Shown here: positions 1 through 57,167 of the stretch, one piece after another
How positions within the stretch are numbered: the stretch's first letter is position 1
Layout of the letters: every line of letters begins with the position of its first letter
Assembly (NCBI GenBank): GCA_903866915.1
Contig: CAIPPO010000040.1
Location: 1 to 57,167 of the forward strand
From: an uncultured Mucilaginibacter sp.
Lineage (GTDB): Bacteria; Bacteroidota; Bacteroidia; Sphingobacteriales; Sphingobacteriaceae
Length of the DNA: 57,167 nt
Reading direction: 5' to 3'
Translations under genes and position numbers: made by a program
The notes under the pieces: model-generated
Told to the model about the DNA's origin: nothing
The model's database searches: none
The model's input: the letters and a program-made list of their open reading frames with translations, nothing else

Positions 1-6
1 ATAAAA

Positions 7-642
7 TTATTTATTTGGCTGTGGGGTAGTACGAAGATATGGCTTAATGATCTTAAAACCTTTAGGAAATTTTGCAGGAATGTCTTCTGTTTTGATTGAT
101 GGAACAACAACTACATCCTCTCCTTCCTTCCAATCAGCGGGTGTTGCAACGCTGTAATTAGCGGTTAACTGAAGCGAATCAATAACACGTAAAATTTCCT
201 GGAAATTTCTACCGGTTGAAGCCGGATAAGTAATGATCAGCTTTATCGTTTTGTCGGGCGCAATAACGAACAACGAACGGACAGTAGCGGTGAGCGAAGC
301 ATTGGGATGAATCATTTCATAAGCTAATGCTATTTCACGATTCTCATCACCAACAATTGGAAAATTAACTTCTACGCCCTGGGTTTCATTGATATCTTTT
401 ACCCAGCCTTTGTGCGAGTCAACTGAATCAACACTAAGCGCTATAACTTTAACGTTGCGTTTATCAAACTCATCTTTTAATGCTGCTGTTCTCCCTAATT
501 CGGTTGTACAAACAGGCGTGTAATCTGCCGGATGTGAGAAAAGTACACCCCAACTGCTGCCAAGGTATTCATAAAAGTCGATTTCTCCTTCTGTTGTTTT
601 GGCCTTGAAATTTGGGGCAAGGTCTCCTAGTCTTATGCTCAT
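7..642 (-). CDS. 1-Cys peroxiredoxin (Prx6 family)
   Basis: Cytosolic thiol peroxidase that reduces hydrogen peroxide and alkyl hydroperoxides. The 211-residue length, the N-terminal LGDLAPNF and the peroxidatic motif PVCTTELG with Cys45 fit the Prx6/AhpC-TSA family. Cys45 is the only cysteine in the protein, so it must be a 1-Cys enzyme that needs an external reductant. The long C-terminal extension (about residue 150 onward, with PADWKEGEDVVV) is typical of Prx6. It is transcribed alone, leftwards, from a TAnnTTTG box at 704-711. A 19-base palindrome sits at the predicted transcription start and may be an operator. The stop codon lies at the window edge, so the downstream context is not visible. 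Family assignment is secure; the physiological substrate is not. Confidence 0.95.
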   Translation of the reverse strand: MSIRLGDLAPNFKAKTTEGEIDFYEYLGSSWGVLFSHPADYTPVCTTELGRTAALKDEFDKRNVKVIALSVDSVDSHKGWVKDINETQGVEVNFPIVGDENREIALAYEMIHPNASLTATVRSLFVIAPDKTIKLIITYPASTGRNFQEILRVIDSLQLTANYSVATPADWKEGEDVVVVPSIKTEDIPAKFPKGFKIIKPYLRTTPQPNK

Positions 643-682
643 AGCGTTAAAAATTATTGATGTATTAAATAAATAAAGTTAA

Positions 683-701
683 AACGATTTTACAAATCGT
701 T
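683..701. promoter_or_regulatory. Palindrome at the predicted start of the peroxiredoxin transcript
   Basis: Perfect 8-base inverted repeat AACGATTT / AAATCGTT with a 3-base centre. It begins 3 bases downstream of the -7 box at 704-711 (minus strand), so it covers the predicted +1 to +18 of the peroxiredoxin mRNA. That position suits a repressor operator or a short 5' hairpin. I do not recognise it as an OxyR, PerR or Fur site. Confidence 0.45.
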
Positions 702-703
702 AT

Positions 704-711
704 CAAAAATA
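704..711 (-). promoter_or_regulatory. -7 box TATTTTTG, peroxiredoxin
   Basis: Exact match to the Bacteroidota TAnnTTTG element on the minus strand, about 60 bases upstream of the peroxiredoxin ATG. No clear TTTG -33 box at standard spacing. Confidence 0.5.
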
Positions 712-773
712 ATAAATTCTACTATACAAGTATACTTTGTCGAATAATTTTACAAATAGCAGGTTTTGGAATT

Positions 774-829
774 GTGTATCCGGTATGAGGTAACGGGTAA
801 CTGATATCAGATATTGGGGTACTGGCACA
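774..829. repeat. Period-7 intergenic repeat tract, eight units
   Basis: Eight consecutive 7-base units (GTGTATC, CGGTATG, AGGTAAC, GGGTAAC, TGATATC, AGATATT, GGGGTAC, TGGCACA) with a shared core like GGTA. The units are degenerate but keep register. It lies between the peroxiredoxin promoter and the terminator of the next gene. See the other period-7 tracts in this window. Confidence 0.5.
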
Positions 830-894
830 AAAAAATTTAAAATTGAATGCAATGCACTCATTCATCAAACGGTGCTTTGCCAATTAGATTAAAC

Positions 895-923
895 AAAAAA
901 AGCCACCCGCTAGCTGGATGGCT
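895..923 (-). terminator. Rho-independent terminator of the PepSY-like gene
   Basis: Stem AGCCACCC/GGATGGCT (one G-T pair) with a 7-base loop. On the minus strand it is followed by a run of T (bases 900 to 895 and beyond), 21 bases after the stop codon at 944. Confidence 0.8.
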
Positions 924-943
924 TGAATTTTGTTTTTGGTTAA

Positions 944-1417
944 TTACTTTACTTCTTTATACAATTCGATGTGACCTTCGGCTGTGATGCGTAAAAGGGC
1001 CTCTTTTTCGCCATTTTTGATATCAGCGAAGTAAATTGTTGGCTCGGCTTCAGGGTTTAATTCAGTATTATTTTGAAGAACGATAACATGGTCAACTGTA
1101 TAACCCTTATACTGCTCGTTGATCTCGCTCAAAGTTGCTACTGGTACCGCTTTGGCAGTAATATCTTCCGTAATGGCTACGAAATCGCCGCTACGATCAT
1201 AAAATGCCGAAGTTTGTACACCTTCCAGTACAAAATCTGCACGTTGATAATTGTTGTCTACTGTCCAGGTAATGTCTTTTGCTGTCGGGAAATTTGCGGT
1301 AAATTTGTTTACAACCGTATAAGAAACTGTTACGGTATGAACTTTTCTGGTGCCATCGGCAAAAACGCTTGCGCTAAACATGGTAGCGATAGCGGCTGTT
1401 ATAAATAATTTTTTCAT
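944..1417 (-). CDS. Secreted PepSY-like small protein
   Basis: 157 residues with a clear Sec signal peptide: lysines at 2-3, a hydrophobic stretch, and a likely cut after SVFA near residue 20. The mature part contains the pattern FPTAKDITW...ADFVLEG...AFYDRSGDF, which resembles the Bacteroidota 'putative beta-lactamase-inhibitor-like, PepSY-like' family (one repeat of it). Members are periplasmic or surface proteins of unknown function; a protease-inhibitor role is only suggested by the fold. It is monocistronic: its own -7 box lies at 1442-1449 and a strong terminator follows. Family call is by pattern recall, not by search. Confidence 0.7.
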   Translation of the reverse strand: MKKLFITAAIATMFSASVFADGTRKVHTVTVSYTVVNKFTANFPTAKDITWTVDNNYQRADFVLEGVQTSAFYDRSGDFVAITEDITAKAVPVATLSEINEQYKGYTVDHVIVLQNNTELNPEAEPTIYFADIKNGEKEALLRITAEGHIELYKEVK

Positions 1418-1441
1418 TTGTTTTAAATTTTAAATCCGCAA

Positions 1442-1449
1442 CAAAAATA
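1442..1449 (-). promoter_or_regulatory. -7 box TATTTTTG, PepSY-like gene
   Basis: Exact TAnnTTTG match on the minus strand, 24 bases upstream of the ATG at 1417, giving a predicted leader of about 20 bases. Confidence 0.55.
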
Positions 1450-1773
1450 CCATCTAGTTGAATAAATTTAAAATTTAAGTTGATTTTTATGATATTCTAA
1501 TAATTAATAGGTACAATTTTGATTAATTTAAAAATTTAAACCGATTTGGAGCTGGATTTTAACAAATTCACAATCAAATTTGAGATACTTAGTGTAGATT
1601 TAACAATAAGTATTTAAATTAACAATTTCATTTCATTTTACTGACAAACGCACTTTTTTCAACATAATAAATATATATAAGCAATTATCTATTGAAGATA
1701 TAAGCAATAGTTTTAGCAGCATTTTAAGGCTAAAGGCGGTCAATATCCAAAGGTGTTACGTTAATCATTAACA
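1450..1773. other. AT-rich intergenic region
   Basis: No gene seen on either strand. It is very AT-rich. The only structure I noticed is an 11-base direct repeat ATATAAGCAAT at 1675-1685 and 1698-1708 (23-base spacing). It separates the PepSY-like gene promoter from the end of the upstream dehydrogenase gene. Confidence 0.5.
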
Positions 1774-2580
1774 TTAGCCATTGTCGGCAAAACCGGGGTA
1801 AAGTGTCATTCCACCATCTATAAATATGGTAGTACCTGTGATATAGTCGGCCTCATCTGATGCAAGCCATGCAGCGAGCTTGCCTATATCTTCAGGTTGT
1901 CCTACCCTATTATAAGGAATCAGTGTAAGCAATTTTTCTAATGCCTCGGGTGTAGCCCATGCACTGTGATTAATTGGTGTTTGAATTGCACCGGGACCTA
2001 TACTCAACACCCGTATTTTATGCGGCGCCAGTTCCTGGGCCAGGCTTTTCATCATCAACATTACTCCTCCTTTGCTGGTTGCATAATTAACATGCCCACC
2101 CCATGGAATTACTTCATGTACGCTACTCATGCAAATGATCTTCCCCGCTGCCCTACTCGTTTCGGCTACCACTCCCCTGCGAATAAATTCTCGTGCTGCC
2201 TCCCGGGCACACAAAAATTGTCCGGTTAAGTTTATACCCAAAACTGTGTTCCATTGCTCCAGGGTCATATCCACAAACTTCGAGTCGCGTTGTAAGCCGG
2301 CATTGTTCACCAGGATGTCAATGGTACCAAAGCGTTGGTATAAATCGGCAAACATAGCCTGAACCTCGGCTTCATTACTCACATCCGCATGTATTGCGTA
2401 GGCTTCGCCACCAGCTGAAACTATTTCATCTACAGTAAGCTCTGCTACTTCATGGGCGTCAACATGATTAATTGCAACTTTTGCACCTGCCCTGGCTAGT
2501 TGTAATGCGACACCTTTTCCGATGCCGCTATCGCCTCCGGTAACCAATGCTACCTGTCCTTTTAAAGAATATGAGTTCAT
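1774..2580 (-). CDS. SDR-family glucose 1-dehydrogenase-like oxidoreductase
   Basis: NAD(P)-dependent classical short-chain dehydrogenase of 268 residues. Visible motifs: cofactor loop TGGDSGIG near residues 14-21, NNAG near 95, catalytic Ser in ICMSSVHE, and YATSK with the Tyr and Lys of the active site. The end with DEADYITG and FIDGGMTLYP is typical of glucose 1-dehydrogenase-type SDRs, but the substrate cannot be read from sequence. I chose ATG 2580 rather than an in-frame ATG 20 codons upstream because the protein family starts just before LKGQVALVTGG and a near-consensus -7 box (TATCTTTA) lies inside the upstream extension. It stands alone and faces left; no partner gene is linked. Confidence 0.85.
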   Translation of the reverse strand: MNSYSLKGQVALVTGGDSGIGKGVALQLARAGAKVAINHVDAHEVAELTVDEIVSAGGEAYAIHADVSNEAEVQAMFADLYQRFGTIDILVNNAGLQRDSKFVDMTLEQWNTVLGINLTGQFLCAREAAREFIRRGVVAETSRAAGKIICMSSVHEVIPWGGHVNYATSKGGVMLMMKSLAQELAPHKIRVLSIGPGAIQTPINHSAWATPEALEKLLTLIPYNRVGQPEDIGKLAAWLASDEADYITGTTIFIDGGMTLYPGFADNG

Positions 2581-2933
2581 TTTTGATGTGTTTGTGCTAA
2601 AGATAAGCACAGGAAATGCTGTAATAAAGCGATATCTCACATTATTTTGCGGGCATATGTTAATATTTTAACTATTAATTGCCAATCTGCTGGATCGCGA
2701 AATGCTAAATTTGATAATATATAAATCAAAACCCGCGATTTGCTGTTTATTATGCGTAGGTTTGATCTATATATTTTCTGCCCGATATACTTCTACTTAG
2801 GCATTTCCGCTTCAAATACGGTTTTATTTAAGCTTTAGCGTACCAATTTAATGGGAACCGTTTCCCTAATTACTCTTCTGCCCGCTGATCAAATTTGCGG
2901 TCGCAAGCATTAAATCATTTAAGAGCCCTCATT
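2581..2933. other. Intergenic region with divergent promoters
   Basis: No gene longer than background seen. On the minus strand a near-consensus -7 box serves the SDR gene. On the plus strand two exact TAnnTTTG boxes occur (2706-2713 and 2757-2764); either could drive the small-gene run starting at 2934, with a long leader of 160 bases or more. A short inverted repeat GGGAA...TTCCC lies around 2852-2865. Confidence 0.4.
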
Positions 2934-3068
2934 ATGAGCAAAGACAAAGGGAGTCGCGAAAAAAAGAAAGCCCCCGCCGAAGCCGGCAAAAAATCAAAAT
3001 CTGATTACCAGAGCAGCAAAAGCTCGTCCTCAAGTGTTATTACAATACCCAACAATAAAAAGAAATAG
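2934..3068 (+). CDS. Small Lys/Ser-rich basic protein, 44 residues
   Basis: A 44-codon gene too short for standard ORF lists. The protein starts MSKDKGSREKKKAP, continues with a Lys/Ala/Ser-rich middle, a serine run, and ends in VITIPNNKKK. It has no signal peptide or membrane segment and is strongly positively charged and probably disordered. I believe similar very short MSKDKG... proteins occur widely in Sphingobacteriaceae, but that is memory, not a search. The next gene starts 5 bases after its stop, so the two are probably co-transcribed. Function unknown; nucleic-acid binding is a guess from charge only. Confidence 0.6.
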   Translation: MSKDKGSREKKKAPAEAGKKSKSDYQSSKSSSSSVITIPNNKKK

Positions 3069-3073
3069 AGATT

Positions 3074-3397
3074 ATGGCAAATGAAATAGTTGATTACCAG
3101 GCAAAACTTTATGTGTACGATTTAAACAATTGTGCCAAAGAGTTTGGATTTAAAGATGATGAAGGTTGGGAACTGAGTTTGGCAACTAGCGAAGGGAAGG
3201 CTTCACTGCACAAAAAATATTACCCCGTTGTTTCAACCAAAGTTGTACCGGAAATATTGACTGAACTTTTCAACAGGGTAAAATCGCAATTGGTTCAAGC
3301 TAAGTCAAATATTCAAAACAAGTTTGACACTGAAAATATGGCTGCTTTAGATTTGCAATACCTGGTAGCCTTTAATCCTAAAAGATTCAGGCAATAA
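3074..3397 (+). CDS. Unknown small protein, 107 residues
   Basis: I do not recognise this family. The 107-residue protein is soluble-looking, mixed alpha/beta in character, with a single Cys (near residue 16), an acidic-aromatic stretch DDEGWELS, and an amphipathic helix around residues 60-85 (EILTELFNRVKSQLVQAKSN). It starts 5 bases after the 44-residue basic protein and is followed 38 bases later by another small ORF in the same direction, suggesting one transcript ending at the terminator at 3703-3731. Codon use looks like the neighbours. Confidence 0.6.
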   Translation: MANEIVDYQAKLYVYDLNNCAKEFGFKDDEGWELSLATSEGKASLHKKYYPVVSTKVVPEILTELFNRVKSQLVQAKSNIQNKFDTENMAALDLQYLVAFNPKRFRQ

Positions 3398-3435
3398 TTT
3401 GCCTGGTGATCTTGCGATGAATCTCACAATCAACA

Positions 3436-3624
3436 ATGGTGAAAAATCACTTTAAATTATTGTCAGGGCAAAACCTGCGTTATACCGGGAAGGTTTTTCC
3501 AGGTTTTGTTAAAGGTTTGCCTTACATGGTTTTTATTTCAAATCATAGTTCTTACCAGTTACTGGTAAAATATAATGGATTGGAAACCATCGTTGAAAAA
3601 TTCTTCGTCGAGACCATTGATTGA
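3436..3624 (+). CDS. Unknown small protein, 62 residues
   Basis: Third ORF in the small-gene run. The predicted protein is basic at the N terminus, has a central GFVKGLPYMVFISNHSSYQ stretch and an acidic end. No domain recognised. Support for it being a gene: an ATG start, same strand and short spacing to the gene before it, and a strong terminator 78 bases after its stop. The case is weaker than for the two genes before it, because an open frame of this length can occur by chance. Confidence 0.4.
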   Translation: MVKNHFKLLSGQNLRYTGKVFPGFVKGLPYMVFISNHSSYQLLVKYNGLETIVEKFFVETID

Positions 3625-3702
3625 GCGCAAGTTACTTTGCACCTCGTAAACTGAACGATACTTCTCGATTTTGTCGCGTTCCGGCAATCGTTTATATTAT
3701 TG

Positions 3703-3740
3703 AGGTCGCCTATTTTACAAATAGGCGACCTTAATTTTAT
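3703..3740 (+). terminator. Rho-independent terminator of the small-gene run
   Basis: Perfect 11-bp stem AGGTCGCCTAT / ATAGGCGACCT (3703-3713, 3721-3731) with a 7-base loop, followed by TAATTTTATT. Confidence 0.8.
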
Positions 3741-3782
3741 TCTTATTCCGCTACCTTCGTTCAATATCATTCCGAACGTTAT

Positions 3783-4511
3783 ATGCATCTATCAGGAAAC
3801 AAAATTTTGATCACTGGCGGAGCCAGCGGTATTGGGCTGGGCCTTACAGAACGGTTTATACAAGAAGGTAATACTATTATCATATGTGGCCGCCGCGAAT
3901 CAGTATTGCAGGAGGCAGCCCGCAAATTGCCGAAAGTGATCATCAAAACAATCGATCTTTCTGTTGAGGCAGATCGGTTGGCGCTTTTTGAATGGGTAAA
4001 AGCTGAGCATCCCGACTTGAACGTACTCATTAATAATGCAGGCATACAGAATTGGATAAATATTGACGATCCTGAATTCCCCGAACGAGCCAGGGCCGAA
4101 ATCGTAACTAATATCGAGGCTCCTTTACACCTTACCCATCTCTTTGTGCAATTGCCTCATATCAAAACAATTATTAACGTTACTTCCGGTCTCTCATTTG
4201 CTCCCTATGCAAAAGTGCCGGTGTATTCGGCAACTAAAGCATTCTTTCACTCTTTTACCTGGTCACTCCGGCATTTGTTAAAACCAAAAGGAATTGAAGT
4301 AATTGAAATGATTCCTCCTGCCCTTAATACCGATCTTGGCGGAAAGGGTTTGCATGATTATGCTCCGCCAGTAAGTGAATTTATTAAATCAATATTTAAC
4401 CAATTAAAGGAAGGGAAAGATGAACTAACTTTTGAATCCAGCGAATCCCGGGCAAATGCTGGCGCCGAAGAGTTAAAGGCATACTTCAAGCAAATGCATC
4501 CAACAAACTGA
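3783..4511 (+). CDS. SDR oxidoreductase, DltE-like
   Basis: Short-chain dehydrogenase of 242 residues. Visible motifs: ITGGASGIG near residues 10-18, NNAG near 87, and YSATKAFFHSF carrying the catalytic Tyr and Lys. The short length and the segment IEVIEMIPPALNTDL match the DltE subgroup of SDRs, which is annotated as an oxidoreductase of cell-envelope (D-alanine export) context in some bacteria; no dlt genes are nearby, so that role is not supported here. The start ATG lies two codons before the conserved SGNKILITGG. A near-consensus -7 box (TACCTTCG) lies just upstream. It is a single-gene unit closed by the terminator at 4563. Confidence 0.85.
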   Translation: MHLSGNKILITGGASGIGLGLTERFIQEGNTIIICGRRESVLQEAARKLPKVIIKTIDLSVEADRLALFEWVKAEHPDLNVLINNAGIQNWINIDDPEFPERARAEIVTNIEAPLHLTHLFVQLPHIKTIINVTSGLSFAPYAKVPVYSATKAFFHSFTWSLRHLLKPKGIEVIEMIPPALNTDLGGKGLHDYAPPVSEFIKSIFNQLKEGKDELTFESSESRANAGAEELKAYFKQMHPTN

Positions 4512-4562
4512 GAGAATTTTGCCTGATAGCTAGTTACCGTTTAATGAAAAAACTATTAAAAT

Positions 4563-4600
4563 AATCGGGCTTTGTTGTTTCAAAACCCGATTGTTTTATT
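4563..4600 (+). terminator. Rho-independent terminator of the DltE-like gene
   Basis: Stem AATCGGGCTTT / AAAACCCGATT (one mismatch) followed by GTTTTATT. Located 51 bases after the stop. Confidence 0.75.
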
Positions 4601-4818
4601 GGCCATCTGCCCGCGTCTTTTACAAACCCCTTATTCATTTAATCGAAGAAATTTTTCAATTCAGGCAGTTAAAACCCATTCCCGGCAAAAGGAATCGATG
4701 TAAACGACCCGTGTTTAGGATACTTGATGAATCATGACACATTCTTCCCAAATAATTCGTTAAAACATTTTGATTGTAACAAATCTTTTACCTAGATTCG
4801 TTATACCTGAATGTCACA
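4601..4818. other. Intergenic region before the DUF4359 gene
   Basis: No gene seen. A weak promoter may lie near its right end: TTTG followed about 20 bases later by TAGATTCG (one mismatch to TAnnTTTG), some 25 bases before the next ATG. Nothing else noticed. Confidence 0.35.
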
Positions 4819-5082
4819 ATGAGAAGAAAAGTACTGTACGGCATTGGCGCAATTGTATTGATTTTGATTGCAACCAATCCCGACCCAAACGATTTCAAAT
4901 CTTACCTTCACCAAAACGCACAAAATGACCCAGCCGGCAGAGACTGGAATTTTATTGTTTTTTCTATTTATTCAAATTACGGCGACTACTTGGATTCCCC
5001 CCGTGACGGACACCAGATCAAGTACAGCTACATCGGCATCTTAGGCAATTTCTTTACGCTGGGTGCCAAAGATGCGTATTGA
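4819..5082 (+). CDS. DUF4359-like small membrane-anchored protein
   Basis: 87 residues. An N-terminal hydrophobic helix (residues 6-20, VLYGIGAIVLILIA) is followed by NPDPNDFKSYL, then NFIVFSIYS and an end with YIGILGNFFTL. This order (single helix, N-P-x-x-x-D/F, FSIY, Y(L/I)GIxGxFF) fits the DUF4359 family of small bacterial proteins of unknown function. The helix could be a signal anchor. It converges on mqnA with only 2 bases between stop codons, so transcripts of the two genes may overlap. Family call is from memory. Confidence 0.65.
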   Translation: MRRKVLYGIGAIVLILIATNPDPNDFKSYLHQNAQNDPAGRDWNFIVFSIYSNYGDYLDSPRDGHQIKYSYIGILGNFFTLGAKDAY

Positions 5083-5084
5083 TT

Positions 5085-5828
5085 TTACAGTTCTTTAACT
5101 TTCGTTAAAAATAGCTGCAAAGCCTGACGCTTATCTTCAGTTAGGTCAAAATTGAGTTTGTTCATCAGGTAATCCTGCAGGTCAAAGTCTGCATGTTCAG
5201 GCAATTCCTGTAATAATTCGGGTCGATGATCGAGGCCATATTTGAGGGCCGTATTAAATTGATCGACAAATCCGTGGGGTATCGGTTTATTTGCTATCCA
5301 GGCTGCAAAAACAAAGGGTAAGCCGGTAAATTTTTGCCATTCTTCTGACAGGTCGTAGTAAAACCGGTAGTGTGATTTCTTTCCAAAAGTTCGGTCACCT
5401 ATTTGCACAAAAGCTGTTTGAGGATCTGTCGATTTCCCATAGTCATTGGCATCGGTTACCAGTTCAGGTTGTAAGTTCCAATAATTTTTGAGTAGCACCC
5501 GCGCCAGGTTATTCGAGCTACGGGATTGGGGGTCGAGCTGCAAACGATTTACCTCTTCAATCTCGCAATTACTAAATATAAATACTGAATTTACTGCACC
5601 AACTGCGCCAATACAATAGTCTGATATGATATGCCATTGCGGCAGACTCAATATAGCAGCTACAGGTATCAGGCCAATATCAACCTGATCATCGATCAAT
5701 TTTTGCGCACAATCGGCCGGATTGTCGACACTCAGTTCAATTTGATCCAGTATGGCTGAATTTTGTATGCCAAATAAAAAAGGCTTGGTATTGGTATAGC
5801 TTACCGCAGATATTCTGATCTTCTTCAC
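5085..5828 (-). CDS. mqnA: Chorismate dehydratase MqnA (menaquinone, futalosine route)
   Basis: Converts chorismate to 3-[(1-carboxyvinyl)oxy]benzoate, the first step of the futalosine pathway to menaquinone. The 247-residue protein has the type-2 periplasmic-binding-like fold of the MqnA/MqnD family without a signal peptide: it opens with IRISAVSYTNTKPF, has the DIGLIPVAAI segment near residue 50 and FVFAAWIANKP near 170, all characteristic. The start codon is GTG; no in-frame ATG exists upstream before a stop. It is the last gene of the left-running set mqnE - phosphatase - mqnA (52-base gap to the gene before it). Its linkage to mqnE strongly supports the call. Confidence 0.9.
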   Translation of the reverse strand: MKKIRISAVSYTNTKPFLFGIQNSAILDQIELSVDNPADCAQKLIDDQVDIGLIPVAAILSLPQWHIISDYCIGAVGAVNSVFIFSNCEIEEVNRLQLDPQSRSSNNLARVLLKNYWNLQPELVTDANDYGKSTDPQTAFVQIGDRTFGKKSHYRFYYDLSEEWQKFTGLPFVFAAWIANKPIPHGFVDQFNTALKYGLDHRPELLQELPEHADFDLQDYLMNKLNFDLTEDKRQALQLFLTKVKEL

Positions 5829-5880
5829 AAATAAAATTATAATTTTTGCATCCTTAATTCAGCCATCAATGGCGTTTCGT

Positions 5881-6531
5881 TTAATATTCCTTCAAGTGTC
5901 TTGCATCATTGAAGTCAACGATCTCATATTTTTTTCCATCCCAGGTCACTTTGTATAAAACAAGGTTTTGATGGGGGAAATTTTCCATATTAGTGAGCGG
6001 TTCATTTAAAAGCAGGCAAAGCAACAAGCGCAAAGCCCTGCCATGCATACATATTAAAACGCTCTTTTCCTCCGGATGGCTCATGATTGTTTCAAGTGCC
6101 ACTAACTGCCGGCCTTTAACTTCATTCGGACTTTCGCCTCCTTCAAATTTACTATCCAGTCTCCCGGCCAGCCAGTTGCGTATCAATTTCAGGAAAGCAG
6201 CTTTATTATCGGTTGTACTCGGTTGTCCCTCCAATACTCCCCATGCCAATTCGTCCAGGCCTTCCAACTTTTCATATGGAATACCCAGGTCTATAAATTG
6301 CTGAATACTCTGTTGGGTACGTTTTAATTTGGAAACGTATATTTTATCAAAATGGGTATTTTTATAAGCGTTGAAAAACGCGTCGGCTTGTCTTAGCCCC
6401 TCCGCATTCAGGTCGGTGTTCATGCCACGCCCTTGCACAATGCCAAGTTTATTTAATTCGGTTTGCCCGTGCCTTACGATGTACAGTGTTTTTAGCGGAG
6501 AGCCTACTGTTGCGGTTGATGCTGATTTCAC
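5881..6531 (-). CDS. Histidine phosphatase family protein
   Basis: 216 residues of the phosphoglycerate mutase-like superfamily. The RHG motif (IVRHGQTELN) carries the phospho-accepting His near residue 20, the second catalytic His is in CMHGRALRLL near 163, and the acidic residue follows in ELAWGVLEG near 92. These enzymes act as cofactor-independent small-molecule phosphatases; the substrate cannot be predicted. It sits between mqnE and mqnA in the same direction, so a link to menaquinone synthesis is possible but unproven, as no phosphatase step is known in the futalosine route. The likely start is GTG at 6531; the frame is open further upstream but has no ATG. Confidence 0.85.
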   Translation of the reverse strand: MKSASTATVGSPLKTLYIVRHGQTELNKLGIVQGRGMNTDLNAEGLRQADAFFNAYKNTHFDKIYVSKLKRTQQSIQQFIDLGIPYEKLEGLDELAWGVLEGQPSTTDNKAAFLKLIRNWLAGRLDSKFEGGESPNEVKGRQLVALETIMSHPEEKSVLICMHGRALRLLLCLLLNEPLTNMENFPHQNLVLYKVTWDGKKYEIVDFNDARHLKEY

Positions 6532-6636
6532 CGATTCTTGTTTGATTGCACTATTAAAAAATCTTACTATTCTTACTGAGAGCTCCTGCTGAGCGCTCCT
6601 GGTTAAGCTTGCTCACCTGTCTTTCATCAAAAAATA

Positions 6637-7830
6637 CTAATTGATGACCGGCAGCCGGTAAAATTGCGGCTTGGCTTCCTCAGGGAATTCAAAATCTGTA
6701 TAATCAGTTACCACATTATACAATGTATCGCGTTCAATAGGCTTTCTCCCAACTTGCTTTATCAGTTCAACCAATTGTTTCGTATTCATACCGGGGTGTT
6801 GTTCCTCAGCACCCGCCATGGAGTATATTTTTGTTGTATCGTCCAGGGTCCCATCAATATCATCAACCCCAAAATTCAGCGACAATTGCGCAGTATTACG
6901 GCTAATCATCGCCCAGTAAGCTTTGATATGATCGAAATTATCTAAATAGATACGTGCGATCGCATAATTCCGCAGATCCTCAATTACTGACGACTCAGGC
7001 ACATGCGACATCTGGTTATCCTGATTACGAAATTTTAATGGGATGAACGTTTGGAATCCACCTGTTTTATCCTGTAACTGCCGCAGACGCTCCATATGAT
7101 CAACCCGGTGCCAGTATTTTTCGATATGGCCGTAGAGCATCGTAGCGTTTGAGCGCATTCCCAGTTTATGCCATTCTTCATGTATCTGCAGCCACTGATC
7201 GGCAGTACATTTATCCTTGCATATCTGTTCGCGTATCTCTTTATGAAATATCTCGGCACCCCCGCCCGGTATGGATTCCAGGCCCGATTCCTTCATCAGC
7301 TTCATACCGCTTGCATAATCGATCTTAGCTTTCTTGAAGATGTAATGGTACTCAACCGGAGTAAGGGCTTTTACATGTAATTCAGGGCGATGAGCTTTGA
7401 TCTTACTGAAAAGTTCGGCATAAAACGGAACATCGTATTGCGGTAAAACGCCGCCTACAATATGCACTTCGGTTACCGGTTCGTTATCGTATTTCTTAAC
7501 AATATCCAGCATTTGGTCAAGCGTATATTCCCAACCATCTTCGCGCTGTTTAAGCAGTCGTGAATAGGAACAAAACTTGCAATCATAAACACATAAATTC
7601 GTCGGTTCGATATGAAAATTACGATTGAAATAAGTTTTATCGCCATGTTTATATTCGCGGATATAGTTAGCCAGTACGCCAACGAAACTTAGCTCAGCAT
7701 TTTCATATAACAACACACCCTCGTCAAAAGTGATGCGCTGATGATCAAGAACTTTTTGTGCGATTTGCTTTAGCTCAGTTGAAAGATCTGGATCCTGGAT
7801 AAGTATTTGTAATTTATTTCCGGCTTCCAT
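6637..7830 (-). CDS. mqnE: Aminofutalosine synthase MqnE (radical SAM)
   Basis: Radical SAM enzyme joining the MqnA product and SAM to give aminofutalosine. The 397-residue protein has the iron-sulfur motif CVYDCKFC (CxxxCxxC) near residue 63, an IPGGGAEIF segment, and RSNATMLYGHIE, which separates MqnE from the related MqnC. I place the start at ATG 7830, giving MEAGNKLQ; an in-frame ATG 18 codons upstream overlaps an exact -7 box at 7847-7854, so the longer form is unlikely. First gene of the set with the phosphatase and mqnA. MqnB and MqnC/D are not in the window. Confidence 0.88.
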   Translation of the reverse strand: MEAGNKLQILIQDPDLSTELKQIAQKVLDHQRITFDEGVLLYENAELSFVGVLANYIREYKHGDKTYFNRNFHIEPTNLCVYDCKFCSYSRLLKQREDGWEYTLDQMLDIVKKYDNEPVTEVHIVGGVLPQYDVPFYAELFSKIKAHRPELHVKALTPVEYHYIFKKAKIDYASGMKLMKESGLESIPGGGAEIFHKEIREQICKDKCTADQWLQIHEEWHKLGMRSNATMLYGHIEKYWHRVDHMERLRQLQDKTGGFQTFIPLKFRNQDNQMSHVPESSVIEDLRNYAIARIYLDNFDHIKAYWAMISRNTAQLSLNFGVDDIDGTLDDTTKIYSMAGAEEQHPGMNTKQLVELIKQVGRKPIERDTLYNVVTDYTDFEFPEEAKPQFYRLPVIN

Positions 7831-7846
7831 CAGGGATATTTTCCTG

Positions 7847-7854
7847 CAAAAATA
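7847..7854 (-). promoter_or_regulatory. mqnE: -7 box TATTTTTG, mqnE
   Basis: Exact TAnnTTTG on the minus strand, 16 bases before the chosen ATG. A TTG lies about 24 bases upstream. It decides the start of mqnE. Confidence 0.55.
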
Positions 7855-7906
7855 GGAAATGTTAGTGTAATCGTGGTGCAACATTTATTATGCCGGGTCA
7901 AAACTT

Positions 7907-7914
7907 TAAGTTTG
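7907..7914 (+). promoter_or_regulatory. -7 box TAAGTTTG, leaderless-type, cystathionine gamma-synthase gene
   Basis: Exact TAnnTTTG whose last base is only 4 bases before the ATG at 7919. Since the start of transcription normally falls about 4-7 bases after this box, the mRNA should begin at or next to the start codon. Confidence 0.5.
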
Positions 7915-7918
7915 TGCA

Positions 7919-9034
7919 ATGAAGATCGAAACTACAGCCATACACGCGGGCAATCATAGCGACGAAAATACAGGTGCAGTAATACAGCCTATCACGCTTT
8001 CCACCACTTACCTGCGCGGTGAGGATGGATTGTACCAATCAGGCTATATCTACAGCCGTGCCGGTAATCCAAACCGGACGCAATTAGAAAATGTATTGGC
8101 TAAACTGGAACATGGCGCAGATGCAGCTGCTTTTTCTTCGGGCAATGCGGCAGGTATGAGTGCATTTCAATCATTGAAAACCGGGACGCATGTCATTTGT
8201 CCGGATGATATGTACCACGGCCTTCGCAACCAGCTAAAGCACATTTTTTCGGGAATATTGGAGTTCGACTTTGTCGATGTCAACGACGAAAATGTATTAG
8301 GTGAATATATCAAACCAAATACCGGGTTAATTTGGATTGAAACGCCTTCTAATCCACTGCTCAAGATCACCGATATCAAAAAAGTGGTTGCTATTGCCAG
8401 GCAACATCAAATTAAAGTTTTGGTTGACAACACTTTCGCCACTCCGATATGCCAGCATCCACTGGTGTTAGGTGCCGATATGGTCATGCATTCCTCTACC
8501 AAATACATAGGTGGGCACAGCGATCTGATGGGCGGCGTATTGGTCAGTGCTGCAAAAGACGAGTGGTGGACCAAAATCCGCCAGATACAGGAATTGGGAG
8601 GTGCTATCCCCTCGCCTGCGGATTGTTATTATTTAACAAGGAGTATTAAAACCTTACCCTACCGTGTGAAAGGGCATGTTCACAATGCGTTATTGCTGGC
8701 AGATTTCCTCGAAAAACATGAAAAGATTGAAACTGTATTGTACCCCGGATTAAAGTCGCATCCTCAACATGAGATCGCCAACGGACAAATGGCATATTTT
8801 GGTGGCATGCTTTCGTTTTGCCTGAAAGCTGGTGAGGCAGAAGCACGTAAAGTGATCAACAAACTACAGCTATTTGCCCAGGCTACAAGTTTGGGCGGTG
8901 TTGAATCCCTGATCGAACACCGCGCTTCTGTTGAAGGTCCGGATACCATAACGCCTCAGAATTTATTGCGCGTTTCCGTTGGCCTTGAGCATATCGATGA
9001 TCTGATCGCTGACATGGAACAAGCATTATCTTAA
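7919..9034 (+). CDS. PLP-dependent trans-sulfuration enzyme (cystathionine gamma-synthase/lyase type)
   Basis: Cytosolic PLP enzyme of the Cys/Met metabolism family, 371 residues (usual 370-400). The PLP lysine is Lys195 in HSSTKYIGGHSD; SRAGNPNR near residue 46 and SSGNAAG near 73 contact the cofactor. Members make cystathionine from an activated homoserine and cysteine, or cleave cystathionine to homocysteine or cysteine; which one cannot be told from motifs alone. It is a single gene, divergent from mqnE. No SAM riboswitch is visible in the 88-base gap. Its promoter box ends 4 bases before the ATG. Confidence 0.9.
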   Translation: MKIETTAIHAGNHSDENTGAVIQPITLSTTYLRGEDGLYQSGYIYSRAGNPNRTQLENVLAKLEHGADAAAFSSGNAAGMSAFQSLKTGTHVICPDDMYHGLRNQLKHIFSGILEFDFVDVNDENVLGEYIKPNTGLIWIETPSNPLLKITDIKKVVAIARQHQIKVLVDNTFATPICQHPLVLGADMVMHSSTKYIGGHSDLMGGVLVSAAKDEWWTKIRQIQELGGAIPSPADCYYLTRSIKTLPYRVKGHVHNALLLADFLEKHEKIETVLYPGLKSHPQHEIANGQMAYFGGMLSFCLKAGEAEARKVINKLQLFAQATSLGGVESLIEHRASVEGPDTITPQNLLRVSVGLEHIDDLIADMEQALS

Positions 9035-9127
9035 AAGTAAAAAGGTAGTTGATTACGCTTAATTATAACCTGTTAAAACCGGCACTAGCTCAAATGTATC
9101 CATGACCGTTCAACCGTCAACTTTAAA

Positions 9128-9784
9128 CTAAACCACCATTTCAGGAATTTCTCCGTCAACGATCAGCCTGCCAGCCGTAGAATTTCTGATCTGCTCGACA
9201 CTCACACCGGGCGCGCGCTCCAATAATTTAAAACCGCCGTCAGGTAATACATCCAATACGGCCAGCTCGGTAACAATTTTTTTAACACAGTTTATGCCGG
9301 TCAGGGGCAGCGAACATTTAGCTAATAGTTTTGACTCGCCTGCCTTATTCACATGCTGCATAGCTACAATGATGTTTTCGGCCGAAGCAACAAGGTCCAT
9401 TGCGCCGCCCATACCTTTTACCATTTTTCCCGGTATCTTCCAGCTGGCTATATCGCCGTTTTCAGCCACCTCCATCGCTCCAAGGATAGTCAGATTAACT
9501 TTTCTTGCGCGGATCATCCCAAAACTCATTGCCGAATCAAATACGGCGGAGCCCGACAACATGGTGATGGTTTGTTTACCAGCGTTGATGGTGTCGGGGT
9601 CTTCTTCTCCTGCAAAAGGAAATGGTCCAATTCCTAACAAACCGTTCTCTGACTGTAAAACTACTTCCATTCCCTCGGGGATGTAATTGGCAACCAGTGT
9701 AGGAATACCGATACCCAGGTTAACATAAAAACCGTCTTTTATTTCTTTGGCTATCCGCTTTGCGATACCTTCCTTGTCGAGCAT
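9128..9784 (-). CDS. scoB: 3-oxoacid CoA-transferase subunit B
   Basis: Beta subunit of succinyl-CoA:3-ketoacid CoA-transferase, which moves CoA from succinyl-CoA to acetoacetate in ketone-body or fatty-acid use. At 218 residues it has the normal length. The catalytic Glu46 lies in QSENGLLGIG, and VNLGIGIP near residue 21 is the subunit-B glycine motif. Its partner scoA lies 285 bases upstream on the same strand; the two are usually adjacent or overlapping. The extra space is filled by a decayed four-helix-bundle gene, so scoB may have lost tight translational coupling to scoA. Confidence 0.93.
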   Translation of the reverse strand: MLDKEGIAKRIAKEIKDGFYVNLGIGIPTLVANYIPEGMEVVLQSENGLLGIGPFPFAGEEDPDTINAGKQTITMLSGSAVFDSAMSFGMIRARKVNLTILGAMEVAENGDIASWKIPGKMVKGMGGAMDLVASAENIIVAMQHVNKAGESKLLAKCSLPLTGINCVKKIVTELAVLDVLPDGGFKLLERAPGVSVEQIRNSTAGRLIVDGEIPEMVV

Positions 9785-9802
9785 GGTTTAATTTAAAAAT
9801 TT

Positions 9803-9816
9803 GGTAATTTGAAAAT
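9803..9816 (+). repeat. Left arm of a 14-base inverted repeat framing a pseudogene
   Basis: GGTAATTTGAAAAT; its exact reverse complement occurs at 10061-10074. The pair brackets the decayed four-helix-bundle gene between scoB and scoA. Confidence 0.6.
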
Positions 9817-9828
9817 TTTGGTAATTAG

Positions 9829-10046
9829 TTATGTTTTGGCAGTGGAAATGATTTTAGATAATATTTTGATGATAACGATCAATTTTTCGTGGAGGCTATC
9901 GTCTGCAAGACAATTTTTAGCGAATTTGAACTACAATAAAAAATATGCTGTTTCGCCGGCTTCTTCGGCAGCTATTTTCATTTTGCGTATAAAATCAGCT
10001 TTACTTACCCATCAGCATCTTCCACCCCGAATTATAAGTTCTCCAT
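9829..10046 (-). pseudogene. Decayed four-helix-bundle (23S rRNA IVS-type) gene
   Basis: Translating the minus strand gives VEDADG, then after a frameshift SKADFIRKMKIAAEEAGETAYFLL, a TAG stop, and in the same frame FKFAKNCLADDSLHEKLI and IVIIKILSKIISTAKT before the final TAA. This follows the profile of the four-helix-bundle family first seen in 23S rRNA intervening sequences (G-A-N-V-E-E-A-x-G, then SKADFI-x-K-x-x-I-A-x-K-E-A-x-E-T, then a C-terminal helix rich in I/L and K). The N-terminal third is missing and the rest carries at least one stop and one frameshift, so it is dead. It sits inside a 14-base inverted repeat between scoB and scoA. Confidence 0.7.
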
Positions 10047-10060
10047 TTTCAAATTGAAAT

Positions 10061-10074
10061 ATTTTCAAATTACC
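10061..10074 (-). repeat. Right arm of the 14-base inverted repeat
   Basis: Reverse complement of 9803-9816. It overlaps the stop codon of scoA at 10070-10072. Confidence 0.6.
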
Positions 10075-10759
10075 TAACGGTCCTTTGTTCAATCCTCTTC
10101 TCATAATCAAACCCCTTAAAAATTCTGTGCACATAAATGCCCGGTGTATGAATATGATCAGGATCGAGTTCTCCGGGTTCAACCAGTTCCTCCACTTCGG
10201 CTATGGTAATTTTACCCGCCATGGCCATCAGGGGATTAAAATTACGTGCGGTTGAACGGTAAACCAAATTACCCATCGTATCGCCTTTCCAGGCTTTTAC
10301 TATCGCGAAATCAGCCTCAAAGGCTAATTCCATCAAATAATCTTTACCATTAAAATTACGTATTTCTTTGCCTTCAGCTACTTCGGTGCCAATACCAGCA
10401 GGCGTAAATATGGCAGGCATGCCGTATCCGGCAGCCATACAGCGCGTAGCAAGAGTACCCTGAGGAATGAGTTCCACTTCAAGCTCGCCGCTTAACAGTT
10501 GCCTTTCAAATTCGGCATTTTCACCAACGTATGAGGAGATCATTTTCTTTACCTGGCGTTTTTTCAACATCAGGCCAATGCCAAAATCATCCACACCCGC
10601 ATTATTTGATATACAGGTTAAGCCCTTTACATTTTTTCGAACCAGAGCAGCAATGCATTTTTCAGGCAATCCGCATAAACCAAAGCCGCCAAGCATCAGC
10701 GTCATGCCGTCCTCAATATCCTTTATAGCCTCGTCAGCGTTGCTTACTACTTTATTCAT
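10070..10759 (-). CDS. scoA: 3-oxoacid CoA-transferase subunit A
   Basis: Alpha subunit of the 3-oxoacid CoA-transferase. The 229-residue length, the early GGFGLCGLPEKCI motif (near residue 24) that shapes the CoA pocket, and the segment AGIGTEVAEGKEIRNF are diagnostic. It is the upstream partner of scoB; the two subunits form the working enzyme in the cytosol. The stop codon lies in an inverted repeat that frames a pseudogene inserted between the two genes. No exact TAnnTTTG box is found near its ATG. Confidence 0.93.
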   Translation of the reverse strand: MNKVVSNADEAIKDIEDGMTLMLGGFGLCGLPEKCIAALVRKNVKGLTCISNNAGVDDFGIGLMLKKRQVKKMISSYVGENAEFERQLLSGELEVELIPQGTLATRCMAAGYGMPAIFTPAGIGTEVAEGKEIRNFNGKDYLMELAFEADFAIVKAWKGDTMGNLVYRSTARNFNPLMAMAGKITIAEVEELVEPGELDPDHIHTPGIYVHRIFKGFDYEKRIEQRTVR

Positions 10760-10998
10760 GATACGATTGTTGGATTTGATGGATTGGAAAAATCATAGCT
10801 GAACACGATTTTCAGGATTTTTTTTTATAGGCAAGATGTTTTCTGGATTACAACCTTACTTTATCGATAATTGGTCAGAACAAAATTAAAAGAATAATTA
10901 TCCTGTCCGCCAATAAAATCTTCGATTTTTAGATCAAAAGCATAGAACCTTTTATCCAACCAATCAACAAAAATCCCAAAATCGTGTATTACCGGTAT
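10760..10998. other. Intergenic region with a start-less in-frame peptide
   Basis: No complete gene. On the minus strand, directly after and in frame with the stop codon of the esterase gene, 45 sense codons run to a TAA at 10861-10863. The peptide looks protein-like (for example VIHDFGIFVDWLDKRFYAF and a C-terminal NFVLTNYR) but contains no Met. It may be a gene remnant or chance. Confidence 0.35.
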
Positions 10999-12078
10999 TT
11001 ACCACTTCACATTTTGCTCGATAAAGGCGATCAGATCGTCGGCCATGGCCTGCTGTTCTTTCACATTGGGGTGTCCAGGTGTATTCTTGTAGGGAAAAAA
11101 GTGGGTCATTATATTTTTGTCATTGGTCAGACCAACAGCTTTTGCAATATAACCCGGCCAGGGCGAACCTTGCTGCGTCGCATCCATACTACCAAGCGCG
11201 CATATGATCTTTGCTTTAGGGTATTTGCTGCGAACATTCTTTAAAAAATCGCGGTAGGCTTTGATGATCTGTTCTTCCGTAGGCGCTTTATTTACAAAAC
11301 GTGCTTTGAACTGCTCGTTTTCAGGTTGTTTTACGATCCAGGAATCGTTCTGAAATAAATTGATCACCACTACATCGGGGATATATTTAGAAAAATCCCA
11401 CTTACTTTCACTATCGTTTGGATCAAGCCTATCGTACATTTCGGGCATGATCTGCGGGAACCAACTTACCAATATGCCAATACCACTACGAGCTGTTATA
11501 TTAAATTCTGAATTAAAATGATGGGCTGTAATTGTTGCATAGCTTAGGTAGGCGTTTTCATAAATCGATGTCCCCCTGTCTCTGCCGCTCGAATCAATAT
11601 CTGCGTAACCACAGGTTATACTATTTCCAAAAAATTCCATCTTTCGCCTGTTAACCGGCGGCGGAGCAAGCGTAGCAGAGCCTTTGTCGAGGGCAAATTC
11701 ATACAGCAATGTTTTACCCATTGTCCATTCAGTGCGTTTAAACAATTCGAGTGTGTGATTGGTTGCAGACAAATTTGCTGCCAGTATATACTCCTTTTTA
11801 ATACTGTCTGGATGCAGTACGCCGATCACTTTGCCATCCAGAATAACGTTAAAATAGTTATCGCCACGTTCATCTTTCAACGTCACTTTTACGCCGCTAC
11901 CATAAAAATTGATCGATGCCGAAGCACCTGGCCATGCCAGAACGGCTGCTTCATCGAGCATTGCAGTGCGGCCCATCAATTTGATGTGCGGATCGTGGCT
12001 GCGGATAACAACTGTTTGTGCAGATACAGCAAAAACTACTAAAGTAAAAAGTAAAGTAAAAAGGTATTTATACTTCAT
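10999..12078 (-). CDS. Secreted CE2-type acetyl-xylan/carbohydrate esterase (SGNH hydrolase)
   Basis: 359 residues. A Sec signal peptide (cut after AVSA near residue 20) is followed by an N-terminal jelly-roll (about 30-135, with GASASINFYGSGVKV) and a C-terminal SGNH hydrolase domain. The nucleophile Ser is in FFGNSITCGY near 153; block III is replaced by NLFQNDSW; the catalytic His is in PGHPNVKEQ near 341. This two-domain order is that of carbohydrate esterase family 2, which removes acetyl groups from plant polysaccharides. It starts 10 bases after mutS2, so it is probably on the same transcript as DUF4296 - mutS2, an odd functional pairing. Confidence 0.85.
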   Translation of the reverse strand: MKYKYLFTLLFTLVVFAVSAQTVVIRSHDPHIKLMGRTAMLDEAAVLAWPGASASINFYGSGVKVTLKDERGDNYFNVILDGKVIGVLHPDSIKKEYILAANLSATNHTLELFKRTEWTMGKTLLYEFALDKGSATLAPPPVNRRKMEFFGNSITCGYADIDSSGRDRGTSIYENAYLSYATITAHHFNSEFNITARSGIGILVSWFPQIMPEMYDRLDPNDSESKWDFSKYIPDVVVINLFQNDSWIVKQPENEQFKARFVNKAPTEEQIIKAYRDFLKNVRSKYPKAKIICALGSMDATQQGSPWPGYIAKAVGLTNDKNIMTHFFPYKNTPGHPNVKEQQAMADDLIAFIEQNVKW

Positions 12079-12088
12079 AATCAGCTAT

Positions 12089-14449
12089 TTATTTTAAATA
12101 AACATAGGTAATTCCGTCGCCACCCCTGTCTGCATGTTCATCTTCCATGCGGTCTACAGCATCATATTTCTTCAGGTAATTGCGAATCAATTTACGCAAA
12201 ATACCATCCCCTTTTCCATGCAATATCTTTAAGGTGCCAAAACCCATCATCAATGCCCTGTCAAGCAGCTTTTCTATTTCGTAAAGCGCCTCTTCACCCC
12301 GCCTGCCACGCACATCTATTTCGGGACTAAAATTTGCCAGATCGCTGGTATGTGTGTTAAAACTTTTTCGGACATCTTTAGGCAGTTCTTTTTTTGATAT
12401 CCTTTGCACCCGGTTCTTTTTGGCAACTGTTCGCAGATCGCCAATTGCAATAATCACATTATCCCTAGCAATTTCAATTACCTGGCCCGTGGTTTCTGAA
12501 TCTGTCAGCCGCACCCAATCCCCAGGCTTTAATTCTTCATCTGCTTTAATTGCTTTTGGTAACTCGGCTTTAATTGTATTTTTCTCGACTTCGCGGCTTA
12601 AGTTCTCGCGGAGCTGGCGGGTTTTTTCTTTGTCGGCATTACTGCTTTTAATATCAGCAATAGTATTTTCTACTAATTTATTGGCATTCAGGATGATGTT
12701 CTTCGCTTCTTGTTTAGCATCACGAATCAGCAATTTTTTGTTTTCGTCCAGGTAACTTTTAAGTTTTTCGTTTTCACTCAGTAGTATATCAACCCGTCGC
12801 TGCTGTTTTTCAAGTTTTAATTTGGTGTCAAAAATCTCTTTCTTATCCCGCTCCAGGTCAACTAAAAGCGAATCAACTTTTTTCTGACCATCTCCAATTT
12901 TATTTTTTGCCAGATCCTGTACCTGCCGGGGTAAACCTATTTTCTGTGCGATCTCAAAAGCGTATGAACTGCCGGGTTTACCAACCTCCAGCATATACAG
13001 CGGCCGCATCTCCACATTATTGAAGAGCATTGATGCATTTTCGATCCCTGCCGTACTACTTGCAAATAACTTTAAATTGGAATAATGGGTAGTTATAACG
13101 CCCTTGATATGTTTCTGATTCAGCGTCTCTAATACAGCTTCAGCTATCGGGCCGCCAAATTGAGGATCGGTACCGGTACCAAACTCATCAATTAATACCA
13201 GGGTTTTACCATTTGCCTGCTCCACAAAGCTTTTCATTTTTGACAAATGTGCGCTGTAGGTACTCAGGTCGCTTTCGATGGATTGGTCATCACCGATATC
13301 GACAAATATCTGCTTAAAAATTCCCACCGTGCTCGCATCTGATACCGGGATCAGTAATCCGGCCTGTGCCATCATTTGCAATAGTCCTACTGTCTTCATG
13401 CAAACTGATTTGCCGCCAGCATTCGGACCAGAAACAACCACAATGCGGGTCTGTTCGTCGATCGTAATATTTAACGGGACAACCGGCTTTTTTTCTGCCT
13501 TAAAACTCAGCAGCAATAATGGATGACGTGCGTTTAGCAGTTTTATTCTGGGCTCGTTAACCAGTACCGGCATTTCAGCCTCAATATCTATTGCAAACAG
13601 CGCCTTGGCGCGCACGAAATCTATTTTAGTTAACAAACCGTGATAAGAAAGCAGTAAAGGTACAAAAGGGCGCAACTCGCCCGTGAGTGCCGTTAGTATT
13701 TTTACAATTTCCCGGCGGCGTTCAAATTCCAAGTCGCGTATTGTATTATTGAGGCTAAAAACTTCTTCAGGCTCGATGTATACTGTTTGACCAGAAGCCG
13801 ATTCATCATGAATAAAACCTTTTAATTTTCTTTTATTCTCGGCCAAAATTGGGATACACAAGCGCCCGTCGCGAATTGTTAAACTTCCATCCGCCGTCCA
13901 GCCACTGGATGCCGCGCTTTTAAAAATATGATCGATTTTTTTTCTGGCTTCTTGCTCTGCTTTAGCAATCGCTGAAGAGATATCTGCAAGTTCACGCGAG
14001 GCATTGGGCCTCATCTTTCCTTTTTGATCAATTATCGCTTCTATTTTCTTCAGTATTGATTTCTCAATGGGCAAATGTTCAAACAAGGCTTCCAGGTTTG
14101 GGTATTGCCCTTCACGTTCATTGAAATAAGCTATCACCGCAAATACGGTCGACAAAGAGGCGTGTACCTGGTAAAATTCCTCTTCTACTAAAAAAGCGCC
14201 CTCAATTTTTACTTTATTCGCAAGTGATTTGATATCGAAGAAATGATGTATTGGCAGGGCTTCATCGTTTTGCAGGATATTTTTAAACTCATTGGTCTGC
14301 CCCATGAATTTAAGCACCTGATCATAATTGTGCATTACCTGTATCCTGTCGACAAGCTGCCGGCCCATTTCACTCAGGCAATGTGTTTTGATCAGTTCTT
14401 TGATCTCGGTAAAACCTAACTTATCAACGCTATTCGACGGGACCAGCAT
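12089..14449 (-). CDS. mutS2: MutS2 ATPase/endonuclease (Smr domain)
   Basis: 786 residues, normal for MutS2. Order of parts: N-terminal MutS core and clamp region, ABC-type ATPase with Walker A GPNAGGKSV near residue 340 and LIDEFGTGTDP as Walker B, a coiled coil around 510-620 rich in K/E, and a C-terminal Smr nuclease domain with DVRGRRGEEAL and ILHGKGDGILR. Known roles include suppressing homologous recombination and, in some bacteria, splitting collided ribosomes. Its first 20 bases overlap the end of the DUF4296 gene, and the esterase gene follows 10 bases after the stop, so the three genes are likely one operon. Confidence 0.95.
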   Translation of the reverse strand: MLVPSNSVDKLGFTEIKELIKTHCLSEMGRQLVDRIQVMHNYDQVLKFMGQTNEFKNILQNDEALPIHHFFDIKSLANKVKIEGAFLVEEEFYQVHASLSTVFAVIAYFNEREGQYPNLEALFEHLPIEKSILKKIEAIIDQKGKMRPNASRELADISSAIAKAEQEARKKIDHIFKSAASSGWTADGSLTIRDGRLCIPILAENKRKLKGFIHDESASGQTVYIEPEEVFSLNNTIRDLEFERRREIVKILTALTGELRPFVPLLLSYHGLLTKIDFVRAKALFAIDIEAEMPVLVNEPRIKLLNARHPLLLLSFKAEKKPVVPLNITIDEQTRIVVVSGPNAGGKSVCMKTVGLLQMMAQAGLLIPVSDASTVGIFKQIFVDIGDDQSIESDLSTYSAHLSKMKSFVEQANGKTLVLIDEFGTGTDPQFGGPIAEAVLETLNQKHIKGVITTHYSNLKLFASSTAGIENASMLFNNVEMRPLYMLEVGKPGSSYAFEIAQKIGLPRQVQDLAKNKIGDGQKKVDSLLVDLERDKKEIFDTKLKLEKQQRRVDILLSENEKLKSYLDENKKLLIRDAKQEAKNIILNANKLVENTIADIKSSNADKEKTRQLRENLSREVEKNTIKAELPKAIKADEELKPGDWVRLTDSETTGQVIEIARDNVIIAIGDLRTVAKKNRVQRISKKELPKDVRKSFNTHTSDLANFSPEIDVRGRRGEEALYEIEKLLDRALMMGFGTLKILHGKGDGILRKLIRNYLKKYDAVDRMEDEHADRGGDGITYVYLK

Positions 14450-14951
14450 TCGGCTTTGGTTTTGGAATGTATCTATGGTTGTTAAAATGCGTCGCCGAAG
14501 GCGTGTTGATAGTTGCAGGCACTACCGGCGAAGTATTTTGTTGTTGCTTAGGTAGCTTTTTCAGCGAATCAGCCCGACGTTTTTGGTCGATTTGCATTTG
14601 TGCCTGGTTGACTTTATTCAGAGAATCCGATACGATTTTTATTTTTTCTGTTATTTCATCGTACATTACTGCCAGCAGTTCTGGCTGATTGCAGTAATAT
14701 TTCATGCTTTTTTTAAACTGGTTGGTATCCGTATGAAAGTTTTTCAATACGGCCGCATACCGGGCGAATCCACGCCTATATAAGGTATCGGGCACCTGCA
14801 GTTCGGTAAAAAGGGTACCATCGGCAATATGGATCTGGGTAAGCAGGGCAACCATTTTATTACGTTCTATCACACCCTTCGGAAGTTTATCTCCTGTACA
14901 GGCGAAACAAAACAGTATTAGTGAAAAAAAGAGGATATTATATTTTTGCAT
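14430..14951 (-). CDS. DUF4296 lipoprotein
   Basis: 173 residues. A type II signal peptide with lipobox CFAC (Cys near residue 18) predicts a lipid-anchored envelope protein. The segment RNKMVALLTQIHIADG and the YYCNQPELLAVMYDEI helix fit DUF4296, a Bacteroidota-specific family of unknown function. The C-terminal part is low-complexity, with Gln/Lys/Pro-rich sequence. Its end overlaps mutS2 by 20 bases, which implies translational coupling. Promoter box at 14976-14983, facing that of the divergent yggS gene. Confidence 0.8.
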   Translation of the reverse strand: MQKYNILFFSLILFCFACTGDKLPKGVIERNKMVALLTQIHIADGTLFTELQVPDTLYRRGFARYAAVLKNFHTDTNQFKKSMKYYCNQPELLAVMYDEITEKIKIVSDSLNKVNQAQMQIDQKRRADSLKKLPKQQQNTSPVVPATINTPSATHFNNHRYIPKPKPNAGPVE

Positions 14952-14955
14952 TCTT

Positions 14956-14963
14956 TACTTTTG
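14956..14963 (+). promoter_or_regulatory. -7 box TACTTTTG, yggS
   Basis: Exact TAnnTTTG on the plus strand, 27 bases before the ATG at 14991. It faces the minus-strand box at 14976-14983. Confidence 0.5.
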
Positions 14964-14975
14964 CGGCTTAATTAG

Positions 14976-14983
14976 CAAAACTA
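14976..14983 (-). promoter_or_regulatory. -7 box TAGTTTTG, DUF4296-mutS2 operon
   Basis: Exact TAnnTTTG on the minus strand, 24 bases before the ATG at 14951. The predicted starts of this and the yggS transcript fall within a few bases of each other and overlap head to head. Confidence 0.5.
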
Positions 14984-14990
14984 CGGATAA

Positions 14991-15680
14991 ATGAGCATTG
15001 CAGATAACATCAAGAGCCTAAAAAACGAAACAGAAAGTATTCATGTAACGCTTATCGCTGTATCCAAGACTAAATCCAATGATGACATTCTGCAAGCCTA
15101 CCATGCAGGACAACGTTTATTTGGCGAAAATATGGTGCAGGAACTGGTAGAAAAGCATGAATCGCTCCCAAAAGATATCGAATGGCACCTCATCGGTCAT
15201 TTGCAAACTAATAAAGTGAAATATATTGCCCAATTCATTAGTATGGTGCAATCTGTCGATAGTTTAAAACTGTTGCAAGAGATCGATAAGCATGCCGGGA
15301 AAAATAATAGGGTGATCGATTGCCTGCTGCAAGTTTACATAGCAGACGAAGAAACCAAATACGGCCTGGGTTTCGATGAATTAATTGAACTGTTGCGCTC
15401 AGAAGAATTTACAAACCTTCAGCATATACGCATCCGCGGTTTAATGGGTATAGCGACCAATACCGAAAACGAAAAGCAACTCAAAGACGAATTTTATGAG
15501 TTGCGTACTTTCTTTGAAGGGGTTAAACAGAGTTTTTTCCGGAAAGAAAGCAGTTTCGATACATTGTCGATGGGCATGTCATCAGATTATAAAATTGCCA
15601 TTGAAAATGGAAGTAACATGGTGCGGCTTGGCAGTACCATTTTTGGACAACGCGTTATTAAACACTGGAAGGATAATTAA
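14991..15680 (+). CDS. yggS: YggS-family PLP homeostasis protein
   Basis: 229-residue cytosolic protein of the alanine-racemase-fold YggS/PROSC family. It binds PLP but has no known catalytic reaction and buffers the PLP pool. The PLP lysine is in IAVSKTK near residue 27; FGENMVQE, WHLIGHLQTNK and the phosphate-binding end SMGMSSDYKIAIENGSN are all present. It is divergent from the DUF4296-mutS2 operon with face-to-face promoters, and is followed by a GNAT gene 76 bases downstream across a period-7 repeat. Confidence 0.93.
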   Translation: MSIADNIKSLKNETESIHVTLIAVSKTKSNDDILQAYHAGQRLFGENMVQELVEKHESLPKDIEWHLIGHLQTNKVKYIAQFISMVQSVDSLKLLQEIDKHAGKNNRVIDCLLQVYIADEETKYGLGFDELIELLRSEEFTNLQHIRIRGLMGIATNTENEKQLKDEFYELRTFFEGVKQSFFRKESSFDTLSMGMSSDYKIAIENGSNMVRLGSTIFGQRVIKHWKDN

Positions 15681-15741
15681 ATAGTGAGTGATTGCGTGTG
15701 TGAGTGAATGACTAAATGAATTAGTGTGTTTTAGGGAACTG

Positions 15742-15762
15742 AATGACCATTGACCAATGAAA
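15742..15762 (+). repeat. Three period-7 units running into a start codon
   Basis: AATGACC, ATTGACC, AATGAAA. The third unit contains the ATG of the GNAT gene at 15757. A looser 7-base rhythm of TGAGTGA-like units fills the rest of the gap from 15684. Confidence 0.4.
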
Positions 15763-16233
15763 GAAAACGAAATTAAACTAAGAACTGCTAAAAAAAGCGA
15801 TTGTCCGCGCTTGCTGGAACTGATCATTGAATTGGCGGTCTTCGAGCGCGAACCGCATGAAGTTACGGTAACCCTTGCTGAGATGGAGGAAGCCGGTTTT
15901 GGTGAGAAACCTGTATGGAAAGCCTATGTAGCCGAATGGGAAGGTTTTATTGTTGGTTTTGCGCTCTATTATATCCGGTACTCGACCTGGAAAGGTAGCC
16001 GTTTGTACCTTGAAGATCTGATCGTTACCGAAACCTGGCGCGGTAAAGGGGTTGGTAAATTATTGTTTGAACAAATGATCAGAGAAGCTAAAGAACTTGG
16101 TTTAAATGGCATGACCTGGCAGGTGCTCGACTGGAACGAACCAGCGATCAAATTTTACCAAAAATATCAATCAGCTATTGGTACGGGCTGGCTAAATGGA
16201 TCTTTATCGAAAGATCAGGTAAGCAATTTTTAA
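15757..16233 (+). CDS. GNAT N-acetyltransferase, diamine-acetyltransferase-like
   Basis: 158 residues, one GNAT domain. Acetyl-CoA binding loop ETWRGKGVGKLLF near residues 91-103; the LYLEDLIV strand before it and the end WNEPAIKFYQK are typical of the spermidine/spermine acetyltransferase (SAT1/SAT2-like) branch. Substrate is likely a small amine but cannot be proven from sequence. The start codon lies inside a 7-base repeat unit, and no clear promoter was seen, so it may be read through from yggS. Confidence 0.85.
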   Translation: MKENEIKLRTAKKSDCPRLLELIIELAVFEREPHEVTVTLAEMEEAGFGEKPVWKAYVAEWEGFIVGFALYYIRYSTWKGSRLYLEDLIVTETWRGKGVGKLLFEQMIREAKELGLNGMTWQVLDWNEPAIKFYQKYQSAIGTGWLNGSLSKDQVSNF

Positions 16234-16284
16234 AAACCGCTGATCACAACTCCATAAATAAACCTTAAATTGCTGCGTTAATCA

Positions 16285-17085
16285 ATGAAAAAGGCTGGCT
16301 TTATTTCCTTTCTTTTAGCAGTAACTGTCGTTGCCTGCAAACAGCACGAACAGCCCTCCGTGAAAATAAGTGGAAAGCCAGATACGCTGGTATACACTTA
16401 CAAAATAATTAAAGAGCGTGCCGCCGATTGCGGCACTAAGCCGGACACTTCCTGTTCTGAAGCTAATATTACTTATGCTGTATTTGGCGGGCATCAAGCA
16501 TTGAATGACAGTATTGCTAACCGCTTGCTGCAAACCTATCAGGGCGACAAGCCCGACAAAACGCTGGAAATGCAAGCGAAAAGTTTTGTTAAAGGCTATA
16601 TGACCGACACTTTGCGCCAGGCAGATAGCAACAAAATGATCTACACCCTTGAAACAAGTGCGCGGGTTGTCAGGCAGGATTCGAGTCTGGTTACTATTCA
16701 GATCGATAGTTATGCATTCACCGGCGGAGCACATGGCGACACTTTTACCGGCTTCCTTAACTGGAATACTGGTGAAGACAAAAAAGTTGCACTAAAAGAC
16801 ATCTTTATCCCCGGTTACAATGAAAAATTTAGAGTTGTTGCCGAAAAAATATTCCGTACCCAGGAGAAATTGAGTGATACCAGTTCGCTCCAGAACTACT
16901 TTTTTAAGGATGCCAAATTTGCATTGAACGATAATTTCCTGGTTACGCCGGTAGGAATCCGTTTCCTCTATAACGAATATGAAATAAAATCATACGCAGA
17001 AGGGCAAACCGAACTGCTTATACCTTATAATAAGATCAAATCCCTTCTACGACCTCAAAGCGTGGTTAACCAATATCTTAAATAA
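16285..17085 (+). CDS. DUF3298/DUF4163 (RsiV-like) lipoprotein
   Basis: 266 residues. Type II signal peptide with lipobox VVAC (Cys near residue 18) predicts a lipid-anchored periplasmic protein. The middle (about 55-130) fits DUF4163 and the segment SYAFTGGAHGDTFTGFLNW with the following VALKDIFIPGY is the hallmark of DUF3298. This pair of domains is found in the anti-sigma factor RsiV, where it binds lysozyme, but here the protein lacks a cytoplasmic anti-sigma part, so only a ligand-binding role is inferred. The stop codon overlaps the aspartate kinase ATG by one base (TAATG). Confidence 0.82.
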   Translation: MKKAGFISFLLAVTVVACKQHEQPSVKISGKPDTLVYTYKIIKERAADCGTKPDTSCSEANITYAVFGGHQALNDSIANRLLQTYQGDKPDKTLEMQAKSFVKGYMTDTLRQADSNKMIYTLETSARVVRQDSSLVTIQIDSYAFTGGAHGDTFTGFLNWNTGEDKKVALKDIFIPGYNEKFRVVAEKIFRTQEKLSDTSSLQNYFFKDAKFALNDNFLVTPVGIRFLYNEYEIKSYAEGQTELLIPYNKIKSLLRPQSVVNQYLK

Positions 17086-18341
17086 TGCTTGTTTTTAAAT
17101 TTGGCGGGGCATCAGTAAAAGATGCAGCCGGTATCATAAATCTTGCTGCAATTGTAAAAAAATACGAAGATCAACCCTTGCTGATCGTCGTATCCGCTAT
17201 GGGCAAAACCACTAATGCGCTCGAGAAACTGACAAAAGCTTATATAGACAGATCGAATGATCTGTTATCGATATTTGACGAAATAAAGGAATACCACTAT
17301 CAAATAATCCGCGAATTATTTGATGCTAACCACCCGATATTTGACGAAGTGGCCAATACCTTTGTAGAGATTGACTGGGCGATAGAAGATGAACCACAGG
17401 ACGATTATGATTTTATATACGATCAGCTGGTGTCTGTCGGCGAACTGGTATCCACCCGTATTGTTGCTGCCTTCCTAAATCAGACAGGTATCAAATCGCA
17501 GTGGCTTGATGTACGCGGCTATATACATACCGATAACAATTACCGAGAAGGCAATGTCAATTGGGTTAAAACACGTGAAAGTATACAGCAAGACATTCCT
17601 GCCCTGCTCAAAAAAGGCATTGTTATTACTCAGGGTTTCCTGGGCGGCACATCAGAAAATTTTACAACTACGCTTGGCCGCGAGGGTTCTGATTATACAG
17701 CCTCCATTTTTGCGGCATGTCTGCAGGCAGACTCAGTTACTACCTGGAAGGATGTTCCCGGAATATTGAATGCTGATCCAAAATTCTTTGGCGATACGAT
17801 AAAATTTGATGCGCTAACCTATACCGAAGCTATCGAGATGACCTTTTATGGTGCAAGCGTTATTCACCCTAAAACAATTAAACCACTGCAAAACGCAAAC
17901 ATACCCTTGCTGGTAAAATCGTTTAATGCTCCGGATGCTCCAGGTACTATTATTAAGGATACTGCTGAAATGAACTTTGTGAAACCGATCATCATCCTTA
18001 AACAAAACCAGGTATTGCTATCGATCTCACCGCGCGACTATTCATTTATTTCGGAGGATCATCTCAGCGAGATATTCAGTTTGTTCGCATCCCGACAGGT
18101 AAAGATCAATATTATGCAGACTTCGGCCTTGAGTTTCAGTGTTTGCTTCGATCTCAAGCCTGAGCGATTCGCAAAATTGTTAGACGGTCTCAACACCAAA
18201 TTCAAAGTGAAATACAACGATAATATCAGTCTGATCACAGTTCGCCACGACAAGCAGGGTGTCCTAAATGATTTGGTTGCAGGCAAGACAGTATTGTTAG
18301 AGCAGTTAAGCCGAAATACAGCACAGGTGGTAGTCAGGTAA
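17085..18341 (+). CDS. lysC: Aspartate kinase
   Basis: Phosphorylates aspartate, the first step to lysine, threonine and methionine. 418 residues. Amino-acid kinase domain with FKFGGAS at residues 4-10 and TLGREGSDYTAS near 205; the C-terminal third carries ACT-type regulatory repeats (from about 300, ILLSISPRDYSFISEDHL). It is a stand-alone kinase, not fused to homoserine dehydrogenase; Bacteroidota often carry both forms. It is translationally linked to the lipoprotein before it by a 1-base overlap. It meets the next gene tail to tail with a 1-base gap. Confidence 0.93.
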   Translation: MLVFKFGGASVKDAAGIINLAAIVKKYEDQPLLIVVSAMGKTTNALEKLTKAYIDRSNDLLSIFDEIKEYHYQIIRELFDANHPIFDEVANTFVEIDWAIEDEPQDDYDFIYDQLVSVGELVSTRIVAAFLNQTGIKSQWLDVRGYIHTDNNYREGNVNWVKTRESIQQDIPALLKKGIVITQGFLGGTSENFTTTLGREGSDYTASIFAACLQADSVTTWKDVPGILNADPKFFGDTIKFDALTYTEAIEMTFYGASVIHPKTIKPLQNANIPLLVKSFNAPDAPGTIIKDTAEMNFVKPIIILKQNQVLLSISPRDYSFISEDHLSEIFSLFASRQVKINIMQTSALSFSVCFDLKPERFAKLLDGLNTKFKVKYNDNISLITVRHDKQGVLNDLVAGKTVLLEQLSRNTAQVVVR

Positions 18342-18342
18342 C

Positions 18343-19173
18343 TTAGTCGGGCAACCGGTAATTCGCCCGAAAATCTACCAGTTCTTTTTGCATCATTTTT
18401 TTGAATACGCCACCTAGTATCTGGTCTATCCTCATTGCTAACTTTATTTTTCGCGGGAAAACAATAGTCTCTTTGTTAGCAGCGACACCTCTTAAAATCA
18501 AGGTTGCTGCCTTGTCTGTACTAACTCCTTTTTTCAACGCAAACAATGCTTTACCTTTCCATGAAGCTTTTGCATTAGCCTCTACAGCAGATTTCCCAAT
18601 TGCGGTATCAACAAAACCCGGACAAACTACTGTAGCCCGTATGCCTAACGCTTTACCTTCTATGCGCAGGATATGGGTATAGTCGACCACCGCATGTTTG
18701 GAAACACTGTATGGCGCCATTAATGCAAGACCATCGGCCAGGCCAGCCGCTGATGCTGTATTGACGATATGCCCGCTCCCCTGCTTTAGCATTACCTGAT
18801 AGGCCGCCTGCGATCCATAAAGTACACCATAGAAATTTATATCCATTAATTTTTTCCAATCGCTGATCATGATATCGCGTAGCTCACCACTTACAGCTAT
18901 TCCGGCGTTGTTGAAAATAAAGTCGAGCTGGCCGAATTTTCCGATCACTTCGTTAATCAGTTCAATAATAGCTGCTTCGTCAGTAACGTTTAAATAATGT
19001 GCTTCAGCATTCCGTGCAATTGCCTTAACAGTTTGGTTAGCATTATCCAGATTAATATCTGTACAAATAACTTGTGCACCTGCTGCCGCTAGTCGCAAGC
19101 ACAAGGCCCTGCCTATACCAGAACCACCACCAGTGACGATCGCTATTTTTTTGCTGAAGTATTGTTGATACAT
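18343..19173 (-). CDS. SDR-family oxidoreductase
   Basis: Classical short-chain dehydrogenase of 276 residues. Motifs: VTGGGSGIG near 13-21, NNAGIAVSGE near 90, catalytic Ser in VNTASAAG, YSVSKHAVV with catalytic Tyr and Lys. The C-terminal extension beyond residue 200 (basic, with IVFPRKIKLAMRIDQ) resembles that of membrane-linked SDRs acting on hydrophobic substrates. Substrate unknown. It is 16 bases downstream of the DUF92 gene and likely shares its transcript. Confidence 0.87.
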   Translation of the reverse strand: MYQQYFSKKIAIVTGGGSGIGRALCLRLAAAGAQVICTDINLDNANQTVKAIARNAEAHYLNVTDEAAIIELINEVIGKFGQLDFIFNNAGIAVSGELRDIMISDWKKLMDINFYGVLYGSQAAYQVMLKQGSGHIVNTASAAGLADGLALMAPYSVSKHAVVDYTHILRIEGKALGIRATVVCPGFVDTAIGKSAVEANAKASWKGKALFALKKGVSTDKAATLILRGVAANKETIVFPRKIKLAMRIDQILGGVFKKMMQKELVDFRANYRLPD

Positions 19174-19189
19174 GTGTTTAGTTTAAGGT

Positions 19190-19909
19190 TTAAAAGAATG
19201 CCATCAGACAGCAAAACATAAATAAAGCTGCTATTAAGGTATTTAAAAAGTTTACGTGGTTGTTTTCCAGGTATTCCCTGCGTTCGAATGCTGCTCCCAA
19301 AACCGAATCTGCGAGGTTGCCAATTGTACCGGCCGCAATAATCGTCAAGAATTGACCATTAAACGGGCTAAACCCGGTAAATATTATCGCAATTACCGAT
19401 GACCCAAAAACACCGATCAAAACGCCTTCGATACTGACAACGCCATCCAAACCGTTTTGCTCTTCTCTAAAGGTGAGTATATTGAAAAAGCGACGCCCGT
19501 ACAACATCCCTAATTCAGAAGACAACGTGTCGGCAGTAGCAGCCGAAAGCGAAGCGGCCATCATCAATCTAAATACTTCCGCATGTACAGGGAATAAAAC
19601 CGCAAGGGCACCAAGAACCGCTGCAACCCCGCCATTGGCCAGCACCTGACCAGCGTTTCGGTCCGTCGGATGATCTTTTTGTTCTTTTAGCGGGAGCTTG
19701 TCATTTTTTCGCCAGCCAGTTGCCAGAGTACCCAAAAAAAAGAAAGCTCCTAATATGGCCAATCCCTTGAAATTACTTCCCGCATATACAGCAATACCAA
19801 CAAAGGCTGCTGATATGCCACCTCTGGTTGTAAGCTTTTTAAATGTAACACTGATAATTGCGATCGCTAATATTAATATAGAAAAAAGCAGGTATTGAAA
19901 GACAGTCAT
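19190..19909 (-). CDS. DUF92 (TMEM19-like) integral membrane protein
   Basis: 239 residues with about six hydrophobic helices. Family markers: KLTTRGGISAAFVG near 27-40, ADTLSSELG near 137, and GNLADSVLGAAFE near 210. DUF92 proteins include the plant phytyl-phosphate kinase VTE6 and prokaryotic homologues of unconfirmed activity, so a lipid or isoprenoid phosphate substrate is only inferred. First gene of a two-gene unit with the SDR downstream; the pairing of a membrane prenyl-phosphate-type enzyme with an SDR is suggestive. A near-consensus -7 box lies upstream. Confidence 0.85.
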   Translation of the reverse strand: MTVFQYLLFSILILAIAIISVTFKKLTTRGGISAAFVGIAVYAGSNFKGLAILGAFFFLGTLATGWRKNDKLPLKEQKDHPTDRNAGQVLANGGVAAVLGALAVLFPVHAEVFRLMMAASLSAATADTLSSELGMLYGRRFFNILTFREEQNGLDGVVSIEGVLIGVFGSSVIAIIFTGFSPFNGQFLTIIAAGTIGNLADSVLGAAFERREYLENNHVNFLNTLIAALFMFCCLMAFF

Positions 19910-19969
19910 ATTTCGGTTGTAAATTTATCATCAAACAAAATACCTGTTATACGAAACAAAAAAATATTT

Positions 19970-19977
19970 TACATTTG
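19970..19977 (+). promoter_or_regulatory. -7 box TACATTTG, small membrane protein gene
   Basis: Exact TAnnTTTG 16 bases before the ATG at 19994. It decides the start: an in-frame ATG 33 codons upstream would place the promoter inside the gene. Confidence 0.55.
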
Positions 19978-19993
19978 TGCCAAACTAATAACA

Positions 19994-20218
19994 ATGAAAG
20001 TAATCAGTATTATTATTACCCTGGTAGGTTTAGCTGTGTTGATCTATTGCCTCACCTATTTTCGCCCCGCTTTAAATGTTGTTGACTCAGATACGCTGAC
20101 GTCTAATCCTAAAGGAGCTATGACCTCTGAATGGCCTGTATTTATCGGTATCCTTACTACATTTGTGGGCATCACGTTCTTTTTTGTGTCCCTGAGCGAC
20201 AAAACAGCAAAAAAATAA
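19994..20218 (+). CDS. Small two-helix membrane protein, unknown
   Basis: 74 residues with two membrane helices (about 3-20 and 49-66) joined by a short extracytoplasmic or cytoplasmic loop containing VVDSDTLTSNP. No family recognised. Support for a real gene: exact promoter box just upstream, and a strong terminator 20 bases after the stop, together making a tight monocistronic unit. Confidence 0.7.
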   Translation: MKVISIIITLVGLAVLIYCLTYFRPALNVVDSDTLTSNPKGAMTSEWPVFIGILTTFVGITFFFVSLSDKTAKK

Positions 20219-20238
20219 GTTTATAAAATATTTTATTG

Positions 20239-20275
20239 AAAAGGGACAGGCTTTTAGCTTGTCCCTTTTTTTGTA
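20239..20275 (+). terminator. Rho-independent terminator of the small membrane protein gene
   Basis: 13-bp stem (one G-T pair) from AAAAGGGACAGGC to GCTTGTCCCTTTT with a 5-base loop, followed by a run of T. Confidence 0.85.
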
Positions 20276-20408
20276 CCTAAATATTAAATAAAAGTTACAA
20301 AAACTTTAAAATATCAATAACTAGTAAACAATATTATCGAAATTTGACTTTAGTTCCTGATAACATTATTTAACTAAAAACTGGTTATCCTCTCTTAAAT
20401 TAATTATC

Positions 20409-21182
20409 ATGAAAAAGATCCTATTTAACCTACCGTTCATTATTCTATTATTTATTTGCTTTACGGCCAGTTCACAGAACTTCACACTGGGTGTAAAAGG
20501 TGGCATCAGTATCCCAAATCTTACGGCAGGCGGAAGTAACCAAACGCCCCTGAACACGGGTTACAGCTCGAGACAAGGCCCTGATTTTGATATTTTCGGT
20601 GAATTTAAAATAAGCGATCTGTTTTCGATCCAGCCCGGTATCGAATATTCATCGCAGGGCGGCAAAAAAGATGGTCTGCAGGCATTTACTACACCGGCCG
20701 AAGTGCAGGCGATGTTTCCCGCCGGACAGGCACCACCCTATTTGTATGCTAATTATAACAGCGAAGCCAAGATCAATTACCTGATGATCCCGGTTCTTGC
20801 AAAGTTTGGATGGGATTTCAGTAAATCTTCGCCCTGGAGGGTTTATGTTGGAGCTGGTCCTTTTGTTAGCTTCCTCCTTTCGGCCCACCAGGTAACCAGT
20901 GGCAATAGTCCGTTTTATACTGATGCGGGCGGTACGCAAGCTTTGCCAGGCGGAAGTCAATCCTTTGCAGGAAATCAGGATATCAAAAGTCAGCTGGCAA
21001 ACAATAATATTGGCATTGAAGGCGACCTGGGACTTAGATATAAGTTTGGCCCCAGCGCAATTTTTATAGAAGGTGGCTTTAATTATGGTTTCCTGAATAT
21101 CCAAACTGTGGCGGCAGATGGCAAAAATAATACCGGTGCCGCAACAATACAGTTGGGTTACAGCTATTGGTTCGGGAAATAA
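20409..21182 (+). CDS. PorT-family outer-membrane beta-barrel protein
   Basis: 257 residues. Sec signal peptide (cut near TASSQ, residue 22), then NFTLGVKGGISIPNL, the usual opening of Bacteroidota PorT/OMP_b-brl_2 barrels. Alternating strands follow, such as FSIQPGIEYSSQG and WRVYVGAGPFVSFLL, and it ends on a strand with a terminal aromatic-Gly-Lys (YSYWFGK), as barrel proteins do. Likely an 8-strand barrel in the outer membrane; function unknown. The patatin gene follows 3 bases after its stop, so the two are co-expressed and may act together at the outer membrane. Confidence 0.85.
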   Translation: MKKILFNLPFIILLFICFTASSQNFTLGVKGGISIPNLTAGGSNQTPLNTGYSSRQGPDFDIFGEFKISDLFSIQPGIEYSSQGGKKDGLQAFTTPAEVQAMFPAGQAPPYLYANYNSEAKINYLMIPVLAKFGWDFSKSSPWRVYVGAGPFVSFLLSAHQVTSGNSPFYTDAGGTQALPGGSQSFAGNQDIKSQLANNNIGIEGDLGLRYKFGPSAIFIEGGFNYGFLNIQTVAADGKNNTGAATIQLGYSYWFGK

Positions 21183-21185
21183 GTT

Positions 21186-21938
21186 ATGCAAATCGGACTG
21201 GTACTTTCAGGCGGTGGGGCGCGCGGCCTGGCTCATATTGGCATTTTGAAGGGGCTGGGCGAAATGGGCATCCGGCCTGATGTGATCTCGGGAGCAAGTT
21301 CAGGTGCGCTTATCGGAGCACTTTTTGCTGAGGGCTACACCCCGGAAGAAATTCTGGACCTGGTTAAGCAGCACACCCCTTCGAACGTTATTTTAATGGC
21401 ATTTAACGGGTTTTTATCGGCGTCGGGTTTGTTACGTATAGTTGAATCGGCAATACCCAAAAACAGCTTTGAAAGCCTTCAGATACCTTTATTTGTAACT
21501 ACTACTGATATTAACGCCGGTATGGCAGTTGCTTTCTCAGAAGGGCCGCTACATCAATTATTGGTTGCTTCTTCGTCTATCCCAGGTTTGTTTAGCCCGG
21601 TTAAACATGGCGATCGGTACCTTGTCGACGGTGGTGTTGCTGATAATTTACCTACCCATTGCATCAGGCAGCAATGCGACCGGGTGATAGGCTCACACGT
21701 CAACCGATTCGGGCATGCCAAATACCAGGAAAAAGGTAAACTGGATATTATTGAACGCTGTTTCCATTTGGCCATAGCTGACACCGTAAGTGCCAGTGCC
21801 GGACTGTGTGACTTCCTGCTGGAGCCTGATCTGCATCGTTTTAATATGTTTGAATTGAAATATGCCGATCAAATTTATGAGGTCGGGTACAAGTCGGTTA
21901 TGAAGGAAAAAGGTAAATTAGAAACGCTTTTGAGTTGA
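21186..21938 (+). CDS. Patatin-like phospholipase (RssA/YlbK type)
   Basis: 250-residue serine hydrolase. Oxyanion loop SGGGARGLAHIG (residues 8-19), nucleophile in GASSGAL (G-x-S-x-G, Ser near 39), and the Asp of the dyad in VDGGVADNLP near 150. No signal peptide, so probably cytosolic or peripheral at the inner membrane. It hydrolyses acyl esters of lipids; the natural substrate is unknown. It starts 3 bases after the PorT-type barrel gene. A palindromic repeat lies between its stop and the convergent glycosylase gene. Confidence 0.9.
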   Translation: MQIGLVLSGGGARGLAHIGILKGLGEMGIRPDVISGASSGALIGALFAEGYTPEEILDLVKQHTPSNVILMAFNGFLSASGLLRIVESAIPKNSFESLQIPLFVTTTDINAGMAVAFSEGPLHQLLVASSSIPGLFSPVKHGDRYLVDGGVADNLPTHCIRQQCDRVIGSHVNRFGHAKYQEKGKLDIIERCFHLAIADTVSASAGLCDFLLEPDLHRFNMFELKYADQIYEVGYKSVMKEKGKLETLLS

Positions 21939-21964
21939 AAAAATATAAAACCTACGGCGTCTGT

Positions 21965-21999
21965 AAAACTTACGAAGTTTTGTAAACTTCGTAAGTTTT
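21965..21999. repeat. Palindromic repeat, copy 1
   Basis: Perfect 16-bp stem around the core TTACGAAGTTT with loop TGT. It lies between the tails of the patatin and glycosylase genes, where it could end transcription from both sides. Copies at 22688-22722 and 52362-52394. Confidence 0.7.
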
Positions 22000-22079
22000 A
22001 TAGCGAATAAGTTTAAAAGATAATGACCTGCCATCAACCTCTAAATTAAATAGCTCTAGTATTTATTCAGCTTTTTCAG

Positions 22080-22649
22080 CTAAAGCAGCTTATTAACAAT
22101 ACCTCTTAATGCAGGCACAACCTCTATTTCAAACCAGTGATTTTTCTTTTGCCATATCTTATTTCTGGGCGATGGATGCACCAGGGGTAAATAGGTCGGC
22201 AGATAGTTGTTGTATCCCTTTACAATAGTTGTCAGCGTTAGATGCTTAGTGCCTTCCAGGTAGGAATTCTGCGCATATTGACCAATTAATACCGTTAATT
22301 TAACTTCTTTCATAAAATCAAACAACGTCTTATGCCACAGCGGAGCGCATTCGTGACGGGGAGGCAAATCGCCAGAAATGCCTTTGCCAGGATAACAAAA
22401 ACCCATCGGTATCAGTGCAAATAATTCAGGATCGTAGAACTGATCTTTACTTACACCTAACCATCGGCGCAACTCTTTACCACTCTGATCATCCCATGGA
22501 ATACCACTATCCTGCACCTTTTGACCAGGTGCCTGCCCGATGATCACTATTTTAGACCGACGACTAGCCTGTAGAATGGGCCGAGGTCTATTAGGCAGGC
22601 TTGCTGCACAAACTGTACAATTTCTAATTTCGGCAAGTAGATTTTCCAT
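22080..22649 (-). CDS. Uracil-DNA glycosylase family protein with putative Fe-S cysteines
   Basis: 189 residues of the UDG superfamily, which cuts damaged bases from DNA. Motif 1 is IIGQAPG near 39-45 and the C-terminal motif is HPSPRN near 158. Four cysteines are placed as C-x2-C (11 and 14) and later C-x15-C (in FCYPG and HEC), the spacing of the 4Fe-4S ligands in family 4 glycosylases. The Gln in GQAPG replaces the Glu of family 4 (GEAPG) and the HPSPRN differs too, so the exact family is uncertain. The gene is bracketed by two copies of a palindromic repeat. Confidence 0.8.
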   Translation of the reverse strand: MENLLAEIRNCTVCAASLPNRPRPILQASRRSKIVIIGQAPGQKVQDSGIPWDDQSGKELRRWLGVSKDQFYDPELFALIPMGFCYPGKGISGDLPPRHECAPLWHKTLFDFMKEVKLTVLIGQYAQNSYLEGTKHLTLTTIVKGYNNYLPTYLPLVHPSPRNKIWQKKNHWFEIEVVPALRGIVNKLL

Positions 22650-22687
22650 ATTTAAGGCAGTCTATACAGGAACAACTGGTAAAGTAT

Positions 22688-22722
22688 CAAACTTACGAAG
22701 TTTGCTAAACTTCGTAAGTTTT
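22688..22722. repeat. Palindromic repeat, copy 2
   Basis: Perfect 15-bp stem with core TTACGAAGTTT and loop GCT (stem arms 22689-22703 and 22707-22721). Located just upstream of the glycosylase gene, next to the tRNA-His terminator. Confidence 0.7.
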
Positions 22723-22732
22723 GAGGAGTAAC

Positions 22733-22766
22733 AAAAAAAAACGCCCCTCAATCGCTTGAGAGGCGC
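22733..22766 (-). terminator. Rho-independent terminator of tRNA-His
   Basis: Stem CGCCCCTCA / TGAGAGGCG (one mismatch) with a 6-base loop, followed on the minus strand by nine T (bases 22741 to 22733). Located 13 bases after the tRNA. Confidence 0.85.
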
Positions 22767-22778
22767 AAAAAAAAAATC

Positions 22779-22854
22779 GGGTAAGCAATGGGGTTCGAAC
22801 CCACGACCCCCAGAACCACAATCTGGTGCTCTAACCAACTGAGCTATGCCTACC
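22779..22854 (-). tRNA. tRNA-His (anticodon GTG)
   Basis: On the minus strand a full cloverleaf folds: acceptor GTAGGCA with TGCTTAC (one G-T), D arm GCTC/GAGC, anticodon arm CCAGA-TTGTGGT-TCTGG with anticodon GTG, T arm with GTTCGAACC. An extra G at position -1 faces C73, the His-specific identity feature. The 3' CCA is not encoded. It is transcribed alone and has its own terminator. Confidence 0.97.
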
Positions 22855-22973
22855 GTTTCGAGGTTGCAAATGTAAATATTTAAGGCCTAAAATCAATGGA
22901 AAATTTAATATTACAATCAACTTACGCATTATTATAAGCAGCTCAGCAGATTATTGCCGAACTTTGTTCCACA

Positions 22974-25067
22974 ATGACAGAGCAACTGATTGAATTGAAT
23001 GTGACGGGGATGCATTGTAATAACTGTGCTATATCTGTCCACAAATTACTGGAGAAAAAAGGCTTGCAAGATATATCGGTTGATTTTGCTTCCGAGGAAG
23101 TAAAATTCAGTACCGATAGTACCGATGCTGTCAAGGATGCGATCAAAGGCATTGAAAGTTTAGGTTACAAAGTGATAGCCGATCTGGAATCACACAAAGA
23201 ACCCTTTTATAACAGACTTGAAAACCAGTTCGTTTTTTCTGCAATTCTTACTGCTCCGCTCCTATTAAGCATGTTTTTGCCCTTGCATTTTTTGCATTTC
23301 GGCTGGGTTCAATTTGCCATATGTTTACCTGTATTTATTGTGGGCACTTTGCATTTTGGAAAAAGTGCCTGGGGTTCACTTAAAGGCGGCGTGCCCAATA
23401 TGGATGTGCTGATTGTTATTGGTTCATCTTCGGCTTTTATTTATAGCTTTATTGGTACCCTGCAGGACTTTGGTATGCAGTACCAGTTCTATGAAACCTC
23501 GGCTACCATTATCACACTGGTGTTGCTTGGTAATCTTATAGAAAAACGTTCGGTGATCCAAACCACTTCAGCTGTTAAGGATTTAGTGAAGATACAACTG
23601 GTTAATGCTAACCGTGTTACCAATGGCAAAACCGAAGTAATCAGTGCCCGTGAAGTGCGCCCTGGCGACACCCTGATCGTTAACACAGGCGATAAAATCC
23701 CTGTCGATGGTGATGTGCTTTCGGGTAATGCCTCGGTCAATGAAGCTATGCTGACAGGCGAAAGTATGCCGGTTGAAAAAGGAAAATATGACAAATTGAT
23801 TGGTGGGACATTGGTTGAGCATGGATCAATATCTATGATTGCAACCAAAGTAGGTTCAAACACCGTGCTGGCCCAAATCATTGAGTTAATGAAAAAAGCG
23901 CAGGCTGCCAAACCACCAGTTCAAAAACTAGGCGATAAGGTGGCAGCTATATTTGTACCGATTGTTATCCTGATTGCAATTATTACCTATGCACTCACTT
24001 ATTTTGTGGGCCATGCAGGTATGCAGCACGCATTAATGAATGCTATTGCGGTTTTGGTGATCTCGTGCCCTTGCGCCATGGGGCTCGCAACACCTACAGC
24101 TGTTATGGTTGGCCTGGGCAGAGCTGCAAAAAATGGCATTCTGATCAAAGGCGGAGATACCATTGAGGCGGCTACCAATGCAAAATATATAGTTTTTGAT
24201 AAAACAGGCACTTTAACAACCGGTAAGTTCAAAGTCAATCAAATTAAAATTGAAGGTACAGTACCAATAGAAATAGTGCGCGGTGTAATTGTTGCCATTG
24301 AAGAGCGTTCGAGTCACCCTATAGCCCGTTCGCTCGTTAGTGAACTCACAGGGCAGCCTCAAACCAAAGTTATCCTGCGCACAGTAAAAGAAGAAAAAGG
24401 ACTGGGCATGCGCGCCGAAGATGTAGAGGGCAACAGCTATTTTCTGGGTTCATCGAAATCTGCCGATGGCGATAGTTTGTTTAATATATCCCTGTATAAA
24501 AACCAAAAGCTGTTTGCACAAATTGAAATCGATGATCAGATCAAGCCGCAAACTGCTGAATTGATTGGTGCACTTAAAAAAATGGGTATTGTGCCAGTGC
24601 TATTAAGCGGCGATAAATTAAGCCGATGCCAAAAAGTAGCCAGTGCCATTGGCGTCACCGAAGTACATGCTGAAAAACTACCGGCCGACAAGCTGACTGT
24701 AATAGACGTGTACAAAAATAAAGGTACAACTATTATGGTAGGCGATGGCATCAACGATGCCCCTGCCCTTACACAGGCCAATATTGGTGTTTCTATGGGC
24801 GATTCCAGTCAGATTGCGATTCAGTCGGCTAAAGTCATCCTGCTCAATACCGATCTTTTTACATTGGTCAAATTTCTCCAGGTCAGTAAACATACGCTTA
24901 TTACCATCAAACAAAACCTGTTCTGGGCATTTGCCTATAATGTAGTTGCAATCCCGATTGCTGCCCTGGGCTTCCTCAACCCGATGATCGGTGCATTGAC
25001 CATGGCCTTTTCGGATATTGTTGTCGTTGGTAATTCCTTGCGGTTGAAGGTGAAAAAGTTTCGCTAG
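22974..25067 (+). CDS. copA: Copper-exporting P1B-type ATPase
   Basis: 697-residue inner-membrane pump that moves Cu(I) out of the cytosol. One N-terminal metal-binding HMA domain with GMHCNNC (Cys15 and Cys18), then eight predicted membrane helices with the transport motif SCPCAMG near 366, actuator TGESMPVE near 265, phosphorylation site DKTGTLT near 408, the SHPIA His-Pro motif near 450 and hinge GDGINDAP near 590. The CPC motif and single HMA point to Cu(I)/Ag(I) transport. It is a lone gene with no chaperone or regulator beside it. A near-consensus box GAACTTTG ends 7 bases before the ATG. Confidence 0.95.
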   Translation: MTEQLIELNVTGMHCNNCAISVHKLLEKKGLQDISVDFASEEVKFSTDSTDAVKDAIKGIESLGYKVIADLESHKEPFYNRLENQFVFSAILTAPLLLSMFLPLHFLHFGWVQFAICLPVFIVGTLHFGKSAWGSLKGGVPNMDVLIVIGSSSAFIYSFIGTLQDFGMQYQFYETSATIITLVLLGNLIEKRSVIQTTSAVKDLVKIQLVNANRVTNGKTEVISAREVRPGDTLIVNTGDKIPVDGDVLSGNASVNEAMLTGESMPVEKGKYDKLIGGTLVEHGSISMIATKVGSNTVLAQIIELMKKAQAAKPPVQKLGDKVAAIFVPIVILIAIITYALTYFVGHAGMQHALMNAIAVLVISCPCAMGLATPTAVMVGLGRAAKNGILIKGGDTIEAATNAKYIVFDKTGTLTTGKFKVNQIKIEGTVPIEIVRGVIVAIEERSSHPIARSLVSELTGQPQTKVILRTVKEEKGLGMRAEDVEGNSYFLGSSKSADGDSLFNISLYKNQKLFAQIEIDDQIKPQTAELIGALKKMGIVPVLLSGDKLSRCQKVASAIGVTEVHAEKLPADKLTVIDVYKNKGTTIMVGDGINDAPALTQANIGVSMGDSSQIAIQSAKVILLNTDLFTLVKFLQVSKHTLITIKQNLFWAFAYNVVAIPIAALGFLNPMIGALTMAFSDIVVVGNSLRLKVKKFR

Positions 25068-25139
25068 TCACTGGTCAATAGTCTATAGTCGTTTTTGAAA
25101 ATCCAAACGCCTAATGACCAATGCCCAATTCCTAAACTA
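25066..25139 (+). repeat. Period-7 repeat tract after copA
   Basis: Two runs in 7-base register: AGTCACT, GGTCAAT, AGTCTAT, AGTC (25066-25090), and TAATGAC, CAATGCC, CAATTCC, TAAACTA (25112-25139). The second run resembles the complement of the first. Confidence 0.55.
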
Positions 25140-25199
25140 ATTCAAGAAAGATTAAATTCCCGCATGCAGGTAAACAGAATTATCTATTTTTACTGCAAC

Positions 25200-25234
25200 G
25201 ACTATGGACCATCGACCATGGTCTATGGACTAAA
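25200..25234 (+). repeat. Period-7 repeat tract before rnhA
   Basis: Five 7-base units: GACTATG, GACCATC, GACCATG, GTCTATG, GACTAAA. It ends 4 bases before the rnhA ATG. Confidence 0.6.
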
Positions 25235-25237
25235 GAA

Positions 25238-25690
25238 ATGATCGAAATTTTCACTGACGGCGCAGCAAGCGGCAACCCGGGACCAGGTGGTTATGGCGTT
25301 GTCCTGCGTTCGGGCAAACACTATAAAGAACTATCACAAGGCTACCGTAAAACCACCAACAACCGTATGGAGCTCCTGGCGGTGATTAAGGCATTAGAGG
25401 CTTTGAAGGCCCCAAACCAACAGGTTGTTATTTGTTCCGACTCCAAATATGTGATCGATGCTATCGAAAAGCGCTGGGTATACGGCTGGGTGCAAAAAGG
25501 TTTTAAGGACAAAAAAAACAAAGACCTTTGGATGCGTTACCTCGAGGTGAGCAAGCTGCACAACATACAATTCAAATGGGTAAAGGGCCATGCCGGTCAC
25601 CCCGAAAACGAACGTTGCGACGAACTTGCTGTGCAAGCCTACAAACAAAAGGATTTGTTGATCGATACCGTCTTTGAAGCAGGTGCCTGA
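25238..25690 (+). CDS. rnhA: Ribonuclease HI
   Basis: 150-residue cytosolic nuclease that cuts the RNA strand of RNA-DNA hybrids, for example Okazaki primers and R-loops. The four catalytic acidic residues are all present: Asp7 (IFTDGAA), Glu45 (NNRMELLA), Asp68 (CSDSKYV) and Asp128 (ERCDELA), along with the His of KGHAGHPEN. The basic handle region (YGWVQKGFKDKKNKDLW) is present, which makes this the E. coli-like type I enzyme. It is monocistronic and directly preceded by a period-7 repeat tract. Confidence 0.96.
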   Translation: MIEIFTDGAASGNPGPGGYGVVLRSGKHYKELSQGYRKTTNNRMELLAVIKALEALKAPNQQVVICSDSKYVIDAIEKRWVYGWVQKGFKDKKNKDLWMRYLEVSKLHNIQFKWVKGHAGHPENERCDELAVQAYKQKDLLIDTVFEAGA

Positions 25691-25753
25691 TATTTGCTGA
25701 AACGCTGGATAGTTTAAATGTTGCAGGGAAAAACTAACAAACAGTGCAACTTT

Positions 25754-25769
25754 CCCGATTGTTATCGGA
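25754..25769. repeat. Short palindrome CCGAT-N4-ATCGG, copy 1
   Basis: CCGAT and ATCGG arms around TGTT, between the convergent rnhA and phosphoesterase genes. Nearly the reverse complement of the one at 48743-48758. Confidence 0.45.
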
Positions 25770-25774
25770 ACAAG

Positions 25775-26269
25775 CTACCTGCCCCCCAACTCCACGATTT
25801 CCAAATCACTGATTTTATCGTCAGAAATAGAAAAACGAAGCAGCGTACGCACTTTGTGCCAGCCATGTTTGCCGGCGGCACCGGAATTCAAGTGAAGCAA
25901 GTTTAACTTTTTATCGTAAATAACCTTCAGTATATGTGAATGTCCGCAAATGAATAATTTGGGTGGATTGGTATAGATACCGGGTTTTACCTGTGGCGAG
26001 TAGTGGTCGGGATAACCACCGATATGCGTCATCCAAACATCAACCCCTTCGCAAAAAAAGCGCTGATGTTCAGGGTGAACGATCCGCACGTCTTTGCCAT
26101 CGATATTTCCATAAACACCGCGCAGGGGCTTAAATGCAGCAAGTTTATCAGCAAGTTCTAAATTACCGAAATCGCCGGCATGCCAGATTTCGTCGCACTT
26201 TTCAAAGTGTTTGAAAACTGCATCGTCGAGGTAGCTGTGGGTATCGGAAATAAGACCTATTTTGGTCAT
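25775..26269 (-). CDS. YfcE/MJ0936-family metallophosphoesterase
   Basis: 164 residues, calcineurin-like fold. Metal-binding motifs in order: ISDTH (residues 6-10), HAGDFGN near 31, GNID near 54, THIGGYP near 81 and CGHSH near 107. These proteins are Mn-dependent phosphodiesterases active on model substrates; the cellular substrate is unknown. Last gene of the left-running set purL - VOC - trmN6 - yfcE (29-base gap to trmN6). Confidence 0.9.
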   Translation of the reverse strand: MTKIGLISDTHSYLDDAVFKHFEKCDEIWHAGDFGNLELADKLAAFKPLRGVYGNIDGKDVRIVHPEHQRFFCEGVDVWMTHIGGYPDHYSPQVKPGIYTNPPKLFICGHSHILKVIYDKKLNLLHLNSGAAGKHGWHKVRTLLRFSISDDKISDLEIVELGGR

Positions 26270-26298
26270 TTGCTATAAGATTTTGGTATTCGATTTTA

Positions 26299-27003
26299 TC
26301 AAAATATAGTAAAAAAGTCTTGTAATACTGTACTGTATTGAGCTGAATAAACACCGGGCGTTTCATAAATAACAAACCTGGCTTCTTTCAATTCGATTTT
26401 TGATTTCGAAACAACTATTATTTCCCGATGTGCTTCAGAATTTGAATAGGAATAAACAGTTATGGCGGTAGAAATGAAGAGCTTTTGCTTAACAGCTATC
26501 GATTTTACAAGTGCAGACGTATTAATTGGTAACACCAGCCACCCTTGCCCCTTTTCACCTAAATGGACAACCAATGCATTGATGAGTTGTTCAAAAAATG
26601 TTGTATCAGCATGTTTAGCTACCTGCTTGTTTTTTTGGGGTGATTTCAGTGCATTGATGTAGAAAGGTGGGTTGGAGACGATCAGGTCGTACTTTTTTCC
26701 GGTATTTAAAATGAAATATTGTTCGAAGCTTGTAGGATAAATGGCCAACCTGGTTTTGAAAATCGAATTGGCAAAATTTCTGGCGGCAGTTGCCGCAGCA
26801 CTTTCATCTACCTCAACTGCATCGATCTTTGCTAAAGGAAAACGTTGTGCCAACATGAGGGCAATAACACCCGTGCCTGTTCCGATATCAAGAATATTTA
26901 CCGGGTTCTCCGCCTTTGCCAAAGCACCTAACAATACGCCGTCGGTATTGATCTTCATCGCACAACCACTTTGATCAACGTCGAATTGTTTGAAGCGGAA
27001 CAT
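26299..27003 (-). CDS. tRNA1(Val) (adenine37-N6)-methyltransferase
   Basis: 234-residue SAM-dependent methyltransferase of the YfiC/TrmN6 type, methylating A37 of tRNA-Val. It opens with FRFKQFDVDQ and MKINTDGVLLGA, has the SAM loop LDIGTGTGVIALMLA near 40-54, and the catalytic NPPFY near 113, which marks N6-adenine methyltransferases. Located in the purL operon, 27 bases after the VOC gene. The same family includes less specific methyltransferases, so the exact tRNA is inferred. Confidence 0.87.
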   Translation of the reverse strand: MFRFKQFDVDQSGCAMKINTDGVLLGALAKAENPVNILDIGTGTGVIALMLAQRFPLAKIDAVEVDESAAATAARNFANSIFKTRLAIYPTSFEQYFILNTGKKYDLIVSNPPFYINALKSPQKNKQVAKHADTTFFEQLINALVVHLGEKGQGWLVLPINTSALVKSIAVKQKLFISTAITVYSYSNSEAHREIIVVSKSKIELKEARFVIYETPGVYSAQYSTVLQDFFTIF

Positions 27004-27030
27004 ATTAAGGTTCTTTATCTTAAGAAAATA

Positions 27031-27420
27031 TCACACCTCATAAAATTCAATAGGCAAACCATCAGGATCAGCGAAAAAAGTAAAACGCTTTCCGGTGTAC
27101 TCATCTACCCTGATAGGTTCAACAATTATTCCATTCTTGTAAACTTCCGCTATTGCTTCTTCCAAATTGTTTACTTCGAATGCCAAATGTCGCAGGCCAG
27201 TGGCCTCCGGCCGTGATGGACGAGCAGGTGGATCAGGAAAGGAGAATAATTCGATCTGGTAAATCCCATTGACCTGAAGGTCGAGCTTAAATGAGTTTCG
27301 TTCCGGGCGAAACACCTCCTGCTTAACAGCAAATCCTAATACCTGGGTATAAAATTGTTTAGATCGTTCATAATCCGAGCATATAATAGCTATATGATGT
27401 ACCCGGTTGATCTTTAACAT
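27031..27420 (-). CDS. VOC-family protein (SMU1112c/YaeR, glyoxalase I-like)
   Basis: 129 residues, two beta-alpha-beta-beta-beta modules of the vicinal oxygen chelate fold. Metal-ligand positions: His8/9 in VHHIAIIC, Glu in YQIELFSF near 57, His in GLRHLAFEV near 77 and Glu in PIEFYEV at the end. This pattern fits the YaeR subgroup, whose function is unsettled. Its ATG directly follows the purL stop codon (TAAATG), so it is translated from the purL mRNA. Confidence 0.87.
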   Translation of the reverse strand: MLKINRVHHIAIICSDYERSKQFYTQVLGFAVKQEVFRPERNSFKLDLQVNGIYQIELFSFPDPPARPSRPEATGLRHLAFEVNNLEEAIAEVYKNGIIVEPIRVDEYTGKRFTFFADPDGLPIEFYEV

Positions 27421-29643
27421 TTATTCTCCCAAAATAGCATGCAAAACGTTATCATATACCAGTTTTGCATCAGTTATGTGGCCAAAAGATTCTTCGTCTA
27501 TCGTCAAATACCCATCACTTACTTCGCCCAACAGGCTAAATTCAACCTCACTTGTAGCCAGCAATTCAATAAAACGTTCCTGATTTTCCGGGGATACGCT
27601 TACCACTACCCTGCCCTGCGCTTCGCCGAAGAGGAAGGCGTCTTTACGTACACTGTTATCAGAAACAATATCGAATCCGAATCCATTAGGCATCGCCGAT
27701 TCGACCAGTGTGATAAATAAACCACCATCGCTTACATCATGTGCCGACTGGATCAACTGGCTTTTGATGAGCTGTTTGATCACCTGGTGCAGGTCGTATT
27801 CTTTATCCAGATCGAAATATGGTGCTGGCGATACCGATATCTTATGAAACGAGGCCAGATATTGCGACGAAGCGATATCATTCACTGATTCACCAACGAG
27901 GTAAACCAGGTCGCCCGGTTGTTTAAAATCAGAAGTAGTAATGGTTGACAAATCATCTAAAACACCCAGCATACCGATGGTTGGAGTCGGAAATACCGGA
28001 CCTTCGTCCGATGATTGGTTATAAAAGCTCACGTTACCACCGGTAACCGGCGTTTCGAATTTGGTACAGGCTTCACTCATACCCTTGATAGCACCAACAA
28101 ATTGCCAATAAACCTCTGGTTTATAAGGGTTGCCAAAATTAAGGCAATTGGTTATCGCTACTGGTTCGCCGCCGGCACAGGTAATATTACGTGCTGCCTC
28201 TGCTACGGCTATTGCACAACCTTTTTGTGGATCGGCGTATACGTAACGCGAGTTACAGTCCACCGTTAAGGCAATGGCTTTGTCAGTATCCCGAACATGC
28301 ACAATGGCGGCATCACTTGGCCTGTTTGTGGTCATTGTTGCAGTGCCTACCATCGAATCATATTGTTTAGTTACCCACCGTTTAGATGCAATATTGGGAT
28401 GCGACAATAAATGTTCTGCAACAGCTTTCAGATCTACAGGCTCTTTAACATCCTCTATTTTAAATTTTTGATTTTCTTTAAAGTAAGCAGGTTCGCTGTA
28501 TTCACGTGTATAAACCGGGGCGCCGCCACCTAATACCAGATCATCGGCCGGTACATCGGCCACTAATTCGCCATGCATATAATATTCCAGGCGTTTGGTA
28601 TCAGTAACTTCGCCAATGATGGCACAATTGAGGTCCCATTTATCAAATACCGCTTCAACGTCTTTTTCTCTCCCTTTATATACTACAATCAGCATCCGCT
28701 CCTGTGATTCAGAAAGCAGGATCTCAAAGGGTTTCATATTTTCCTGGCGGGTTGGTACTTTATCCAGGTTGATGCGCATACCATGCTCGCCCTTGGCCGA
28801 CATTTCGGAATTAGAACAAATAATACCCGCGGCTCCCATGTCCTGCATACCCACCACAGCGCCGGTCTTTATTACTTCCAACGTTGCCTCCAGCAAAAGT
28901 TTTTCCTGGAATGGGTCACCAACCTGCACTGCAGGCAAGTCGTTAACTGAATCCTCAGTAATATCCTTTGAAGCAAAAGCAGCGCCGTGGATACCGTCTT
29001 TACCTGTCGCAGATCCCACAATATAAACAGGGTTACCAACACCATAAGATGTTGCTGAAACTGTTTCACCAGCTTTAACTATACCTGCCGACATCGCATT
29101 TACCAGCGGGTTTACATTATAACACTCATCGAAAAACAATTCACCACCAACGGTTGGTATTCCAAAGGCATTACCATAATCGCCTATCCCTTTCACCACG
29201 CCTTTGATCAGCCATTTGGTACGATCGAGGCTTAAATCGCCAAAACGAAGTGAGTTTAGTTGCGCAATCGGCCTTGCTCCCATGGTAAAAATATCGCGGT
29301 TTATACCACCAACACCGGTAGCGGCACCCTGATAAGGCTCGAGGGCCGAAGGGTGGTTATGCGATTCGATCTTGAAAGCACAACCGATACCGTCGCCCAG
29401 GTCTACCAATCCGGCGTTTTCCTCCCCAGCTTTAGCCAGCATACGCGGACCATCTTTAGGCAGCGTCTTCAACCAGGTGATTGAATTCTTATACGAACAA
29501 TGTTCGCTCCACATCACCGAAAAAATAGATAATTCAGTAAAATTGGGCACGCGGCCTAAAATTTCTTTAATTCGTTCAAATTCTTCGGGTAGTAAACCTA
29601 AATCTTTGGCTGTTTGTGTGGTGGTTAATTCCAGGGTCTCCAA
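27421..29643 (-). CDS. purL: Phosphoribosylformylglycinamidine synthase subunit PurL
   Basis: 740 residues, the small PurL form that works with PurQ and PurS in the fourth step of purine synthesis (FGAR to FGAM). Visible: EHCSYKNS near 46, [21 protein letters not shown] near 93, [16 protein letters not shown] near 490, and [11 protein letters not shown] near 640. The start codon is TTG at 29643; no ATG exists in frame between it and the promoter box at 29672, and the protein begins as the family does. First gene of the operon with the VOC protein, trmN6 and yfcE. PurQ and PurS are not in the window. Confidence 0.95.
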
Positions 29644-29671
29644 GGCAATTATTGTTTGTTGAAAGGAAGCA

Positions 29672-29679
29672 CAAAAGTA
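29672..29679 (-). promoter_or_regulatory. purL: -7 box TACTTTTG, purL operon
   Basis: Exact TAnnTTTG on the minus strand, 28 bases upstream of the TTG start. The upstream -33 region falls in a period-7 repeat tract. Confidence 0.5.
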
Positions 29680-29689
29680 GGAAAAAGAG

Positions 29690-29780
29690 GTGAAACGTGA
29701 AAGGGAAAAGGTGAAAGGGAAAAGTTGAAAAGGAAAAGTCTAACGCCTAAAAGTGAAGGAATGACAGGTAACAGGTACTA
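29690..29780 (-). repeat. Thirteen-unit period-7 repeat upstream of purL
   Basis: Thirteen consecutive 7-base units in unbroken register, among them GTGAAAC, GTGAAAG, GGAAAAG, GTGAAAG, GGAAAAG, TTGAAAA, GGAAAAG, then looser CCTAAAA, GTGAAGG, GGTAACA, GGTACTA. GTGAAAG and GGAAAAG alternate. It fills the gap between the purL promoter and the tonB terminator. Confidence 0.7.
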
Positions 29781-29784
29781 AACG

Positions 29785-29812
29785 CAAAAAAGCGGTGGGT
29801 TTTAGCCACCGC
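29785..29812 (-). terminator. Rho-independent terminator of tonB
   Basis: Stem GCGGTGG / CCACCGC with a 7-base loop, followed on the minus strand by TTTTTTG. 38 bases after the stop. Confidence 0.8.
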
Positions 29813-29850
29813 CGGTTGAAAGGTTTAGTTGTTTGGACCGAATTAAACAA

Positions 29851-30657
29851 TTAATTATCGTCTGCGGGTAGTTGAAAGCTGAAAGGCATCGAGTAGCTAA
29901 CCCGTACCGGGCGACCATTTTGAATACCCGGTTTCCATGGTGGTACAAGTTTTAGTACGCGAACAGCCTCATCCTCCAATCCATAGCCCGGGCTTCGCAG
30001 TACGTTAATATTTGATAGATGACCGTCTTTTTCTACCACAAAGCTTACATATACCTTTCCTTGTATATGTGCATCAGCAGCCTGAGCGGGGTAATGAAGA
30101 TTTTTTTGCAGGAATTTTGCCCAGGTTGATTCACCACCCGGAAATTGGGGCATAATTTCTACCACTGTTAATGGAACAAGGTCGTTATTTTCGGTAGGAT
30201 CTTTTACAGATGGACCGGTAGGTGGTTCAACCGGCGCATCAGTGGTTGTACCATGCACTGTAGTCTGTGCAATTACGGCATCCTTGATCTCGTCAGTGTT
30301 GGGCGGGTTTTTTGCACTGTCGTCCCGGGCAGCTACCAGGGGCGGATATTTTATACTGTTTACTTTAGGTGGATCTGCCTTCGGTGGTTTCGGGGGGATA
30401 GCTGGCTTTGCTTTCGGTATACCCGGATCAATCAACACCGGGACAGAGTGATCCGCAATTATTTCAGGTTGATGTGTTAAAAACAGACTAAACCCAAATA
30501 ATAAACCAACAAATCCAACAGTGGTAAACCCCAGTGCCTTAAACAAGTTTTGTGCATAATGTTTTCTGAGGTCGTAAGCGCCGTAAAGCTTGTTACGGTC
30601 GTCGAATACAAGCTCGAGCCACTCGGACTTGCATAGATCTAATTTCGTGATAGGCAT
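29851..30657 (-). CDS. TonB energy transducer
   Basis: 268 residues. A short cytoplasmic part with FDDRNKLYGAYDLRKHY (a signature of Bacteroidota TonB proteins), one membrane helix near 47-65, a Pro/Lys-rich periplasmic spacer (about 90-115) and a C-terminal TonB domain with FPGGESTWAKFL, YVSFVVEKDGHL and PPWKPGIQNGRPV. It passes proton-motive energy from ExbBD to outer-membrane receptors such as the Oar-like protein in this window. I start it at ATG 30657, not at the in-frame ATG 14 codons upstream, because the family starts with MPITKLDL-like sequence and a near-consensus box lies in the extension. Confidence 0.88.
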   Translation of the reverse strand: MPITKLDLCKSEWLELVFDDRNKLYGAYDLRKHYAQNLFKALGFTTVGFVGLLFGFSLFLTHQPEIIADHSVPVLIDPGIPKAKPAIPPKPPKADPPKVNSIKYPPLVAARDDSAKNPPNTDEIKDAVIAQTTVHGTTTDAPVEPPTGPSVKDPTENNDLVPLTVVEIMPQFPGGESTWAKFLQKNLHYPAQAADAHIQGKVYVSFVVEKDGHLSNINVLRSPGYGLEDEAVRVLKLVPPWKPGIQNGRPVRVSYSMPFSFQLPADDN

Positions 30658-30775
30658 TGTTTTGAAATTTAATTTTATCTGATAACGGTTTAACAACATT
30701 TAATATTGTTAAATCTCAGAATAAAATTCTTTCAAATAGCTATTTCACAGTAATATATTTGGCGAAAGGTGATTT

Positions 30776-31363
30776 TCACCAATTTTTGGTAACGATTTTT
30801 TTTGATTGATCAGGTGAACCCTTAATTTTTGAGTGGTGATCAAGCTGCATATACAGTTTTAAACGTGTTCCAATATCCTGGCAATAAGTACCTGTTTGAT
30901 CCAGGTAACCTTCAAGTTCTTTTTTATCTAATTTAATTTTAGCATTTTCAAGCGCCACATCTTTCCCAACCACCGGCACAAACATACCGTAGCGATCTCT
31001 TTCGTAAGGTGTAAACACAAAATCGGTTATCCAATAACGGTATTTATTGTTCCTGCATTCTATCGACAGCTCAAAGGTGATTCTGCCACTTTCATGTTTT
31101 GCAAATGCCAATGCGCTATAGGTTTCAAAATAAGCGCGCACTTTGATACTGGAATCATTTGCGGATTTCTCTTTTTTATTTGCAAAGCTACTGGTAACAA
31201 ATCCTAATGCCAGTTTGCCCAAACTGTCAGCCGCTAAACCCGGGCGATCAACTACCTGGTAATAGATATATCGGTTATTTTCATCCAGGCCCAGTAAACT
31301 TTTTTGCGCAAAAGCAGATTGAAAACCCAACAGCAGAACAGCTAACAAAATATTTTTTTTCAT
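30776..31363 (-). CDS. Secreted DUF4468-like protein
   Basis: 195 residues. Sec signal peptide (cut after SAFA near 19). The mature part opens with DENNRYIYYQVVDRPGLAADSL and later has RITFELSIECRNNKYRYWITDF, the pattern of DUF4468, a TBP-fold family of exported Bacteroidota proteins of unknown function. It has a basic C-terminal tail. It follows the porin gene across a perfect hairpin at 31378-31403 and has no clear -7 box, so it may depend on read-through. Family call is from memory. Confidence 0.65.
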   Translation of the reverse strand: MKKNILLAVLLLGFQSAFAQKSLLGLDENNRYIYYQVVDRPGLAADSLGKLALGFVTSSFANKKEKSANDSSIKVRAYFETYSALAFAKHESGRITFELSIECRNNKYRYWITDFVFTPYERDRYGMFVPVVGKDVALENAKIKLDKKELEGYLDQTGTYCQDIGTRLKLYMQLDHHSKIKGSPDQSKKIVTKNW

Positions 31364-31377
31364 GTTATAAATATAAA

Positions 31378-31403
31378 GCCGCTCCCGGATATTCGGGAGC
31401 GGC
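31378..31403 (-). terminator. Hairpin after the porin gene, probable terminator
   Basis: Perfect 10-bp GC-rich stem GCCGCTCCCG / CGGGAGCGGC with a 6-base loop, 30 bases after the porin stop. The T run after it on the minus strand is weak, so it may attenuate rather than stop. Confidence 0.6.
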
Positions 31404-31432
31404 CTATAGAAATATAATTTAACCTATAAAAT

Positions 31433-32491
31433 TTAGAAGGCGTAAACCGCAGCGATCAGGAACTGAGTCGCACTGTTGGTTGATGCACCATTACTGTCAA
31501 CAAAAGATGTTGGGAAAGCAGCGCTCTTGGTATCCAAACGAATTTCAGGTATCAGTGTGATAGCACCTGCTTTGATGTTTGAGGTAAAAGTAAATGCAGT
31601 TACGTTGCCGCCACCATTTTTGTATGTAAAATATTCACCTCTTAAGCCAAATGTAACCACTTTCGATACAGCTACTTGTGGATATAAAGCGATACCACTG
31701 AAACCACCACCGTTATTAGGAGCAGAAAAATCTGCGGCATTCAAACCTAATTTGAAAGCGTCAGTGATTTGATATGCAGTAGTTAAATCAAACTCAGTAC
31801 CTGAATAAGGGCCAGTAGCCAGGTTCAGATATGCGGTCCAGCCTTTTGCAGGATTCAAAAACAATTGTGCTCCAAAAGTTGAAACGTCGCCCGAAGTTGT
31901 AGCTGCGCCATGAGTTACAAAAGAAGTGTAGGTATTCCAATAGTTGTTGAACACACCAGCCATCAGGCTAACCTTATCCGAAAATGCATAAGTTGCTTTG
32001 AAGCCTGCATTCTGGAATGGACCATTAGTGAACAAGTAAGACGTAGAATAGTTGAAGTTTGCCGCTGGTGAAATCACTTCATATCCAATAAAAGTTGACA
32101 TATAACCAGCGCTCAAGTTAAATTTATCGGTAACATCGTAAGAAACGTAAAGATTCTGGATGTGGTAACCTGAAGTTGGGATCGACTGATCGCTGCGGGG
32201 ACCGAATGAAAGTTCACCTACGAACGCAGCTTTACCTACTTTTTTCTTAATGCCAAGGTCTACAAAACCAATTGAAACTGAGTTTTGTTCGTTACCAAAA
32301 CTTGTTGGAATGTTAGCCTTACCTGAAAAATCGTCTTTCCAATAAGTATCTACTGATCCGAAAAGGATTAAAGGTGGATCTTTGGGATCATCGCTGGTTC
32401 CTACCTTTCCGGTATCTACAGGCATCGAACCTGCTTTGGCCGACATAATGGCAACAATAAATAATGATAAAAGTAAAAATATCTTTTTCAT
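31433..32491 (-). CDS. BBP2/OmpL-like outer-membrane porin
   Basis: 352 residues. Sec signal peptide (cut near AKA, residue 20), then GSVDTYWKDDF and repeated amphipathic strands such as LYVSYDVTDKFNLSAGYM and FKATYAFSDKVSLMAGVF, ending in AVYAF with a terminal Phe, as outer-membrane barrels do. This matches the 'putative beta-barrel porin-2' family. It lies downstream of the ammonium transporter on the same strand, with a shared leader motif before both, which suggests that it admits nitrogen compounds through the outer membrane. Solute specificity is inference. Confidence 0.8.
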   Translation of the reverse strand: MKKIFLLLSLFIVAIMSAKAGSMPVDTGKVGTSDDPKDPPLILFGSVDTYWKDDFSGKANIPTSFGNEQNSVSIGFVDLGIKKKVGKAAFVGELSFGPRSDQSIPTSGYHIQNLYVSYDVTDKFNLSAGYMSTFIGYEVISPAANFNYSTSYLFTNGPFQNAGFKATYAFSDKVSLMAGVFNNYWNTYTSFVTHGAATTSGDVSTFGAQLFLNPAKGWTAYLNLATGPYSGTEFDLTTAYQITDAFKLGLNAADFSAPNNGGGFSGIALYPQVAVSKVVTFGLRGEYFTYKNGGGNVTAFTFTSNIKAGAITLIPEIRLDTKSAAFPTSFVDSNGASTNSATQFLIAAVYAF

Positions 32492-32511
32492 GTTTAATTT
32501 GGGGTTAAAAG

Positions 32512-32545
32512 TTTGATTGATTTGATTATTTATTATTTGATTGAT
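32512..32545 (-). promoter_or_regulatory. Repeated leader motif before the porin gene
   Basis: Two copies of ATCAATCAAA (minus strand; 32512-32521 and 32536-32545, 24 bases apart), the nearer 20 bases before the ATG. The same pair with 23-base spacing precedes the amt gene. Confidence 0.45.
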
Positions 32546-32670
32546 TACTAGTATTTTAAGCTATACTAACAGCTATATTTTTTTTTAAAAACATCCCTGA
32601 TGGCCGCCAAATTTAAATATTTCAGCCTTTTAGTTAAAAAGAATTAAGCAGGGAAGCAAGTATCAATCAT

Positions 32671-32716
32671 GTGCGGCTGGAAACGGTAAGAAACATTTAC
32701 AGCTTACCAGCCGCAC
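32671..32716 (-). other. Long hairpin between amt and the porin gene
   Basis: Outer stem GTGCGGCTGG / CCAGCCGCAC (perfect 10 bp) with an inner GTAAG/CTTAC pairing after a bulge. Located 23 bases after the amt stop, without a T run, so it looks like an mRNA-stabilising or processing structure rather than a simple terminator. Confidence 0.5.
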
Positions 32717-32739
32717 AAGATCAATAGGAGTAATATTAT

Positions 32740-34353
32740 TTAAGCTTTAACGGGTTTAGCTTCTTTATCAAATAAACCGCTAAGGCTTACTTCGCCATCT
32801 TCCAGGTCATAAGCAGCAGCACCGTGATCGAATACATCCAAACCACCCGGGCCAAGCTCGCCTTGTGCTTCTACACGCAGTTTCCAAGGATGAGGAATAA
32901 GCATTATCGTTTTCATCATGATCCAGGTAACAACGAACACTGATATAGCAATGGTAAAGGTACCAATAGCCTGAGCTTTCAATACGCTGGCATCACCACC
33001 GTAGAAAAGTCCTTTTACTACTGCACCTGCCGAGTTATCAGCACCGTAAGGACCTGTAGCACCAAACTGACCAGTTGCGAACAAACCTAGTGAAAGCGTA
33101 CCCCAGATACCGGCAAGACCGTGAACAGGAACTGCACCAATTGGATCATCAATACGCAGGTATTCAAGTAATTTAACACCACCGAATACTACGAAACCGG
33201 CAACACCACCTAACAGGGTAGCGCCAAGCGGGCTAACCCAGTAGCAAGGGCAAGTGATAGCTACAAGTCCTGCAAGGAAACCGTTGATAGTAAAGCCAAG
33301 GTCGAATTTACCTTTTGTAGATCCCCACCACAGCGCGGCTACCATTGCGGTAAAACCGCCACCGCAGGCTGCCAGTGTAGTGTTAGTTGCAACACGGCCG
33401 ATACCGATAGCATCCATTGCTGAAAGCGTACTACCTGGGTTAAAACCATACCAGCCGAACCATAAGATAAATCCACCTACAGCGGCCATTGGTAAGTTGT
33501 GTCCCGGTGGCATGCCGCCGCCATCACGTGCAAATACGCGACCAAGGCGTGGTCCTAACACGATAGCACCTGCCAACGACGCAATACCACCAATAGTGTG
33601 TACAACAGTTGAGCCTGCAAAATCGCGGAAACCTTGTCCTAATGATTCGAAGAAATTACCTTTTGAACCCATCAAAGCTAACCAGCCGTCTGGACCCCAG
33701 GCCCAGTGACCAATAATTGGGTAAATAAAACCAGTAATACCAATACTATAAAGAATATCGCCACGGAAACCGGTACGACCGATCATAGCACCTGAAACTA
33801 CAGTTGAACAAGTATCAGCAAATGCATACTGAAATATCCAGTGTGCAATTACAGGAACACCTGTAGCAAGATAAGTGTCAGGGGTATTTTGTAAGAAAAA
33901 CCAATGGTAACCAATAAATCCATTACCATAGCTGAACATAAATGCATAACCACAGGCATAAAACAAGATACCGCAAAGACAGGTGTCGAAAATACACTCC
34001 ATCAAAACGTTAACTGTTTCGCGCTTGCGGGCAAAACCAACTTCCAGCATTACGAAACCCGCTTGCATCGCAAATACCAGGAACGCTGCCACCAGGGTCC
34101 AAACAGTATTAATTGAATCCATTGTGGCTTTGGTAGAAGCAATCATAGATTTTTCAAGGGCTGAGGTGTCTTTTGCGGCAGTTGCAGCATGAACGGCTGA
34201 TGGAAGCAAGCCGGGAATGGTCAGCATTGCAATTAGAACCAGCATAAGCCCGATCATTTTTCCCGTCAAAATGGTCGCTCCAAGCGCCCACTTTTCACGC
34301 GTCAGTCGTCGAAAGGAACTGAACAAGTCATTTTTGGCAAGATTTACTTTCAT
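32740..34353 (-). CDS. amt: Ammonium transporter (Amt)
   Basis: 537 residues, longer than the usual 400-440 because of an N-terminal extension: a cytoplasm-like basic stretch and a hydrophobic segment ending AVHA (about residue 57), probably a cleaved signal peptide. The core has 11 predicted helices with family motifs: FVMLEVGFARKR near 103, the first pore His in GSTVVHTIGG, and the second in VPVHGLAGIWG. The C-terminal tail (GLDVFDHG) would contact a PII protein. It imports ammonium under low nitrogen. It faces glutamine synthetase III across a 577-base gap. Confidence 0.93.
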   Translation of the reverse strand: MKVNLAKNDLFSSFRRLTREKWALGATILTGKMIGLMLVLIAMLTIPGLLPSAVHAATAAKDTSALEKSMIASTKATMDSINTVWTLVAAFLVFAMQAGFVMLEVGFARKRETVNVLMECIFDTCLCGILFYACGYAFMFSYGNGFIGYHWFFLQNTPDTYLATGVPVIAHWIFQYAFADTCSTVVSGAMIGRTGFRGDILYSIGITGFIYPIIGHWAWGPDGWLALMGSKGNFFESLGQGFRDFAGSTVVHTIGGIASLAGAIVLGPRLGRVFARDGGGMPPGHNLPMAAVGGFILWFGWYGFNPGSTLSAMDAIGIGRVATNTTLAACGGGFTAMVAALWWGSTKGKFDLGFTINGFLAGLVAITCPCYWVSPLGATLLGGVAGFVVFGGVKLLEYLRIDDPIGAVPVHGLAGIWGTLSLGLFATGQFGATGPYGADNSAGAVVKGLFYGGDASVLKAQAIGTFTIAISVFVVTWIMMKTIMLIPHPWKLRVEAQGELGPGGLDVFDHGAAAYDLEDGEVSLSGLFDKEAKPVKA

Positions 34354-34361
34354 TTTTGTTG

Positions 34362-34401
34362 AATTTAGTTTGATTGATTAGTTTAATTTAGTTTGATTGA
34401 T
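34362..34401 (-). promoter_or_regulatory. 17-base direct repeat in the amt leader
   Basis: AATTTAGTTTGATTGAT occurs at 34362-34378 and 34385-34401, 23 bases apart, 8 bases or more before the amt ATG. Its core matches the pair before the porin gene. Confidence 0.5.
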
Positions 34402-34897
34402 AGGAACTTTTAATTTTTATCTATAAAATACTATTTATTCGTTGTTTTTACTATATTTTATTTAATATTTTGATTGTTTCGGTATCTAACAATGCAATTT
34501 TATTAATTTTTTGCTGAATTTATGAATGTTTTGATAAAAAAACAAAATATTTATGTGAAATATTGCACATTTTATGCAACAATTATGAATTTCATAAAAT
34601 TATAATAAATATCAACGCGGATTTTGCATTATTTTTAATCAAAAAATAACACAAAGTTTTTTTTGACCTGAATAATCTAAAATAAATAGTCGATAAGTTT
34701 AAAATATTGTAAGTTTTACACTAATGATCTTTAATTATGGAACATTTCGACCTAATCACAGCTCATTTACAGCATTTTTCATCGTAATAATTAGCATTTG
34801 TGGCTTTTTTTTATAAAAATTAGCAGATACGACGACAAATTCCTCAAGAAATCTTCTTTTTGATCAAATATTTAGATTGTTTTATTAAGGATAGTTT
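34402..34897. other. Long AT-rich amt-glnA intergenic region
   Basis: About 500 bases without any gene. Very AT-rich with many T and A runs. I saw no sigma-54 promoter, no long palindrome and no small gene. Promoter elements for amt on the minus strand are not obvious. Given its size and position between two nitrogen genes it is a likely regulatory region. Confidence 0.45.
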
Positions 34898-34905
34898 TAC
34901 ATTTG
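34898..34905 (+). promoter_or_regulatory. -7 box TACATTTG, glutamine synthetase III
   Basis: Exact TAnnTTTG, 25 bases before the ATG. An ATTG 18 bases upstream could be the -33 element. Confidence 0.55.
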
Positions 34906-34930
34906 AAATAAATCACTACAAACTATTAAA

Positions 34931-37105
34931 ATGTCAAATTTCCGCTTCCAGGCACTGCAATCCGTTCTCAATCGTTCGATCCCCGAGGTTAAACACCCTT
35001 CCAACAAGATTTCAGATTATTTCAATATCAACGTATTTGATAAGACGAAGATGAAGGAATACCTTTCGAAGGAGGCATATCTGGTTCTTGCCAGTTCGAT
35101 TGAGAAAAGCGAACCCATCCCCCGCGATATGGCTGAGCAGGTTGCATCCGCTATGAAAGCATGGGCCATTAGTAAAGGCGGCACACATTATACGCACTGG
35201 TTCCAACCGCTTACCGGCACAACGGCCGAAAAGCACGATGCTTTTTTTGAACCAACAGCCGACGGTAAGGCAATCGAGTCATTTTCAGGCGACGCATTGG
35301 CTCAACAGGAACCGGATGCATCAAGCTTTCCGAGCGGCGGTTTACGTAATACGTTCGAAGCTAGGGGTTATACTGCCTGGGACCCCTCCTCCCCGGCTTT
35401 TATTATGGGACGAACTTTGTGTATACCAACCGTCTTTGTTTCTTATACAGGTGAAGCGCTGGATTATAAAGTACCTTTATTAAAGGCATTAATCGCCCTA
35501 GATAAAGCTGCGGTTGATGTTTGCCATTATTTTGACAAAAGCATCGAGCGGGTGAATGCCTCGCTTGGTATCGAGCAGGAATATTTTTTGGTTGATATCG
35601 CCTTGTTTAATGCGCGTCCCGACCTTTATTTAACGGGTCGTACCTTATTCGGACATATGTCTGCTAAAAACCAGCAGCTTGAAGATCATTATTTCGGCTC
35701 GATCCCCGAACGGGTATATGCCTATATGCAGGATCTGGAGATTGAAGCGCTGCAATTAGGTATCCCGCTTAAAACCCGTCATAACGAGGTTGCACCTTCG
35801 CAATTTGAGTGCGCCCCGGTATTTGAAGAGATCAATCTCGCGATAGATCACAATCAATTACTAATGGACCTCATGGATCGCGTGGCAATTCGACACAATT
35901 TCAAAGTGCTATTGCACGAAAAACCTTATGCAGGCATCAATGGTTCGGGCAAACACAATAACTGGTCTATGATCACCAATACCGGTCGTAACTTACTCTC
36001 GCCCGGAAAAACACCGAAGAATAACCTGATGTTCCTCACGTTTTTCGTTAATACAATCAAAGCCGTTCATGATCATGCCGATCTGCTTAGAGCATCAATT
36101 GCTTCTGTCAATAACGATCACCGACTGGGCGCTAACGAGGCCCCTCCTGCTATCATTTCTATTTTCCTGGGTAGTCAGCTGAGCGATGTGTTAGATGAAA
36201 TTGAAACTTCCCGAATCAGCAAAAAAATAAAAGACGATGCACTTTTATGGCAGGGGATTCCTAAAATTCCGCAAATACTAAAAGATAATACCGACCGTAA
36301 CCGAACCTCGCCTTTTGCTTTTACTGGTAACAAGTTTGAATTACGAGCAGTGGGCTCATCGGCAAACTCGGCTTACCCTATGACTATTTTAAACCTGATC
36401 ATGGCCGAACAGTTAAAGAAATTCAAATTCGATGTTGACCGTTTACTGCGTAAAGGCGAGAAGAAAGACGTGGCACTATTAATGGTGATCAAAAAGTATA
36501 TCCGCGAATCGAAGTCGATCCGCTTTGAAGGAAATGGCTACAGTCCCGAATGGGAAAAAGAAGCGGAAGCCCGGGGACTGTCTAATTTCAAAACTACGCC
36601 TAAAGCCCTGGATGCGCTCCTGTCAGAAAAATCAGCCATTTTGTTTGAGGATTCCAGCGTATTCAGTGTGCGTGAAGCCCATGCCAGGCATGAAGTACTA
36701 TTGGAGAGTTTTTATAAAAAACTGCAGATCGAAGCTCGTGTCATTGGCGAATTAGTAACTAATGTAATTATCCCTACCGCGATCAATTATCAAAGTAAAC
36801 TGGTAGAAAACGTGAGGGGATTGAAAGATATCGGTCTTGACAGTTCAACCTACGCGGCCCAATTGGATATCATTAATAAAATTGCTGAACATGTTAATTT
36901 TATCAAATCAAATGTAGGTTACATGGTAGCGGAGCGTAAACAAGCCAATTCTATTGAAGATATCCGCGAAAAAGCTATTGCCTATGATGAAAAGGTAAAA
37001 GCATTTTTTGCACCAATCCGATATCATGTTGATAAACTGGAACAATTGATAGATGATTCGCTATGGCCTTTACCCAAATTCAGGGAATTGTTGTTTATTA
37101 AATAA
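34931..37105 (+). CDS. glnN: Glutamine synthetase type III
   Basis: 724 residues, the length of the GSIII family rather than the 450-470 of GSI. It condenses glutamate and ammonium to glutamine with ATP. It starts with RFQALQSVLNRS and SNKISDYF, has the catalytic region GIEQEYFLVD near 215, HNEVAPSQFE near 285, and GINGSGKHNNWSM near 339 with the ATP- and substrate-binding residues. The C-terminal 200 residues are the extra helical domain of GSIII. It is divergent from amt and the porin gene, completing a nitrogen-assimilation block. Confidence 0.95.
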   Translation: MSNFRFQALQSVLNRSIPEVKHPSNKISDYFNINVFDKTKMKEYLSKEAYLVLASSIEKSEPIPRDMAEQVASAMKAWAISKGGTHYTHWFQPLTGTTAEKHDAFFEPTADGKAIESFSGDALAQQEPDASSFPSGGLRNTFEARGYTAWDPSSPAFIMGRTLCIPTVFVSYTGEALDYKVPLLKALIALDKAAVDVCHYFDKSIERVNASLGIEQEYFLVDIALFNARPDLYLTGRTLFGHMSAKNQQLEDHYFGSIPERVYAYMQDLEIEALQLGIPLKTRHNEVAPSQFECAPVFEEINLAIDHNQLLMDLMDRVAIRHNFKVLLHEKPYAGINGSGKHNNWSMITNTGRNLLSPGKTPKNNLMFLTFFVNTIKAVHDHADLLRASIASVNNDHRLGANEAPPAIISIFLGSQLSDVLDEIETSRISKKIKDDALLWQGIPKIPQILKDNTDRNRTSPFAFTGNKFELRAVGSSANSAYPMTILNLIMAEQLKKFKFDVDRLLRKGEKKDVALLMVIKKYIRESKSIRFEGNGYSPEWEKEAEARGLSNFKTTPKALDALLSEKSAILFEDSSVFSVREAHARHEVLLESFYKKLQIEARVIGELVTNVIIPTAINYQSKLVENVRGLKDIGLDSSTYAAQLDIINKIAEHVNFIKSNVGYMVAERKQANSIEDIREKAIAYDEKVKAFFAPIRYHVDKLEQLIDDSLWPLPKFRELLFIK

Positions 37106-37125
37106 AGGTGCAAAACCTCCCGGTT

Positions 37126-38538
37126 TTAGGTATTGCCTAAAACGGAAGGGGCCTCTTTTGGTATTTTAGTTGAGGCTTCAAATTCTTCCCGCTCTTCTTT
37201 TTCAAGTTCGGTCATATACTGTACTTTAAGATGATCGTAGAAAGAGTGCTTATCCACTATCAGCGCTGCAACACTGGCAACCATTGCTGCCAAAATAAGG
37301 TGAAAAATAACATTATGTTCGTTGGTCATTTCCAACACCAAAATAGCTGATGTAAATGGCGAACGTGTAACGCCAGTTAAAAAACCTACCATCCCAGCCA
37401 ATATTAAAAGATTTGTATTGGTTTCAGAAAATTGAAACCAGGACGAAACCCAGGAGCCAACCCCCGCACCAGCTCCCAAAGCTGGTGCAAAAATACCACC
37501 CGAAGCACCCGTGGTAAATGATATTACCGGGCCTACCATTCTAAGAAAAGGTGTTTGCCACCCTGAATATTTATCCTGTGTAAACAATACTCTTTCCATT
37601 ACATCCTTACCAGAACCGAGTGTGTCTATATTAAAAAAATAAGCAAGAGTGGCGATTAACAGTGCACAGCCCAGTACATAAAGCAAATGATGGTATTTTC
37701 CTTTAAAACTCCGTTTCCATTTAAATAACAATAAAATCGTTTTAGACATGATACCACCAAACAATCCGGTAAGAATGGCGACTAATATAACTGCGAAAAA
37801 AATATAGCCCGAAAGACTTCCGATTTTAGGATACCCTAAATATAAATAAGGCCCCAAAATACCCTGGGCTGTTAATCCTGCAATTATTACTGATGAAAAT
37901 ATCGCCGTCTTATAATAACTGAAATGGGTTTTGGTTAGTTCTTCGATGGCGAATACAATGCCGCCAAGCGGGGTATTAAACGCGGCAGCCAGTCCGGCTG
38001 CTGCCCCGGTGATAATCATGTTCCTTTTTGCTACTTTCGGCCACCATTCTGGCAATAGCTGGTTAACTTTTCTAAATACCGATGCCGCTATTTGGATAGT
38101 TGGCCCTTCGCGACCGATAGCTCCCCCTCCCATAGCCATTACCAAGCTCGAAACTACTTTTACAACAATCACTTTAATACTTAAAAGTTTATCCAGCTTT
38201 TTTTCTGAACGCGGGCTGCTAATTTCAATGGCTGCAGCAACTTGTGGTATTCCACTTCCCCGCGAATAGGGTGCAAATCGCTTAACCAGCCACCAGGCTA
38301 ATAAAAAGCAAACCGGCGTTAACACAAATAGAAGCCATGCGTGCCAGTGAACAACTTTTGATGTTACCAATTCGGCTAAAACAAACAAACGGGCATATGC
38401 TACAGCAACTAATCCGGTGATAACTGACGCTATCCAAAATGGAATAGCCTGAAGCACTTGCTTTTTCCAGCGATCATTGTTTATCCGGTCATAGGTATGC
38501 TTTAAATAATGGCGTAATTTTGAAAGAAGTAACAACAT
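37126..38538 (-). CDS. ClC-family chloride channel/antiporter
   Basis: 470-residue inner-membrane protein with about ten to twelve helices. Ion-path motifs: GSGIPQV near 94, GREGPT near 143 (gating Glu), and GGIFAPALG near 345. FAIEELTK near 196 keeps the Glu pair at the internal proton site, which fits an H+/anion antiporter rather than a passive channel. There are no CBS domains; the C terminus ends in a short acidic tail. Anion specificity (chloride or fluoride) is not settled. Promoter box at 38558-38565; it diverges from the PurM-like gene. Confidence 0.9.
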   Translation of the reverse strand: MLLLLSKLRHYLKHTYDRINNDRWKKQVLQAIPFWIASVITGLVAVAYARLFVLAELVTSKVVHWHAWLLFVLTPVCFLLAWWLVKRFAPYSRGSGIPQVAAAIEISSPRSEKKLDKLLSIKVIVVKVVSSLVMAMGGGAIGREGPTIQIAASVFRKVNQLLPEWWPKVAKRNMIITGAAAGLAAAFNTPLGGIVFAIEELTKTHFSYYKTAIFSSVIIAGLTAQGILGPYLYLGYPKIGSLSGYIFFAVILVAILTGLFGGIMSKTILLLFKWKRSFKGKYHHLLYVLGCALLIATLAYFFNIDTLGSGKDVMERVLFTQDKYSGWQTPFLRMVGPVISFTTGASGGIFAPALGAGAGVGSWVSSWFQFSETNTNLLILAGMVGFLTGVTRSPFTSAILVLEMTNEHNVIFHLILAAMVASVAALIVDKHSFYDHLKVQYMTELEKEEREEFEASTKIPKEAPSVLGNT

Positions 38539-38557
38539 AGGTAGTAGATAAGCTCAG

Positions 38558-38565
38558 CAAAAATA
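38558..38565 (-). promoter_or_regulatory. -7 box TATTTTTG, ClC gene
   Basis: Exact TAnnTTTG on the minus strand, 19 bases before the ATG. Confidence 0.5.
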
Positions 38566-38598
38566 ACGTATTTCATGCTTTAAAAACTTACTAACCTG

Positions 38599-38606
38599 TA
38601 TATTTG
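38599..38606 (+). promoter_or_regulatory. -7 box TATATTTG, leaderless-type, PurM-like gene
   Basis: Exact TAnnTTTG ending 3 bases before the ATG at 38610, so transcription should begin at the start codon. Confidence 0.5.
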
Positions 38607-38609
38607 CCC

Positions 38610-39791
38610 ATGATTTCTTCGCAAAGATATGACCAGCGGGGCGTTTCGGCCTCGAAGGACGACGTACATAATGCCATCAAAAATATTGATAAGGGTATTT
38701 TTCCAAAAGCTTTTTGTAAAATTATACCCGATATTCTGAATAACGATCCTGCCTATTGCAATATCATGCATGCTGATGGTGCAGGTACCAAGTCATCATT
38801 AGCTTACAGTTACTGGAAAGAAACGGGCGACCTGTCGGTTTGGCGAGGAATTGCCCAGGATGCCATTATTATGAATATTGACGACCTGCTTTGCGTAGGC
38901 GCAATCGATAATATTCTGCTATCTTCAACTATCGGTCGAAATAAAAATTTGATTCCGGGAGATGTGATCGCTGCGATCATCAATGGCACTGAAGAGATAT
39001 TGTCCGAACTTAGGCAAGCAGGCATCGGTATTTATTCTACTGGTGGCGAAACTGCCGACGTTGGCGACCTGGTACGCACTATAATCGTCGACTCGACTGT
39101 TACCTGCCGAATGAAACGCAATGAGGTGATCTCAAACGACCGTATCCAACCTGGTGATGTTATCGTAGGCCTTTCATCTTCTGGACAGGCTAGTTATGAA
39201 AACGAATACAATGGCGGCATGGGGTCCAATGGCCTTACCTCGGCCAGGCACGATGTTTTTAATAAAGAGATAGCAGAAAAATATCCTGAGAGCTATGACC
39301 ATGCCGTGCCGGAAAGCCTGGTGTTTTCAGGAAGCAAAAAGCTTACTGACCAGGTATCAATTAGCGATAACGAGTCTGTTACAGCTGGTAAATTAGTATT
39401 GTCGCCCACCCGCACCTACGCCCCCATCATTAAAAAGATTCTGGAAAAGTACCGAAGCCAAATACACGGCATGGTACATTGTAGTGGTGGTGCGCAAACT
39501 AAAGTACTGCACTATATTGATCAGTTGCATATTATTAAAGACAACTTGTTCCCAACACCTCCATTGTTTAAATTGATACAGGAAGAATCCAAAACCGACT
39601 GGCAGGAAATGTACAAAGTATTTAATATGGGTCACAGGATGGAACTGTATGTACCAGAGGCCATTGCCGCCGAAATAATCACAATCTCTAAAAGTTTTAA
39701 CGTAGATGCACAAATTATAGGGCGTGTTGAGGCTGCTGAACAAAAACAGGTTACCATAAAATCACCTTACGGTACCTTTATATATCATTAA
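38610..39791 (+). CDS. AIR synthase-related (PurM-like) protein
   Basis: 393 residues. N-terminal SSQRYDQRGVSASKDDV and the HADGAGTKSSLAYSYW motif match PurM, the enzyme that closes the imidazole ring of AIR with ATP. The Bacteroidota form is longer and more diverged than the 340-residue E. coli enzyme, and the glycine motif DGAGTK replaces DGVGTK. TGGETADVGD near 150 and MGHRMELYVP near 345 are also in place. It is probably the working purine enzyme, but a paralogue role cannot be excluded. I start at ATG 38610; a TTG two codons upstream lies inside the promoter box. Confidence 0.83.
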   Translation: MISSQRYDQRGVSASKDDVHNAIKNIDKGIFPKAFCKIIPDILNNDPAYCNIMHADGAGTKSSLAYSYWKETGDLSVWRGIAQDAIIMNIDDLLCVGAIDNILLSSTIGRNKNLIPGDVIAAIINGTEEILSELRQAGIGIYSTGGETADVGDLVRTIIVDSTVTCRMKRNEVISNDRIQPGDVIVGLSSSGQASYENEYNGGMGSNGLTSARHDVFNKEIAEKYPESYDHAVPESLVFSGSKKLTDQVSISDNESVTAGKLVLSPTRTYAPIIKKILEKYRSQIHGMVHCSGGAQTKVLHYIDQLHIIKDNLFPTPPLFKLIQEESKTDWQEMYKVFNMGHRMELYVPEAIAAEIITISKSFNVDAQIIGRVEAAEQKQVTIKSPYGTFIYH

Positions 39792-39810
39792 AGCTAAAAA
39801 AATGGAACAA

Positions 39811-39843
39811 AAAAACCTCCCGAAAATTCGGGAGGTTTTTTTT
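39811..39843. terminator. Bidirectional terminator, PurM-like / Oar-like genes
   Basis: Stem ACCTCCCGA / TCGGGAGGT with a short A-rich loop, flanked by A and T runs on both sides, between two convergent genes. Confidence 0.9.
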
Positions 39844-39862
39844 GTCAGTCAACTTTCTTCAA

Positions 39863-42800
39863 TTAATTGAAAATATAACGAATACCAAATTGTGCCTGGA
39901 AACGTGACAATTGGCTTGAATCATTGATGAATGATGAAGTAACAGGGGTTAAAGTTGCTTTATTCAAATAAGGGAATGAATAAGTTGCCTGACCCGTGAT
40001 TGCATCTAAACCTTTGTAGCTTAAAATGCTTACGCCACCACTGTTTGATCCCGTAAATGTATTTTGATACAATCCCCAATTTTTATTTAAAAGGTTGCCT
40101 ACATTGATAATATCAAATGAAAGTTCGATCGTGTTTTTAGTTTTTCCAACTACCACATAAAAATCCTGTAACGCTTTGAAGTCAAAACGTTTAAAGTAAG
40201 GCAAAATAACACCATTACGTTCTGCAAACTGTCCTCTGTGGCTATTCAGGTATTTATCCTGAGAAATAAAAGAATTTAATTGCTGCCAGATTTGATCAGC
40301 CGTACGCGGATCGGTAGCAAAGTCTTTTACCAATTCAATATCACCGGCGTTCTTAGGAATATACATCAGGTCGTTGGTAGCACCGTCACCATTTGGATCG
40401 CCGCTTGTAAGATAAGAAACAGAACCATTGTTAGCCATTTCAAATACCAGACCTAACGATGTTGATGCATGCTGCAGATAATCCTTTTTATACATAAAAG
40501 AGGCAATTATCCTGTTTGGCTCGATGAATGAGCTATTAGAAAGGTTATCAGCATTTGGATTACCGGCAACGTAACGGCTGCTCCAGATGGTGCTAGCGGT
40601 AGAGCCGCCATCATTCACATCCTTCGATCCCATATGCGTATAGGCTACGTTAGCATAAAAACCACCATTAAAGCTTTTTTGAAGCTGACCAGTTACAAAA
40701 TACGAATATCCATTACTGGTATTATTCATATAATACAATCCGGTGATTGCTGGATTAGCGGTAGTAGCTGTTGCAGCAGAAGGCGTGGTGTTTTTAGACG
40801 TATATCTGATCTGCCCTTCTACACCAGGCAAAGTTGCATAACCATCAGAAAGCACCAGGTTTTCATGATAAATAGCATTAATATCTTTAGTATAAGATCC
40901 TTCTAAAGTACCAATAAAACCCCACGGTAATTTTTGGTCAACTGCAAGGTTTGTTCTCCAGATTTTTGGATATTTCAAATTAGGGTTAGCAATATCAAGC
41001 TCATACGACTTGTTTGGAGCACCCTGACCAGCTGCCGGGTGATTAGCGTTGATATCGGGATTAAATATTAATTGCTGGTTTTGAGCAGGAGTATTTGCTG
41101 CTGCACCCTTTACTATCGTATAGGAACCAAACAGTACACCGTTGTTTGACGCTTGGTTTGATATCCATACAAATGGCACCGTACCTGTAAAGAATCCGGT
41201 CCCACCACGCACCTGGGTGCTTTGGTCGCCATATACATCCCAGTTAAAGCCAACGCGAGGCGAAATCTGTATTCTGTTCTTAGGTAATACTGAAGGATCT
41301 ACCTGTATGCCTTGCTGGAAAGTAAGCGGCGGCACATTTGGATTTTGCTGTAATGTAGTTGGGAATACATCATAATCAAAGCGCAATCCATAGGTTAACC
41401 TGAAGTTATCGTTAACCCTATATTTGTCCTGACCATACACACTATATATACCTGCTTTAATTTTCGCGAACGGAAACGATCCATCAGACAAAGCAGAGAA
41501 GCGGGAAGTATACGCCGCAGCTGGCAATCCGTTTATAAAATCCGTATAAGAGTTATAGGTATAAAGGCCATTATAATCAGGCGCAAAACCGTTGGTGTAG
41601 CTTTGAATCTGATCGTTGGTACCTAATGTAATCTCGTGTTTACCTGAATAAATGGTAAAATCATCGGAAAACTGCAAAATATTGGTTGATAACAAGTTCT
41701 GGGCAGTATAAAGCTCATAACCAAAGCTAGTTTCAACACTGGTTGCTTTGGTAATAACCGTGCCGTCAACCGCAGATACACCATTACCTATATCAACAAA
41801 AGGCAAGGTTGCACCCGATCCAAGTGATGAACGGAAATCGCGCAGGGCAGAATAGCCTAATGTGGCTTTATTTGACATTGAACTGCTGATACGGCTGTCC
41901 AACTCTATGATACCAATATTAAAGTTGTTGTTGATACGATACCCTGACCCATAAAATGGCATAGCATTCAACCCTGCATCGCGCACGGTACCATAGCCAA
42001 TGCCGTTATTGGTGATTCCTGAGTTGCTTGGCGGGTGATCTCCGTATGATTTTAAATAGAAGTATTTGGCACTTAGCGTATTGTGACTATCGATATTCCA
42101 GTCGAGTTTGGTTGTAATTTTATCACTGTGCGTATCAAAATTATACCCCTGGTATGGTCCTGCAGTATAACCATATTTCGATTTCAAAAACGAAGACAAT
42201 GAGTCGAGTACAGAGGCTTTGGCTTGTGATGCCGAGCCGGCAGCACCCGAACCTGCTGCAACGTAAGTTGTAGCAGGCTGACTGATCCGTTCTTCTTCAC
42301 CCGAAACAAACAGGAACAGTTTATTTTTGATGATCGGGCCGCCGAAGCTGGCACCAGTTTGTCTATAGGTAAATGGCGTCTTCGCAACAGCAATACTGCC
42401 TGCATTGTAACCCGTTAGACTGGTTCCGCGGATATAATCGTAAATAGTAGCTTTAAAAGTATTGGTACCGGATTTAACTACCGTATTGATACCAGTGCCT
42501 GTAAAATTTCCCTGGCGAACATCATAAGGTGCAATATCAACCTGAATCTGATCGATAGCGTCTAATGAGATAGGCTGAGAGTTAGTTTGACCACCCAGTG
42601 TGCTTGCCAAACCAAATGAGTTGTTGAACAAAGCACCGTCGACGGTAAGATTGTTGAACAGACTGCTTCTACCGCCAAAACTTAAACCGTTTGCTGATGG
42701 CGTAAGTTTGGTAAAGTCACTAAGTGAACGGTTGATGGTAGGTAAACCGGTAATCTGGGCATTGTTGATCGTTTCTCGTGCACCTGTGCGCGAAGAATTG

Positions 42801-43192
42801 ATCACTTTACCCTGTGTAGCCGTTATAGTAACTTCTTTAAGGGCAGTTGCGTTTTCTTCGATTTTTGCATCAATACGCTGATCCTGACCGATGTTAAGGG
42901 TTATCCCTTCCTGAACAAAGTCTCTGAAACCAACGAACGAAATTTTAATTGTGTAAGGGCCGCCAACTCTTAAGTTAGGTACGTTGTAACGCCCATCGGG
43001 ACGACTAGCGGTGGTGTAAATTGTACCGGTAGGTACGTGGGTAACAACAATAGTTGCTCCCGGAATCGTTTCTTTACCGTCGGTCACGGTTCCGTTGATG
43101 GAGGCTGTGGTTACCCCCTGGGCAAATGCGTTCTTTGTTGTTAAGAACGAAACACCCGTCAAAAGCAGAAATAAAAGTAAATACTTCCTCAT
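39863..43192 (-). CDS. Oar-like TonB-dependent outer-membrane receptor
   Basis: 1109 residues. Signal peptide (cut near AFAQ, residue 25), a carboxypeptidase-D-type regulatory domain (30-110, ASINGTVTDGKETIPGATIVV), a plug region (about 120-230, TNSQPISLDAIDQIQVDIAPYD) and a long beta-barrel ending in YIFN with a terminal aromatic-type end. This is the Oar type of TonB-dependent transporter, which is about 1000-1100 residues long and often lacks a linked SusD. Substrate unknown. No sigma/anti-sigma pair is adjacent. It is a single gene with promoter box at 43237-43244. Confidence 0.9.
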   Translation of the reverse strand: MRKYLLLFLLLTGVSFLTTKNAFAQGVTTASINGTVTDGKETIPGATIVVTHVPTGTIYTTASRPDGRYNVPNLRVGGPYTIKISFVGFRDFVQEGITLNIGQDQRIDAKIEENATALKEVTITATQGKVINSSRTGARETINNAQITGLPTINRSLSDFTKLTPSANGLSFGGRSSLFNNLTVDGALFNNSFGLASTLGGQTNSQPISLDAIDQIQVDIAPYDVRQGNFTGTGINTVVKSGTNTFKATIYDYIRGTSLTGYNAGSIAVAKTPFTYRQTGASFGGPIIKNKLFLFVSGEEERISQPATTYVAAGSGAAGSASQAKASVLDSLSSFLKSKYGYTAGPYQGYNFDTHSDKITTKLDWNIDSHNTLSAKYFYLKSYGDHPPSNSGITNNGIGYGTVRDAGLNAMPFYGSGYRINNNFNIGIIELDSRISSSMSNKATLGYSALRDFRSSLGSGATLPFVDIGNGVSAVDGTVITKATSVETSFGYELYTAQNLLSTNILQFSDDFTIYSGKHEITLGTNDQIQSYTNGFAPDYNGLYTYNSYTDFINGLPAAAYTSRFSALSDGSFPFAKIKAGIYSVYGQDKYRVNDNFRLTYGLRFDYDVFPTTLQQNPNVPPLTFQQGIQVDPSVLPKNRIQISPRVGFNWDVYGDQSTQVRGGTGFFTGTVPFVWISNQASNNGVLFGSYTIVKGAAANTPAQNQQLIFNPDINANHPAAGQGAPNKSYELDIANPNLKYPKIWRTNLAVDQKLPWGFIGTLEGSYTKDINAIYHENLVLSDGYATLPGVEGQIRYTSKNTTPSAATATTANPAITGLYYMNNTSNGYSYFVTGQLQKSFNGGFYANVAYTHMGSKDVNDGGSTASTIWSSRYVAGNPNADNLSNSSFIEPNRIIASFMYKKDYLQHASTSLGLVFEMANNGSVSYLTSGDPNGDGATNDLMYIPKNAGDIELVKDFATDPRTADQIWQQLNSFISQDKYLNSHRGQFAERNGVILPYFKRFDFKALQDFYVVVGKTKNTIELSFDIINVGNLLNKNWGLYQNTFTGSNSGGVSILSYKGLDAITGQATYSFPYLNKATLTPVTSSFINDSSQLSRFQAQFGIRYIFN

Positions 43193-43236
43193 GTTGAATG
43201 GTTTTAAGTTAAATATTTGAATGAACTGACTGGCAG

Positions 43237-43244
43237 CAAAGATA
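43237..43244 (-). promoter_or_regulatory. -7 box TATCTTTG, Oar-like receptor
   Basis: Exact TAnnTTTG on the minus strand, 44 bases before the ATG. Confidence 0.5.
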
Positions 43245-43474
43245 AATAGACTCCGTTTTAGTGTTGTTAAGTTCGTGTTAACGTTATTGTTATTTTTTTC
43301 AACACTTAATACTTAAAATACACAGAATTGTAATATTACACCGTTCTTTTTGTAACATTAGTAATAGAATACCTTTAAATAACATATACTTTACATAAAA
43401 TTTATTTCATATTATTATCAAATACATTAGTAAGGCAATACACTTAGTCATTTTAGCAATTCGCCCCTTTTACT
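43245..43474. other. AT-rich intergenic region between divergent genes
   Basis: No gene seen. Promoter boxes for the Oar-like receptor and lpdA flank it. No palindrome of note. Confidence 0.4.
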
Positions 43475-43482
43475 TAGCTTTG
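43475..43482 (+). promoter_or_regulatory. lpdA: -7 box TAGCTTTG, lpdA
   Basis: Exact TAnnTTTG, 34 bases before the ATG. Confidence 0.5.
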
Positions 43483-43516
43483 GCATCGAATTCAGGAAAA
43501 TCATTTTAAAAAAACT

Positions 43517-44905
43517 ATGGACTTTGATTTAATTGTTATAGGCTCCGGCCCGGGTGGTTACGTGGCTGCAATTCGTGCTTCCCAGCTTGGCCTTAAAACT
43601 GCGATTGTTGAGAAAGAATCGTTGGGTGGTATTTGTCTTAACTGGGGCTGTATACCAACCAAGGCATTGCTTAAAAGCGCGCAGGTATTTGAATATATAA
43701 ACCACGCAGCCGATTATGGTCTGAAGGTATCGGGCGGTGAGGTAGATTTTGATTCGGTAATCAAAAGAAGCCGCGGGGTAGCTGATGGCATGAGCAAAGG
43801 TGTTGCCTTTTTGATGAAGAAAAATAAGATCGAAGTATTGATGGGTTCCGGCAAGCTTAAATCAAAAGGCACAGTAACAGTGACCAGTGCTGATGGAGCT
43901 GCCAAAGATTATACCGCCAAACATATTATCCTGGCAACAGGTGGTCGTTCACGCGAAATGCCCAATATCAAACAAGATGGTGTAAAAGTTATCGGTTATC
44001 GTCAGGCGATGGTATTGCCTAAGCAACCTAAATCGCTAATTGTTGTTGGCTCAGGAGCAATCGGTATCGAATTTGCTTATTTTTATAATGCTTTAGGTAC
44101 GAAGGTTACTGTAGTAGAATTCCTGGATAATATTGTTCCGCTGGAAGACGAAGAAGTATCAAAAACGTTGCTTCGCAGCCTGAAAAAACAGGGATTGAAT
44201 ATACTCACCAGCTCTACTGTTGAAAGCGTAGACAGCAGTGGTGAATTAAATAAAGTAAAAATTAAAACGCCAACTGGCTATGTTGAATTGGAAGCCGAGA
44301 TCGTTTTATCTGCAGTAGGAATTACTACAAATCTTGAAGGGTTAGGCCTTGAAGAAAATGGCGTTAAAACTGATAAAGGCAAAGTTTTGGTTGACGATTT
44401 TTACAAAACAAATTTGGAAGGTGTATATGCCATCGGCGATATCGTAAAAGGACAGGCGCTGGCGCATGTAGCTTCGGCTGAAGGTATTATATGTGTAGAA
44501 AATATCGCTGGTCATCACCCAGAGCCACTGAACTATAATAACATCCCGGGTTGTACCTATTGCAGCCCAGAAGTAGCTTCCGTAGGCTATACCGAAAAGG
44601 CAGCCAAAGAAGCTGGCTATGAACTTAAAATAGGCAAATTCCCGTACTCTGCATCTGGCAAGGCTGCAGCAGCCGGAGCAAAAGATGGTTTCGTTAAACT
44701 CATATTTGATGCTAAATACGGCGAATTGCTGGGCGCACACATGGTTGGCTATAACGTTACCGAAATGATTGCTGAGATTGTAGTTGCTCGTAAGCTGGAA
44801 ACCACCGGCTTCGAGATCATCAAATCAGTACATCCGCACCCTACCATGAGCGAAGCGATCATGGAAGCAGCTGCGGAGGCGTACGGAGAATGCATACATC
44901 TTTAA
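43517..44905 (+). CDS. lpdA: Dihydrolipoyl dehydrogenase
   Basis: 462-residue FAD enzyme, the E3 part of pyruvate, 2-oxoglutarate and branched-chain 2-oxoacid dehydrogenase complexes. FAD loop IGSGPGGY (8-15), redox disulfide Cys40/Cys45 in GGICLNWGCIPTK, NAD loop VVGSGAIGIEFA near 180, FAD motif YAIGDI near 307, and the catalytic HPHPTMSE near 441 are all present. It is monocistronic. The gap to the MBL gene holds an inverted period-7 repeat. Confidence 0.96.
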   Translation: MDFDLIVIGSGPGGYVAAIRASQLGLKTAIVEKESLGGICLNWGCIPTKALLKSAQVFEYINHAADYGLKVSGGEVDFDSVIKRSRGVADGMSKGVAFLMKKNKIEVLMGSGKLKSKGTVTVTSADGAAKDYTAKHIILATGGRSREMPNIKQDGVKVIGYRQAMVLPKQPKSLIVVGSGAIGIEFAYFYNALGTKVTVVEFLDNIVPLEDEEVSKTLLRSLKKQGLNILTSSTVESVDSSGELNKVKIKTPTGYVELEAEIVLSAVGITTNLEGLGLEENGVKTDKGKVLVDDFYKTNLEGVYAIGDIVKGQALAHVASAEGIICVENIAGHHPEPLNYNNIPGCTYCSPEVASVGYTEKAAKEAGYELKIGKFPYSASGKAAAAGAKDGFVKLIFDAKYGELLGAHMVGYNVTEMIAEIVVARKLETTGFEIIKSVHPHPTMSEAIMEAAAEAYGECIHL

Positions 44906-44961
44906 TAGTCGATAGTCAATAGATAATCCCCAAGCATGGGCTATCGACTATTGACTATCAC
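44906..44961. repeat. Inverted period-7 repeat between lpdA and the MBL gene
   Basis: Eight 7-base units in one register. The first three (TAGTCGA, TAGTCAA, TAGATAA) are direct; the last three (CTATCGA, CTATTGA, CTATCAC) are their reverse complements. GATAGTCAATAG at 44911-44922 pairs exactly with 44948-44959, giving a 12-bp hairpin stem. Confidence 0.65.
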
Positions 44962-44973
44962 CCACCAACGAAT

Positions 44974-45813
44974 ATGAACTTATACACCATCGATACCGGC
45001 TTATTTAAACTTGATGGTGGGGCTATGTTTGGTGTTGTGCCCAAAACCATCTGGAACAAAACTAATCCGGCCGATGAAAACAATCTATGCACGTGGGCTA
45101 TGCGTTGCCTGCTGGTGGAAGATGGCGACCGGCTAATATTGATCGATACCGGTATTGGGAATAAACAGGACCCTAGATTTTTTAGCCATTACTATTTGCA
45201 TGGTGATGCTACGCTGGATTTGTCGCTGGCAAAACATGGATTCAACCGGGAGGATATCACTGATGTATTCCTGACCCATCTGCATTTTGATCATGTGGGT
45301 GGTGCTGTTGAACGCAAAGGTGAGGCGCTTGTACCTGCTTTTAAAAATGCGACCTATTGGAGTAACGAAAAGCATTGGCACTGGGCCACCAACCCCAACG
45401 ACCGCGAAAAAGCTTCCTTTCTGAAAGAGAATATTTTACCAATAAAGGAAAGCGGCCAGCTTAAATTTATAGATGCCACCGGCGAAACGGCATTCAGTGC
45501 CGATTTTAAGCTTCGTCTGGTCTCGGGCCATACCGAGTCGATGATGTTGCCATTAATTACTTATAAAGGCAGACAACTATTATACATGGCCGATTTGACC
45601 CCGTCCGTCGGGCACCTTCCTATCCCCTATGTAATGGCTTATGACATGTTCCCGCTAACCACATTAGGCGAAAAAAAGACCATCTTAGGTGAGGCTGTTG
45701 AACAGGATATGGTGCTTTATTTTGAACACGACCCGGTCAATGAATGTTGCACGCTGCAATTGACCGAAAAAGGCATCAGAGTAAAAGATACATTTAAACT
45801 CTCAGAACTTTGA
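44974..45813 (+). CDS. Metallo-beta-lactamase-fold hydrolase (lactonase-like)
   Basis: 279 residues. Zinc motif THLHFDHVGG near 107-116, an Asp in LIDTGIG near 55, a later His in SGHTESMM near 187 and the Asp in YMADLTPS near 203. The layout (IDTG, HxHxDH, GHT, AD) is that of the MBL family including N-acyl-homoserine lactonases and other hydrolases. There is no signal peptide, so it is cytosolic. The substrate is not known. It lies alone between lpdA and rpoD. Confidence 0.87.
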   Translation: MNLYTIDTGLFKLDGGAMFGVVPKTIWNKTNPADENNLCTWAMRCLLVEDGDRLILIDTGIGNKQDPRFFSHYYLHGDATLDLSLAKHGFNREDITDVFLTHLHFDHVGGAVERKGEALVPAFKNATYWSNEKHWHWATNPNDREKASFLKENILPIKESGQLKFIDATGETAFSADFKLRLVSGHTESMMLPLITYKGRQLLYMADLTPSVGHLPIPYVMAYDMFPLTTLGEKKTILGEAVEQDMVLYFEHDPVNECCTLQLTEKGIRVKDTFKLSEL

Positions 45814-45908
45814 CAATGTTTAGGGTGTAATACCAATTGCCTAACTGGCAATTTTAATAATATTAGTGTAAATATTGAAATGATTGCGTTTTTTTAGCAA
45901 CATTTTTA

Positions 45909-45916
45909 TAGCTTTG
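45909..45916 (+). promoter_or_regulatory. rpoD: -7 box TAGCTTTG, rpoD
   Basis: Exact TAnnTTTG, 43 bases before the ATG. TTGC about 21 bases upstream may be the -33 element. The promoter fits recognition by the sigma factor it encodes. Confidence 0.6.
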
Positions 45917-45959
45917 CACGTTCCGTTCCTAAGTAGAAGAACCGAGGTAAATAAAATAA

Positions 45960-46820
45960 ATGAGACAACTCAAAATAACCCAATCCATTACCAATCGTGA
46001 GTCGCAATCCCTCGACAAATACCTGCACGAAATTGGTAAGGTTGACCTGATAACAGCCGAAGAAGAAGTAATTTTAGCGCAAAAAATACGTGAGGGAGAT
46101 CAGGCAGCACTGGAGCGGTTAACAAAAACCAATCTTCGTTTTGTTGTATCGGTAGCAAAACAATATCAAAACCAGGGCTTAACTCTTGGCGACCTGATCA
46201 ATGAAGGAAATCTTGGCCTGATCAAAGCTGCAAAACGCTTTGACGAAACTAAAGGTTTCAAATTCATCTCTTATGCAGTTTGGTGGATTCGTCAATCGAT
46301 CCTGCAAGCTATTGCTGAGCAATCTCGTATCGTTCGCCTCCCTTTAAACCAGGTAGGTTCATTAAGCAAGATCAGCAAAGCTTTTTCCAAACTGGAGCAG
46401 GAATACGAACGCGAGCCATCACCCGAAGAACTGGCAGATATGCTGGAGACCACGGTTGATAAAATTTCTGACACGCTGAGTAATTCTGGTCGCCATGTTT
46501 CCATGGATGCGCCATTTGTTCAGGGTGAGGAAAACACACTATTGGATGTTCTTGAAAACCAGGAACCCAATACCGACTCGATCCTGATCAATGAATCGCT
46601 TTCGGAAGAGATCAAACGGTCGCTATCTACCTTAACTGAGCGTGAGCGCGAAATCATCGTGTTGTTTTTCGGTTTGGGCACAAATCATCCGCTTTCATTA
46701 GAGGAGATCGGCGAAAAGTTCAATCTTACCCGTGAACGTGTACGTCAAATCAAAGACAAGGCCCTGCAACGCTTAAGGCATACTTCAAGAAGTAAAATTC
46801 TCAAATCCTATTTAGGTTAA
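45960..46820 (+). CDS. rpoD: Primary sigma factor RpoD/SigA (short Bacteroidota form)
   Basis: 286 residues, the usual short Bacteroidota primary sigma lacking the acidic region 1.1. Regions in order: 1.2 ([20 protein letters not shown], near 19-38), 2.1-2.4 with [19 protein letters not shown] near 77 and [14 protein letters not shown] near 105, region 3 (130-180) and region 4 with helix-turn-helix [24 protein letters not shown] near 246-269. It is the sigma factor known to read the -33 TTTG / -7 TAnnTTTG promoters so frequent in this window. Monocistronic with its own terminator. Confidence 0.97.
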
Positions 46821-46829
46821 TAAAATAGC

Positions 46830-46858
46830 AAAGCCTCCCAAACCGGGAGGCTTTATTG
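46830..46858 (+). terminator. Rho-independent terminator of rpoD
   Basis: Perfect 10-bp stem AAAGCCTCCC / GGGAGGCTTT with a 5-base loop, followed by TTTATTG. 9 bases after the stop. Confidence 0.85.
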
Positions 46859-46960
46859 CTTCAATAGGTTTTGCGATTCCAATATTAACCAGCCACAACA
46901 ATAATTAAGTGTTTAAGCTGTTTATCTTTTCGTCAACCAACGCCATTGAAAAGGTTCAGC

Positions 46961-47245
46961 ATGCTCACTGTCCAGTATTACTACCTTTTACTTTGGTACA
47001 ACGCTGCCTTCACCATCATTTTTTTATTATTAATGATGCAACAGGGACTCCCGGTTAATCGAGGCAGTTTTTTTGTTTCCAAACTACTGGGCTATGGCTT
47101 TGCAGTTGTTGTACATTTTTATTTATCCAAATACCAATACATTTATTTCCGTAACGCCGGCATGAAATTGCGCGGCATCATACTTGCTGCGGCTGTGGCC
47201 GATATTATTGTTTACCTCCTAGTTGCAATCACATGTTTACCCTGA
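46961..47245 (+). CDS. Small three-helix membrane protein, partner candidate of an ABC ATPase
   Basis: 94 residues with three predicted membrane helices (about 5-27, 40-57 and 70-90) and short loops; an aromatic-rich N terminus (VQYYYLLLWYN). No family recognised. I start at ATG 46961; a TTG five codons upstream is possible. Its last 13 bases overlap the ABC ATPase gene, so the two are translationally coupled. It is much too small for a normal ABC permease, which makes its role of interest: it could be a reduced membrane subunit that dimerises or oligomerises, or a regulator. Confidence 0.72.
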   Translation: MLTVQYYYLLLWYNAAFTIIFLLLMMQQGLPVNRGSFFVSKLLGYGFAVVVHFYLSKYQYIYFRNAGMKLRGIILAAAVADIIVYLLVAITCLP

Positions 47246-47892
47246 AAATCGACAGCGTTGAACTGGAATTTGAGGGCCGAAAAATATTGCAGGATATTTA
47301 CCTCGATTGCAAACAAGGTGAAGTTGTTGGCCTGCTCGGACGTAACGGCAGTGGAAAATCGTCATTATTGAAAATCATTTTTGGTATCCTCGAGCCGACG
47401 CACAAGTACCTGAAGATTGGCGGACAAGTGATAAAAAAAGGCTATTACCAGAATCGCGTAGCTTATTTACCTCAAACCAATTACTTACCAAAGGGTATCA
47501 AAATCAGTAGCCTTGCCAATATGCTCATTGATCCCATTTATTGGCATGAATTTGCTGAACTGGACATTTACCGGAACCACCGGCAAAAAAAGCCAGAACA
47601 GCTCTCGGGCGGGGAATTAAGGCAACTTGAAATGCTGATGATCCTTTTCAATCGCGCCGGTTTTGTTCTTTTAGATGAGCCTTTTACGCATGTTACACCT
47701 GTTCAGGCGTCCTATTTTAAACCCATTATCAGGCGGGTTGCTGAAAGTAAAGGCATCATAATTACTGACCATCAATACCATAACGTAATGGACGTCAGCG
47801 ATCGCATAATTATTTTGACCGGAGGTGGTACAAAACCTGTTAACAGTCTTAACGATTTGGTTACTTATAATTATATTAGTGGCAATAAATAA
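47233..47892 (+). CDS. Orphan ABC transporter ATP-binding protein
   Basis: 219-residue ATPase. Walker A GRNGSGKSS near 36-44, Q-loop LPQTNY near 75, signature LSGGELRQ near 122, Walker B FVLLDEPFT near 144, H-loop ITDHQYHNV near 178. The wording after Walker B and at the H-loop (GIIITDHQYHNVMDVSDRI) resembles LptB-like ATPases, but no permease or Lpt genes are near. The only linked membrane gene is the 94-residue three-helix protein overlapping its start. What it moves or powers cannot be told from sequence. A PhzF gene follows 6 bases later. Confidence 0.87.
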   Translation: MFTLKIDSVELEFEGRKILQDIYLDCKQGEVVGLLGRNGSGKSSLLKIIFGILEPTHKYLKIGGQVIKKGYYQNRVAYLPQTNYLPKGIKISSLANMLIDPIYWHEFAELDIYRNHRQKKPEQLSGGELRQLEMLMILFNRAGFVLLDEPFTHVTPVQASYFKPIIRRVAESKGIIITDHQYHNVMDVSDRIIILTGGGTKPVNSLNDLVTYNYISGNK

Positions 47893-47898
47893 TGTGCC

Positions 47899-48684
47899 AT
47901 GAAGATACCTATATACCAGGCTGATGCTTTTACAAGTAGTTTATTCGGAGGAAACCCGGCTGCTATTTGTCCCCTAGATAAATGGCTTCCGGATGAAACG
48001 ATGCAAAAAATCGCTTCCGAAAATAATCTGGCCGAGACCGCTTTTTTTGTACCCGAAGCCGATGGTTATATGCTACGCTGGTTTACACCTGAGTTTGAGA
48101 TTGACCTATGCGGACATGCTACTTTGGCTTCAGCACATATTATTTTCACTGAACTGGGTTATGCTAATGAAAGTATCAATTTCGAGACACTTAAAGCCGG
48201 CACTTTAACAGTAAGCAGGGATGGCGATAAATACACTATGGATTTCCCTTCGCGTCCCCCGATAGTCATCGAAGTACCGAACGGACTTGTCGAGGCACTG
48301 GGTGGAAAAGAACCAAAGGCTATATTACGTTCACGGGATTATTTCCTTGTATATGATAATGAAGAGGATATTACTGAGCTGAGCCCCGATTTTACAGCAT
48401 TATCAAAATTTGATACCGTTGGGTTCATTGTAACAGCAAAAGGTAATAAGGCCGATTTTGTGTCTCGTTTCTTCGCACCTGGCGCCGGAATACCCGAAGA
48501 CCCCGTTACAGGATCGGCCCATTGTAACCTGATACCCTATTGGGCAGATAAATTGGGCAAGAGTAAATTACATGCCTTCCAGCTCTCGTCGCGTAAAGGC
48601 GAGCTTTGGTGTGAATTGAAAGGTGAACGTGTACTCATGAGCGGTAATGCAGTCACTTATTTAAAAGGCGAGATATTTGTTTGA
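47899..48684 (+). CDS. PhzF-family isomerase
   Basis: 261 residues, a diaminopimelate-epimerase-like fold of two repeated halves. Opens with IPIYQADAFTSSLFGGNPAA; the catalytic Glu is in NNLAETAFF near 45; the C-terminal half has the ligand loop PEDPVTGSAHCNL near 195-207. PhzF in Pseudomonas isomerises a phenazine precursor; most homologues, like this one without phenazine genes around, have unknown substrates. It follows the ABC ATPase with a 6-base gap and probably shares its transcript. Confidence 0.9.
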   Translation: MKIPIYQADAFTSSLFGGNPAAICPLDKWLPDETMQKIASENNLAETAFFVPEADGYMLRWFTPEFEIDLCGHATLASAHIIFTELGYANESINFETLKAGTLTVSRDGDKYTMDFPSRPPIVIEVPNGLVEALGGKEPKAILRSRDYFLVYDNEEDITELSPDFTALSKFDTVGFIVTAKGNKADFVSRFFAPGAGIPEDPVTGSAHCNLIPYWADKLGKSKLHAFQLSSRKGELWCELKGERVLMSGNAVTYLKGEIFV

Positions 48685-48685
48685 C

Positions 48686-48776
48686 AGGTAAAAGCAAAAA
48701 GGTGAAAGGCTAAAGGTTTTAATGCCTATTTACTTTTCACCTCCCGATAGCAATCGGAAAACCTTTCCTCCTTCCA
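48686..48776. repeat. Period-7 repeat tract with inverted halves before smc
   Basis: Thirteen 7-base units in register. The left half has AGGTAAA, AGCAAAA, AGGTGAA, AGGCTAA, AGGTTTT; the right half has TTTCACC, CTTTCCT, CCTTCCA, roughly the reverse complement. A small CCGAT/ATCGG palindrome sits within. It ends 9 bases before the smc ATG. Confidence 0.55.
48743..48758. repeat. Short palindrome CCGAT-N4-ATCGG, copy 2
   Basis: CCGAT and ATCGG around AGCA, nested in the period-7 tract before smc. Close to the reverse complement of 25754-25769. Confidence 0.45.
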
Positions 48777-48785
48777 CCTAAAAAA

Positions 48786-51700
48786 ATGCAGTTAACCAAA
48801 TTAGAGATCAAGGGATTCAAAAGCTTCGGCGACAAGGTCTCCATCAATTTTAACGAAGGTGTTACCGCTGTTGTGGGGCCCAATGGCTGTGGCAAATCAA
48901 ACGTAGTTGATGCCATACGCTGGGTATTGGGTGAGCAAAGCACAAGAATGCTACGGTCGGAAAAGATGGAGAACATCATTTTCAATGGTGCCAAGGGCCG
49001 CAAGCCGGCTAACCTGGCAGAAGTTTCGCTAAGCTTCGACAATACTAAAAATATTCTACCTACCGAATTCTCGCAGGTTACGATTACCCGTAAACTTTAC
49101 CGTGCAGGGGAAAGCGAATACTGGCTGAATGATGTACAATGCCGGTTAAAGGACATTACAGACCTTTTTCTGGATACAGGCATAGGTGCTGACTCCTATT
49201 CCATCATTGAATTGAAGATGATAGACGAGATCATTGCCAATAAAGAAGGGTCGCGGAGGAATTTATTTGAGGAAGCGTCGGGTATTTCAAAATATAAACT
49301 GCGTAAAAAACAAACTTTCAGTAAACTTAAAGACACCGAAGCCGACCTGGAGCGCGTTGAGGATTTGCTTTCTGAAATAGAAAAGAACCTTAAAACTCTC
49401 GAGAACCAGGCCAAAAAAACGGAACGCTATTACCGTCTGAAAGAACAATATAAAAATTTGAGCTTGTTACTCGCGTCGTTCAGGATAGCAGGGTTTAGCG
49501 AATCGTTGAAAACAATTGAGGAAAAAGAACAAAAACGGCACGATGAAAAACTCGGCATCGTGGCCCAAATAGATACCGCAGAGGCAACATTACAGCAGCA
49601 GAAAGCTGATAGCCTGACCAAAGAGAAAAATCTTTCGGTACAACAAAAAGCTACGAACGAATTTGTGTCGAAAATAAGGGCTTATGAGAACGAGAAAAAG
49701 ATTAAGAACGAGCAGCTCAAATTTCAGCAGGATAAGGAAGCGCGGTTACTTGAAGAACTGGAGCGCGACCGTAACCAACTGAACCACGTTTTATACAACA
49801 TCAAGCGTCTTGCCGAGGAAAAGCTGGAGGAAGGCGAAAATTTAATTGATGTACAAGAGCGGGTTGCCGAATTAAAAAAAACAGTAGATGAATTGCGGGC
49901 CCGGCAGACTTCGACCAGAAACGAGCTAAATGAGTTAAATAGTGCTAACAATGCGCTTCAAAACCAAATATACAAAGCCGAAAAAGACCTGGATATCCTA
50001 TTGATCCAACAGCAGGCACTGGAACAGGAAAGCCAACGCAACCTGGAAGATACAACCAACAAAGAAGCCGAGCTATCCCATTTCAACCAGGTAGTGTCCG
50101 AACTGCAATACCGCTCAGAAAATATGGAACGCGAAGTGGCTTTGCTGGTAGATGCCGAGGAAAAGCTGCAACTGCAGATAAAAGAGAGTGAAAGTGAACT
50201 CGAGGACGTTAAAGACTATATTATCAGGGAAAGTCGCCGCCTGGATGCCAAACAGAACGAATATAACCTTACCAAAAGCATGGTGGACAACCTGGAAGGT
50301 TTCCCGGAGTCCATACGTTTCCTGAAAAAAACGGGCGGTTGGGCCAAAAATGCACCGCTCTTTAGTGATGTATTATTCTGTAAAGAAGAATACCGTGTAG
50401 CGATCGAGAACTATCTTGAGCCGCTGATGAATTATTACGTGGTAGAGAACTATTATGAAGCGATTGCTGCGATCAATTTATTGAGTAATTCATCACAGGG
50501 GCGGGCCCAGTTCTTTGTATTGAGCAATTATACCCGGCATACACATCATGCTGCTATCGCAGATGATTTTAATGGTATTCCTGCACTCAGTGTGATCGAG
50601 GTAGAACCAAAGTATCAGCATCTTTGCAGCCATCTTTTAAAGAATGTTTACCTTGTCAATGATTCAGCCGAACAGGATCTGAATGGCGCCGAGCTGCCGC
50701 ATGATGTGGTTTTGATAGGTAAAAGCGGCAAATTTAACAAATCGCAATTTACAATGGCAGGCGGATCGGTGGGGCTATTTGAAGGGAAACGTATCGGCCG
50801 TGCAAAAAACCTTGAAAATCTGTCAAAAGAGATCCGAAGCCTTGAAACCAAAATAGCCGAATATAAATTCAGGCAGGATACTCTACATAGTAAGTTGTCA
50901 TCGCTCAGGTCTCTTGATAAAAGTTCACAGATACAACTTTTGCAGCAGGACCTGAATCGTCTCAATTCCGAATTGATCGCGGTAAAAACGCGACAAGAGC
51001 AATACGAGGCCTTCATAGAGAATAGCCGTAACCGGAAAAACGATATTGCCCGTAAAATAGTTAGCATCGAAGAGGAAAAAACATCGCTTAAGCCGGCATT
51101 GATTGATCTGAAAGCGCAAAAACTGGCATTGGCAGAACAACTGGCTTCTAAGCAGCTTGAATTTAATGAACTTAATGACGAGGCTACCCAACAATCAAAT
51201 ACTTATAACCAGGAAAACATACGTTTCCACCAGCAGCAAAATAAGGTTTCGGGACTCGTAAAGGATACCGAATACCGTGAAACTCAAAAAGAATCGCTGG
51301 AAAGCCGAATCAGCCACAACAATGCCGAACTGGATAAAGTTAAACAGGCTATCACCGAAAACTTGTCGCAATCGGATAATTCTGATGTCGACCTGCTCGA
51401 GATGTATCAGCAGAAAGAAGCACTTGAAAAGGCGACCCAGCAAGCCGAACAGGATTATTATAGCTGGCGCACCAGAATCTCTGAAGCTGAAAACGAAATT
51501 GCTGCACTACGACGTACCAAGGAGCAATTCGAGTTACTGGAAAACGAACTTAAAGATGAAAAAAACAACCTGAAGCTGGAACTGAATGCACTCAAAGAAC
51601 GTCTTTCTGTTGAATTCAATATCGATATACAGGACCTGCTTGACACCCCGCCTCCAACAGACGAAAACGAAAATGAATTAAGGGACAAAACAGAAAAGAT

Positions 51701-52328
51701 CAAAAAGCAGCTGGACGATTTCGGACCAATAAACCCGCTGGCAGTAGAGGCTTATAACGAAATGAACACGCGTTATGAATTTATCCAGGCACAAAAGAAA
51801 GATCTGAGCGAAGCAAAAGCGTCCCTGCTGACCACCATCAAGGAAATTGATGACACTGCCCGTGATAAATTCATGCAGGCCTTCGACAAAGTTCGAGAAA
51901 ACTTCATTAAGGTATTCCGTTCATTGTTCAATGAGGAGGACTCCTGCGACCTGATCTTGCTGGACCCAAACAATCCGCTTGAATCAGACATCGATATTAT
52001 TGCACGACCAAAAGGCAAAAGGCCGCTTTCCATCAACCAGCTTTCGGGTGGCGAGAAAACTTTGACGGCTACTGCCATCCTGTTCTCGCTTTACCTGCTT
52101 AAACCTGCTCCCTTCTGTATTTTTGACGAAGTTGACGCACCTCTCGATGATACTAATATTGATAAGTTCAATAACATCATCCGCGATTTTTCGAGCCAGT
52201 CGCAATTCATCATCGTATCCCACAATAAACGCACCATTGCCAGCACTGATGTGATCTATGGCGTAACCATGGTTGAACAAGGTGTTTCAAGGGTAGTTCC
52301 GGTTGACTTGAGAGAGTTGGCGGATTGA
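48786..52328 (+). CDS. smc: Chromosome partition protein SMC
   Basis: 1180 residues, the normal SMC length. Head half with Walker A GPNGCGKSN near 31-39 and ALGEQSTRMLRS-like Q-loop; first coiled coil (about 170-500); hinge (about 515-675, GFPESIRFL to AGGSVGLFEG); second coiled coil (680-1000); C-terminal head with signature LSGGEKTLTA near 1080 and Walker B FCIFDEVDAPLDD near 1105. It forms the ring-shaped condensin that compacts and segregates the chromosome with ScpA and ScpB, which are not in the window. A period-7 tract precedes it and a palindromic repeat follows. Confidence 0.97.
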   Translation: MQLTKLEIKGFKSFGDKVSINFNEGVTAVVGPNGCGKSNVVDAIRWVLGEQSTRMLRSEKMENIIFNGAKGRKPANLAEVSLSFDNTKNILPTEFSQVTITRKLYRAGESEYWLNDVQCRLKDITDLFLDTGIGADSYSIIELKMIDEIIANKEGSRRNLFEEASGISKYKLRKKQTFSKLKDTEADLERVEDLLSEIEKNLKTLENQAKKTERYYRLKEQYKNLSLLLASFRIAGFSESLKTIEEKEQKRHDEKLGIVAQIDTAEATLQQQKADSLTKEKNLSVQQKATNEFVSKIRAYENEKKIKNEQLKFQQDKEARLLEELERDRNQLNHVLYNIKRLAEEKLEEGENLIDVQERVAELKKTVDELRARQTSTRNELNELNSANNALQNQIYKAEKDLDILLIQQQALEQESQRNLEDTTNKEAELSHFNQVVSELQYRSENMEREVALLVDAEEKLQLQIKESESELEDVKDYIIRESRRLDAKQNEYNLTKSMVDNLEGFPESIRFLKKTGGWAKNAPLFSDVLFCKEEYRVAIENYLEPLMNYYVVENYYEAIAAINLLSNSSQGRAQFFVLSNYTRHTHHAAIADDFNGIPALSVIEVEPKYQHLCSHLLKNVYLVNDSAEQDLNGAELPHDVVLIGKSGKFNKSQFTMAGGSVGLFEGKRIGRAKNLENLSKEIRSLETKIAEYKFRQDTLHSKLSSLRSLDKSSQIQLLQQDLNRLNSELIAVKTRQEQYEAFIENSRNRKNDIARKIVSIEEEKTSLKPALIDLKAQKLALAEQLASKQLEFNELNDEATQQSNTYNQENIRFHQQQNKVSGLVKDTEYRETQKESLESRISHNNAELDKVKQAITENLSQSDNSDVDLLEMYQQKEALEKATQQAEQDYYSWRTRISEAENEIAALRRTKEQFELLENELKDEKNNLKLELNALKERLSVEFNIDIQDLLDTPPPTDENENELRDKTEKIKKQLDDFGPINPLAVEAYNEMNTRYEFIQAQKKDLSEAKASLLTTIKEIDDTARDKFMQAFDKVRENFIKVFRSLFNEEDSCDLILLDPNNPLESDIDIIARPKGKRPLSINQLSGGEKTLTATAILFSLYLLKPAPFCIFDEVDAPLDDTNIDKFNNIIRDFSSQSQFIIVSHNKRTIASTDVIYGVTMVEQGVSRVVPVDLRELAD

Positions 52329-52361
52329 GGAAAGGCGAAAGGTTCATGGTGCACTAAATTC

Positions 52362-52394
52362 AGCTTTACGAAGTTTTTAAAACTTCGTAAAGCT
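52362..52394. repeat. Palindromic repeat, copy 3
   Basis: Perfect 15-bp stem with core TTACGAAGTTT and loop TTA, between the convergent smc and S41 peptidase genes. Outer stem positions differ from copies 1 and 2 but are compensated on the other arm. Confidence 0.7.
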
Positions 52395-52423
52395 AAACTA
52401 GTCTGTCCCGGATAACTGCTACC

Positions 52424-53998
52424 CTACCTCCCCTTCTTCAGCTTCAAAACCTTATTCATCACCATACCATTGAATTTGTTTCTTTCAAAGACCCTGGCAG
52501 ATTCATGACTTGCTCGTAATGCTAAAGACTGCCCGGGCAGCCTCTGTGTTACCGGCGATTTAACCGCATAGGTGCCAGTTTTAACATAATTCAGTACATG
52601 GGCCAACAATCCTTCGCCTGGGTCACCAAAATCTTTGGTTACGTCGTCATAATCTCCCACACCCGGATAGGTACTGGTGCCCGGGGTAAAGCCTGAATAA
52701 TAACCACCCTGCCCTGCGGAGTTTTGCGTATAAAATTCTGGCGTGTACATTTGGTAAACATTAATATCGATATCAAAAAAGCCAACCGGCTTGCCATAGC
52801 TGGTTTCACCTACAAATTGCACATTTAATTCAGGTCGCAGGTTATTGATCGTTAACTCACTTGCAGAGGCAGTAGAACCGGTTACAATAAAGAATACCCT
52901 ATTTACAGCCAAAGTTCCCTGTTTAGAAAAAGTGACCGCATTACCGGCAACTGAATAGTCAAATTGCGCATAGTTATAATCCTGCCCTGTGGTCGGATCG
53001 TGGCGCCACTGGTTTTTCAGCAAAGCCTCCTTATTATTTTGAAGTGTAGTATTATAATAGGTATTGTACATCAAAGTACCCGACTTGGCGGCAGGTACGA
53101 TCAAATTATCCAGGTATTCGGCAGTTGACACATAACCACCACCATTATAACGCAGATCAACTGCGAGATCGGTTACGCCTTTGTTTGTGAAATAAGTAAA
53201 AGCAGCATCCAGTTGCGGACCGGCATTGGCTTCGGAGGTAAAACTGTTAAAAACGATATAGCCTACAATATGGCCGTTTCCTTCGTCGAATGTTGTATAC
53301 TTTAATACCGGGTTAACTGTATAGTTGGCCACGGCCATATTAGTTACCGTTAACGTGGTGCCATCCGGTTTTAACAATGTCATTGAAATAGTATTGCTAT
53401 TTGAATAGGCATTGATAACAAAATTCAGGTTTGTGCTGTTACCATTAACTTGCGGGCCATCGTAAGAAATACTTGTATTCCCGTTGATGCTTGTTATTTG
53501 GTAACCGCGCTTTATACCAGCCAGATCAGCGGGCGAACCGGGGTAAACATATTTTATCCTCAGGTCATTGATCAGGTTGTACAGTGGTGCAAAGCCAAAA
53601 TCTCCGCGTGTACCATTCAATTCTGCAGATACCTGGCCATTATCGATAAAGGAGTATTTGGCATCGCCCTGGGTATCATAATACTCATAGGGCTGCCCGG
53701 TTGCCGGGTTGATAGCAATTTGCGAGATAGCATTTAGCTCATTAGTTAAGGCAGTAATATCATCTGCTCCGGTATAGCTCCGTGGCTTAAATGCTGCATA
53801 GGTAGGCAATGCATTGTACCATAAATAATCTTCCTGTGCATACAGGAATACCGAATCTTTAATCCTATCCAGCGTTGAGCCGGCGTCATTCGGACTAATT
53901 GTGGTAGTATTAACTGTACCAGTATTTTTAGGGCTCTTTTTACAAGCCGCCATCAATACAGCGGAAAGGATTAAAAGAGAGTAAATAATTTTTTTCAT
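52424..53998 (-). CDS. S41-family (C-terminal processing) peptidase lipoprotein
   Basis: 524 residues. Lipobox MAAC (Cys near 18) predicts lipid anchoring. A PDZ-like segment spans about 150-225 (YPGSPADLAGIKRGYQITSINGN), followed by the S41 catalytic domain: DLRYNGGGYVSTAEYLDN near 285, nucleophile Ser in VTGSTASASELT near 370, and catalytic Lys in GETSYGKPVG near 397. It would cut unfolded or tagged proteins at the outer membrane or periplasm. I start at ATG 53998, eight codons inside the longest frame, because signal peptide MKKIIYSLLILS begins there. Single gene. Confidence 0.88.
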   Translation of the reverse strand: MKKIIYSLLILSAVLMAACKKSPKNTGTVNTTTISPNDAGSTLDRIKDSVFLYAQEDYLWYNALPTYAAFKPRSYTGADDITALTNELNAISQIAINPATGQPYEYYDTQGDAKYSFIDNGQVSAELNGTRGDFGFAPLYNLINDLRIKYVYPGSPADLAGIKRGYQITSINGNTSISYDGPQVNGNSTNLNFVINAYSNSNTISMTLLKPDGTTLTVTNMAVANYTVNPVLKYTTFDEGNGHIVGYIVFNSFTSEANAGPQLDAAFTYFTNKGVTDLAVDLRYNGGGYVSTAEYLDNLIVPAAKSGTLMYNTYYNTTLQNNKEALLKNQWRHDPTTGQDYNYAQFDYSVAGNAVTFSKQGTLAVNRVFFIVTGSTASASELTINNLRPELNVQFVGETSYGKPVGFFDIDINVYQMYTPEFYTQNSAGQGGYYSGFTPGTSTYPGVGDYDDVTKDFGDPGEGLLAHVLNYVKTGTYAVKSPVTQRLPGQSLALRASHESARVFERNKFNGMVMNKVLKLKKGR

Positions 53999-54060
53999 AT
54001 AATTTGAAATTAGTTGGTTCAAGAAAAATTCTTTATGTAAACGAAATTTACGACAATTTG

Positions 54061-54684
54061 TTATGATCGGATTGGCTTAAATTCATTCATTTTTACAAAA
54101 TCAATACCCGAAGCTTCGGCACAATGGGCATCAATATCGCTATTGCCAAACATGATCAGGTTTTTTCGTTGCAGAGAATGTTGGTGTATCATCAAATCGA
54201 TACAGTCTGTTTCAGGTTTTGGGGCTGTTTCATTGGCAAAATAACAGATGAGATATTGTTCCAAACCATGCCATTCCGTTTGTTTAATTTTATTAAGTTG
54301 TAATTCGGGGTCACCATTGGTAACTATAAAAATCTGTTTCCGGTCTATCACAATCTCCTGAAGCAACTTAAGCATATCCTGATATAACAAAAGCTTCAGT
54401 GGCAGTTTCGCGGTTCGGCTCAAATGGTTGAAATTGGTCCGATATTTTTCATCCAGATTAAATTTACTCTTCAAATTATCAAAAACCATTTGTTTACCTT
54501 CAGCCAGGTAGGTATTTGTCATCAACTCGGTAGCAGCTTTTGCATCCATCATTTCGGTATATTCAAGGAAACTGCTGAACAGGTAATAAACCTGCAACCA
54601 ATAATCCTTTTCAGGATATAGCACATCATCCAACTCAAAAATAAAGGCATTTTTACGCCCGTCTAAGTCACTGTATCTGATCAT
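54061..54684 (-). CDS. HAD-like protein with degenerate catalytic motifs
   Basis: 207 residues with the HAD Rossmann fold and cap (about 30-95). Motif I reads FIFELDDVLYP: the nucleophile position is Glu17 instead of Asp, while Asp19 is kept. Motif II Thr is present (IVTNGDPE), motif III Lys is present (APKPETD), but motif IV reads MFGNSDID, with Asn where Asp is expected (GDS). Two metal/phosphate-binding acidic residues are thus altered, so phosphatase activity is doubtful. It is the last gene of lolD - preATP-grasp - HAD; its start overlaps the gene before it by 17 bases. Confidence 0.8.
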   Translation of the reverse strand: MIRYSDLDGRKNAFIFELDDVLYPEKDYWLQVYYLFSSFLEYTEMMDAKAATELMTNTYLAEGKQMVFDNLKSKFNLDEKYRTNFNHLSRTAKLPLKLLLYQDMLKLLQEIVIDRKQIFIVTNGDPELQLNKIKQTEWHGLEQYLICYFANETAPKPETDCIDLMIHQHSLQRKNLIMFGNSDIDAHCAEASGIDFVKMNEFKPIRS

Positions 54685-54976
54685 TAACTACGATGCTGAT
54701 GCCATATTCGGCAAATAGTTGGGCTGAATTTAATAATAAAACTTGTTCCTGTACCCTCAGAGGGCATATTTTGTTGATATTCCGGTTAAGGCAAAGTGTC
54801 AAAACCTGATGTACGTAGCTTGTATCGAGAGGATTTGGTAATCGGATCATTTTGCCGGTATTGACCAGGAATTCGGGTAGCGCTTCAAAATCACCCATTA
54901 AAACAGGCTCGCCGTGCAGGGCAGTTTTAAGCACATAAGCTTCCGCCGAATTTGCGCAGGTGATCAATGTATACAT
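54668..54976 (-). CDS. Stand-alone preATP-grasp-like domain protein
   Basis: 102 residues. The sequence LITCANSAEAYVLKTALHGEPVLMGD, then LPNPLDTSYVHQVLTLCL and NKICPLRVQEQVLLL...EYGISIVV follows the N-terminal preATP-grasp (Rossmann-like) domain of carbamoyl-phosphate-synthase-like ATP-grasp enzymes, but no ATP-grasp domain follows. It is either a truncated relic or a domain kept for its own role. It starts 3 bases after the lolD stop and overlaps the HAD gene by 17 bases. Start is ATG 54976; a TTG one codon upstream is possible. Family call is by resemblance only. Confidence 0.62.
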   Translation of the reverse strand: MYTLITCANSAEAYVLKTALHGEPVLMGDFEALPEFLVNTGKMIRLPNPLDTSYVHQVLTLCLNRNINKICPLRVQEQVLLLNSAQLFAEYGISIVVNDQIQ

Positions 54977-54979
54977 CAA

Positions 54980-55633
54980 TTATTCAACTATCGATCCGTC
55001 TCTCATGATTATCTTCCGGTCGGCCAGGGCAGCCAAATGCTCGTTATGCGTAACGATGACAAAAGTCTGGTCAAATTCGTCGCGTAAATTTTTAAATAAC
55101 TGATGCAATTCATTGGCATTGGCTGAATCGAGATTACCTGAAGGTTCGTCTGCAAAAATTAGCGAGGGGCTGTTGATCAATGCTCTGGCAACTGCTACGC
55201 GTTGTTGTTCACCACCCGAAAGCTGATTAGGTTTGTGACTGAATCTATCACCAAGTCCTAATCTTTCTAATAATTTCTGTGCTTTTTGCTCTGCGACACT
55301 CCGCGATGTCCCAGCAATCAATGCGGGGATACAAACATTCTCTATGGCGTTAAATTCCGCCAGCAGATGATGAAACTGGAAAACAAAACCGATCTGTAAA
55401 TTGCGATACGCGCTCAGATCACGGTTGCTCAAACCACTAACCACCGTATCCCCTATAGTCACATTGCCAGAATCCGCTTTATCCAGCGTCCCTAAAATAT
55501 TGAGCAAAGTACTTTTTCCAGCACCGGAAGCACCGAGAATGGTTACTATCTCACCTTTTTTCACTTCCAGGTCGACATTCTTTAAAATTTGCAGCTGTCC
55601 GTATGATTTTTGTATAGCTTTTGCTTTGAGCAT
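54980..55633 (-). CDS. lolD: LolD-type ABC transporter ATP-binding protein
   Basis: 217-residue ATPase of the LolD/MacB family. Walker [10 protein letters not shown] near 34-42, signature [15 protein letters not shown] near 138, Walker [14 protein letters not shown] near 158, H-loop VTHNEHL near 193. In Bacteria this ATPase drives LolCE in release of lipoproteins from the inner membrane, or related MacB pumps; the permease is not adjacent. First gene of a left-running operon with the preATP-grasp and HAD genes. Its promoter box ends 4 bases before the ATG, predicting a leaderless mRNA. Confidence 0.9.
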
Positions 55634-55637
55634 GCTG

Positions 55638-55645
55638 CAAAGTTA
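55638..55645 (-). promoter_or_regulatory. -7 box TAACTTTG, leaderless-type, lolD operon
   Basis: Exact TAnnTTTG on the minus strand, ending 4 bases before the lolD ATG. Confidence 0.5.
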
Positions 55646-55732
55646 AGGATTTGGTTGTTATTTAGTTTCAGTGGTTAAAGTAGTTGTATTGGTTTTATAC
55701 CCCGCTAAGCCAAATGAAATAACTTTACATCA

Positions 55733-55755
55733 TTTCAACGATTCAACGTTTCAAC
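55733..55755 (+). repeat. Period-8 repeat upstream of sucC
   Basis: TTTCAACG, ATTCAACG, TTTCAAC in 8-base register, upstream of the sucC promoter box. Confidence 0.45.
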
Positions 55756-55773
55756 AAAAACAAAACAAAATCG

Positions 55774-55781
55774 TAGATTTG
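55774..55781 (+). promoter_or_regulatory. sucC: -7 box TAGATTTG, sucC
   Basis: Exact TAnnTTTG, 21 bases before ATG 55803. It shows that the longer open frame upstream is not translated. Confidence 0.6.
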
Positions 55782-55802
55782 GCTCAAATTCTACATAACC
55801 AT

Positions 55803-56996
55803 ATGAATATACACGAATACCAGGGCAAAGCCATATTAAAAAGCTTTGGCGTACGAGTTCAGGAAGGCATAGTTGCCGATACCGTTGAACAGGCCGTTGC
55901 AGCCGCTCAAAAATTAAAAGACGATCTTAATTCGAGTTGGGTGGTAATCAAGGCGCAAATACATGCCGGTGGCCGTGGTAAAGGCGGTGGTGTAAAACTG
56001 GCTAAAAACCTGGAGGAAGTAAAGGAAAAAGCAGGTGCAATATTAGGAATGCAGCTGGTTACTCCTCAAACCGGCCCTGAGGGTAAAAAAGTAAACAAGG
56101 TACTGGTTGCTCAGGATGTATATTATCCCGGTGAATCTGAAACAAAAGAATTTTACGTTAGTGTTTTACTCGACCGGGGTAAAGGTCGGAATATCATCAT
56201 GTATTCAACCGAAGGTGGTATGGATATTGAACATGTTGCCGAACATACCCCCCACCTGATATTTAAAGAAGAAATTGATCCTAAAGTTGGTTTACAGCCA
56301 TTCCAGGCACGTAAAGTAGCCTTTAACCTTGGCTTGTCTGGCGATGCTTTTAAGGATATGGTGAAATTTGTAAGTGCACTTTATAAAGCTTATGACGCTA
56401 CTGATTCATCGCTTTTCGAGATCAACCCGGTACTGAAAACCTCCGATAATAAAATTTTGGCCGTTGATGCTAAAGTGAACCTGGATGATAACGGTTTGTT
56501 TCGCCATCCTGATTTCGTTGGCTTACGCGACCTGGCCGAAGAAGATCCAACGGAAGTGGAAGCCAGTAAATCAAACCTGAACTATGTGAAACTCGACGGT
56601 AACGTAGGTTGTATGGTTAATGGTGCAGGCTTGGCCATGGCAACTATGGACATCATTAAACTGGCTGGTGGCGAGCCGGCAAACTTCCTCGACGTAGGTG
56701 GTACGGCCAATGCCGAAACCGTTAAGGCTGCTTTCAATATCATTTTGAAAGATCCGAATGTGAAGGCTATCCTAATTAACATATTTGGTGGTATTGTGCG
56801 TTGTGACCGTGTAGCACAGGGTGTTATTGATGCCTATCAGGAATTGGGCAATATCAGCATCCCGATCATTGTTCGCTTGCAGGGCACAAATGCTGTTGAA
56901 GCTAAATCGTTGATTGACAATTCGGGCCTTAAAGTTTATTCAGCCATTTTGTTGAAAGAAGCTGCTGAGCGTGTTAAGGAAGTTCTTGCCTTATAA
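55803..56996 (+). CDS. sucC: Succinyl-CoA synthetase beta subunit (ADP-forming)
   Basis: 397 residues, the exact usual length. It starts MNIHEYQGKAILKSFGV, the family N terminus, and has an ATP-grasp domain with AGGRGKGGGVK near 52-62, FEINPVL near 205 and the C-terminal CoA-ligase domain with GGTANAETVKAAF near 300 and NIFGGIVRCDRVA near 325. It makes succinate and ATP from succinyl-CoA in the TCA cycle with SucD, which is not within the window on the right. The open frame extends 44 codons upstream, but the promoter box and period-8 repeat there exclude that start. Confidence 0.96.
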   Translation: MNIHEYQGKAILKSFGVRVQEGIVADTVEQAVAAAQKLKDDLNSSWVVIKAQIHAGGRGKGGGVKLAKNLEEVKEKAGAILGMQLVTPQTGPEGKKVNKVLVAQDVYYPGESETKEFYVSVLLDRGKGRNIIMYSTEGGMDIEHVAEHTPHLIFKEEIDPKVGLQPFQARKVAFNLGLSGDAFKDMVKFVSALYKAYDATDSSLFEINPVLKTSDNKILAVDAKVNLDDNGLFRHPDFVGLRDLAEEDPTEVEASKSNLNYVKLDGNVGCMVNGAGLAMATMDIIKLAGGEPANFLDVGGTANAETVKAAFNIILKDPNVKAILINIFGGIVRCDRVAQGVIDAYQELGNISIPIIVRLQGTNAVEAKSLIDNSGLKVYSAILLKEAAERVKEVLAL

Positions 56997-57031
56997 CCTT
57001 TGCTCAAATAATTTAAATTTTATATCATTTG

Positions 57032-57060
57032 AAAAGCTCGTTAGTGAGCTTTTTTTGTTT
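57032..57060 (+). terminator. Rho-independent terminator of sucC
   Basis: Stem AAAAGCTC / GAGCTTTT with a 6-base loop, followed by a run of T. 36 bases after the stop. The last 107 bases of the window hold nothing I can identify. Confidence 0.8.
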
Positions 57061-57167
57061 GAGTAAATACAACAAAAACTTCTTTGACTGGTTATTGTCT
57101 ATAAGAATTGTCGACTAAATGTAAACTTAACAATTTAACAATAGATGTTTAAACATCTATATATACC

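Follow-up and report, generated by a model that had tools for sequence, protein, structure and literature searches.

The window analysed here, a 57,167-nucleotide stretch of DNA from an uncultured Mucilaginibacter sp., contains a compact set of minus-strand genes in which a HAD-fold protein follows a PylC-like pre-ATP-grasp domain encoded on its own (Table 1). Translation of the HAD interval on the plus strand meets five stops, which places the reading frame on the minus strand, a point on which the initial annotation is silent. A lolD-type gene is the first of the putative operon and ends at 54980; the pre-ATP-grasp frame can start with a TTG at 54979 or, more likely, with an ATG at 54976, and its last 17 bp are shared with the start of the HAD gene. 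From this layout, co-expression of the HAD with lolD and the pre-ATP-grasp domain is plausible. The S41 peptidase gene lies about 60 bp downstream of the HAD. We use lolD as the nearest name for an ATPase that falls below the equivalog cut-off (best family TIGR02211, 266 bits against 307.75). The order lolD, pre-ATP-grasp, HAD, S41 recurs in Mucilaginibacter, Pedobacter and other genera. Counting only distinct sequences that extend far enough on the side in question, lolD precedes the HAD in 156 of 176 and S41 follows it in 99 of 119.

Table 1. Features of the lolD-HAD-S41 region, in window coordinates.
Feature	Coordinates	Strand	Basis
lolD-type ABC transporter ATPase, 217 aa	54980..55633	minus	NCBIfam LolD_lipo_ex, E 1.9e-79
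PylC-like pre-ATP-grasp domain alone, 102-103 aa	54668..54979	minus	ORF; profile match to N-domain of full partners
Probable HAD-fold pseudo-phosphatase, 207 aa	54061..54684	minus	ORF; Pfam HAD_2; AF2 model; PDB folds
HAD codon 17, GAG (Glu), position of the nucleophile Asp	54634..54636	minus	Sequence; orthologue conservation
HAD codon 181, AAT (Asn), position of the first motif IV acid	54142..54144	minus	Sequence
S41-family peptidase, predicted lipoprotein	52424..53998	minus	Pfam Peptidase_S41 and PDZ

By fold the protein belongs to the HAD superfamily, having a Rossmannoid HAD core and a C1 cap. The Pfam HAD_2 family covers residues 15-197 with a score better than its curated cut-off (E 1.8e-14), the AlphaFold2 model has a mean pLDDT of 91.7, and this model aligns with capped HAD structures in the PDB at Z of about 16 over 184-193 residues. 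Fold and motif spacing are shared with C1-capped phosphatases such as the N-acylneuraminate-9-phosphatase NANP/HDHD4, YfnB and the beta-phosphoglucomutase type, from which the window protein differs in having Glu for Asp, Asn for the first acid of motif IV and an identity of 12-18%. Among the residues that mark a HAD phosphatase, the second Asp of motif I (D19, at +2), the motif II Thr (T122) and the motif III Lys (K156) are present. The nucleophile Asp of motif I is missing, its place being taken by Glu17, and of the Mg-binding acids of motif IV D185 alone is left, Asn181 having replaced the first.

How widely these changes are shared was read from 193 distinct HADs, 13 encoded beside a full ATP-grasp gene and 180 others. 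All 13 of the former have Asp17, and 12 of the 12 in which the first motif IV place is readable have an acid there. Among the 177 other orthologues in which site 17 is covered (it is uncovered in three of the 180), Glu occurs in 157, Gly in 11, Asp in 4, Ala and Thr in 2 each and Cys in 1, whereas position 181 is Asn in 62 of the 180, Ala in 44, Asp in 7 and other residues in the rest. The initial annotation, which read the protein as a probable pseudo-phosphatase, conserved but catalytically altered, is thus upheld by both codons, and the residues of the orthologues argue for the same view; of the two replacements whose conservation it proposed to check, Glu17 is conserved far beyond chance, and the motif IV Asn is not strictly kept. 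Homologues with the normal Asp in both places, which would have spoken for a local mutation, were looked for, and only the four mentioned have Asp17. In two of these the first motif IV acid is replaced (ENSETD in L027, GHTEND in L169), in L211 the region reads GNSEIR, and in L232 no motif IV is recognisable. The description of motifs II and III as intact holds for the window protein but not for many relatives, particularly Pedobacter-type sequences, in which these motifs are degenerate.

Within Mucilaginibacter, site 17 is Glu in 60 of 61 sequences, encoded equally by GAG and GAA (30 each), and Asp (GAT) in one. One base change in either Glu codon would give Asp, so Glu is being kept, or Asp avoided. 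The strictest positions of the family (Q31, Y33, L35, P24, D27, P95, L98, N131, K132, W138, E152 and D19) do not amount to the catalytic set, of which N181 ranks only 163rd of 202 positions by conservation. D19 is present in 176 of the 177 orthologues (99%) and Thr122 is 88% conserved, a sign that the pocket may still support some chemistry or contact a ligand.

The gene is a near-constant feature of the family. Of 251 Sphingobacteriaceae genomes, 240 have the HAD, nearly always in single copy, and these carriers represent 22 of 25 genera. All 37 Mucilaginibacter genomes of the first genus search have it as well, and a class-wide sample of 295 genomes gave only four matches outside the family. 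The PylC-like domain was found in 61 of 61 genomes of the genus and 199 of 201 of the order. Two genomes depart from this pattern: one (G105, locus L147) keeps lolD, HAD and S41 with the partner domain absent, and in another (G088, L148) lolD and the partner domain are present but the HAD search gave no match. The remnants thus do not depend strictly on each other. In one further locus (L137, G225:C44:26344-26915) the HAD orthologue is split by a frameshift and has internal stops, reflecting either a pseudogene or an assembly error.

The upstream gene, which the initial annotation had left as an unexplained orphan, can now be given an origin. It lacks the ATP-grasp domain with its Lys and ExNPR residues and consists of the PylC-like N-domain alone. 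In four groups of genomes, a gene of 350-359 aa encoding an ATP-grasp protein stands directly upstream of a motif-complete HAD: L107 (family f61), L123 and L237 (g46), L124 (g47), and L129 and L220-L222 (g34). Full partners scanned with Pfam contain PylC-like N and ATPgrasp_Ter domains, and the preceding gene encodes a PIG-L deacetylase. Compared as profiles, the remnant domain and the N-domain of these full partners match over 105 columns at a probability of 96.3%, and with the intact pairs this identifies the orphan as the eroded N-terminal domain of the HAD's original ATP-grasp partner. BLASTP of the remnant domain against a Flavobacteriales ATP-grasp (L061) gave no match, the relation being drawn from profile comparison with the nearer partners only.

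The PIG-L, ATP-grasp and HAD modules (L123, L124, L129, L149 and, in f61, L107) are predicted to be active, the words active and intact meaning here that motifs are complete as read from sequence. Their HAD and N-domain are homologous to those of the window and lie in the same gene order, but they retain DxDxT, TNG, KP and G(D/E)..D together with a full ATP-grasp, whereas the window pair is without either active site. Between these extremes lie graded intermediates. The partner alignment shows FKP..NGSRGF and EINPRVQGT in full partners of 350 aa; the FKP..NGSRGF and EINPR residues are gone from partners of about 300 aa (g28) and 230-290 aa (g26, g41), and the shortest partners measure about 160 aa (Pedobacter, g39) and about 100 aa (Mucilaginibacter). 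In g34, g46 and g47 lolD lies within about 3 kb of the intact set, so the arrangement in the window looks like decay in place. The full ATP-grasp was found in only 8 of the 251 Sphingobacteriaceae genomes, and no intact partner turned up in the rest of the genome to which the window belongs, which is 92.7% complete. A HAD paralogue in that genome (G000:C66, L092) was considered as the source of the pair and rejected, as it has an intact DLDNT and is only distantly related. In one genome of g28 (G087), an eroded pair linked to lolD (L150) exists alongside a separate set in which PIG-L, ATP-grasp and HAD are all intact (L149).

Trees of the HAD were built with column 17 left out, in a 101-taxon and a careful 40-taxon version. 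HADs with eroded partners form one clade (SH-aLRT 100 with 101 taxa; support 100/99 with 40), the intact HADs of g34, g46 and g47 are its nearest outsiders, and the Asp17 members L027, L169, L211 and L232 are separate tips nested inside it. Forcing these four to group with the intact HADs, a constraint chosen after the first tree was seen, costs 308 log-likelihood units and is rejected (p-AU 9e-59). A single clade with nested Asp tips is therefore explained most simply by one change from Asp to Glu at its base, the direction of the root depending on the outgroup; the later changes at site 17, to Gly, Ala, Thr, Cys and back to Asp, would most simply be scattered events.

Loss of catalytic residues has been accompanied by constraint on the protein. 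For close, unsaturated pairs (those with negative or very high dS were left unused), most dN/dS values of the HAD lie in the range 0.06-0.23, those of the remnant reach 0.26 and those of lolD are 0.01-0.09. The HAD thus combines a conserved loss of catalytic residues with purifying selection, the mark of a pseudoenzyme. In one Mucilaginibacter subclade (L095, L096) an inversion has parted lolD and the pre-ATP-grasp gene from HAD and S41, which now lie 12-14 kb apart and run in opposite directions. Both frames are intact after the inversion, and the HAD has a dN/dS of 0.08-0.23 in related genomes with the inverted arrangement.

We consider it most likely, with a probability of about 0.72, that the HAD is a pseudoenzyme which, with its eroded ATP-grasp partner, derives from a once-active module and has been kept by selection in a non-catalytic role. 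It would descend from a functional C1-capped HAD phosphatase whose gene stood next to those of an ATP-grasp ligase and a deacetylase of the PIG-L type. In an ancestor common to most Sphingobacteriaceae, Glu would have replaced the nucleophile of the HAD and the ATP-grasp partner would have lost its ATP- and Mg-binding residues; the partner would then have been shortened stepwise towards its N-terminal domain, with selection subsequently retaining both remnants. Because the remnants have been kept across the family despite their lost chemistry, they probably work by binding and not by catalysis. Their most likely present role is non-catalytic: the HAD fold and its PylC-like neighbour would act as a binding or scaffold pair, co-expressed with lolD, whose candidate targets are each other, the old phosphorylated substrate or an envelope partner. 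The data show the descent of the pair, its loss of catalytic residues, its conservation under purifying selection and its linkage in an operon; that the HAD lacks phosphatase activity, that the two remnants touch and that they bind a ligand are what we infer.

The near-invariance of D19 and the retention of Glu17 in 60 of 61 Mucilaginibacter sequences, with Asp one base away, could also be taken to mean that these two residues perform other chemistry, as metal ligands or a general base, with no phospho-aspartate; pseudoenzymes with migrated catalytic residues are on record (PMC10211241). We regard such an altered enzyme as unlikely, since lineages of the same clade have Gly, Ala, Thr or Cys at site 17, and in the non-Glu lineages motifs II, III and IV decay too. 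Use of Glu itself as the nucleophile of an active phosphatase is very improbable. The fold is well kept and T122, K156, D19 and D185 are present, but the first motif IV acid has gone as well, orthologues with Gly or Ala exist, and Asp is found in every HAD beside a full ATP-grasp; a Glu nucleophile is not an established feature of HADs. A mutation or sequencing error peculiar to one strain might be suspected in a draft assembly of 237 contigs, and is ruled out by Glu17 in dozens of independent genomes.

It is also conceivable that the remnants have no function of their own and persist merely by lying between lolD and S41 in one transcript. The conserved gene order and the faster evolution of the partner domain relative to lolD would fit such passengers, but purifying selection, and reading frames intact in nearly all of the 240 carrier genomes, would not. 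Retention of both remnants after the inversion separated them, with frames intact and the HAD still constrained, also counts against this explanation, which we judge quite improbable. Returning to a retained, non-catalytic pair, a bolder version would have a two-enzyme module with both active sites lost in one lineage turned into a pair of non-catalytic proteins serving the Sphingobacteriaceae envelope, which might, for instance, detect the former phosphorylated glycan intermediate and regulate the lolD transporter or act as its adaptor; we offer this as speculation and consider it rather unlikely.

The nearest described parallel to the window pair is AtITPK4, a plant inositol phosphate kinase in which an atypical HAD is fused to an ATP-grasp kinase; no phosphatase activity was detected for this HAD, and a regulatory role has only been proposed (PMC7614388). 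Both systems place a HAD fold with altered motifs alongside an ATP-grasp partner. In AtITPK4, however, the ATP-grasp part is functional and DES stands at motif I, whereas in the window both members are eroded and encoded by separate genes. A possible analogue of the ancestral activity is provided by Campylobacter jejuni, where the ATP-grasp domain of Cj1438 forms an amide bond on glucuronate (PMC11800379) and where a paper in the reference list of that study concerns a HAD phosphatase from this capsule pathway, so that ATP-grasp and HAD occur within one glycan pathway. The likeness is one of pathway make-up; the Cj1438 ATP-grasp is TupA-like, not PylC-like, and no pseudoenzymes are involved. 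Literature searches on this pair, on pseudo-HADs in Bacteroidetes and on lolD neighbourhoods found nothing, subscription journals being thinly covered.

Pseudoenzymes that occur singly are familiar; what is surprising here is the joint loss, two partners from one pathway having apparently died in the same lineage. Both remnants have lasted as long as the bacterial family itself, and as intact, intermediate and minimal forms are still living, they offer a natural series in which the order of chemistry loss in a module, and its later use, can be followed. The gene is present in over 200 of the genomes searched, for which the plain label of HAD hydrolase would probably be wrong in function.

The surroundings of related modules add some detail. 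At three loci the intact PIG-L, ATP-grasp and HAD set is separated from lolD by a gene of about 505 aa (L140:8374-9900, L141:3083-4597 and L142:1995-3509), with no Pfam match in the two scanned. More distant intact ATP-grasp and HAD pairs lie in glycan clusters: the Flavobacteriales pair L061 adjoins PIG-L and a glycosyltransferase, and L108, L109 and L110 adjoin NeuC- or NeuB-like genes, so named by reading the sequence without a family search. In L109 and L110 a sugar-epimerase-like part is joined to an ATP-grasp part and is followed by the HAD and a NeuB-like gene, and it is possible that these two loci encode a sialic-acid-type pathway with an extra ligase step.
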